The notes under the pieces are model-generated. The model was given only the letters and a program-made list of their open reading frames with translations, did not search any database and was not told the origin of the DNA. Shown piece after piece: positions 1-36,793 of a DNA stretch of 36,793 bases. The position numbers and the translations under genes were made by a program. Source of the stretch: Bacillota bacterium (GTDB lineage: Bacteria; Bacillota; Clostridia; Acetivibrionales; JAMNYG01); the NCBI GenBank assembly GCA_023622945.1, contig JAMNYG010000111.1, forward strand, positions 1-36,793, given 5' to 3'. Positions within the stretch are counted from its first letter, which is position 1; each line of letters begins with the position of its first letter.

Positions 1-1412
1 ACTATATTCCCTTCGGAATCTGTAAGTTCCTTTACAAGACGGGGCCTGTAAAGCTTGCCTCCGTTTGCTATAGCGCAATAAGCTGTTATAAGCTGTATGG
101 GGGTTATCTGGAACCTCTGTCCGAAGGAAGCAACGGCCATATCCACCTCGGAAGGATTTTCATGGAATATGCTTTGTGCCTCTCCCTCAAGCTTTATCCC
201 CGTTTTGTCATAGAAACCAAATGCCCTTACATAATTATAGAAGGTTTGTATCCCCATCTGTTGAGCTACCTTGACGAAAACGGGGTTACAGGAGTTATAA
301 ACTCCTTCCTTGAAGGTTTCATTTCCGTGAAGGTTTCCTCTCCTCCAGCAGTTGATGGTCCAGCCTCCCACAGTCACGGGAAAATCATTCGTAGGTGTAT
401 CGGGAGTGACAATGCCTTCTTCCAGGGCAGCCGCGGTAGTAATTGCCTTGAAAGTGGAACCAGGTTCATAAGTGTCCTGTACGGCCTTGTTTCTCCACAC
501 GGTCTTATATAACGTCTCAATATCATTTCTGTCCCAGTTGTCCGGATCTATGCCCGGTACCCCCACTGGCGCCGCCCACGGATCATTCAGATCAAAATCA
601 GGCTTTGATACCATTGCAAGGACATCTCCGTTCCTGGGATCCATTACAATGGCGGATGCTCCCTCCAGGACATTATTATCGTCAATGGCTTTTTCTATCG
701 CCTTTTCGGTCAGGTACTGAATAGTTTCATCTATTGTGAGAACCACATTGTATCCGTCCTTGGGCGGTATATACTTTTCCTCTTTAAACGGCAGGGTACG
801 TCCGATATTGTCGGTTTCGCTCATTATCCTTCCGGGAAAGCCCTTAAGGTACTCTTCCATCACATACTCAATTCCGGAAAGGCCCTGGTTGTCTGCCCCG
901 GTAAACCCTATGACATGGGCTGCCAGATTCCTGTTGGGATAGAACCTCATGGAATCCTCATCCACATTTATACCTATGATATTGTTTTGTGCTCTCCATT
1001 GACGTACTTTATTTCCGATATCCCTGTCAACTTTTGTTTTTATGAATTCATACCGGCTGTTGGCGGTTATTTTCTCATATACCTTTTCTTCATCCATGCC
1101 AAGAATCTCTGCCAGTTCCCGTGCTACTTTCGCAAGATCCGCTCCGGAAGATTTAAGTTCCTTTGGATTTGCCGAAATGGTATCCACAGTCGCGCTCTGG
1201 GCAAGCGGTTTGTAGTTCCTGTCGTATATGGTGCCCCTTTTGGGATTGATGATTCTGCTGCTGTTTTGCTGCTGGTAAGCCATTCTTTGAAGTTCTTCAC
1301 CGCGTACAAACTGAATCCATGCCACCCTGGCAATTAATGCTGCCACTGCAAAAGTAAACAGGCCCAATACCACCAATAATCTTCTTTTTATGACCAAACC
1401 CGGCTTTGCCAA
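1..1412 (-). CDS. Class B penicillin-binding protein (FtsI/SpoVD type), 3' part missing
   Basis: This is a peptidoglycan D,D-transpeptidase of the division or sporulation septum; 470 codons are visible and the gene runs off the left edge. I read a TTG start at 1412: a GGGGGG Shine-Dalgarno lies about 7 nt upstream, and an in-frame TGA further upstream leaves no ATG option. A short cytoplasmic stretch and one membrane anchor (residues about 12-30) are followed by the PBP dimerisation domain (motif GTIYDRN near residue 60) and the transpeptidase domain. The catalytic SxxK is STFK, with serine about residue 319, and SxN is SCN, with serine about residue 374. The KTG motif lies beyond the edge, as would a C-terminal PASTA domain, so FtsI and SpoVD cannot be told apart. 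Position after mraZ-rsmH-ftsL is the standard dcw order. Confidence 0.93.
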   Translation of the reverse strand, partial: MAKPGLVIKRRLLVVLGLFTFAVAALIARVAWIQFVRGEELQRMAYQQQNSSRIINPKRGTIYDRNYKPLAQSATVDTISANPKELKSSGADLAKVARELAEILGMDEEKVYEKITANSRYEFIKTKVDRDIGNKVRQWRAQNNIIGINVDEDSMRFYPNRNLAAHVIGFTGADNQGLSGIEYVMEEYLKGFPGRIMSETDNIGRTLPFKEEKYIPPKDGYNVVLTIDETIQYLTEKAIEKAIDDNNVLEGASAIVMDPRNGDVLAMVSKPDFDLNDPWAAPVGVPGIDPDNWDRNDIETLYKTVWRNKAVQDTYEPGSTFKAITTAAALEEGIVTPDTPTNDFPVTVGGWTINCWRRGNLHGNETFKEGVYNSCNPVFVKVAQQMGIQTFYNYVRAFGFYDKTGIKLEGEAQSIFHENPSEVDMAVASFGQRFQITPIQLITAYCAIANGGKLYRPRLVKELTDSEGNI

Positions 1413-1469
1413 AGTTTTACCCCCCGGAAATCACTTTGCTGAAATATAAACCTCACCTTGCTAAAATAT

Positions 1470-1500
1470 AAACCAATCCCGTAAAAAGATTGGTTTTTTT
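1470..1500. other. Hairpin between ftsL and the PBP gene
   Basis: A 9-bp inverted repeat (AAACCAATC at 1470-1478, GATTGGTTT at 1488-1496) has a 9-nt loop. On the plus strand it runs into a T tract; on the transcribed minus strand it is followed by TTTATATTTT. It could be a weak attenuator between the two genes. Just beside it (about 1439-1477) an imperfect direct repeat of about 22 nt contains AATATAAACC twice. Confidence 0.35.
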
Positions 1501-1528
1501 AACAGCAAAAAATTGTACGTATATTCAT

Positions 1529-2029
1529 CTATTCCAGCAGCCTGGCAAACTGCGTAAATTTGTCTGCCAGTATGGTCAGGATATTGTTCCTTATTCCGCT
1601 TTCTTCATATGTATTTTCAACCTTTGAGAAATCGCTTTTAGGCACACTGACATATACGATCTGGTACCTGTTGGGTTTATGCATTCCCAGTTTTTCTTCT
1701 GCAATCTGCCTGATCTTGTTCAGATCCAGCTCCTTCTCAATCTCTACTTTCAGAAGCACATTTTTATTTTTAATATAATTATATTCTTTCGTAGCCTTTT
1801 CAATGTTATAGTTTATTTCGGTTATCAGTGCATATCTGTATGCCACAATAAGGCACATGGCAAATATCAGTATTACATATGATGCCAGCTTCAATTTTAC
1901 TTTGTAATATGATTTCTGCCTTTTCTTGGCTTTCAGGACGGGATTTTCCTCGTAAACATCATATTTTTGCTCTTGTTTCAGCTCCTGGGCTACAGAACCA
2001 TAAACGTAATTGTCAGCTGCCTTAATCAA
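1529..2029 (-). CDS. ftsL: FtsL-like cell division protein
   Basis: This is a 166-residue bitopic membrane protein. It has a basic cytoplasmic tail (about 1-45), one transmembrane helix (about 48-68) and a predicted periplasmic-side coiled coil containing the typical KLGMHKPNRYQIVYV ending. FtsL works with DivIC and FtsB-type partners to recruit and activate the septal FtsW-PBP pair. The start is TTG at 2029, supported by a GAGGTG Shine-Dalgarno 7 nt upstream. Sequence conservation in this family is low, so the call rests on the single-helix plus coiled-coil layout and on the position between rsmH and a class B PBP. The cytoplasmic tail is longer than in many FtsL proteins. Confidence 0.85.
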   Translation of the reverse strand: MIKAADNYVYGSVAQELKQEQKYDVYEENPVLKAKKRQKSYYKVKLKLASYVILIFAMCLIVAYRYALITEINYNIEKATKEYNYIKNKNVLLKVEIEKELDLNKIRQIAEEKLGMHKPNRYQIVYVSVPKSDFSKVENTYEESGIRNNILTILADKFTQFARLLE

Positions 2030-2314
2030 TTATATTCACCTCAAATGGGAATTATTCTCGTTTTGTTGTCCGGACCGGCTTAAAGCCGGTCCAGGATACA
2101 GATTGCACTTTTTTCTTTGGTTGATTACATTCCTTTTCTCCCGTTTATCAACTCTTTATCCTTCGTTTATCATGGTTTTTTCTTTTGTGCTGGTTGCATC
2201 CGGCTTTACGGATTTGTCTTTGGCAGGATTGTCAGTTTGTCTTTTGTAATTTTGCAATCTCTGGTTTATTGAGGGTTTATCTTTTGTAAGTCACCTGTGA
2301 ATCAATCCAATATA
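2030..2314. other. Non-coding gap inside the dcw cluster
   Basis: These 285 nt separate rsmH from ftsL, where neighbours usually almost touch. No minus-strand frame stays open and I see no gene. The transcribed strand is A-rich and repeats ATAAAC-like words. Apart from the hairpin at 2072-2092 I see no terminator or convincing promoter. Confidence 0.5.
2072..2092 (-). promoter_or_regulatory. GC-rich hairpin upstream of ftsL
   Basis: GGACCGGCTT (2072-2081) and AAGCCGGTCC (2083-2092) form an almost perfect palindrome, about 45 nt before the ftsL start. No T tract follows on the transcribed strand, so it is not a standard terminator. It could be a leader structure, an RNA processing site or a protein-binding site; the function is not evident. 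Confidence 0.45.
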
Positions 2315-3256
2315 TCAAATTTTTATTAATACCCTGAGTTTTGCACTTCTTGCCCTGGGGTTTTCCCTGACTTCATCCTCGGAAGGAGTGATGGGTTTTT
2401 TGTTCAGCAACACTCCCTCGGGCTTTTTGCCGCATACACATACCGGAAAATCCTTAGGACAGGTACAGGGATTTACTTTTCTCTGGAATTCCGTCTTGAC
2501 TATCCTGTCCTCCAGGGAATGAAAGGTTATTATGCACAATCTCCCTCCCGGTGCAAGAACGTTCACCGCATCACCGATGGCTTGCTTCAATGCTCCCAGT
2601 TCATCATTGACTTCAATCCTTAATGCCTGAAAGGTTCTTTTGGCCGGGTGGGGCCCTTCACGCCTTGCACTGCTTGGAATTGCCGCTTTTATGATGTCAA
2701 CAAGCTGAAGAGTGGAAGTAATACGCTTTTTCCTTCTCTCTTCAACAATGAACCTGGCAATCCTTAAGGCCCATTTTTCTTCACCGTAATCCCTGATTAT
2801 CCTGTACAGTTCTTCCTCGGTATATTCGTTTACTATGTGCTCTGCTGTAATGGTGAGATTTCTGTCCATTCTCATGTCCAGGGGCGCGTCTTTTTGGTAG
2901 CTGAAGCCCCTTTCAGATTCATCCAGCTGATGTGAAGATACCCCCAGGTCTAGCAGTATACCGTTTACGCCCTTTATGCCGTGTTTTTTGCATATATCCC
3001 CGATGTACCTGAAATTGCAGTTTTCAAAAATCAGCTCAGCCTCAGAATTCAGTTGCTTCAGTCTTTCGGAAGAAATCCGTAAAGCAAATTCATCCTGATC
3101 TATAGCCAGAAGTTTTCCGCCTTTTCCAAGCCTTTTGCATATCTCGGAAGAATGTCCGGCACCTCCGACCGTACCGTCTATGTATGTGCCGTCAGGCTTA
3201 ATGTCCAGGCTTTCAATACACTCTTTGAGAAGAACCGGTTTATGACTGAATTCCAT
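2315..3256 (-). CDS. rsmH: 16S rRNA (cytosine1402-N4)-methyltransferase
   Basis: RsmH (MraW) uses S-adenosylmethionine to methylate N4 of C1402 in the 16S rRNA P-site. The 313 residues match the usual family length. The N-terminus ([13 protein letters not shown]) and the SAM-binding loop ([13 protein letters not shown], about residues 28-40) are characteristic, as are [29 protein letters not shown] and the C-terminal [13 protein letters not shown] Shine-Dalgarno AGAGGTG precedes the ATG, and the gene lies 9 nt after mraZ, so it is surely co-transcribed from the MraZ-controlled promoter. Confidence 0.98.
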
Positions 3257-3265
3257 TTAACACCT

Positions 3266-3697
3266 CTATATTCCAAGTGCTGCCAGTTTTTCAGCGAGCT
3301 TGTCTGCACTAAGGCTTTCGTCATTGCTGTAAGCTTCCCATCTGGATTTGTCCCAAATTTCAATCCTCGATGCCATTCCTATTATGCAGACTTCCTTTTC
3401 AAGTCCTGCATGCTCTCTCAATGTCTGGGGTATTAGTATTCTTCCCTGCTTATCAAATTCGCATTCAGCGGCTCCTGCAAAGAAAAACCTCATGAAGGCT
3501 CTTGCTTCCCTGTCCGCCATGGGAAGAGTTCTGAGCTTTTCCTCAAAATTTGCCCATTCTTCCATGGAGTAACCAAACAAACAATTGTCAAGACCTTTGG
3601 TCAGAATGAACTTCTCACCAAGGCCCTCCCTGAACTTGGAAGGTATGATTAACCTTCCTTTGGGATCTATTGAATGTTGGTACTCGCCATAGAACAA
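3266..3697 (-). CDS. mraZ: MraZ, transcriptional regulator of the dcw cluster
   Basis: MraZ is an AbrB-fold (double-barrel) DNA-binding protein that represses its own dcw operon. I place the start at TTG 3697: the protein then begins [15 protein letters not shown] like the family, is 143 residues long, and has a GAGGTG Shine-Dalgarno with 6-nt spacing. A longer in-frame extension to an ATG at 3742 would run through the operator and is unlikely. The two repeated half-domains are visible ([15 protein letters not shown] near residue 10 and [15 protein letters not shown] near residue 83). It is the first gene of the mraZ-rsmH-ftsL-pbp unit. Confidence 0.97.
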
Positions 3698-3716
3698 CGG
3701 GTTCACCTCACATTTT

Positions 3717-3751
3717 TGGCACTGGCCACCACTTTTCACCACTTCTTCCCA
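3717..3751 (-). promoter_or_regulatory. MraZ operator: 10-bp-spaced TGGKN boxes
   Basis: On the minus strand TGGGA (3751-3747), TGGTG (3741-3737), TGGTG (3731-3727) and a degenerate TGCCA (3721-3717) sit exactly 10 nt apart. This matches the tandem TGGGN-N5 arrangement known for MraZ binding. The array lies between the promoter and the mraZ start, overlapping the expected transcription start, which fits autorepression. Confidence 0.85.
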
Positions 3752-3762
3752 CTCTTAGTGTA

Positions 3763-3791
3763 ATTTTATGTTATTTCTCACCAATATTCAA
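3763..3791 (-). promoter_or_regulatory. Sigma-A-type promoter of the mraZ operon
   Basis: TTGAAT (3791-3786) and TAAAAT (3768-3763) on the minus strand are separated by 17 nt. The predicted start near 3756 falls directly before the MraZ boxes. It lies downstream of the rodA terminator, so the dcw unit is transcribed independently. Confidence 0.8.
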
Positions 3792-3810
3792 GAGGTTGAT
3801 GGAATATTTT

Positions 3811-3846
3811 TTAAAAATAAAAAAAAGATAGGAGCCGTGTCCTATC
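3811..3846 (-). terminator. Rho-independent terminator after rodA
   Basis: On the minus strand GATAGGA (3846-3840) and TCCTATC (3833-3827) form a 7-bp stem with a 6-nt loop. It is followed by a run of eight T residues, one A and more T. It would end the ymfF-ymfH-lgt-rodA transcript just before the mraZ promoter. Confidence 0.88.
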
Positions 3847-3872
3847 CAAAATAGTAATTTAAGCCTAAATAA

Positions 3873-3906
3873 AGTACGGGGACACTTCCCTACGGGAAAT
3901 GTCCCC
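3873..3906. repeat. GTACGGGGACACTTC-type hairpin repeat
   Basis: GGGGACA (3878-3884) pairs with TGTCCCC (3900-3906), with an inner TTCCC/GGGAA stem and a 3-nt loop. The left flank GTACGGGGACACTTC recurs as GTACGTGGACACTTC at 9080, also ending in TGTCCCC. This suggests a dispersed palindromic repeat family, here placed between the rodA stop and its terminator. Confidence 0.6.
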
Positions 3907-3966
3907 AGCAGAGTTGATGCATAGCGAAAATGAGTAAATTTGCACCATGGATGTTACCGGCTGGGA

Positions 3967-5112
3967 TCACTGAGAACTGTTGAATATTGCCTTTTTCCTC
4001 CTCATGGATACGCTGAGTACGACGCCTATTGCAACATAGTTGGTTACCATTGCGCTGCCTCCGTGGCTTACAAAGGGCAGAGGAATGCCCGTTACCGGGA
4101 GCAAACCGATGCTCATTCCCATGTTCTCTATGAAATGAAAGGCGAACATTGCCGTTATACCTATAACAAGAAATGAACCATATGAATCCCTGGCGCTGCG
4201 GGCAATATATATGCATCTTAAAAGAATAAACAGGGCCAGCAGCACAACGGCAGTTGCTCCAATAAACCCCATTTCTTCTCCAATCACAGAAAATATAAAG
4301 TCCGACCACTTTATGGGTACTCCCATATGCTGGGTCTGTATTCCCTGGTATAAACCGCTTCCGTATATCTGCCCTGATCCTATGGCCATCTTGGACTGCA
4401 ATACATTGTAACCCTCTTCCATGGGTGCTAGTTCAGGATTCAGAAAGACCCTGATCCTGTACTTCTGGTGCTCTTTCAGAACATAAAGCCATAAAAGCGG
4501 TAGGGAAAGTATAAAAGCTCCTATGGCACCAAATACATACTTGTATGAAATGCCGCATATAAATACCATCACTGCAAAAATGAAAATAAATACCATTGCC
4601 GTTCCGTCGTCCGGCTGCATCATTATGAGCACGATGGGAATAGCGGTATAAATAAGCAGTTTTATTATGTTTTTAACCTTATCCTTTTGCTCGTCCTTTA
4701 TCCTTTCCAGGAATATGGATATGAAAATAACCACAGCCACCTTTGCCAGCTCAGACGGCTGATAGGTGCCGTAAAACGGTATGTAAAGCCAGCTTCTGGC
4801 TCCATAACGTTCTATACCAATAAAGTACACAAGAACCAAAAGCAAAACGCAAAAAAGGTAAAGAATAACCCCCAGTATCTTAAAATCCTTGTAATCGATC
4901 AAGCTTGTTATTATGGCAAAAACAATCCCGATTGCCATGCAGACTACCTGCATGAGAAACATCTTGTCTCCGTCGTAACCTTTTGGGAGTACACGGGTTG
5001 CACTGTGGAGAGCAACCAAACCTATGGCCGACAGCGCAAGAACCCCGATGAAAAGGGGATAGTCGAACTGCCTGAAATAATTTATACCCTTTGTTTTCTC
5101 AACAGAATACAT
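3967..5112 (-). CDS. rodA: RodA/FtsW-family (SEDS) peptidoglycan glycosyltransferase
   Basis: SEDS proteins polymerise lipid II into glycan strands together with a class B PBP. This one has 381 residues and about ten transmembrane helices. Diagnostic elements are ARSWLYIPFYGTYQPSELAK near residues 105-124, QPDDGTA near 166-172, and WSDFIFSVIGEE, whose aspartate (D271) matches the proposed catalytic residue of RodA. PVTGIPLPFVSHGG lies near residue 339. The short loops, the QPDDGTA variant and the linkage to lgt rather than to murG favour RodA over FtsW, but the subfamily call is inference. ATG with an AAGGGTGG Shine-Dalgarno; 63 nt after lgt. Confidence 0.9.
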   Translation of the reverse strand: MYSVEKTKGINYFRQFDYPLFIGVLALSAIGLVALHSATRVLPKGYDGDKMFLMQVVCMAIGIVFAIITSLIDYKDFKILGVILYLFCVLLLVLVYFIGIERYGARSWLYIPFYGTYQPSELAKVAVVIFISIFLERIKDEQKDKVKNIIKLLIYTAIPIVLIMMQPDDGTAMVFIFIFAVMVFICGISYKYVFGAIGAFILSLPLLWLYVLKEHQKYRIRVFLNPELAPMEEGYNVLQSKMAIGSGQIYGSGLYQGIQTQHMGVPIKWSDFIFSVIGEEMGFIGATAVVLLALFILLRCIYIARSARDSYGSFLVIGITAMFAFHFIENMGMSIGLLPVTGIPLPFVSHGGSAMVTNYVAIGVVLSVSMRRKKAIFNSSQ

Positions 5113-5175
5113 TTAATGTCCACCCTTGTCAAAACCGCTTCTTTGGTATTCTCCGGCCCCATGGGCTGTTTTACA

Positions 5176-6285
5176 TTACCCTTGTTGCGCAGTTTGTTCA
5201 GTATTCTCCTGGCCTGCAGGCTGTGCTTGAATTTCCTGTCCCGTTGGTTCTGCAGGATTAACCCGTTCCGCAGGCTGTACGATGTCCTCCTGCTCCGCTG
5301 ATTGTCCGGGAGCTTCCTTGTCCGCTGTTTCCGGCTCCATCGTCTCCCGTTCTGCTCCTTCCCCCTCGGATACCTGCTCCAAAGCCTCTTCTTCGCGTAT
5401 TCTCTTAAGTATCTCTCCGTATTTGCTGCTTCCTGCTTCTGTAGTTTCTTCACTGATTCTTGCAGCTTTCACCCTTCTTACGACAAAAAGTATTCCGAAA
5501 AATACCGCAAACAGGAAGGCCAGAAGTTGGGATACTCTCAGGTTTCCAACGTACAGGCTGTCAAGCCTTATTCCTTCTATGAAAAACCTTCCTATCCCGT
5601 AAAGTGACATGTAGAGAAAGAATACTTCACCGTTGAGCTTTTTTCGCTTGCGATACCATATAAGCATAAAAAACACGGCCAGATCCCAAAGGGATTCATA
5701 CAGGAATGTAGGATGTACCGGAACCGAAGGGTCAACTCTCATCCCTTCCATCCTGAGGCGCGCAAGCTCACTTTGTATTGTACTGCTTGTCATTCCCCAT
5801 GGAAGCCTGGTGTTGGTCCCGAAAGCTTCCTGGTTCACAAAATTGCCCCATCTGCCAATTGCCTGTCCAAGTACAAGATAAGGCGCCCCAAAATCGAACA
5901 GCTTTAAAATTTCTATTTTCCTTACCTTTGCAAATATGGCCGCCGTTACAACAGCTCCGATTATTCCTCCGTAAATGGCCAACCCGCCTGTGCGTATATT
6001 TAGTATATCTATAGGATTATTCCTGAAATTATCCCAACTGAATATTACATAATAAAGCCTCGCACCGATAATGGCCACCGGGGCTGCAAACAGCATGAGG
6101 TCAATGCAGGTGTCCGGTTCAATTCCGAATCTCCTGCTGTCCTTCATTCCCAGGAGCACCGAAACCAGAAAAGCACAGGCGATTATTATTCCATACCAAT
6201 ATATGGGCAATCCGAAAATTTCAAATGCTTCTCGTTTTACAGGAATTTCAAGTCCCCAAAGACCCGGAAATTGTACAGTGTCCAT
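5176..6285 (-). CDS. lgt: Prolipoprotein diacylglyceryl transferase with a C-terminal acidic tail
   Basis: Lgt transfers diacylglycerol from phosphatidylglycerol to the lipobox cysteine of prolipoproteins at the membrane. The 369 residues contain the core (about 1-275) with YGGIIGA near residue 105, the signature GRWGNFVNQE at 144-153, HPTFLYE at 191-197 and GRFFIE at 232-237, over about seven membrane helices. Beyond residue 275 a tail of about 95 residues is rich in Glu, Gln, Pro and Ala, with imperfect AEQ/GQE-like repeats, and looks disordered; most Lgt proteins stop near 260-280. ATG is preceded by AAGGGGGA. The gene begins 11 nt after ymfH and probably belongs to the ymfF-ymfH-lgt-rodA unit. 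A substrate in this window is the CotH-like lipoprotein. Confidence 0.96.
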   Translation of the reverse strand: MDTVQFPGLWGLEIPVKREAFEIFGLPIYWYGIIIACAFLVSVLLGMKDSRRFGIEPDTCIDLMLFAAPVAIIGARLYYVIFSWDNFRNNPIDILNIRTGGLAIYGGIIGAVVTAAIFAKVRKIEILKLFDFGAPYLVLGQAIGRWGNFVNQEAFGTNTRLPWGMTSSTIQSELARLRMEGMRVDPSVPVHPTFLYESLWDLAVFFMLIWYRKRKKLNGEVFFLYMSLYGIGRFFIEGIRLDSLYVGNLRVSQLLAFLFAVFFGILFVVRRVKAARISEETTEAGSSKYGEILKRIREEEALEQVSEGEGAERETMEPETADKEAPGQSAEQEDIVQPAERVNPAEPTGQEIQAQPAGQENTEQTAQQG

Positions 6286-6296
6286 CGGCTTCCCCC

Positions 6297-7580
6297 TTAA
6301 ACCGGTTTAATGACTGAAAGTGCAAGCTGTTCAGGCTTAAAATGCTGCCTAAATATGTCGTTTGTATATTCAAGACTTATTGTATCATAAACATGCAGAT
6401 AATCAAATATGTTAACTCCCCTGAAGTAGACTGAAATGAAGTTGTGAGAAATCCTTTCAACTGAATTGAACTGCCTTACAAATCTTCCCTTCATGGCTTT
6501 TCTTATCCTGTCAAAGGCACTTGCATCAAGTCCCGTATAGCCGATATTCCATATAGCCTCCAATATCCTGTCTCTCACTTTTTCGGGATTGGGCGATTCC
6601 CCACCGAACATTGAAAAGGCATAGTTCTCTTCAATGGTATAGTCAAAACCAAATGTGGCATTTATTAGGCCTTCACTGTAAAGCTGCGAGTACAATGGTG
6701 AGCTCTTTCCCATTATCATTTCAAGGAGCAGCTTTACCGCAACCTCTCTGTAAAGTCCGTCCATTCCCCCCGTGTTCTTTATATTATCCTTAAAGCCCGC
6801 CTGGAACAAAGGTACCGATACGGCCAGTTTTTGCTCGACATAGGGTTTGTTTATGGCTTCCGGTTCTTCGGGGAAAATCCTCCGGATTTCAGGCTTGCTC
6901 CCTGAGGTCTTTATGCTTTCTTCAACCTGCCTGAATACTTGCTCGTGATCCACGTCCCCCACAACCAGCACCATCATGTTTGAAGGATGATAAAAGGTAT
7001 TGTAGCATTTATAAAGGTAATCACGGTTTATTTGGGATATGCTTTCGATGGTGCCCGCCATGTCAACCCTTATCGGATGTCTGCTGTATAAAGCACCGAG
7101 GAGGTTGACACTGGACCTCCAGTTAGGATTGTCTTCATACATTCTTATTTCCTGTCCGATTATTCCCTTTTCCTTTTCAACGCTTTCTTCCGTAATATAT
7201 GGGTTTTGAACATATTCAAGGAGCAGTTTCAGGTTTTCCTGGAATTTTTCTGTGCAGGAAAACAGGTACACGGTATGGTTGAAGCTGGTATAAGCGTTAG
7301 GGCTTGATCCAAGCTTGGAAAATTTGTCTATAACGCTTCCGTCTTCCTGTTCAAAAAGCTTGTGTTCAAGGAAATGTGCAATTCCGTCAGGAACCTTCAG
7401 CGATTCCTTCTCTCCCGGCGGGATAAACTCATTGTTAATGGAACCGTAATGAGTTGCAAATGTGGCATACTTTTTGGAGTATCCCTTCTTTGGTATAACA
7501 AAGGCTTTTAATCCGCTTTTATGCTCATAGATGTAAATAACCTCGTTTATATCCTTGTAATGTGTGGTTTTATAATCCAT
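6297..7580 (-). CDS. ymfH: M16-family zinc metallopeptidase, YmfH type
   Basis: This is an insulinase/pitrilysin-fold peptidase of 427 residues with an intact inverted zinc motif: HFLEH at 69-73, with the distal glutamate in GQEIRMYEDNP near residue 144. It is the presumed active partner of the neighbouring inactive homologue (ymfF), as in the two-subunit M16 peptidases. In Bacillus the pair has been linked to processing of small peptides and, in database names, to EF-P 5-aminopentanol modification; the substrate here is unknown. ATG with a GGAGAGGAG Shine-Dalgarno; 54 nt after ymfF. Confidence 0.92.
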   Translation of the reverse strand: MDYKTTHYKDINEVIYIYEHKSGLKAFVIPKKGYSKKYATFATHYGSINNEFIPPGEKESLKVPDGIAHFLEHKLFEQEDGSVIDKFSKLGSSPNAYTSFNHTVYLFSCTEKFQENLKLLLEYVQNPYITEESVEKEKGIIGQEIRMYEDNPNWRSSVNLLGALYSRHPIRVDMAGTIESISQINRDYLYKCYNTFYHPSNMMVLVVGDVDHEQVFRQVEESIKTSGSKPEIRRIFPEEPEAINKPYVEQKLAVSVPLFQAGFKDNIKNTGGMDGLYREVAVKLLLEMIMGKSSPLYSQLYSEGLINATFGFDYTIEENYAFSMFGGESPNPEKVRDRILEAIWNIGYTGLDASAFDRIRKAMKGRFVRQFNSVERISHNFISVYFRGVNIFDYLHVYDTISLEYTNDIFRQHFKPEQLALSVIKPV

Positions 7581-7634
7581 GGACTGATCTCCTCTCCTAA
7601 ATTGATGAAAAATGCAGGTGGCTGGTGAAACCCT

Positions 7635-8939
7635 TCATTTGTCTTCGGCTGTGAGGAAATATATGGTATCGGGCTGTATTTGGGCCGCTATGTCTGTTAC
7701 ATCCTGCTTTGTAACCTTCTTTATTTTGTTTATGAGAGTATCAAAATCATAATTGGTTCCTGCTATTACCTGGCTCAGGTAATAATCCACAATTTGCAGC
7801 TGGCTGTCTCTCATGGATTTTAAGCCGTTTTCCAAATACTTGATGGCTGAGTCGAACTCATAGTCGGTTATATTGCCTTTTTTCATGTCCTCAATTTGGT
7901 CAAATATGATTTCCAGCGCTTTATCCTTATTCTCTGCCTCTATGCCGCTGCTTATGACCATTAACCCCTTAAACCTTTCCAGCCTGGAAAAAGCATAATA
8001 TGCAAGGCTTGCTTTCTCCCTGACATTCTGGAACAGCTTGGAATGAGGGCCTCCTCCAAGTATGCTGCTGTAAACAATGAGGGAATTGTATTCTTCATCG
8101 GAGGGACCGATATTGGTTCTGAAACCTATGGACAGCTTGCCCTGGTTGACATTCATTTTTTCAGTAACGTGCCTTATTTCCTTTACATCTTTCTTGACCG
8201 GTGTTGAAACTACGTGTTTTACAGGACCCCTTTTCATGCCCGAAAACAGGTCCATCATTCCCTGGATTTTACCGTCTTCAACATCGCCGGTAATGAATAT
8301 GCTCACGGGGAGGGTGGGCAAAAATGTCCGGATGTAATATTCATAAAGTCCATTGCTGTCGATGTCTTTAAGATCATCAACAGAACCGTATTCATATATA
8401 CTGAACGGTTCATCTTTGCACATTTCTTCAAGGCACTTGTCCACCGCATATTGCAGCTTGTCGTTGATCCTTCCTTCTATCAGTTTCCTTAAATTTTCCT
8501 TCTCCTGTTCCACATAGTCGGTCCTGAAAACCTCATTTTCCAGTACAGGCTGTGTAATAATCTCATACAGCAGGCGATAAGCCTTCTCGAAAAGGCTTTC
8601 GTCATCACCTGTATATCTGTCGGATATGAATTCCATGTAAAAGTGGACTATCTGTGTTTCTCCTTTTTTCACCACACCGCAGTCAAATATGGCACCGTAC
8701 AGCTCTTCAAGGTACAGGGCGATGTCCTGCAGGGAAGGAAAGCTTTTGCATCCTCGTCTCAGCACCGCAGGCAACAGTGCATTTTTGGTCGCCCTTTCAT
8801 GGTTTAGGTTGTCATGGAAAAAAACATTAATGGTATTTGTCTTGAATTTTTCTGACCGGATTTTGTATATGTCTATTCCGTTGAAAGACCCAATCTTGTA
8901 TAAATTCTCACGTGCTGATACGTCGTTCATCAAATCCAT
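7635..8939 (-). CDS. ymfF: M16-family peptidase-like protein without zinc site, YmfF type
   Basis: This 434-residue protein is the non-catalytic M16 partner. It has the two-lobed M16 arrangement, including the GGGPHSKLFQNVREKASLAYYAFS segment in the second half. Where the zinc motif should be, the first lobe has RRGCKSFPSLQDIALYLEELYGA with no HxxEH. It pairs with ymfH immediately downstream. Two starts are possible, ATG 8939 and ATG 8930; both have an AGG-containing Shine-Dalgarno at usable distance and I cannot decide between them. A promoter is seen at 8992-9021, making this the first gene of its operon. Confidence 0.9.
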   Translation of the reverse strand: MDLMNDVSARENLYKIGSFNGIDIYKIRSEKFKTNTINVFFHDNLNHERATKNALLPAVLRRGCKSFPSLQDIALYLEELYGAIFDCGVVKKGETQIVHFYMEFISDRYTGDDESLFEKAYRLLYEIITQPVLENEVFRTDYVEQEKENLRKLIEGRINDKLQYAVDKCLEEMCKDEPFSIYEYGSVDDLKDIDSNGLYEYYIRTFLPTLPVSIFITGDVEDGKIQGMMDLFSGMKRGPVKHVVSTPVKKDVKEIRHVTEKMNVNQGKLSIGFRTNIGPSDEEYNSLIVYSSILGGGPHSKLFQNVREKASLAYYAFSRLERFKGLMVISSGIEAENKDKALEIIFDQIEDMKKGNITDYEFDSAIKYLENGLKSMRDSQLQIVDYYLSQVIAGTNYDFDTLINKIKKVTKQDVTDIAAQIQPDTIYFLTAEDK

Positions 8940-8991
8940 CCTTTCAGCCTTAAGGCAGGTTTTATCAAAAACTTGTGCTTTACTAATCTAT

Positions 8992-9021
8992 AGTATAATA
9001 AAAACCGACAATAGTATTCAA
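8992..9021 (-). promoter_or_regulatory. Sigma-A-type promoter upstream of ymfF
   Basis: On the minus strand TTGAAT (9021-9016) and TATACT (8997-8992) are 18 nt apart, about 50 nt before ymfF. On the opposite strand a TATAAT word at 8994-8999 overlaps it but lacks a good -35 at standard distance. It could still be a weak divergent promoter for the small plus-strand gene. Confidence 0.65.
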
Positions 9022-9078
9022 TATTTGGAAAGAATAATAGTTTTGAATTAATTTTCCTTATTTTTAGCATAATAATAA

Positions 9079-9139
9079 GGTACGTGGACACTTCTCAGGC
9101 CGCAAAGCACTTCTCCGCAGAAGGAGGTGTCCCCATACC
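9079..9139. repeat. Hairpin repeat related to the one at 3873
   Basis: Imperfect terminal inverted arms run GGTACGTGGACACTTCTC (9079-9096) and, at 9119-9139, the complement of GGTATGGGGACACCTCC. An inner CTTCT-CCGC-AGAAG hairpin is also present. The left arm shares GTAC-G-K-GGACACTTC with 3874-3888. It ends 28 nt before the start of the small plus-strand gene. Confidence 0.55.
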
Positions 9140-9167
9140 GCTGTTATAAAGATACGGAGGGAAAAGA

Positions 9168-9347
9168 ATGCGTACACCCACATACAGAAAATACCCGATA
9201 ACATATGAAAAAAAGAATAAGACCATCGAAGAGCCTTCTTCACAGACCGAACTGATTATAGATTTAAGCCTGTCGGCTGCAGTGGGTATTGTAGCCTTTG
9301 CATTCCTTAAAGGAGTTGTTTTCGGATATATATTAGGAAAAAAATAG
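9168..9347 (+). CDS. Small single-helix membrane protein of unknown function, plus strand
   Basis: I do not recognise this 59-residue protein. It is the only convincing plus-strand gene in the window. ATG 9168 is preceded by GGAGGG at 7-nt spacing, and the frame closes with TAG at 9345-9347. Residues 1-32 are polar and basic to acidic, beginning MRTPTYRKYPITYEKKNK. Residues about 33-56 form one hydrophobic helix with small residues (LSAAVGIVAFAFLKGVVFGYIL), and the end is GKK. It may be a small inner-membrane protein with its N-terminus in the cytoplasm. It is bounded by palindromic repeats on both sides, with ymfF divergent upstream. A minus-strand frame over the same stretch has no Shine-Dalgarno and reads as a shadow. 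Confidence 0.7.
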   Translation: MRTPTYRKYPITYEKKNKTIEEPSSQTELIIDLSLSAAVGIVAFAFLKGVVFGYILGKK

Positions 9348-9350
9348 ACG

Positions 9351-9426
9351 TGTGACAGGGGTGACAGGGGGACGGGGGTTGTGTCACCTGGTGACACAAC
9401 CCCCGTCCCCCTGTCACATCGTCACA
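9351..9426. repeat. Long perfect palindrome (28-bp arms)
   Basis: The arm 9361-9388 is the exact reverse complement of 9390-9417, with a single T (9389) at the centre. The arm begins GTGACAGGGGGACGGGGG and ends GTGTCACC. Outside it TGTGAC (9351-9356) and GTCACA (9421-9426) extend the pairing after a small bulge. It lies between the convergent ends of the small plus-strand gene and the gene at 9429. It could stop transcription in both directions, though no T tract follows. It looks like a REP/MITE-type element. Confidence 0.85.
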
Positions 9427-9428
9427 TT

Positions 9429-10334
9429 TTACAGGTACTCTACCCTGGGCCTTATGTCAAGCTTCTTCATTAAATCAAAATAGTCCTTTTCCGAAAGCTC
9501 ATGGGGCTTCTTTCCGGATACACTGACCAGCAGGGCTTCTATTACATTCGTACCAAAAGAGCGCCCGTCAAATTCGGGAGTAGTGGTAACAAGCATTTTT
9601 ACTCGCCTTTCTTTAAGGAAATCAATGTCGCTTCCGGTCACGGTATTTGTAATTATTATCTTTCCGCTCATATCTGCGGGCATATATTTCTTATTATAGT
9701 GAAAATCGCCTGCTATTATATCCGCTTTCAGATAATATGATTTAAATTTATGGGGATCATTCACTTTTTGGCTTTCGCCGGTAGGATACAGCATTGAAAA
9801 CGGAAGCCTTGATATAACCGGCATAAGTATTTTGGCCAAAATCCTGAGAGTGCTGAGTTTCCCTATGGGCACAGGGATACCAAGAGCAAACATCAAATCC
9901 CCGATAATTATTTCGCATCCGCATTCCACCAGTGCTTCAGCCATACTGAACCTGTCTATGGCACAGGTGACCAGGACCTTTTTTCCTCTGAAGTCTATTA
10001 TGTTGTTATCCCTAAGATACTTAATGGCCTGCCCTTCCAGTGTTTTTTTAACACCGGTCCCATCCACTATCGGTGAATGCTTTGCAGCTTTTATAATCGG
10101 AATTGCAGCTCTTAAAATAAACTTGTTTGGAGAGCCCCCGGACAGGTAAAGGTCAATGCCTCCCATTCCGAAGGCATCAACCTTCCCATCCAGCTCTTTT
10201 ATTTTTTCAATGGCTTTGGCTATGCTTCCGTCGGTACCGATCCTTTCAATGGTGTACCGTTCCCCGAGTATTACAGTTTCAACCTTTTTATCCCTTGAAG
10301 CCGAACCTATGCTAACACTCACTATCCTCTTCAT
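9429..10334 (-). CDS. Conserved clostridial protein, possibly quinate/shikimate dehydrogenase-like
   Basis: I cannot assign a firm function to this 301-residue protein. It begins with a beta-strand followed by ERYTIERIGTDGS and contains a glycine-rich segment (DAFGMGGIDLYLSGGSPNK, about 53-71). A Rossmann-like stretch KKVLVTCAIDRFSMAEALVECGCEIIIGDLMFALGIP follows (about 118-154). Later come NTVTGSDIDFLKERRVKMLVTTTPEFDGRSFGTNVIEA and a C-terminal helix. From memory, similar clostridial proteins carry the database name quinate 5-dehydrogenase, but no shikimate-pathway gene is nearby and I would not trust that name without a search. There are no membrane segments. The ATG has only a weak GAAAGG-type Shine-Dalgarno. 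Confidence 0.6.
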   Translation of the reverse strand: MKRIVSVSIGSASRDKKVETVILGERYTIERIGTDGSIAKAIEKIKELDGKVDAFGMGGIDLYLSGGSPNKFILRAAIPIIKAAKHSPIVDGTGVKKTLEGQAIKYLRDNNIIDFRGKKVLVTCAIDRFSMAEALVECGCEIIIGDLMFALGIPVPIGKLSTLRILAKILMPVISRLPFSMLYPTGESQKVNDPHKFKSYYLKADIIAGDFHYNKKYMPADMSGKIIITNTVTGSDIDFLKERRVKMLVTTTPEFDGRSFGTNVIEALLVSVSGKKPHELSEKDYFDLMKKLDIRPRVEYL

Positions 10335-10372
10335 CAGCCGTACCTTTCATTGCGCCAAAGTTTCGGAACCAT

Positions 10373-10389
10373 GCAGCGGTTACCGCTGC
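10373..10389. other. Hairpin between leuS and the gene at 9429
   Basis: GCAGCGG (10373-10379) and CCGCTGC (10383-10389) form a 7-bp stem with a TTA loop. The T-rich side (CTTTTAT) is on the plus strand, so it is not a clear terminator for leuS on the minus strand. Nothing else stands out in the 118-nt gap. Confidence 0.35.
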
Positions 10390-10452
10390 CTTTTATACTG
10401 CTGCTCTTATTACGAAGTAATACCTGTTCATTTTATATGAAATAATATCTGC

Positions 10453-12870
10453 CTATTTTACAACTATATTGAATATTTTTCCCGGAACGTAAATTTCCTT
10501 TACAATTTTCTTTCCTTCAATAAATTTTGTGATGTTCTCACTTTCCATGGCCACATCTTTTACTGCTTGCTGGTCAGCATCCTTGGGTACCTTTATTACA
10601 TCTCTCACCCTTCCGTTGACCTGTACGGCAATTTCAATCATATCCTCCACGGTCTTTTCCTCATCCCACTGAGGCCATTTCTGCTCATTCAGCATGCCCT
10701 CAAAACCCAGTATTTCCCAAAGTTCCTCAGTTATGTGAGGTGCAGCCGGATTTAAGAGGATAAGGAATGTCCTGAACTCACCTCTGGTTATCCTCCCCGC
10801 ATCATAGAAATCATTGACAAGGGACATCAAGGTGGCAATTGCAGTATTGAACTTCATTCTTTCAAAGTCTTCACTGACCTTTTTAATTGCCTTGTGCATG
10901 GCTGTTTCCAGCTCCGGCGAATATCCTTCTTCATCAGCCACCAGCTCCTGCAGCCTCCATACACGTTCAAGGAACCTGCGGCATCCCCTGACTCCCTGCT
11001 GGGACCATGGTATTGCCTGATCAAAGGCTCCCAGGAACATCTCGTACACCCTGAATGTGTCCGCTCCGAATTCTTCCACTATGTCATCGGGATTTATGAC
11101 ATTGCCTCTTGACTTGGACATCTTTTCGTTGTTCTCGCCAAGTATCATTCCATGTGATGTCCTCTTCTTGTAAGGTTCCGGAGTGGGTACGCACCCTATG
11201 TCATACAGGAACTTATGCCAGAAACGTGAATACAAAAGGTGCAAAGTGGTATGTTCCATTCCTCCGTTATACCAGTCCACCGGCAGCCAGTATTTCAGTT
11301 CTTCCATATCGGCAAAGGCCTTGTCATTGTGCGGATCAATGTATCTCAGGAAATACCACGAAGAACCTGCCCACTGGGGCATTGTGTCGGTTTCCCTTTT
11401 TGCCGGTCCGCCACATTTGGGACATGTGGTGTTTACCCATTCAGGTATATTGGCAAGGGGAGATTCACCGGTATCGGTTGTCATATAGTTTTCCACTTCG
11501 GGTAATGTAAGCGGAAGCTGATCTTCAGGAATGGGTACCCATCCGCACTTTTCGCATTCCACAAGGGGAATGGGCTCACCCCAGTATCTCTGGCGGGAAA
11601 ATACCCAGTCCCTGAGTTTGTAGTTGACCTTTCTCCTGCCCAACCCCTGCTCCTCAAGCCAGTCAATGATCCTAGGAATGGCTTCCTTTACCTGAAGTCC
11701 GTCAAGGAAACCGGAGTTAACCATCACGCCTGATTCGATATCCGTGTATGCTTCTTTCTCCACATCTCCGCCCTTAACCACTTCGACAATGGGAAGTCCG
11801 AATTTTTTCGCAAATTCCCAGTCTCTTGTATCATGGGCAGGAACGGCCATTATTGCTCCTGTTCCGTAAGACATAAGTACATAATCGGAGATCCATATCG
11901 GTATTTCCTTGTTGTTTACGGGATTTACGGCCATCAGCCCCATAAGAGGCACTCCGGTCTTTTCCTTGGAAATCTCGGTCCTTTCAAAATCGGATTTTTT
12001 CATTGCCTCCTCTCTGTATTTCTCAACCTGGTCCCAGTTTGTTATCTTGTCCTTCAGTTGAGAAACCACAGGATGCTCGGGAGAAAGAACCATATATGTG
12101 GCTCCGAAAAGAGTGTCAGGCCTTGTGGTGAATACCTTGATTATTATATCCTGGCCTGCAATCCTGAATTCCACTTCTGCGCCTTCAGAACGCCCGATCC
12201 AGTTCCTCTGCTGAACCTTTACTTTTTCAATGTAATCAACGGTATCCAGGTCATTCAGGAGTTTTTCAGCATATTCGGTGATTTTCAGCATCCACTGGCT
12301 TTTTACTTTCCTTATGACCTCACCGCCGCAGCGCTCGCAGACACCGTTTACCACTTCTTCATTTGCAAGTCCCACCTTACATTCGGTGCACCAGTTAATG
12401 GGAATCTCCGCTTTATATGCAAGGCCGTGTTCAAAGAGCTTAAGGAATATCCACTGGGTCCAGCGATAATAGTTGGGATCGGTAGTATTGACCTCCCTGG
12501 ACCAGTCAAAGGAAAAACCTAATGACTTCAGCTGGTTTCTGAACCTGGCCACGTTTCTTTCAGTAACGATTCTGGGATGTATTTTGTTCTTTATGGCAAA
12601 ATTCTCTGTTGGAAGCCCGAATGCATCCCAGCCTATGGGATAAAGCACATTATATCCTTCAAGCCTTCTTTTCCTGGCTATAATATCAAGTGCTGTATAG
12701 CTCCTGGGATGTCCCACGTGAAGCCCGTCGCCGGAAGGGTATGGAAACTCTACAAGAGCATAAAACTTCGGTTTTGACTTGTCAGAACTGGCTCTGAAAG
12801 TCCCTTTCTCTTCCCATATGTTCTGCCACTTCTTTTCAATTTCCCTTGGATTATACTCTTTTATATGCAT
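10453..12870 (-). CDS. leuS: Leucyl-tRNA synthetase
   Basis: LeuRS charges tRNA-Leu with leucine and edits mischarged products. I start at ATG 12870 ([16 protein letters not shown]), with AGGAGGAG 5 nt upstream, giving 805 residues, the bacterial norm; the longer frame to 13020 reads through the T-box leader. The class I HIGH motif is in [14 protein letters not shown] and KMSKS in [12 protein letters not shown]. The zinc-like cysteine pairs CTEC/CERC and CPKC lie within the catalytic body, and the editing (CP1) domain and C-terminal anticodon-binding domain are complete. Expression is controlled by the T-box leader. Confidence 0.98.
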
Positions 12871-12894
12871 ACTTACTCCTCCTGAATTATATGT

Positions 12895-12929
12895 AAAAAA
12901 ACCTTTCATCCCTGTTAGAGACGAAAGGT
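12895..12929 (-). terminator. T-box attenuator terminator of leuS
   Basis: On the minus strand an ACCTTTC...GAAAGGT stem with an inner TCTCT/AGGGA helix is followed by seven T residues. It forms when the T-box is not bound by uncharged tRNA, and it competes with the antiterminator that contains the T-box sequence. Confidence 0.93.
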
Positions 12930-13130
12930 CATTTCGCGGTACCACTCTAATTAACGGCGATAGCCGTTCCCTCGTGCAGATGATAACGGGTTCTTCCCGG
13001 TTGAAACTACTTAATTTCATCTCAACAGCTCAGGGACGAGTTCAGAAGTCGACCGGTACCGTTTCCCACCTTACCACGGCTCTCTGTAACCGTCTGCACT
13101 CCCTACTGCTTCCCGTCAACGCTTTTTTAA
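12895..13130 (-). promoter_or_regulatory. T-box riboswitch, leucine (CTC specifier)
   Basis: This leader RNA senses uncharged tRNA-Leu. The T-box core (GAGTGGTACCGCG, TGG pairing with the tRNA CCA end) occupies 12935-12948 on the minus strand. Stem I holds the AGTA loop-E motif (about 13105). On its 3' side GAA is followed by CTC (13040-13038), a leucine codon in the specifier position, flanked by complementary GGGA/TCCC strands. The terminator at 12895-12929 completes the element. The 5' end is approximate, and I see no convincing promoter. Confidence 0.95.
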
Positions 13131-13488
13131 AAAGTGTACATTTAGCTATAACTATTCATTTGCTTAATAAAAAGCTAAACCATGTTCAACCAGCATTTAC
13201 TGTGTATATTATTCCCTGTTTTGCGCTCTGTTTTACCGATACGGTGATAATTAGTCTGACTTATGGATAAATTTAAGCGAATTAATTTACGTTATTTGAT
13301 TATAGCAAACAATATGTGTGAAATCAACCAGTGCATAGCAAAAAGCCGGTTTTAATTCCGTATTCATAAACGGAATCTCAAGATATGATTTCATCGTACC
13401 ACAACTAAGGTAACCCGTAGTGTTTAACACAGTATGCTATGAAATGACATGAATGTCATTTCATAGCATATCATTTTCCCGATAGCTA
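13131..13488. other. Intergenic region between ribF and the leuS leader
   Basis: No supported gene is present. The region is AT-rich and should contain the leuS promoter, which I cannot place with confidence. It holds the 38-nt palindrome at 13433-13470 and a smaller ATTCCGT/ACGGAAT hairpin at about 13357-13377. On the transcribed strand the smaller hairpin is followed by TAAAACCGGCTTTTT and might act as a weak terminator after ribF. Confidence 0.5.
13433..13470. repeat. 38-nt palindrome downstream of ribF
   Basis: TATGCTATGAAATGACAT (13433-13450) is exactly the reverse complement of 13453-13470, with GA between. It begins about 20 nt after the ribF stop. No T tract follows on the minus strand, so it is either a non-canonical terminator or RNA-stabilising hairpin, or a mobile palindromic element. 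Confidence 0.75.
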
Positions 13489-14421
13489 TCACAACAGGTT
13501 AAAGTAATTCCTTGCGCTAAGTATATCCCTATGCACCTGAGCGGCAAGCTCCTCCTTGCTGCTGAACTTTATCTCGTCTCTCATCCTCTTGATAAAGAAC
13601 ACTTCTATGTCTTTACCGTAAATATTATCATCAAAATCCAGCAGGTGTGTTTCCATGCACGGCCTGTCCAAACCGTCAAGAGTCGGATTTTGGCCTATAT
13701 TGGTTATGCTTGGGTATAGCTTCCCTTCACAAAGAGTTCTTGTTATATACACACCGTTTCTTGGAAGTATCAGACACCTGTCAATCCATACATTTGCAGT
13801 GGGAAAGCCCAAAGTGCTTCCCAGGCGCTTTCCGATTGTCACCTGGCCTGTTATGGAATAGTTTCTTCCAAGAAAGATGAGTGCCTTTTCCATATCCCCC
13901 CTGGATACAGCATCTCTCAGCAATGTACTGCTTACCACTTCACCATTTAACTTTATTGGAGGGATTACTATCACTTTAAACCCATATTTAACCCCTAACT
14001 CTTTCAGCAAATCTACATTGCCTTCTCTCCTGTATCCGAAGGTATAATCAAAACCTGCCACTGCAAGTTTAACCGAAAGCTTGTCCACCAATACTTCCTT
14101 TACAAAGGTTTCTGGCGGCATCATGGAAAACGTTTTGTCAAACTCCTCAAAATACAGGTAGTCCAAATCGGTCTGCGCCAAAAGGTTAATCTTCTGGCTT
14201 ACGGTAGTAAGTAAAGGAGTAAAAGAATCTTTCCTGAAAACATTCTCAGGATGTTCGGTAAAAGTATATACTACAGAAGGACAACCTTCCATTTTTGCCT
14301 GGTTTATGAGGATGTTTATCAACACCATATGTCCCACGTGCAAACCGTCAAAGGTTCCAAGTCCTACTGCTACAGGTTTTTTAAAGGAATTGTCGCGTTG
14401 TTTGCCGTATATAACCTCCAT
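13489..14421 (-). CDS. ribF: Bifunctional riboflavin kinase/FAD synthetase
   Basis: RibF phosphorylates riboflavin to FMN and adenylates FMN to FAD. The 310 residues match the family. The N-terminal adenylyltransferase domain has the HxGH motif in GTFDGLHVGH (about 22-31) and the SSTLLRD motif (about 164-170; usual form SSTRIR). The C-terminal flavokinase domain has GKRLGSTLGFPTANV (about 196-210), GVYITR, NIGQNPTLDG and ETHLLDFDDNIYGK. The start ATG follows GGTGGGAG and lies 20 nt after truB, so it is the last gene of the rimP operon. Confidence 0.97.
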   Translation of the reverse strand: MEVIYGKQRDNSFKKPVAVGLGTFDGLHVGHMVLINILINQAKMEGCPSVVYTFTEHPENVFRKDSFTPLLTTVSQKINLLAQTDLDYLYFEEFDKTFSMMPPETFVKEVLVDKLSVKLAVAGFDYTFGYRREGNVDLLKELGVKYGFKVIVIPPIKLNGEVVSSTLLRDAVSRGDMEKALIFLGRNYSITGQVTIGKRLGSTLGFPTANVWIDRCLILPRNGVYITRTLCEGKLYPSITNIGQNPTLDGLDRPCMETHLLDFDDNIYGKDIEVFFIKRMRDEIKFSSKEELAAQVHRDILSARNYFNLL

Positions 14422-14441
14422 AGATAACTCCCACCACGAAA

Positions 14442-15350
14442 TTAAACGAATTGCTTTATTGCCCTTACCATAAGTCCCCGATTTCCTGCCTGAACCTTGC
14501 CAAGTGCAAGAAACCTGTTGCTCACATCATAGACTCTTACAATGTCTCCAGCTTTTGCACCGGATGTGCTTAACCTGGCCGGTGCTCCGTTAAGCAGCTT
14601 CCTTGCTTCAGTCTCATCAGCCAGCATTTCCCTGCCGTATCCCTTGAATACCTCATCTACAGGAATGATGATGTCCGAAAGTTTACATGAATTTACGGCC
14701 TCGATTACCTCCTGAAGAGTGACCGATTCGGTAATTTTAAACGTACCTGACCTAAGCCTTACCAGAAAGGACATAACTCCCCCGCAACCAAGCCTGTCCC
14801 CTATGTCGGAACATAAGGTCCTTATATAGGTGCCTTTGGAACAGGAAACATCGAACAAAACCCTGTTATCTTCGATTTTAACTATATCCAGTGAATAAAT
14901 TTTCGCTTCTCTTGGTGTACGGTCAATGGTTATTCCTTTTCTGGCCAGTTCATAAAGCTTTTTCCCTCCCACTTTGACTGCAGAATACATGGGAGGAGTT
15001 TGTATAATGGTACCGGTGAACTCCCTGAATACGCTCACTATCAGTTCTTTTGACACTGATACTTCAGAAGTTGAAATAATGCTTCCGGTGGTATCCTGGG
15101 TGTCTGTGGAAATCCCCAGGGTAAGTTCAGCCCTGTAGGCTTTGTCACCGTCAATTAAGTACTCGATAGCCCTGGTGGCTTTCCCTATACAAACCGGCAG
15201 CACCCCGGCCACGTCGGGATCCAGCGTCCCGGCATGGCCAATCTTTTTAATTCCTAAAGCTCCCCTGAGAAAGGTAATCACATCAAAAGAAGTCATTCCG
15301 GGAGGTTTGAGAATATTCAGAATTCCATTGATCTCAAAGTCCTTTTTCAT
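14442..15350 (-). CDS. truB: tRNA pseudouridine(55) synthase
   Basis: TruB isomerises U55 in the T-loop of tRNAs. The catalytic aspartate is D44 in GHAGTLDPDVAGVLPVCIG. Other family segments are ILNILKPPGMTSFDVI at the N-terminus, PPMYSAVKVGGKKLYELARKG in the middle, and CSKGTYIRTLCSDIGDRLG, followed by a C-terminal PUA-like region. At 302 residues the length is normal. ATG is preceded by AAAGGTG and lies 13 nt after nrnA. Confidence 0.98.
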   Translation of the reverse strand: MKKDFEINGILNILKPPGMTSFDVITFLRGALGIKKIGHAGTLDPDVAGVLPVCIGKATRAIEYLIDGDKAYRAELTLGISTDTQDTTGSIISTSEVSVSKELIVSVFREFTGTIIQTPPMYSAVKVGGKKLYELARKGITIDRTPREAKIYSLDIVKIEDNRVLFDVSCSKGTYIRTLCSDIGDRLGCGGVMSFLVRLRSGTFKITESVTLQEVIEAVNSCKLSDIIIPVDEVFKGYGREMLADETEARKLLNGAPARLSTSGAKAGDIVRVYDVSNRFLALGKVQAGNRGLMVRAIKQFV

Positions 15351-15363
15351 TTTGCTGACACCT

Positions 15364-16341
15364 TTACAGAGCCTTACTTATGCTGTCCAGAATCTGTTCC
15401 TTTACAATATCCATGTCACCTTCGATTACACAGCCTGCAGCCCTCTTATGTCCTCCTCCGTTAAACCGGGCTGCGATGGCCGATACATCCACGTAACTGT
15501 TGGATCTTAAATTCACTTTTATCCGTTTGCCTTCCGGGCGGAACATTACCGCCGCCTCTACTCCCATAATGTTTCTTGCAATATTGACAATGCCGTCGCA
15601 GTCTTCTTCCGAAGCTCCTGCTCTTGCCATCATATGATCGGTCAGCGTTATGCAGGCCGTCTTCCCTCCGTCAAAAAGCTGGAGGGAGCTGATGGCTTCC
15701 CCCATCAGCTTAACCTTTGCGAGAGATGTTGTCTCAAACACTTTTTGTGACACTTCAGCTACATTCACGCCGTTTTCTATGAGTTCCGATGCAATCCTGT
15801 GAGTTCTGGGAGTTGTATTGCTGTACCTGAATCCACCTGTATCCGTGGCAATGGCTACGTAAAGGCAGGTGGAAATTGCGGCATCAAGACCAAGTCCCAG
15901 TTTTTTTATAATATCAAATATAATTTCCCCGACTGCGGAAGAAGTTACATCCACATGGTTGAGCTGGCCGAAATGCGTATTGGTGGAATGATGATCAATA
16001 TTCACCTTCACCGCGGCTTTATCGAAAATACCAACTCTTTTGCCAAGCCTCTCCAGATCTCCCGCATCAAGAGCTATGGCCATATCAAATTCCTCGTCAA
16101 ACTCTCTTTCACGCCCCGGGTAAACTTCCGTCTTTTCAATTCCGGGAAGGAAACCGTAGATAGTAGGGATGTCCTCCTCCAGAATAACCACAGCACCTTT
16201 AGCCTCCTTCCCGAGGGCCAATGCCAGAGCTATACCGGAGCCAATGGCATCTCCGTCTGCAGATACATGGGGCAGAATAGCTATATTTTGTGCTTCTTTT
16301 ATGCCTGAAATTATCCTATCCAGCGTCATAGCCTTGACCAA
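15364..16341 (-). CDS. nrnA: Bifunctional oligoribonuclease/PAP phosphatase NrnA
   Basis: NrnA is a DHH/DHHA1 phosphoesterase that degrades nano-RNAs and dephosphorylates 3'-phosphoadenosine 5'-phosphate. Motifs in order are HVSADGDAIGS, ALDAGDLERLG, the eponymous DHH in NIDHHSTN (about residue 117), ATDTGGFRYSNTT, and the DHHA1 signature FNGGGHKRAAG near the C-terminus. It is 325 residues from TTG 16341; an ATG at 16329 would give 321. GGGAAG lies 6 nt before the TTG, while the ATG has AGG only 2 nt away, so I slightly prefer the TTG. It begins 1 nt upstream of the rbfA stop region. If this organism makes c-di-GMP, NrnA would clear the pGpG breakdown product, an indirect link to the PelD receptor. 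Confidence 0.95.
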   Translation of the reverse strand: MVKAMTLDRIISGIKEAQNIAILPHVSADGDAIGSGIALALALGKEAKGAVVILEEDIPTIYGFLPGIEKTEVYPGREREFDEEFDMAIALDAGDLERLGKRVGIFDKAAVKVNIDHHSTNTHFGQLNHVDVTSSAVGEIIFDIIKKLGLGLDAAISTCLYVAIATDTGGFRYSNTTPRTHRIASELIENGVNVAEVSQKVFETTSLAKVKLMGEAISSLQLFDGGKTACITLTDHMMARAGASEEDCDGIVNIARNIMGVEAAVMFRPEGKRIKVNLRSNSYVDVSAIAARFNGGGHKRAAGCVIEGDMDIVKEQILDSISKAL

Positions 16342-16342
16342 C

Positions 16343-16705
16343 CTATTCTTCCCGATTGCCGGTATTCTTTACCGTTTGGTCTATAAGTTTGCTCATATAT
16401 ATTCCATGCTCTATGGAATCATCAAGTTCAAACTGCAGCTCAGGAGTATACCTGATCTGTATCTTTCGGCCTACTTCCCGCCTGATAAAACCGGAAGCGT
16501 TTTTCAGAACCTGCAGGGCTTCCTTTTTTTGTTCTTCCGTCCCTAGGACGCTGACATATATCTTGGCATACCTTAAATCCCTGGTAACATTAACTGCCGT
16601 AATGCTTACGAACTCAGGAAGCCTGGGGTCCTTTAACTGATTTTGTATTATGCTGCTGATCTCTCTCTTCATTTCTTCAGCAATCCTGTTGGTTCTTTCA
16701 ACCAT
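16343..16705 (-). CDS. rbfA: Ribosome-binding factor A
   Basis: RbfA is a KH-fold protein needed for late 30S maturation and cold growth. I start at ATG 16705 (MVERTNRIAEEMKREI), with GAGGAG 8 nt upstream, giving 120 residues; a GTG at 16714 overlaps the Shine-Dalgarno region and is unlikely. Conserved segments are DPRLPEFVSITAVNVTRDLRYAKIYVSVLG and RREVGRKIQIRYTPELQFELDDSIEHG. It lies 16 nt after infB. Confidence 0.97.
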   Translation of the reverse strand: MVERTNRIAEEMKREISSIIQNQLKDPRLPEFVSITAVNVTRDLRYAKIYVSVLGTEEQKKEALQVLKNASGFIRREVGRKIQIRYTPELQFELDDSIEHGIYMSKLIDQTVKNTGNREE

Positions 16706-16721
16706 TTTGAACACTCCTCAA

Positions 16722-19700
16722 CTATCTTTCCACTTTTTCCATTGTATAGGCTTCAACAATGTCTCCTTCTTTTATATCATTGAATTTTTCTATGGAAAGA
16801 CCGCATTCATATCCCTGTTCCACTTCTCTTACGTCATCCTTGAACCGCTTGAGGGATGCAAGTTTTCCTTCATGGATCACTATGCCGTCACGCACAACCC
16901 TGATATCGGCATTCCTTGTAATTTTTCCATCCACCACATAGCATCCGCCTACGGTTCCTACTCCGGACACCTTGAATATCTTTCTTATTTCTACGTGTCC
17001 AAGAATAACTTCCCTGAAGGTAGGTTCAAGCATACCCTTCATGGCTGCCTGAATATCTTCTATGGCATTATATATTACTCTGTACAGCCTTATATCCACT
17101 CCGGCATCCTTGGCAATTTCAGAAACATTAGCGCCAGGTCTCACGTTAAAACCGATAATTATGGCATTGGAAACATCTGCCAGGTTTACATCGGATTCGG
17201 TTATTGCACCGACGCCGCCGTGGATGATTTTTACCTTAACCTCATCATTGCTCAGTTTCTCAAGGGCCTGTTTAACTGCTTCCACTGAACCCTGTACATC
17301 TGCTTTTATGATTATGTTAAGTTCTTTAACATGTCCTGCCTGAATCTGGCTGAACAAATCTTCAAGAGACACTCTGGATGTGGCCTTAAGGTGCTCTTCC
17401 CTCTGGGAAGCCTTTCTCTTCTCCACAAGCTGTTTTGCAAGTTTCTCATCGGTTACCACATAGAACACCTGGCCTGCCTCAGGCACCTCCGGCAACCCTA
17501 TGATCTCCACCGGTGTAGAAGGCCCCGCATTGGTTATCCTGTTACCCTTGTCATCTCTCATGGCCCTTATTCTTCCAAAGGTTGCTCCCGTTATGATGGA
17601 GTCTCCTACCTTCAACGTGCCTCTCTGGACCAGCAATGTGGCTACAGCACCTTTGTCCTTATCCAGTCTTGCCTCAATGACGGTTCCCTTGGCCTGCTTG
17701 TTGGGGTTGGCTTTAAGTTCAAGCATATCTGCCACAAGGAGTATCATCTCAAGGAGGTAGTCTATGTTTTGTCCCGTCCTGGCAGAAACAGGAACCATTA
17801 TGGTGTCTCCTCCCCATTCCTCGGGAACTAAACCATATTCCGTAAGCTGCTGCTTGACCCTTTCCGGATTGGAATCAGGCTTGTCAACTTTGTTTATTGC
17901 CACAATGATGCTTACCCCGGCTGCTTTGGCATGGTTTATAGCCTCTACCGTCTGAGGCATTACTCCGTCATCCGCCGCTACAACAAGCACCGCGATATCG
18001 GTTACCCTGGCTCCCCTGGCCCTCATGGCTGTGAATGCTTCGTGGCCCGGTGTATCCAGGAAGGTAATATTCCTGTCGTTGAGTTTCACCATATACGCAC
18101 CTATGTGCTGCGTAATGCCTCCGGCTTCATTGGCAGTCACATTGGTTTTCCTTATGGCATCAAGGAGGGACGTTTTACCATGGTCTACATGTCCCATGAC
18201 AACCACAACCGGCGGCCTTGGAACCAGATCCTCTTCCCTGTCCTCACTCTCATCAAAGAGTATGTCTTCTTCCTTTACGGTTACTTCTTTCTCGGCCTTA
18301 ACGCCAAATTCCTCGGCAATTATTGCTGCAGCATCAAAATCCACTTCCTGGTTCAATGTAACCATCATTCCTGCTTCCATAAACTTCTTTATCACTTCTG
18401 CAGCAGTCTTTTTCAGTACCTCAGCCAGATCCTTAACCGAAATTGTTTCGGGAATGGTTATGGATGTCATAACCGGCTTGGGAGGTTCACTCTTCTTTTC
18501 GTTGTTTTTGCCCGCCTTTTTAGATTTGGAAGCTTTTCTCACTTTCAAATCATCATCGTATAATTCGTCCAGGACAAATTCATCCGACAGCATTTCAGTG
18601 ATATCAGCCTTATGCCGCAGAGTAATATTCTGGGACTTAAATCTTTTATTTTTTGTAGCTGCCCCCTTAAGATTTTCTCTTCTCTGTTCCCTTTTTTCAG
18701 CTTTGTCCAGGTCCCTGTCCCTGCTGTTGAAATCCCTGCGGGACTCTGTACGCTGATTATTGAGTTCTTCCCTTTTTACTTCGGTAAATTCCACCTTGGA
18801 CATATCAAAGTGTCTGGCTGAAGCGCGGTTATCTGCCTGAGCCCTTCCGCCTCCCCGCTTCTGCCTTCCTGCAAATTCCTCCTGCTGGCCATGATCCGCT
18901 GAAGGTCTTCCTTCACCGCGATGTGTGCGGTCAGCTGAAGCAGCCTTGTTGTCCTGGCGCGTCTTCAATTCGTGTGCCTGTCTGTCTTCATGCTGATGGT
19001 GGCTTGTCAGCCCGGTCTTTTCAGCATGATGTTCCTTAGCATCCCTGCCGGCAGTTTTATCTCCGGAACGATGATCGCTTTTTGCACCTGCATCAACAGC
19101 AGCCTCCTGAGCCTTTTTATCCTTCTGCCCGGTTTCTTTAGGCTTCTTGTCCTGTTGTTCGGTTTCTTTAGGCTGTGTTTTTCCTGCCTCAGCACTTTCT
19201 CCCCTGCTCTCTTTGGATCCTGCCTTTTCCGCCTTATGGTCCTCCTGATCGGCTTCGTTTTTCGGAGGAACCTTTAATTCCTGAGTTTCAACCTTGTTTT
19301 CATCTTTTTTGGCGGCCGTTTCGCCTTTTTTCTCAGCAGTCTTCTGGACAGGTGTCTGCTCGGGCTTTTCTGTTGTTTTCTCTTTTGCCGTTTCAACAGG
19401 TTTCTCTGTTGTTTTCTTTTCTGCAGCTGCAACAATTTTCGTATCTGAAACTCCCTGGTCGGCAGCCTGAGATGTCTTTGATTCCATGTCCCTGCTGACC
19501 TGGGGCATTTTACTCTCAATATCCGCAGTTTTGGTTATCTGAGTGTCTGCAGTTTTTGCTGCCTGGTCACCCTTTGCTTCAGGTTTGGACATGGATTTGA
19601 GATCCACCATGTAGAAGGGATCATCGTTGTAAACCAGTCCGGGTCTTAACCCTGAAGTACTTGCAGCACTCCTTACATCCCACTTATGGCTCTTTTTATT

Positions 19701-20063
19701 GCTTCCTCCCGATGTCCCTCTGCTGCGTCTTTGAGAACTACCTGAATCATCCTTCGAATCAACAATTATTTCAGTTGTCCTTATTATCCTTGGAGCATTT
19801 TTGTCCACTCTTCTAGCATCTTTCTTAACTTCCACCTTGGGCGTCTGGGCAGGTGCAGGTGCTTTTTTCTCTTCTGCTTCAGGCTTTCCGGTGGAATCAT
19901 GCTTTATGATGCCTATATGTTTGTATAACGCTTCAAGTTCATCCTGATTCAAAAGGCTCATATGGTTCTTGACGTTAATGTTGATTTCAGCCAATTTTTC
20001 TATAAGCCTTTTGCTTGTGGTATTAAGTTCTTTTGCCAATTCATACACTCTTATTTTTTCCAA
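16722..20063 (-). CDS. infB: Translation initiation factor IF-2
   Basis: IF-2 is the GTPase that places fMet-tRNA on the 30S subunit and promotes subunit joining. I start at TTG 20063 ([14 protein letters not shown]), preceded by GGGGGTGG; this fits the family N-terminus and avoids overlap with ylxQ. The 1113 residues comprise a first IF2N domain (1-50) and a charged linker of about 470 residues rich in Lys, Glu, Ala, Gln and Arg. A second IF2N (about 535-590) follows, then the G domain with GHVDHGKT (624-631), [18 protein letters not shown] (670-677) and NKVDKPD, and domains II-IV. The linker has TTEKP-, QDKKPKET- and AAK-like imperfect repeats and is long for the family. Confidence 0.98.
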
Positions 20064-20079
20064 ATATTCCACCCCCGTA

Positions 20080-20391
20080 TTATGAGCCGTTACCATCAAT
20101 CATTTCCATCAACCGTCCTGCAAACCCCCAGTCCAGGATGGCAACAACCGAACGTACATCTTTTCCGGTATATCTTCCGATTGAATCTTTTTCTCCAAAT
20201 ACTCTTATATCTATTCCCCTGTATTTACACATGTCAATGAATTTCTTCTTTGTATTTTCGGAAGCATCGCCTGCGACTATCACAAGCTTAGCTTTCCCCG
20301 ATTTAACGGCTTTATCGCAGGCTTCTTCACCGGATAAAAGCTTACCTGCTTTGGTAGCAAGCCCCATAAAAGAATATATCCTATTGGTCAT
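20080..20391 (-). CDS. ylxQ: YlxQ, L7Ae-family RNA-binding protein
   Basis: This is a small kink-turn-binding protein of the L7Ae/L30e/S12e/Gadd45 family. The start is ATG 20391 ([25 protein letters not shown]), with GGAGG 6 nt upstream; an ATG 6 nt earlier sits directly on the Shine-Dalgarno. It has 103 residues. The family core is [33 protein letters not shown] and a late [15 protein letters not shown]. It overlaps the end of ylxR by 11 nt. Its cellular role is not settled; K-turn RNA binding is known from homologues. Position between nusA-ylxR and infB is standard in Firmicutes. Confidence 0.94.
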
Positions 20392-20656
20392 TGTCATCCT
20401 CCAGCTGCTGCTTTATTATATCATACACGTCGTCACCTATATGTGCTTCAAAAGCTCTTTCAAATCTTTTGGCCTTCCTGGCCTTTTCAAAGCATTCTAT
20501 GCTTTTGCAGACATATGCGCCTCTTCCCGGTTTTTTACCGATAAAATCAACGCTCACTTCGCCCTCTTTGTTCCGAACCACTCTGATAAGTTCCTTCTTC
20601 GGTTTCATTTCCTGGCATCCCAGGCACATACGCATTGGTATTTTCTTTTTCTTCAT
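20381..20656 (-). CDS. ylxR: YlxR (DUF448) RNA-binding protein
   Basis: This is a 91-residue basic protein of the DUF448/RnpM family. I start at ATG 20656 (MKKKKIPMRMC), with GGGAAG 7 nt upstream; an ATG 18 nt earlier has no Shine-Dalgarno. The signature PMRMCLGCQEMKPKKELIRVVR is near the N-terminus and GKKPGRGAYVCKSIECFEKA is in the middle. Homologues have been reported to bind and modulate RNase P RNA (RnpM) and to affect transcription. It lies between nusA and ylxQ in the conserved order. Confidence 0.95.
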   Translation of the reverse strand: MKKKKIPMRMCLGCQEMKPKKELIRVVRNKEGEVSVDFIGKKPGRGAYVCKSIECFEKARKAKRFERAFEAHIGDDVYDIIKQQLEDDNDQ

Positions 20657-20735
20657 AAAATCACTTCCCTGCATTAAGCTTCAGCTTTTTATGTCGGGAT
20701 TTTGCCGATGTTCCTGCTTTTTTGCCGTCCTCTTC

Positions 20736-21863
20736 TCAAACTTCTCCATCAGTATAGCCTGTTTCCTGATCAGTATAGTTTTCTTCCTGGTAGTTTTCAT
20801 TATAGTTCAGAAGTTGCTGTTCAATGGCAGCCCTCAGCTGAGATTCACTCTTGATGTCTATTTTCCATCCTGTAAGTTTTGCCGCCAGCCTGGCATTCTG
20901 ACCTTCTTTTCCTATTGCAAGAGACAGCTGAAAATCCGGTACAATGACTCTTGCAGTCTTTTCCTCCTCGTTAACGTCAACCCTTATGACTTTTGCAGGG
21001 CTGAGGCTGCTGGAAATAAACTCTTCCGGGTCGTTGCTCCACTTTATTATGTCAATTTTCTCGCCTCTCAGTTCATCAACTATTGCCTGTACCCTCGTAC
21101 CCTTTTGTCCTACACAGGCACCTATAGGATCAACATTTTCATCCCTTGAATAGACTGCTATCTTCGTCCTGGAACCCGGTTCTCTTGAAATAGCCTTGAT
21201 TTCCACAACTCCGTCGTGGATTTCAGGTACCTCAAGCTCAAAAAGCCTTTTCACCAGCCCGGGATGAGTTCTGGACACCAGGATCTGCGGTCCCTTGGTT
21301 GTCTTTTTGACTTCAACGATGTAAACCTTTAACCTGTCATTAAACCTGTACTCTTCTCCTGGGGTCTGTTCAGACGGAGTCAATATGGCTTCTGTCTTAC
21401 CAAGATCTATTATAACATTTCTTTTCTCGAATCTCTGAACTATTCCGGTAACTATATCATCTTCCTTGTTGAAAAATTCATCAAATATGATGTTTCTTTC
21501 AGCTTCCTTTATTCTCTGAACCACGACCTGCTTTGCCGTTTGGGCTGCAATCCTGCCGAACTTTCTCGGAGTTACTTCAATGTCCACCAAATCGCCTTCA
21601 TCAAGTTTTTTATTAATCCTCCTGGCTTCTTCAATGGATATCTCGGTCAGTTCATTTTCAGGCTTTTGGGTAACCTTCTTTGTGGCAAATACCTTTACCT
21701 CACCGGTGACGCGATCTATATTAATCTTTACGTTCTGTGAAGACCCGAAATTTCTTTTATAGGCAGAAATCAGCGCTGCTTCTATAGCCTCTATCAGGAT
21801 TTCCTTCTGTATTCCTTTCTCCTTTTCAAGCTGATCCAATGCGTGCATCAATTCTGCACTCAT
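20736..21863 (-). CDS. nusA: Transcription termination/antitermination protein NusA
   Basis: NusA binds RNA polymerase and nascent RNA, affecting pausing, intrinsic termination and antitermination. The 375 residues have the Gram-positive form: an N-terminal polymerase-binding domain (about 1-125), S1 (about 130-200, GIVQRFEKRNVIIDLGKTEAIL), and KH1 and KH2 (about 200-345, including DPIGACVGQKGTRVQAIVDEL and SLAIGKEGQNARLAAKLTGWKIDI). There is no C-terminal acidic-repeat domain, and the tail is Asn/Glu/Tyr-rich. ATG with GGGAGG; 25 nt after rimP. It may regulate its own operon through the rimP leader hairpins, as is known for the E. coli rimP-nusA operon (inference here). Confidence 0.98.
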   Translation of the reverse strand: MSAELMHALDQLEKEKGIQKEILIEAIEAALISAYKRNFGSSQNVKINIDRVTGEVKVFATKKVTQKPENELTEISIEEARRINKKLDEGDLVDIEVTPRKFGRIAAQTAKQVVVQRIKEAERNIIFDEFFNKEDDIVTGIVQRFEKRNVIIDLGKTEAILTPSEQTPGEEYRFNDRLKVYIVEVKKTTKGPQILVSRTHPGLVKRLFELEVPEIHDGVVEIKAISREPGSRTKIAVYSRDENVDPIGACVGQKGTRVQAIVDELRGEKIDIIKWSNDPEEFISSSLSPAKVIRVDVNEEEKTARVIVPDFQLSLAIGKEGQNARLAAKLTGWKIDIKSESQLRAAIEQQLLNYNENYQEENYTDQETGYTDGEV

Positions 21864-21888
21864 CTTTATACCTCCCTGTTTTGTCCTG

Positions 21889-22353
21889 TCAGAATTTTAT
21901 AACCCTCTTAACGGTGGCGGTTTTATCCCTGTCAAACTTCATAATGTTGCCGTTGTCCAGCTTAATGGAAATAATGTTATCCATAAGCCCCAGCAATTCT
22001 CCTTCATATACCTTTTTTCCGTCTACAGGCTGAAAAAGCTTAACCTCAACCTGCTCTCCCCTGTACCTTTCAAAATCCCTGTCCTTTTTTAACGGTCTGT
22101 CAAGCCCCGGAGAAGAAACTTCAAGAAAATAACTCTGTTCTATTGGATCGGCTTTGTCCAGTTCCTTCCCCAGTTCCTCGCTGACCATCTGACAATCATC
22201 AATGGTAATACCGCCGGGCTTGTCGATATATACGCGTAAATACCAGTGACCGCCTTCTTTCACGTATTCCACATCAACAAGCTCAAAAGAATATTTCTCG
22301 GCTATCGGCAAAGCCAGTTCCGTGACAACGCTTTCGATTTTTTTTCTTGACAT
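21889..22353 (-). CDS. rimP: Ribosome maturation factor RimP
   Basis: RimP assists 30S subunit assembly. The 154 residues have the two-domain family layout: an N-terminal part with FELVDVEYVKEGGHWYLRVYIDKPGGITIDDCQ and SYFLEVSSPGLDRPLKKDRDFERYRGE, then an SH3-like C-terminal domain (about 85-154). ATG is preceded by GGAGG at 7-nt spacing. It is the first gene of the nusA-infB operon and has its own promoter and structured leader. Confidence 0.97.
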   Translation of the reverse strand: MSRKKIESVVTELALPIAEKYSFELVDVEYVKEGGHWYLRVYIDKPGGITIDDCQMVSEELGKELDKADPIEQSYFLEVSSPGLDRPLKKDRDFERYRGEQVEVKLFQPVDGKKVYEGELLGLMDNIISIKLDNGNIMKFDRDKTATVKRVIKF

Positions 22354-22380
22354 GTATTAACCTCCACTGCTAAAGTTCGA

Positions 22381-22410
22381 ACAAAAGCCGGGGTCAAGAA
22401 ATCCCGGCCT
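22381..22410 (-). terminator. Terminator-like hairpin in the rimP leader
   Basis: On the minus strand GCCGGG and CCCGGC, extended by AAG/TTT pairs, form a GC-rich stem followed by TTTTGTT, only about 30 nt before the rimP start. As it lies inside the leader, it could be an attenuator controlling read-through into the operon. Confidence 0.6.
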
Positions 22411-22460
22411 TCGCCTTTCATAATTAACAAAGACAGCAATTTTCCATGCAAAATAACATC

Positions 22461-22484
22461 AAAGAGTGGGAAAACCCACTCTTT
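22461..22484 (-). promoter_or_regulatory. rimP leader stem-loop
   Basis: AAAGAGTGGG (22461-22470) and CCCACTCTTT (22475-22484) form a perfect 10-bp stem with a 4-nt loop, about 25-50 nt after the predicted transcription start. I recall similar GAGTGGG/CCCACTC hairpins upstream of rimP in other clostridia. It could pause polymerase, bind NusA or form part of an attenuator. Confidence 0.65.
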
Positions 22485-22517
22485 ATCAGTAAAAGCTATT
22501 TGCTTAAGCCCACGAGT

Positions 22518-22546
22518 ATTATATCATTATTATATGTAATAATCAA
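22518..22546 (-). promoter_or_regulatory. Sigma-A-type promoter of the rimP-nusA-infB operon
   Basis: TTGATT (22546-22541) and a perfect TATAAT (22523-22518) on the minus strand are 17 nt apart. The predicted start near 22511 gives a leader of about 158 nt. This promoter makes the housekeeping operon independent of the pel operon upstream. Confidence 0.88.
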
Positions 22547-22598
22547 CATTTTATTTAATATTTTGTTTATGTGAAACTGTAAGTTTATGTAACGGAAC

Positions 22599-22632
22599 AA
22601 AACTTCATAAAAAATCCTGCGAAAGAAGTTTT
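22599..22632 (-). terminator. Possible terminator of the pel operon
   Basis: On the minus strand AAAACTTC and GAAGTTTT form an 8-bp, AU-rich stem with an 18-nt loop, ending in TTTTGTTCC. It lies 22 nt after the DUF4956 stop and before the rimP promoter. It is weak by sequence but is the only candidate in the gap. Confidence 0.45.
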
Positions 22633-22653
22633 TCTTATCCGAATATCTGTTAT

Positions 22654-23325
22654 TTAGTACTGATAGTCTCCCCTGTATTCTACAAGGGTTGTACTTTGAA
22701 CCCCCTGGATTTGCGCAATTTGAGTGGCAAATCCGACATGGGATTTACTTGCCTTGACTTCGTAAATCGTTTCAATCTCATCATTATTTATAACCCTGCT
22801 TTTCATATTATGGCTATACTTGGATAAAATCTTCTTGATTTCTTCATCTGAACTGCTGTCATGCTTTACTATGAACAGGAACCAATTCTTTCTGAAGTGC
22901 CCCGTTTTTGACAATATGACAATTACCGCTGCCAGTATAATACTGCTTAGCACCGCCACTATCCAGATTTTTGCACCAATGGAAATTCCGGCGGTTATTG
23001 CCCAGAACATGTATGTAAGGTCGAGAGGGTCTTTTATGGCTGTCCTGAATCTTACAATGCTCAGGGCGCCAACCATGCCCAGGGATAACACTATGTTTGA
23101 GCTGATTGTTGCTATGATGGCCGTTATAAGAATCGTGATTGCTATAAGTGAAATATTAAAGTTTTTGTTATACACCGCACCCGTATATGTGATTTTATAA
23201 ATATAATAAATGAATAAACCTACCAGTACGCTGATGGCTAACGAAACAACCAGTTCATAGGATGATGCCTGGGCTGCCTCCCAGTTTCTCAAAAAGCTGT
23301 TTTTAAATATGTCCCGGAATGTCAT
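22654..23325 (-). CDS. DUF4956 integral membrane protein
   Basis: This is a 223-residue protein with about four membrane helices (about 28-45, 58-75, 79-97 and 105-137) and a soluble C-terminal domain of about 80 residues. The family hallmark SLGMVGALSIVRFRTAIKDPLDLTYMFWAITAGI links the helices, and the ending TTLVEYRGDY is typical. The biochemical function is unknown to me. DUF4956 proteins are commonly encoded next to VTC-domain and CotH proteins, as here. ATG overlaps the VTC stop by 4 nt (ATGA), indicating translational coupling. It is the last gene of the pel operon. Confidence 0.9.
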   Translation of the reverse strand: MTFRDIFKNSFLRNWEAAQASSYELVVSLAISVLVGLFIYYIYKITYTGAVYNKNFNISLIAITILITAIIATISSNIVLSLGMVGALSIVRFRTAIKDPLDLTYMFWAITAGISIGAKIWIVAVLSSIILAAVIVILSKTGHFRKNWFLFIVKHDSSSDEEIKKILSKYSHNMKSRVINNDEIETIYEVKASKSHVGFATQIAQIQGVQSTTLVEYRGDYQY

Positions 23326-24017
23326 AGTATCTCATCCTCCCATTTGTATTCGTTTATTAGTTTTCTGGCAATTGCATATTTAGATATCGACAATTGCTGC
23401 AGACCGCTTACATTAATAACATCTTTAATAAAAGAAGGAAGGTAATTGTCAAATTTTATCTCAAGAACAGACATATTGGTTATACTGTAACAATATGGGT
23501 TATCCTTGAAAAGGTCACACTCCGGACTTGCCATGATATCCGTATCTATTGTAATTCTTACATCCTTATATATATATGGGATTCTTTTGTATAAAACAAG
23601 TACTACCGGTCTTAAAAACTTATGTCTGTATTCAAAATAAAATTCATACCACAGATGGTCTCCTTCTATCAAATGAAAATCAAACCTGTTCCTGATAATA
23701 CGATCATAATCCTCTTTACTAAGATTCAAGACTCTTTTTTTTATCCTGTCCCCTTCTCTTATTTTTTTCTCAAGCTTTATCGGCGAGTCTTCACCGTAAG
23801 TCCTTATCCTGAATTTATCTCTTCTGTCCACTCCCTGAATCTTATCATAGAATTTGGAGTTGAATATATCATCGAAATATATGCTCTTTACCAGGTAACT
23901 TCCATCCTTATCGACATTTCTGTCAAGTTCCAGCAAACTGTTTAACCTTTGAGTCAGAATTGTTCTCTTATGGTCGGTTATAAAATATTTAAGTTCATAT
24001 CTAAAGCCCTTATCCAT
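23322..24017 (-). CDS. VTC-domain (polyphosphate polymerase-like) protein
   Basis: This 231-residue soluble protein has the triphosphate-tunnel fold of the VTC domain, which in yeast Vtc4 makes polyphosphate from ATP. The basic tunnel motifs are visible: RYELKY at 6-11, SIYFDD at 45-50, DRRDKFRIRTYG at 64-75 and LEKK at 82-85. Acidic metal-site candidates are in MSVLEIKFDNYLP near residue 185. Here it is a stand-alone domain without SPX or membrane parts. The DUF4956 neighbour may supply the membrane partner (inference). ATG has a GGAGAG Shine-Dalgarno and lies 12 nt after the CotH gene. Whether it makes polyphosphate or acts on another nucleotide substrate cannot be told from sequence. Confidence 0.88.
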   Translation of the reverse strand: MDKGFRYELKYFITDHKRTILTQRLNSLLELDRNVDKDGSYLVKSIYFDDIFNSKFYDKIQGVDRRDKFRIRTYGEDSPIKLEKKIREGDRIKKRVLNLSKEDYDRIIRNRFDFHLIEGDHLWYEFYFEYRHKFLRPVVLVLYKRIPYIYKDVRITIDTDIMASPECDLFKDNPYCYSITNMSVLEIKFDNYLPSFIKDVINVSGLQQLSISKYAIARKLINEYKWEDEIL

Positions 24018-24029
24018 GTAAACTCTCCT

Positions 24030-25787
24030 TTAATCGACAATAAATTGCTTTAAACCAAAAATTCTTCTACCGTTTATATCGTAGAAGTAATCAAAAGGAA
24101 GCTGCGTATTGCCATGCTCATCCCTGATTATAACACGGTAATAATACTCCCCTTTTTCCAAAGCAGGCACTTTTATCTCATTTAAGACCAAATCCTTTTT
24201 TTCAAAGATGATGTTATCAAAGTAAGGATCGGTAGATATTAGAAAGTCATAAAAAACATAATCGTTTTGTAAATCAAATGATTGTTCCCATGTAAACACA
24301 AGGCTGCCGTCTTGTTCTTTTTTCACATCGTCAAGAAAAATTGGCATTGGCCTTTCCATATTTTCGTAATACAACCTTTTATATTTTTCTACAAATGTGT
24401 AAAGGCTTTGCAGTTCAGGCAATAATTCGTTGGCATCGACAATAAGATAGCTCACATCAGGCAGTCTAAACAAATATTTCTTTATGATAGGTTCGTATAG
24501 CTTTTGATAATATTTAACTTTTTCAACTACAATTGGATAAAGTTCTTCAATTTTATTGCTCAATTTCTCTACATTTCTGACATCACTAAAGTATCTTTTG
24601 TGAAGGATAGCACACCAATAACTGGCAATTCCATAACGTTCCACTGGTATTATTTTTTCTATTTCCTCATCTCTTCTAAAGGTTCCGTCATAGTCCCACG
24701 GTATGAAGTACCATGTTAATGAGTTTTTGGGGCTGTAAAGCATAAAGTTTTGCGAAACTGTATCGTAATTCCCAAGCAATATGTTCAACGCAAACCAAGT
24801 TAAGTAATTTTCTTCATTAAAATGCTTTTGCATAACTTCATTAATATCCAATTGCATGTTGTTAACATCTTCGATCATGGCAATCAATTTGGCGTGGTCA
24901 GGGTTTTCGCGGATTTCAAATATCATCTCAAAAGCTTCCTGACTATACGTAGGATCGTTCATATCTTTTAAGAATTCCTCATATCGTTGGAATTCAAAAA
25001 ATACAGCTTTATATAATGTACCATTTTCATCCAATTTATGATTGCGCAGAAATGTTTTATTTGGCTGCTCCACATGGGTAAACAAGCCGAAATCGGTATA
25101 ATAGTCACCCTTCTCCAGATCTTTTACGTGTAAGTGTACAAACTGGGTTCTAAGGCTCACTATGTTATCGATATCTTCCATTATATCATAGCAGATTTTG
25201 TTTTTTATCCTTAGGCTGTCATATGGGTGTTTGTTCAAATTCAATGTATTTTGGTTTCTCCATAACCCTGCAGAATCAAAAAGCTTTATTTTAAAGGATC
25301 TTCCTCTTGCCCTTCTTGACGAGGCACCTCTTAATCTCATGATACCGTTTTTGTAAACATCGTTATATCCGAACATTCCTTGTTTTGGCCCGTTTTCATC
25401 GCCCTCCTGTACGATGACTTCAACATAGGCATTTGGATCCAGGTTGTCCGCAGGATACACGAGAAGATCATCCATTGTCCAAATGCTTTCGGACTTTTCC
25501 AAAGGTAAAACCGTAACATAAAGATGGACAACTTCATCATCTTTGTCTAATGAATAAAGCGCTTTATTATCTACAATCGGAAGACCATTCAAAGGGCTTT
25601 TTTCAATATCCCACTCTTCAATTTCCATAATTTCTTCCGTAATTTTTTCCATAGGACCTTCAGCAGTTTCGACCATTTGATTATTTTGTAAAAACGTTTG
25701 ATATTGTACTGCACATCCACTGAACAATATAATTATGGCAATAGATAAACAGCCTACTGCCTTTATAAACCGAAATTTATTTTTCAT
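24030..25787 (-). CDS. CotH-kinase-family lipoprotein
   Basis: This 585-residue exported protein has an N-terminal hydrophobic segment ending in the lipobox LFSGC (Cys25), so it is probably an Lgt substrate anchored outside the membrane. The CotH domain spans about 90-470: MRLRGASSRRARGRSFKIKL near 150 (the usual RGNSSR/KKSYKIK element), YDTVSQNFMLY at 341-351, and the acidic motif IPWDYDGTF at 362-370. CotH proteins of Bacillus spores are atypical kinases that phosphorylate coat proteins. Residues about 480-585 look like a fibronectin III-type beta domain (SLVFTWEQSFD, GEYYYRVIIRDEHGN). ATG with GAGGTG; 39 nt after pelG. It may modify or tether extracellular matrix components (inference). 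Confidence 0.88.
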   Translation of the reverse strand: MKNKFRFIKAVGCLSIAIIILFSGCAVQYQTFLQNNQMVETAEGPMEKITEEIMEIEEWDIEKSPLNGLPIVDNKALYSLDKDDEVVHLYVTVLPLEKSESIWTMDDLLVYPADNLDPNAYVEVIVQEGDENGPKQGMFGYNDVYKNGIMRLRGASSRRARGRSFKIKLFDSAGLWRNQNTLNLNKHPYDSLRIKNKICYDIMEDIDNIVSLRTQFVHLHVKDLEKGDYYTDFGLFTHVEQPNKTFLRNHKLDENGTLYKAVFFEFQRYEEFLKDMNDPTYSQEAFEMIFEIRENPDHAKLIAMIEDVNNMQLDINEVMQKHFNEENYLTWFALNILLGNYDTVSQNFMLYSPKNSLTWYFIPWDYDGTFRRDEEIEKIIPVERYGIASYWCAILHKRYFSDVRNVEKLSNKIEELYPIVVEKVKYYQKLYEPIIKKYLFRLPDVSYLIVDANELLPELQSLYTFVEKYKRLYYENMERPMPIFLDDVKKEQDGSLVFTWEQSFDLQNDYVFYDFLISTDPYFDNIIFEKKDLVLNEIKVPALEKGEYYYRVIIRDEHGNTQLPFDYFYDINGRRIFGLKQFIVD

Positions 25788-25826
25788 TAAATCACCTCTT
25801 CAGTATCTTGATAAAACCGTATTAAT

Positions 25827-27263
25827 TTAGCCTAACCAGTTTACAATTTTCTTAAAGCGAGTTACTTTACTGCTGCTGCTAATGGGCTGTGAGCAAAAAA
25901 CCCTGTATTGCAGATTGCGAACTACTTTCTTAAGGTAAGTCAAACTAAAGGTCAATGGAACAACGCTTGCAGCAAACATCCCAAGTCCGTAGAATTCATG
26001 GCCAAGCCTTATTGTAATAGCGGTAAAAACAAGATTCATGACAAAAAACATAATTGCAGCAAGCAAAGACCCTTTCCTATCATCGAAATATAACAAAAGC
26101 GTCATAACAATAAACATCATATATGCACCATAATATCCAAATACCGACAGCATAAACAACTCCATTCCCAAACCGGTAATACCAATTCGTGGAAGGACAA
26201 GGTAACCAATTATCAGTGACAGGAAAGAAATTATCAGCTGGAATTCAAGGATAAATCTCAATTCGCTGTCCAGCCTCTCATCAAGATTGGTTTTGGCCAG
26301 GTTTATGTCCTTGAGTGCACCTCCACCTACTATTGCTTCAAAATACTCCTTATACGGCTCATAAATTGAGGTTTCAACCTTGACCACAAATATGACCGCT
26401 GCAGGTAATGCCGTCACCATGCCTAGGAAAGTCGCTATGTCATATAAAGGAGCGCATTTATATGTTTCCGCTACTGTAATGGATAAATCGGAATATAGCC
26501 AGAACAGAATATTGTCTATATATATCCCCAAGATATAAAACAGGTTTATGAAAAACAACTGGGGCACATCCTGAAAATAGCTCAGAAACTCATAAAATTT
26601 GGCGTCTTTATATGGAAAATACTTCTGTATTGAGTACAAAAGTCCGACAATAGTTGCCAAAAAACCAATATCCATAGCCATTAGAAGGCTTGTGATGGTT
26701 TGCATGTCGGTATATAAAATTAAAATAGCGCCGGAAACCACAGATACCATGGTCCCGATAAGAAAAGAAACGGAAACTTTTTTATAGTCCTTTAAAGCAG
26801 TAACATATACCATTAAAATAAATGTAAATGCCAGTTCCATGAAAAGCATATAAGCAGCAACTTTAAAAACTAATGGCAGCGGGGAATTATAGTAAAAAGC
26901 AATTCCTGCCAATCCAGCAACAGTCAGACAAATAGAGCTCACTCCAACAAGGGATGAAAAGATATCATTGTATTCTTCTTTATATATTTTATCTGCCACA
27001 AATCTTGAGGTCATCATGGCAAATCCGCTTGTAAAAACTAAAGAGAATACAAAAGCATATAATACTGTTGCCATTAATATGTTTCTGTCATAATCACTGA
27101 CATTTAAGTATGATAGGACAACTCTTAGAATAAGCAGTAAAACAATGCATACAATAATAGGACCTATAGTTACAAAAGACGCATATGCATAACCTTTTGC
27201 CGCACCTGTCAACGACCTGTTATTTGTGAGAAGTTTTTTTAGTTCAAAGCCGATACCAGCCAT
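25827..27263 (-). CDS. pelG: PelG-like polysaccharide transporter
   Basis: PelG is a polytopic MOP-superfamily (Wzx-like) membrane protein that works with PelF, PelD and PelE to polymerise and move Pel polysaccharide across the membrane. The 478 residues begin MAGIGFELKKLL, the family start, and contain about 12 hydrophobic segments. Basic residues and GAAKGYAYASFVTIGPIIVCI come early, and YFQDVPQLFFINLFYILGIYIDNILFW lies near the middle. ATG follows the pelF stop directly (TGAATG), with GGGGG 5-6 nt upstream, implying coupling with pelF. Confidence 0.94.
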   Translation of the reverse strand: MAGIGFELKKLLTNNRSLTGAAKGYAYASFVTIGPIIVCIVLLLILRVVLSYLNVSDYDRNILMATVLYAFVFSLVFTSGFAMMTSRFVADKIYKEEYNDIFSSLVGVSSICLTVAGLAGIAFYYNSPLPLVFKVAAYMLFMELAFTFILMVYVTALKDYKKVSVSFLIGTMVSVVSGAILILYTDMQTITSLLMAMDIGFLATIVGLLYSIQKYFPYKDAKFYEFLSYFQDVPQLFFINLFYILGIYIDNILFWLYSDLSITVAETYKCAPLYDIATFLGMVTALPAAVIFVVKVETSIYEPYKEYFEAIVGGGALKDINLAKTNLDERLDSELRFILEFQLIISFLSLIIGYLVLPRIGITGLGMELFMLSVFGYYGAYMMFIVMTLLLYFDDRKGSLLAAIMFFVMNLVFTAITIRLGHEFYGLGMFAASVVPLTFSLTYLKKVVRNLQYRVFCSQPISSSSKVTRFKKIVNWLG

Positions 27264-28679
27264 TCAGATACCCCCAAAATGTTCATATAAATTCCTGTAA
27301 TTGTTGATGACATCCTGAATTCGATAGTATTTATCTATTCTTCGCTGGGCAACTTCTCCCATCTTCTTCCTAAGACTTTCGTTCTTCAACAGCATCATAA
27401 TCTCTTCTGCCAGCTTTGTGTAATCCATTGCTGGTACTACAATGCCGGCTTCCCCAAAAAAGTCATCTTCTTCTCCATACAATAGTTCCTTAATACTCCC
27501 TACATTGGTAGCAACATGTGGTTTGCCAAAAGCCATGCCTTCCAGTACTGCAAGAGGCTGCCCCTCACTGATGCTTGACAATACCAGCAAATCCATATCG
27601 TTGATATGTTCCGCTATATTGACATTGCCGTAAAACTTGATATTCCTTATATTTAAAGTCTTCGCCAGTTCCAGGCATTCCCGGTAATATTCTGTTTCCT
27701 CATCATATGGACCCATTATATGAAATCTGACGTTATTCATATTTTTTTCGACCATATTAAAAGCATATATCATTGTCTTTATGTCCTTTATAGGAACAAC
27801 TCTTATAATAGCTCCGACATTTAAATACCCTTCTTCTTTTTTGGGTCTTATCCTGGTTTTTATAACATCAAAATCCACTCCGTTTTTAATAACCTGGGTC
27901 TTATTTTCATCACATCCCAGTTCAATCTGTATTTTACGGCTTCCTTCGAATAACGATATTACCTTGTCTGCATATTGATAGGCGCAGCCGGATAAATTAT
28001 AGAAAAAGTTTATCCAAATATTTTTAAATGCTCCCCTGACCCAGTCGGCTTTAATGATCTCCTCTTCTCTTTCACGGGTATAGATTCCATGTTCAGTAAT
28101 AATGAAAGGTTTGTTTTTCATATACTTGCATTTGCTGCCAATCAACCCTGCGTATCCGGTTGAAACACTGTGATAAACATCTGCGTCGGGAAAATCCTGT
28201 TTCAATAAATAAAGCATGGGAACCAGGATTGACCTGACCGTCCAAAAGAAGTCGGTGAAAGATACTGTCCATTTATTTTCGGTATATGCTTCCATTATCA
28301 GATCTAAAAGAGTCTTGCTCTTAATGATAGTGCTGGCGTTCAGTTTCCTGTTTCTATCAAGGAACTCAAATAAAACGCTCCAATCGAATGCCTCACCTTT
28401 TATTAATGATAAAAGTACGTCTCTTTCGGCATCGCGCAAATTAATTTTTTTGCCCCATTCCTTTTCTTCCTCAAATGCCTTGTCCAGGAATATTTCCTTA
28501 ATTTCTACCAGATTCTCAGGTAATTCATAGTGAAATTTGCCGGCGCTTTTTCTGTGAGCATTTATCGCTATAACGCTGAATTCCTTTTCCGGCAACGATT
28601 TTATTATATTTTGAACCCAGCTTGATACTCCCCCAACCACATATGGGTAACAGCCTTCTGCTATAATACATATCCTCAT
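27264..28679 (-). CDS. pelF: PelF-like GT4 glycosyltransferase
   Basis: PelF is the cytosolic glycosyltransferase that polymerises Pel, using UDP-GalNAc in studied systems. I start at ATG 28679 (MRICIIAEGCYPYVVGGVSSW), with GGAGG 7 nt upstream, giving 471 residues; an upstream in-frame start at 28712 would overlap the previous gene. The GT-B fold is clear: a glycine-rich N-terminal loop (EGCYPYVVGGVSSW), FIITEHGIYTREREEEI in the middle (PelF hallmark), and the nucleotide-sugar site E-x7-E in SEGQPLAVLEGMAFGKPHVATNVGS. It lies between the PelA-like gene and pelG, the common pel order. Confidence 0.95.
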   Translation of the reverse strand: MRICIIAEGCYPYVVGGVSSWVQNIIKSLPEKEFSVIAINAHRKSAGKFHYELPENLVEIKEIFLDKAFEEEKEWGKKINLRDAERDVLLSLIKGEAFDWSVLFEFLDRNRKLNASTIIKSKTLLDLIMEAYTENKWTVSFTDFFWTVRSILVPMLYLLKQDFPDADVYHSVSTGYAGLIGSKCKYMKNKPFIITEHGIYTREREEEIIKADWVRGAFKNIWINFFYNLSGCAYQYADKVISLFEGSRKIQIELGCDENKTQVIKNGVDFDVIKTRIRPKKEEGYLNVGAIIRVVPIKDIKTMIYAFNMVEKNMNNVRFHIMGPYDEETEYYRECLELAKTLNIRNIKFYGNVNIAEHINDMDLLVLSSISEGQPLAVLEGMAFGKPHVATNVGSIKELLYGEEDDFFGEAGIVVPAMDYTKLAEEIMMLLKNESLRKKMGEVAQRRIDKYYRIQDVINNYRNLYEHFGGI

Positions 28680-28701
28680 CAATAATCCTCCAAACTCAAT
28701 A

Positions 28702-30489
28702 CTAATCCTCAAAACTTAAAACAGTATTGTTTTTGGTTAGCCTTACCAGATAATAGTTATCTGACACTTTTACAATATTCCTGGAATTTCTCTTTAGCGG
28801 TTTTTCGGTATAAACCATGACGTCAAAATAGTCATATAACTTGTCGCAATATATGGTAATTCCATTTTGATTTTTCTCAAAGCTGATATCTGTCTCGAAA
28901 TATTTCTTAGTCTTGACTGCTGCCTGGGCAGTAGTTACAGCTTCTATCCACTTATAATTGTCGTCTATGTCTTTTAGCATTTTATCTAATTCTTTTAGCA
29001 ATCCACCCCAGTCAAGGCCTCTGCTTCGTTCCTCGTCAATAATGTCATCCGGATGAATATAATGAGATATAACTCCCAGGCTTGTTATTCCGCTTGCCAT
29101 TACAAAATCATCAATGCTGTTATAGCGATAGCCTGAGGTTATTCTTGGGAAATTGACTATTCCGTCGCTCCTTACAGAAAATTCCTGAAGATACTCATAG
29201 TCTTCCCCTTGATATCTCGCACATATGGCCTTTAAATTCGGAAATACAGTCTTTAATGCCTGTATCCCTTCTTCCGATAAAATATTGGATGGAGGTACAT
29301 ATGAACAGACGTTGTAAAAAGGATATACCTTCCTTATCAGCGCCTTAACATGTTCAAGGGCATCAATCATATTATCCATTTGTTTCCATGGATTATAACC
29401 AAAATCATGTCCTGAGTTTTCCAGTTCCAAAGGCTGATGATTGTATCCATGAAGACCTAGTTCTCCACCATACTTGACCAATTCCCTGCCATATATCAAT
29501 AAATTGGTTTCTATCACGTCTTCGAAACCAAATGGCGGTTCGACATTGTCATTATACGTTCCTATGATAAAACCTGTATATTTAATATTGTATTTACGGA
29601 TGGTAGATACAATATCAGGCCACCAAATCTCATTTACAAATCTTGAATAATCAAGACCATATAAACTCTTCAGCTTGTCACTGTCGGCTATAAATGGAGA
29701 AGGAAAATCATCGATTTGAAACACTTTTGCATTTATAACAGGATATACAAAACATTCTCCTGCCCTTGCTATAATACCTGTGAGTATTCCTCTGAAAAGC
29801 TTGCTTTCTGAATTAAGACCGTTATAAACAATTATCTTTCCTTTACCAAAAGGTATTTCCCAGATAACCGGCAAATTTTTATTTGCTGTCATATATATTT
29901 TGCACTCTTCACTCAGCCTTACAAGCAGTCCTCCGTCAAAAGGCTCTTCCCATAAATATTCCTTTCCTTTGCGTCCGATAAGTATGTCTTCATTCATTTG
30001 ATAGCTGTCATATTGAACAAAATCGCCATACTCATAAATGCCCACCTTTCTATAATAAATTAAAAAGTTATGTGAGCGTGTATCCGGAGCCGAAAATATT
30101 ACAAGGTTTGTACCGTCAGAAACAAAGGATAATAGCTTTCCAAAATCAACCAGGTCCCAGTTGGAAAAAGAGATCAAGACTTTTTGATATCCGCTAAAAT
30201 CCACTTCCTGGGTTTTAACATTTACTGAGTCATATTTTACCCGCAGATTGTTAAGTTGTACCTCTATGTTTTCCTTTACCATGCTATTGGTCTCATCGTA
30301 TAACAATAACGTATTATCCGCTTGTTCAATGTAATAATTGAAAACCTTTAAATCCTCAGGTTTCAATTCATTAATATAATTTTCAAGCCTGTTCCAAACG
30401 ATAATATAATCCATTCTTATCAACTGTATGATCACCACAATGATAACCGAGATGATAATAATGCCCAGATTTCTATCTGCTTTCCTCAT
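28702..30489 (-). CDS. PelA-like membrane-anchored deacetylase-type protein (DUF2194-like)
   Basis: The 595 residues comprise an N-terminal membrane anchor (about 8-24) and an alpha/beta domain (about 55-245) resembling a glutamine-amidotransferase-like fold (NTLLLYDETNSMV, KVLISFSNWDLVDFGKLLSFVSDGTNLVIFSAP). A carbohydrate-esterase-like barrel (about 250-520) and a beta-rich tail (about 530-595) follow. Probable metal ligands are D260/D261 in FQIDDFPSPF, H347 and H351 in LGLHGYNHQP, and perhaps H476/H480 in ISHYIHPDD. PelA of Pseudomonas has hydrolase and deacetylase domains; here I see the deacetylase-like part but no clear GH166 hydrolase. It probably acts on the exported polymer at the outer face of the membrane. 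It overlaps the pelE end by 17 nt and is coupled to it. Confidence 0.82.
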   Translation of the reverse strand: MRKADRNLGIIIISVIIVVIIQLIRMDYIIVWNRLENYINELKPEDLKVFNYYIEQADNTLLLYDETNSMVKENIEVQLNNLRVKYDSVNVKTQEVDFSGYQKVLISFSNWDLVDFGKLLSFVSDGTNLVIFSAPDTRSHNFLIYYRKVGIYEYGDFVQYDSYQMNEDILIGRKGKEYLWEEPFDGGLLVRLSEECKIYMTANKNLPVIWEIPFGKGKIIVYNGLNSESKLFRGILTGIIARAGECFVYPVINAKVFQIDDFPSPFIADSDKLKSLYGLDYSRFVNEIWWPDIVSTIRKYNIKYTGFIIGTYNDNVEPPFGFEDVIETNLLIYGRELVKYGGELGLHGYNHQPLELENSGHDFGYNPWKQMDNMIDALEHVKALIRKVYPFYNVCSYVPPSNILSEEGIQALKTVFPNLKAICARYQGEDYEYLQEFSVRSDGIVNFPRITSGYRYNSIDDFVMASGITSLGVISHYIHPDDIIDEERSRGLDWGGLLKELDKMLKDIDDNYKWIEAVTTAQAAVKTKKYFETDISFEKNQNGITIYCDKLYDYFDVMVYTEKPLKRNSRNIVKVSDNYYLVRLTKNNTVLSFED

Positions 30490-31393
30490 ACTGCAAATCT
30501 CCCCACCAGAATTTGATCAAAGCATGAGCGTTTTCAGACAGATATCTGATTCTCTCTCTCATTAACAATAAATAATCTCTGAGGTCTTTTGTCCTTCTCG
30601 ACATATAGCAGATTCTTGCCATATAGAGATATCCGTTTTCATTTTGCGGATCCATGTCTATAAGCATATTCGCATATTTTTCTGCTTCGATAATATCACC
30701 CTTTCCGATAAGCTCAGTGATTAAATCATTAAGGAAGACATCGTAATCCTTAGCCGACTTATAATTGTCCACATAACGCTTCAAAAGATTAATATAATCG
30801 TTATTGTATATTTCAAATTGCCCCGGCTCAACAATCCGGTATTTTATATACTTTTTGAGAGTTGAAATATACGCATGTAAATTATCTATATCTTCAGGAT
30901 TGCTGTTGTACATGGTTTGAATTCTGTTCAGTTCCCGGTTTAAATCATCTTTAATCTTCATTATGGCGGAAGCCGCATAATGAGCGGTTTCAGGGTCCTG
31001 ATCAGATAATGCAAATCTCAATAAGTCTGTATAGCTGACAACATCGTCCTTGAATATATCAATTATCTTTTCCCTTTTTGTTTTGCTGTCGTTAATTATT
31101 AAAGCTTCCTCCAGAGGAACCACATTGATTTCCTTGTCGACATTCTCTAAATTATAGTACTTGTATAGCTTTTTTTGTCTTGATAACAAATCGCTGTAGT
31201 CAATTTCCTGCTTGTCAGTGATTTTTTCGAATAATCCGATTGCAATAATTGAAACAAATCCGGCCACAGGCATGAACAAAGCGATCAAACCCTTGCACAA
31301 TGCCGCCCTGAAATTTTTAGTGGAAAGAAAGAAAAAATAAAAAATGCAAACTATTATATGAATACATAATAAATACAAATACAGAAGAATCAC
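30473..31393 (-). CDS. pelE: PelE-like membrane protein with TPR region
   Basis: PelE is a membrane component of the Pel synthase complex, binding PelD. The 306 residues have two N-terminal helices (about 2-24 and 33-54). A cytosolic helical region follows with VVPLEEALIINDSKTKREKIIDIFKDD and LLRFALSDQDPETAHYAASAIMKIKDDL (about 90-150). TPR-like repeats then run to the end (DIIEAEKYANMLIDMDPQNENGYLYMARICYMSRRTKDLRDYL). The start is GTG 31393, whose GTGA overlaps the stop of the epimerase-PelD gene by 4 nt. Assignment rests on topology, TPRs and position between pelD and pelF; PelE sequences diverge strongly. Confidence 0.86.
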   Translation of the reverse strand: MILLYLYLLCIHIIVCIFYFFFLSTKNFRAALCKGLIALFMPVAGFVSIIAIGLFEKITDKQEIDYSDLLSRQKKLYKYYNLENVDKEINVVPLEEALIINDSKTKREKIIDIFKDDVVSYTDLLRFALSDQDPETAHYAASAIMKIKDDLNRELNRIQTMYNSNPEDIDNLHAYISTLKKYIKYRIVEPGQFEIYNNDYINLLKRYVDNYKSAKDYDVFLNDLITELIGKGDIIEAEKYANMLIDMDPQNENGYLYMARICYMSRRTKDLRDYLLLMRERIRYLSENAHALIKFWWGDLQYEESR

Positions 31394-33555
31394 CTCTCAT
31401 CCTCTACAATTTCGGAATTCAGACCTGCGTTCATCAATCTTTTTACAACATTTTGTGCTCCCTGATGGTCGGTATTTGACAAAAGAACTCTGACAGTGCT
31501 ATTGTCATCCACCCCGATGTAATCGTTGCTCCTGATTAGAGGCGAGAGCTTTCTTGATAACTCAATTAAACTGCCTGGTACAGTTGTAATTACCAATTCG
31601 GTATACTTGCAGCTTTTTTTGGCTTCACCTTCTTTTCTTATCTGCTTGATCTTTTTATACCACTCATTTTTAAGAATCAACGTATCTTCTATATATCTTT
31701 GAGAGTATGTTGCCTGCTCATATTCATAGGCCCGCACCAACGACTGTGTAATCAGGCCCATAACTATGTTAAACAGATTGGTAAAACTTAGAGTCAGGCT
31801 CTCAAATTCTATGCCGTCTGCAAATATCAGCGCAATAACTTCATTGTTGTTTAATATAGGTGAAATTATGACAGGGACATCAGGCTTTAACTCCTTGTTA
31901 ACAAACATCTCCCTGTTGTTTACAACCCATGAAATCTCTTCTGATTCAGAAACCTGGAAGGTGTTCTTAGGAGAATAATTTATATTATTGCTGGCCATAA
32001 GCCTCAGGTAGCTTTTGGTTTTATCTACTATATAAACGGCTACCCCATCAGCTTTAAATATCTCTGAAACAATATTAACTGCCTCCTGGAATATCTTTTC
32101 CGGTGCAAGTGTATTTAGGGCTGATACAATGCTGAATATCTTGCCAAAGCTGTCCTCATATCCAAGAATCTGGCTTTTCAGCTTTTCTCTGATTGCAACA
32201 TTCTGCTCATATATCTCGGCAAGAAGGTTATAATCATTTTCCTTCTGCTTGCAGATCCTTTTATGCTCTTCAATTTCCTCATTCTTTTTTTCAATAAGAT
32301 ATCCTACGCCGATTCCTATTGTGGAATACATGATAACGGTCAGCAAGGTGTTCAGGCCGTAGAGTATCATTGTGATATCGGAGCCGTACATCATGTTCTG
32401 TACAAAATAATTAACCACGGACAATCCGACAGCAATGGCAGTCTGCTTGAAATTATGAAATATGGCTATTAAAGCAATATATAATATCATTAAATCTATT
32501 GGATTGGTATTATATATATTGCTTCTTATCCTGTATGACAAAAATGCGAATACAATAAAAATCAGAATATTTTCTATATAAAGAAAAAGTCCGTTTCTCG
32601 ATTTTATTCTTTCCTTCAGTTTTTTCTGATTTTCGGTTTTTTTCTTTTCTTTGTATTCTTTTTTGTGCCATTCATAAGTTTTTTTCAGCCCTTCTTCAAG
32701 GCTGCACAAGGGTGCCCAGTCCAATTCAGTCTTGGCTTTGGTGTTATCAAGCAACATATGATAAATATCCTTTGTTTTTTTATCAACAAAAGTCACTTTA
32801 TCATAGCCTGTAATTTCCTGCAGTTTTGTATATAATTCAGATAAGCTGGTTTTGGCCTGGGAAGATATGTTGAGAATCTTGCTTATGGTGGAATAACTTG
32901 ACTTATATATGGCCTGGGCTACATCCTCAACATAAATAAAATCCAATTCCTGATTATCTGTATCGCATATTTCAACAGTTTCATGGCTGGCTATTTTGTC
33001 CAGAATTTTTGATACAACACTGCTGTTTTCACCTGCTGTTTCCCTGGGTCCGTAAACATGGGAAAGGCGAAGAATAACATAATCCAGGCCGTATACTTTA
33101 CCCCATTGTTCAACATATTGTTCGCCGATGTATTTACTTATCCCATAGGAAGAAGAGGGTGAAGGCACCTGTTCCTCTTTGCAGGGCAACTCGGTGCTGT
33201 CGCCGTATACAGCTCCTGTGGACACGTAAATAAACTTCTTAATTTTGTATTTGGATGATAAACTAAGAAGATTAGCCAGCCCGTCAATGTTATCCCTTAC
33301 ATCAATGCCTCTTCCTTCAGAAGACATCTTAGCGTCGGCCAAATGAACCACAACGTCAAAGTGATGAATTTTAAATATGCGATCGCATACCTTGTCGCAT
33401 ATATCGAGCTGATAAAAACTGTGCTTTAGTTTCAGATTTTTCTTTTTTCCTGATGAAAGATTATCGATTACGCAAACCTCATGCCCTTCTTTGATGAACG
33501 CCTCAGCAGCATGAGAACCAATAAACCCACAACCCCCTGTTATAAGTACGTTCAT
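31390..33555 (-). CDS. pelD: Fusion of a nucleotide-sugar epimerase with a PelD-like c-di-GMP receptor
   Basis: This is one 721-residue frame. Residues 1-300 are an extended SDR epimerase of the GalE/PelX kind: GGCGFIGSH at 7-15, STGAVYGD at 112-119, Y137-xxx-K141, and RLSHVYGPRE near 163. It probably makes UDP-GalNAc or UDP-GlcNAc-type donors. Residues 325-420 form about four membrane helices, and 421-465 are coiled-coil. A GAF domain (about 470-605) and a degenerate GGDEF domain (about 620-715) follow. In the last, VDDNS replaces GGDEF, so no cyclase activity is expected, but R675-S-N-D678 keeps the RxxD I-site that binds c-di-GMP in PelD. Such binding switches on Pel synthesis in Pseudomonas and Bacillus cereus. 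ATG follows GGGGAG at a rather long 11-nt spacing. It is the first gene of the operon. Confidence 0.9.
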   Translation of the reverse strand: MNVLITGGCGFIGSHAAEAFIKEGHEVCVIDNLSSGKKKNLKLKHSFYQLDICDKVCDRIFKIHHFDVVVHLADAKMSSEGRGIDVRDNIDGLANLLSLSSKYKIKKFIYVSTGAVYGDSTELPCKEEQVPSPSSSYGISKYIGEQYVEQWGKVYGLDYVILRLSHVYGPRETAGENSSVVSKILDKIASHETVEICDTDNQELDFIYVEDVAQAIYKSSYSTISKILNISSQAKTSLSELYTKLQEITGYDKVTFVDKKTKDIYHMLLDNTKAKTELDWAPLCSLEEGLKKTYEWHKKEYKEKKKTENQKKLKERIKSRNGLFLYIENILIFIVFAFLSYRIRSNIYNTNPIDLMILYIALIAIFHNFKQTAIAVGLSVVNYFVQNMMYGSDITMILYGLNTLLTVIMYSTIGIGVGYLIEKKNEEIEEHKRICKQKENDYNLLAEIYEQNVAIREKLKSQILGYEDSFGKIFSIVSALNTLAPEKIFQEAVNIVSEIFKADGVAVYIVDKTKSYLRLMASNNINYSPKNTFQVSESEEISWVVNNREMFVNKELKPDVPVIISPILNNNEVIALIFADGIEFESLTLSFTNLFNIVMGLITQSLVRAYEYEQATYSQRYIEDTLILKNEWYKKIKQIRKEGEAKKSCKYTELVITTVPGSLIELSRKLSPLIRSNDYIGVDDNSTVRVLLSNTDHQGAQNVVKRLMNAGLNSEIVEDER

Positions 33556-33596
33556 TACACTTTTAACTCCCCTAATTTGTCTATATATCTTTGCTT

Positions 33597-33624
33597 ATTC
33601 TACCATGGCTTATAACAAAAGTAA
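33597..33624 (-). promoter_or_regulatory. Candidate promoter of the pel operon
   Basis: TTACTT (33624-33619) and TAGAAT (33602-33597) on the minus strand are 16 nt apart, in the 115-nt gap between polC and the epimerase-PelD gene. The predicted leader of about 35 nt leaves no room for a riboswitch. I see no terminator after polC, so read-through is also possible. Confidence 0.5.
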
Positions 33625-33670
33625 ATAATTTTGAACTGTATGATTTAATCATTTTTAGCTACTTTTTCGG

Positions 33671-36600
33671 CTAAAACAGGGTTAGCTGGTTTGTCTCATC
33701 CATTCCGTCAAGGCAGCCGTGATTCTGCAGTATCTCAATAACCGCTTTGCTTACCCTGGCCCTTATGCGCAGGTCGTCTACTGACAAAAATTCTCCTTCC
33801 TTTCTTGCCTCAACTATATTCTCTGCTGCCGCCGTCCCAAGCCCCGGCAATGAGTTGAGCGGAGGCCTGATGCCATTTGGGGTTATTTTGAATGCAACGG
33901 CCTCGGAATCATACAGATCGACTTTCAGGAAATTAATCCCCCTTGCATACATCTCATTGGCAACCTCCAGGATGGTCAGGACGTTTTTTTCCTTAGCAGT
34001 CATATTGTTCCCCTTTTGTTCAAGTTCCTTTATTTTTTCCCTTATCCTGTCCCTGCCGTTTGTCATAAGTTCAGCATCAAAATCATCGGCTCTTACGGTA
34101 AAATATGCCGCATAGAATGCTTCAGGATGGTAAACCTTGTACCAGCCTATTCGCAAGGCCGTCAACACATATGCGGCAGCATGGGCTTTAGGGAACATGT
34201 ACTTTATTTTCTTGCAGGAATCAATATACCAGTCGGGTATGTCATGCTCGCGCATTATCTGCTCATATTCTTCCTTAAGCCCTTTTCCCTTTCTGACATC
34301 CTCCATTATTTTGAAAGCCGTCTTGGCAGGAAGTCCGCGATACATCAGGTAAACCATGATGTTGTCCCTGGTTCCGATAACCTCGGAAATTGTGCATATG
34401 CCATTTCTTATGAGATCCTGGGCATTGTTGAGCCATACATCGGTTCCGTGGGACAAACCGCTTATCTGCAGAAGATCCGAGAAAGTCCTGGGCTTGGTTT
34501 CCACAAGCATTTGCCTTACAAACTTGGTTCCAAATTCGGGAAGCGCAATTGTCCCTACCGGGCAGTTTATGTCTTCGGGCTTTATCCCGAGTGGCTCCGT
34601 ACTGACGAACAATTTCATGACTTTCTCATCACAAACCGGTACATCGTGTACATTTACTCCCGTGAGCATTTCCAGCATCCTGATTATTGTAGGATCGTCA
34701 TGGCCCAGTATGTCAAGCTTGAGTATGGTATCATGGAGGGAATGGAAGTCAAAATGTGTTGTTATGACATCCGAGTCAACATCATCAGCCGGCCTTTGTA
34801 TGGGTGTAAAATCATACACATCTTTGTCATTGGGTATTACAATTATCCCCCCGGGGTGCTGTCCGGTAGTTCTCTTTATGCCCGTGCATCCCTTTACAAG
34901 CCTGTTGATTTCGGCGTTTGTAGCGGGAATATTTCTTTCATCAAGATAATTCTTGACATATCCGTAGGCGGTCTTTTCAGCAACCGTAGCTATGGTGCCT
35001 GCTCTGTATACATGATCTTCTCCGAAAAGCTCCTCTACGTACTTATGGGCCGTTGCCTGATACTCTCCTGAGAAATTCAGGTCTATATCGGGAGCCTTGT
35101 CACCTTCAAACCCCAGAAAAGTTTCAAAAGGTATATCATGGCCGTCTCTTTTCATGTCGGTACCGCATACCGGACAATTCCTGGGAGGAAGGTCAAAGCC
35201 CGAACCAACCGAGCCATCGGTTATGAATTCCGAATGCTTGCATTTTCCGCAAACATAGTGAGGCGGAAGCGGGTTAACCTCGGTTATTCCGCTCATGGTG
35301 GCAGCAAAGGAAGATCCCACCGAACCTCTTGAACCGACTATATAACCGTCTCTTAAGGATTTTGCAACCAGTTTCTGAGCTATAATGTACATAACCGAAT
35401 ATCCGTTCCTGATAATAGAATTCAGTTCTCTTTCCAGCCTCTGCTGCACTATTTCAGGAAGGGGGTCTCCATAAACTTCCCTGGCCCTTTTTATACATAT
35501 GCTTTTCAGTTCCTCATCCGATCCTTCTATTCTCGGAGGATAAGTTCCGGCGGGAATGGGGGGGACATCGTCGTCAACCATGTCGCATATTTTATTTGTA
35601 TTGGTAACCACTACTTCATATGCCTTCTGTTCCCCAAGGTATGAAAACTCCTCCAGCATTTCGTCCGTGGTCCTGAAATACAAGGGAGCCTGCTTATCGG
35701 CATCGGAAAAACCTTTTCCTGCCATAAGTATGCGCCTGAAGACCTCATCTTCAGGATCCAGGAAATGAACGTCGCAGGTGGCCACAACAGGCTTATTGAG
35801 CTTTTCTCCCAGCTGTACTATCCTCCTGTTTATTTCCTTAAGCTCTTCATGGCTTTTGATCCTTCCTTCTCTTACAAGGAATTCATTATTTGCCAGAGGC
35901 TGAATTTCAAGGTAATCGTAAAATCGTGCAATGTCGTATATCTCCTGTTCGCTTTTATTTTCAAGTATCGCCCTGTAAAGCTCTCCGGCTTCACAGGCGC
36001 TTCCCACTATCAGTCCCTCCCTGTACTGCATCAAAAGCTTTTTAGGAACACAAGGCCTTTTATGATAATACCTGATATGTGATTCCGACACTATTCTGTA
36101 CAGGTTTTTCAGACCTATCCTGTTTTGAACCAGAAGTATTGCATGGTAGGATGTGGCCTTCTTTATGTCGGTTTTCTCATCAAAAAGCCCATCGATATCG
36201 GATACCGCATTAATGCCCTTTTCCTTAAGAATATCCAGGCACTTTATTAAAATGTCAGCGCAGGCCTTAGCATCATCTACCGCCCTGTGATGGTTCTCAA
36301 GGCTTACATTCAGATGCTTGGCCACAACATCCAGCCTGTGCCTTCCCAGTTCAGGAAAAAGGCGTCGGGAAAGCTCCAGCGTATCCATGTAGGTGTTCTC
36401 CACCTTAATCCCCATTTCCCTTGCATTATGCCTGATAAAGCCCATATCGAAATTTGCATTGTGGGCTACAATCACTGAATCCCCAGCAAAGTCAAGAAAT
36501 TTGGGAAGAACCTCATTGATCTGAGGGGCATCCTTCACCATTTCATCGGTGATCCCGGTAAGTTTTACTATATTCTGAGGTATGGGAATCCCCGGATTTA

Positions 36601-36793
36601 CAAAAGAACTGAAGGTATCTGTAACCACACCGTTTTTAACCTTTACCGCTCCTATTTCGGTTATTTTGTCCTTGTTTGCATAAAGCCCGGTGGTCTCAAT
36701 GTCAAAAACCACAAACTCGCCGTCAAATTTCTGATCCCCGGGATTGTAGACTACGGGTATCTTATCGTCAAGAAGATAGCATTCTATTCCCAG
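33671..36793 (-). CDS. polC: DNA polymerase III alpha subunit PolC, N-terminus outside window
   Basis: This is the replicative polymerase of low-GC Gram-positives. 1040 codons of the usual 1430 or so are present, and the frame is open to the right edge; a GTG at 36712 is internal. The proofreading exonuclease is intact: FDIETTGL (Exo I), [11 protein letters not shown] (Exo II) and HRAVDDAKA (Exo III). Then come PHP-type remnants ([13 protein letters not shown]), a cysteine pair set (CGKCKH and CPVCG) that probably binds zinc, and the polymerase active site with [26 protein letters not shown], the C-terminal helix-hairpin-helix region ([22 protein letters not shown]) and a terminal QLTLF complete it. 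Confidence 0.98.

Follow-up and report, generated by a model that had tools for sequence, protein, structure and literature searches.

The pelD gene of the window, by which we mean the whole analysed stretch of 36,793 nucleotides (on contig 194 of a 2.67-Mb assembly that is 86% complete, from a bacterium placed with some likelihood in the class Clostridia), encodes a PelD of the SDR-fused kind. We favour, with moderate confidence, the reading that its epimerase half has lost UDP-sugar binding, no longer supplies the sugar donor and has been kept as a structural or docking module. An earlier note on this DNA, made from the sequence alone, had taken the same half for a complete SDR epimerase.

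The fused PelD and its operon

The SDR and PelD were confirmed to share one uninterrupted frame, as the earlier note had claimed: it has 721 codons with an ATG start and zero internal stops, the epimerase-like SDR is N-terminal, and the 721-residue protein matches the whole genome without stops. PelG searches yielded 99 pel loci in which PelD, PelF and PelG could all be used (a single-protein scan of genome contigs gave no matches, the PelG alignment as query did), and in 87 of these 99 an SDR-derived domain and PelD lie in one frame. There is no stop or frameshift at codons 300-320 and the homologues are not always two genes; the open frame and the many fused homologues rule out a frameshift or chimaera as the source of the fusion. 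Split frames do occur elsewhere: in a Clostridium thermobutyricum MAG (L083:3696-5919) pelD is in two frames, and likewise in L119.

Table 1. Features of the fused PelD and of the surrounding pel operon, in window coordinates
Feature	Position	Strand	Basis
pelD, SDR-TM-GAF-degenerate GGDEF fusion, 721 aa	31390..33555	-	open frame, Pfam, PDB fold match to PelD
residues 1-300, extended SDR domain	32656..33555	-	Foldseek and residue alignments
residues 301-432, linker and membrane helices	32260..32655	-	hydropathy, AF2 helices
residues 433-721, coiled coil, GAF and degenerate GGDEF	31393..32259	-	alignment, fold match 4dn0
pelE-like, 306 aa, GTG start overlaps pelD stop	30473..31393	-	position; phmmer matches to the same gene in relatives
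pelA deacetylase (DUF2194/polysaccharide deacetylase), 595 aa	28702..30489	-	Pfam PF09960 E 4e-126, PF01522
pelF GT4 glycosyltransferase	27264..28712	-	NCBIfam NF038011, 392 bits, cut-off 100
pelG exporter	25827..27263	-	Pfam PF16933 E 1e-132
CotH-kinase-like accessory gene	24030..25787	-	Pfam PF08757
VTC-domain accessory gene, polyphosphate polymerase-like	23322..24017	-	Pfam PF09359
DUF4956 membrane accessory gene	22654..23325	-	Pfam PF16316
terminator-like hairpin, 11 pairs, operon end	22460..22485	-	consensus scan

Pfam finds Epimerase (PF01370) at residues 3-218 (E 5e-54) and GAF_3 at residues 485-602 (E 2e-6), and gives no match for a GGDEF domain in the fusion protein. A phmmer search of the GAF-GGDEF part against PDB also gave no match, and a profile of 34 homologues matches GGDEF chains weakly (E 0.006), but the fold search succeeded: the AlphaFold2 model of residues 433-721 (pLDDT 89.7, from 34 homologues) has as its best predicted fold matches in PDB the P. 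aeruginosa PelD structures 4etz (E 9e-9) and 4dn0, the latter with c-di-GMP (E 6e-8). GAF_3 and these fold matches bear out a TM part followed by GAF and a degenerate GGDEF. As for the four membrane helices proposed earlier, the TM region stands, whereas hydropathy is strong for two segments only (322-340 and 403-421); AF2 predicts helices at 286-346, 355-366, 369-389, 394-399 and 401-465, and the number of TM helices is less certain than the rest of the layout. The AF2 models were built from 32-34 sequences, and because the full-length model has a pTM of 0.52, domain packing was left uninterpreted.

The putative c-di-GMP site of the degenerate GGDEF, R675-x-x-D678...R706, has all three residues, with a spacing that agrees with R363/D366/R395, the c-di-GMP residues given for B. 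cereus PelD in PMC7112168. Across 32 diverse SDR-PelDs R675 and D678 never vary and R706 hardly does, and the triad is kept in most homologues that have the GGDEF domain. These residues, the predicted PelD fold and the neighbouring pelE, pelA(DA), pelF and pelG argue for the earlier assignment of a PelD half with a c-di-GMP site inside a pel operon; at other places the genome has several genes for GGDEF proteins. Two of the surveyed loci (L082:5528-7546 and L091:13196-15112) have an intact SDR on a PelD that stops after GAF and so lacks the GGDEF domain; no such arrangement was found in the literature examined. L089 and L093 are divergent pel loci with an SDR-PelD lacking GGDEF, no pelA match and separate SDR genes nearby.

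The operon runs pelDEA(DA)FG-cotH-VTC-DUF4956, with pelD first and with genes that overlap or have short gaps; the CotH gene is linked to SDR-PelD loci in the survey. The terminator count around the hairpin at the operon end is not above shuffle expectation, and no riboswitch was found upstream of pelD. Elsewhere in the window a T-box leader (12914-13128, minus strand; Rfam RF00230, 137 bits) overlaps the start of an 855-aa ORF (10453-13020, minus strand). In 17 Bacillales pel loci (L120, L121, L123-L131, L133, L141-L143, L145 and L165) PelG and a CotH-like protein form one frame of ~1030-1170 aa with a lipoprotein-like hydrophobic junction; a literature search at title/abstract level found no PelG-CotH fusion.

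Loss of the UDP-sugar residues

Foldseek with the SDR half returned TM0509 GalE (4zrn, E 5e-29) and PelX (6wjb/6wj9, E 5e-24, 28-29% identity). The motifs behind the description 'complete SDR epimerase' are present: GGCGFIGSH at residues 7-15, with G7, G10 and G13 of GxxGxxG, is joined by Asp31, and the catalytic S/T-Y-K set is kept as Thr113-Tyr137-Lys141, with YGISK at 137-141. The UDP-sugar residues, on the other hand, are replaced. The fused SDRs of the surveyed loci were aligned with 12 separate SDR genes of the same loci, E. coli GalE (NC_000913), TM0509, PelX and the genome's own GalE. Where GalE has N179, R231 and its gatekeeper 299, the window has His166, Leu204 and Met267, and the intact fused homologues have Asn (30/30), Arg (30/30) and Ser (29/30); N179 and R231 are also present in E. 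coli GalE, TM0509, PelX and the genome's own GalE. Furthermore, GalE R292 is Lys in the window and GEGGV has become GENSSV. The alignment around the lost residues is free of gaps (VILRLSHVYGPRE against RFSNVYGPRQ, and DTDNQELDFIYVED against GDGxQTRDFIYVED). From GalE structures we take N179 and R231 to bind the UDP-diphosphate/sugar and position 299 to be the gatekeeper, at which a small residue presumably goes with N-acetylated sugars. Given His, Leu and Met at these positions, the window epimerase is not complete. With UDP-sugar binding probably lost, the domain most likely supplies no donor, and judging from the residues it is probably no longer a donor-making enzyme.

The closest relative, L078 (52% in PelG; starred clade with support 99 in the PelF+PelG tree), carries Asp, Gly and Tyr at N179, R231 and 299; the sample of the window's own lineage is small, at two loci. 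Intact fused SDRs share 74 positions with a conservation of 95% or more; the window departs from them at 15, of which 14 lie at or after GalE position 82, I29V being the sole difference in the N-terminal NAD-binding part. When SDR identity to the Bacillales homologues is taken relative to that of PelF/PelG, the window scores 0.98, the triad-intact set 1.06-1.36 and decayed copies 0.40-0.76; the ratio therefore suggests early decay or a changed role and not free decay. The genome encodes a separate canonical GalE (479 bits, cut-off 262) with Cys at gatekeeper 299, a type that we assume usually accepts N-acetylated sugars, so the cell need not depend on the fused domain alone for UDP-GalNAc.

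A rival proposal, which follows the earlier note, is an active fused UDP-HexNAc 4-epimerase from which UDP-GalNAc is channelled to PelF, with c-di-GMP in control. The intact T113-Y137-K141, GxxGxxG and D31, the nearest solved folds and an SDR conservation close to that of PelF/PelG agree with this proposal, but the replaced N179, R231 and gatekeeper, the changes at R292 and GEGGV, the loss of the same sites in the sister lineage L078 and the separate GalE make it unlikely, and the fused domain as maker of the UDP-HexNAc donor is unsupported here.

Probable single fusion and order of decay

In the PelF+PelG tree (a quick IQ-TREE, SH-aLRT only, unrooted) 8 SDR-less loci stand apart and the remaining 91 form one group (100, starred) that holds all SDR-bearing PelDs. 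Among the loci scored as lacking an SDR within this group, L166 is an apparent loss, L137 and L168 are PelD fragments and L146 is really degenerate. Intact and non-intact SDR states require at least 6 changes on the tree; we read these as losses, since a complete active site could hardly have been regained time after time. It thus looks, from the trees, as if the SDR-PelD fusion had a single origin that was followed by repeated decay of the active site. The SDR tree splits fused from stand-alone epimerases (100, starred), with long branches that meet and make its details unsure. The stand-alone SDR L104:4476-5459, 62% identical to L091 and from a genome without a PelG match, is nested among the fused copies and is probably an escaped domain of a fused SDR. 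Compensation of degenerate SDRs by a separate epimerase was considered and rejected: of the 56 non-intact loci 10 have a separate epimerase gene, as does 1 of the 31 intact ones, a difference that is not significant and comes from 3 independent pairs on starred branches, in loci truncated by contig ends. In L099:2573-5767 a separate intact PelX-like SDR gene directly precedes a PelD with a degenerate fused SDR.

Seven intermediate homologues from ~5 lineages (the window, L078, L132, L089, L093, L099 and L117) have all lost R231 and have all kept G7, G10, G13 and D31. This order, together with losses that cluster outside the N-terminal NAD-binding part, would fit an NAD(H)-binding regulatory domain that binds no UDP-sugar, responds to NAD+/NADH or some other small ligand and adjusts PelD together with c-di-GMP. 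However, in GalE-type extended SDRs NAD is a firmly held part of the fold, so that retention may be structural, and the NAD motif is lost as well in the fully decayed homologues; we regard such a regulator as quite improbable. A bolder and just as doubtful form of it is that an NAD(H)-loaded pseudo-epimerase gates the Pel synthase, in which case a single PelD chain would combine c-di-GMP with a signal from redox/NAD or from the nucleotide-sugar pool and the order of decay, UDP site first and NAD site last, would mark the path.

Across 29 alignable degenerate copies, for which the alignments of deep SDRs are rough, retention is 0% for Tyr, Lys, N179 and S299, 100% for S112, E145 and D211 and 97% for E23, with R163, L97, Y168 and G7 within 90-100%; the substrate-lid stretch has 8% of its conserved residues left against 28-60% elsewhere. 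A set of residues (E23, R19, K22, L93, G144, C148 and Y168) is characteristic of the fused domains and seldom seen in separate epimerases, and the window keeps K22, E23, L93, G144 and Y168 of them. In the AF2 model L93 falls within the predicted helix 82-102, and G144 and C148 within the predicted helix 136-155; we assume that the matching helices form the dimer bundle in GalE. The kept fused-typical residues and their positions in the dimer helices therefore point to a retained non-catalytic interface, although the fused-specific residues may come partly from shared descent. Degenerate copies retain a domain of ~300 residues, with a median length before the TM part of 311 residues against 325 in intact ones.

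Could the SDR half be a neutral relic on its way out, without a present role? Active-site decay recurs on the tree, L166 has apparently lost its SDR as well, and according to PMC7112168 the biofilm of S. thermophilus JIM8232, whose allele has no SDR, still depends on the pel locus; the domain length and residue core kept in ~50 degenerate loci nevertheless make a relic very improbable.

Proposed role of the fused domain

The interpretation that we prefer, a fused SDR that is now most likely a scaffold or interface of the synthase, rests on predicted structures and conserved residues. The N-terminal domain would descend from a PelX/GalE-like UDP-HexNAc 4-epimerase that was fused once to PelD and that appears to have stayed intact in Paenibacillus, Brevibacillus and their relatives. 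In the window lineage UDP-sugar binding would have been lost while the NAD site and catalytic triad were kept, leaving a module for structure or docking within the synthase that probably holds NAD and forms dimers, with UDP-GalNAc presumably coming from the separate GalE. Binding of c-di-GMP to RxxD...R of the degenerate GGDEF would license the PelDEFG complex, judging here from residues and fold; c-di-GMP control via PelD has been shown in P. aeruginosa and B. cereus (literature). Two aspects speak against this interpretation. First, with a complete motif and S/T-Y-K set the domain might pass as functional by the criteria of PMC7112168, which concern cofactor and epimerase-activity residues; second, at a ratio of 0.98 it is mildly less conserved than PelF/PelG and constraint is not gone. 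A changed instead of a lost substrate is possible.

A full-looking set of SDR motifs is thus insufficient for calling an epimerase, as the UDP-binding residues went first. The survey frames the question of what the SDR does in Gram-positive PelD: intact Bacillales copies should be PelX-like enzymes, and substrate channelling is plausible in these fusions, which keep a PelX-like pocket, whereas the decayed clostridial copies should be scaffolds. E23, L93, G144 and Y168, kept in intact and decayed copies alike, are the candidate interface with the rest of the synthase.

Comparison with known PelD systems

The suspicion that SDR-PelD fusions had been noted before was correct. Whitfield et al. 2020 (PMC7112168) describe PelDs that carry an SDR at the N-terminus. 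This SDR appears to be functional in Brevibacillus, whereas streptococci, clostridia and actinobacteria have changes in its cofactor and activity residues; the same authors report that the SDR correlates with downstream CotH, polyphosphate polymerase and DUF4956 genes, so that the fusion and the operon were already known. Four PelD classes by SDR and GGDEF state are cited from a 2021 review in a 2025 paper (PMC12345266), according to which S. intermedius pelD (class IV, SDR degenerate) is required for aggregation.

The Brevibacillus SDR-PelD of PMC7112168 shares the SDR-TM-GAF-GGDEF order and the operon with the window, CotH/VTC/DUF4956 being present in L116 and L177, but these two Brevibacillus loci keep the equivalents of N179, R231 and Ser299, which the window does not. 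The degenerate-SDR PelDs of clostridia, actinobacteria and streptococci (S. intermedius class IV) resemble the window in having an N-terminal SDR-derived domain that is probably no epimerase, whereas the window retains the NAD motif, the catalytic Tyr/Lys and a putative c-di-GMP-binding GGDEF. The PelDs of P. aeruginosa (4etz, 4dn0) and B. cereus ATCC 10987 have, like the window, GAF and a degenerate GGDEF with RxxD...R, but no SDR domain. Finally, PelX of Pseudomonas protegens (6wjb, 6wj9), a stand-alone UDP-GlcNAc C4-epimerase, has the fold and catalytic triad of the window SDR; it is a separate protein, however, and retains the Asn, Arg and Ser that are replaced by His, Leu and Met in the window.
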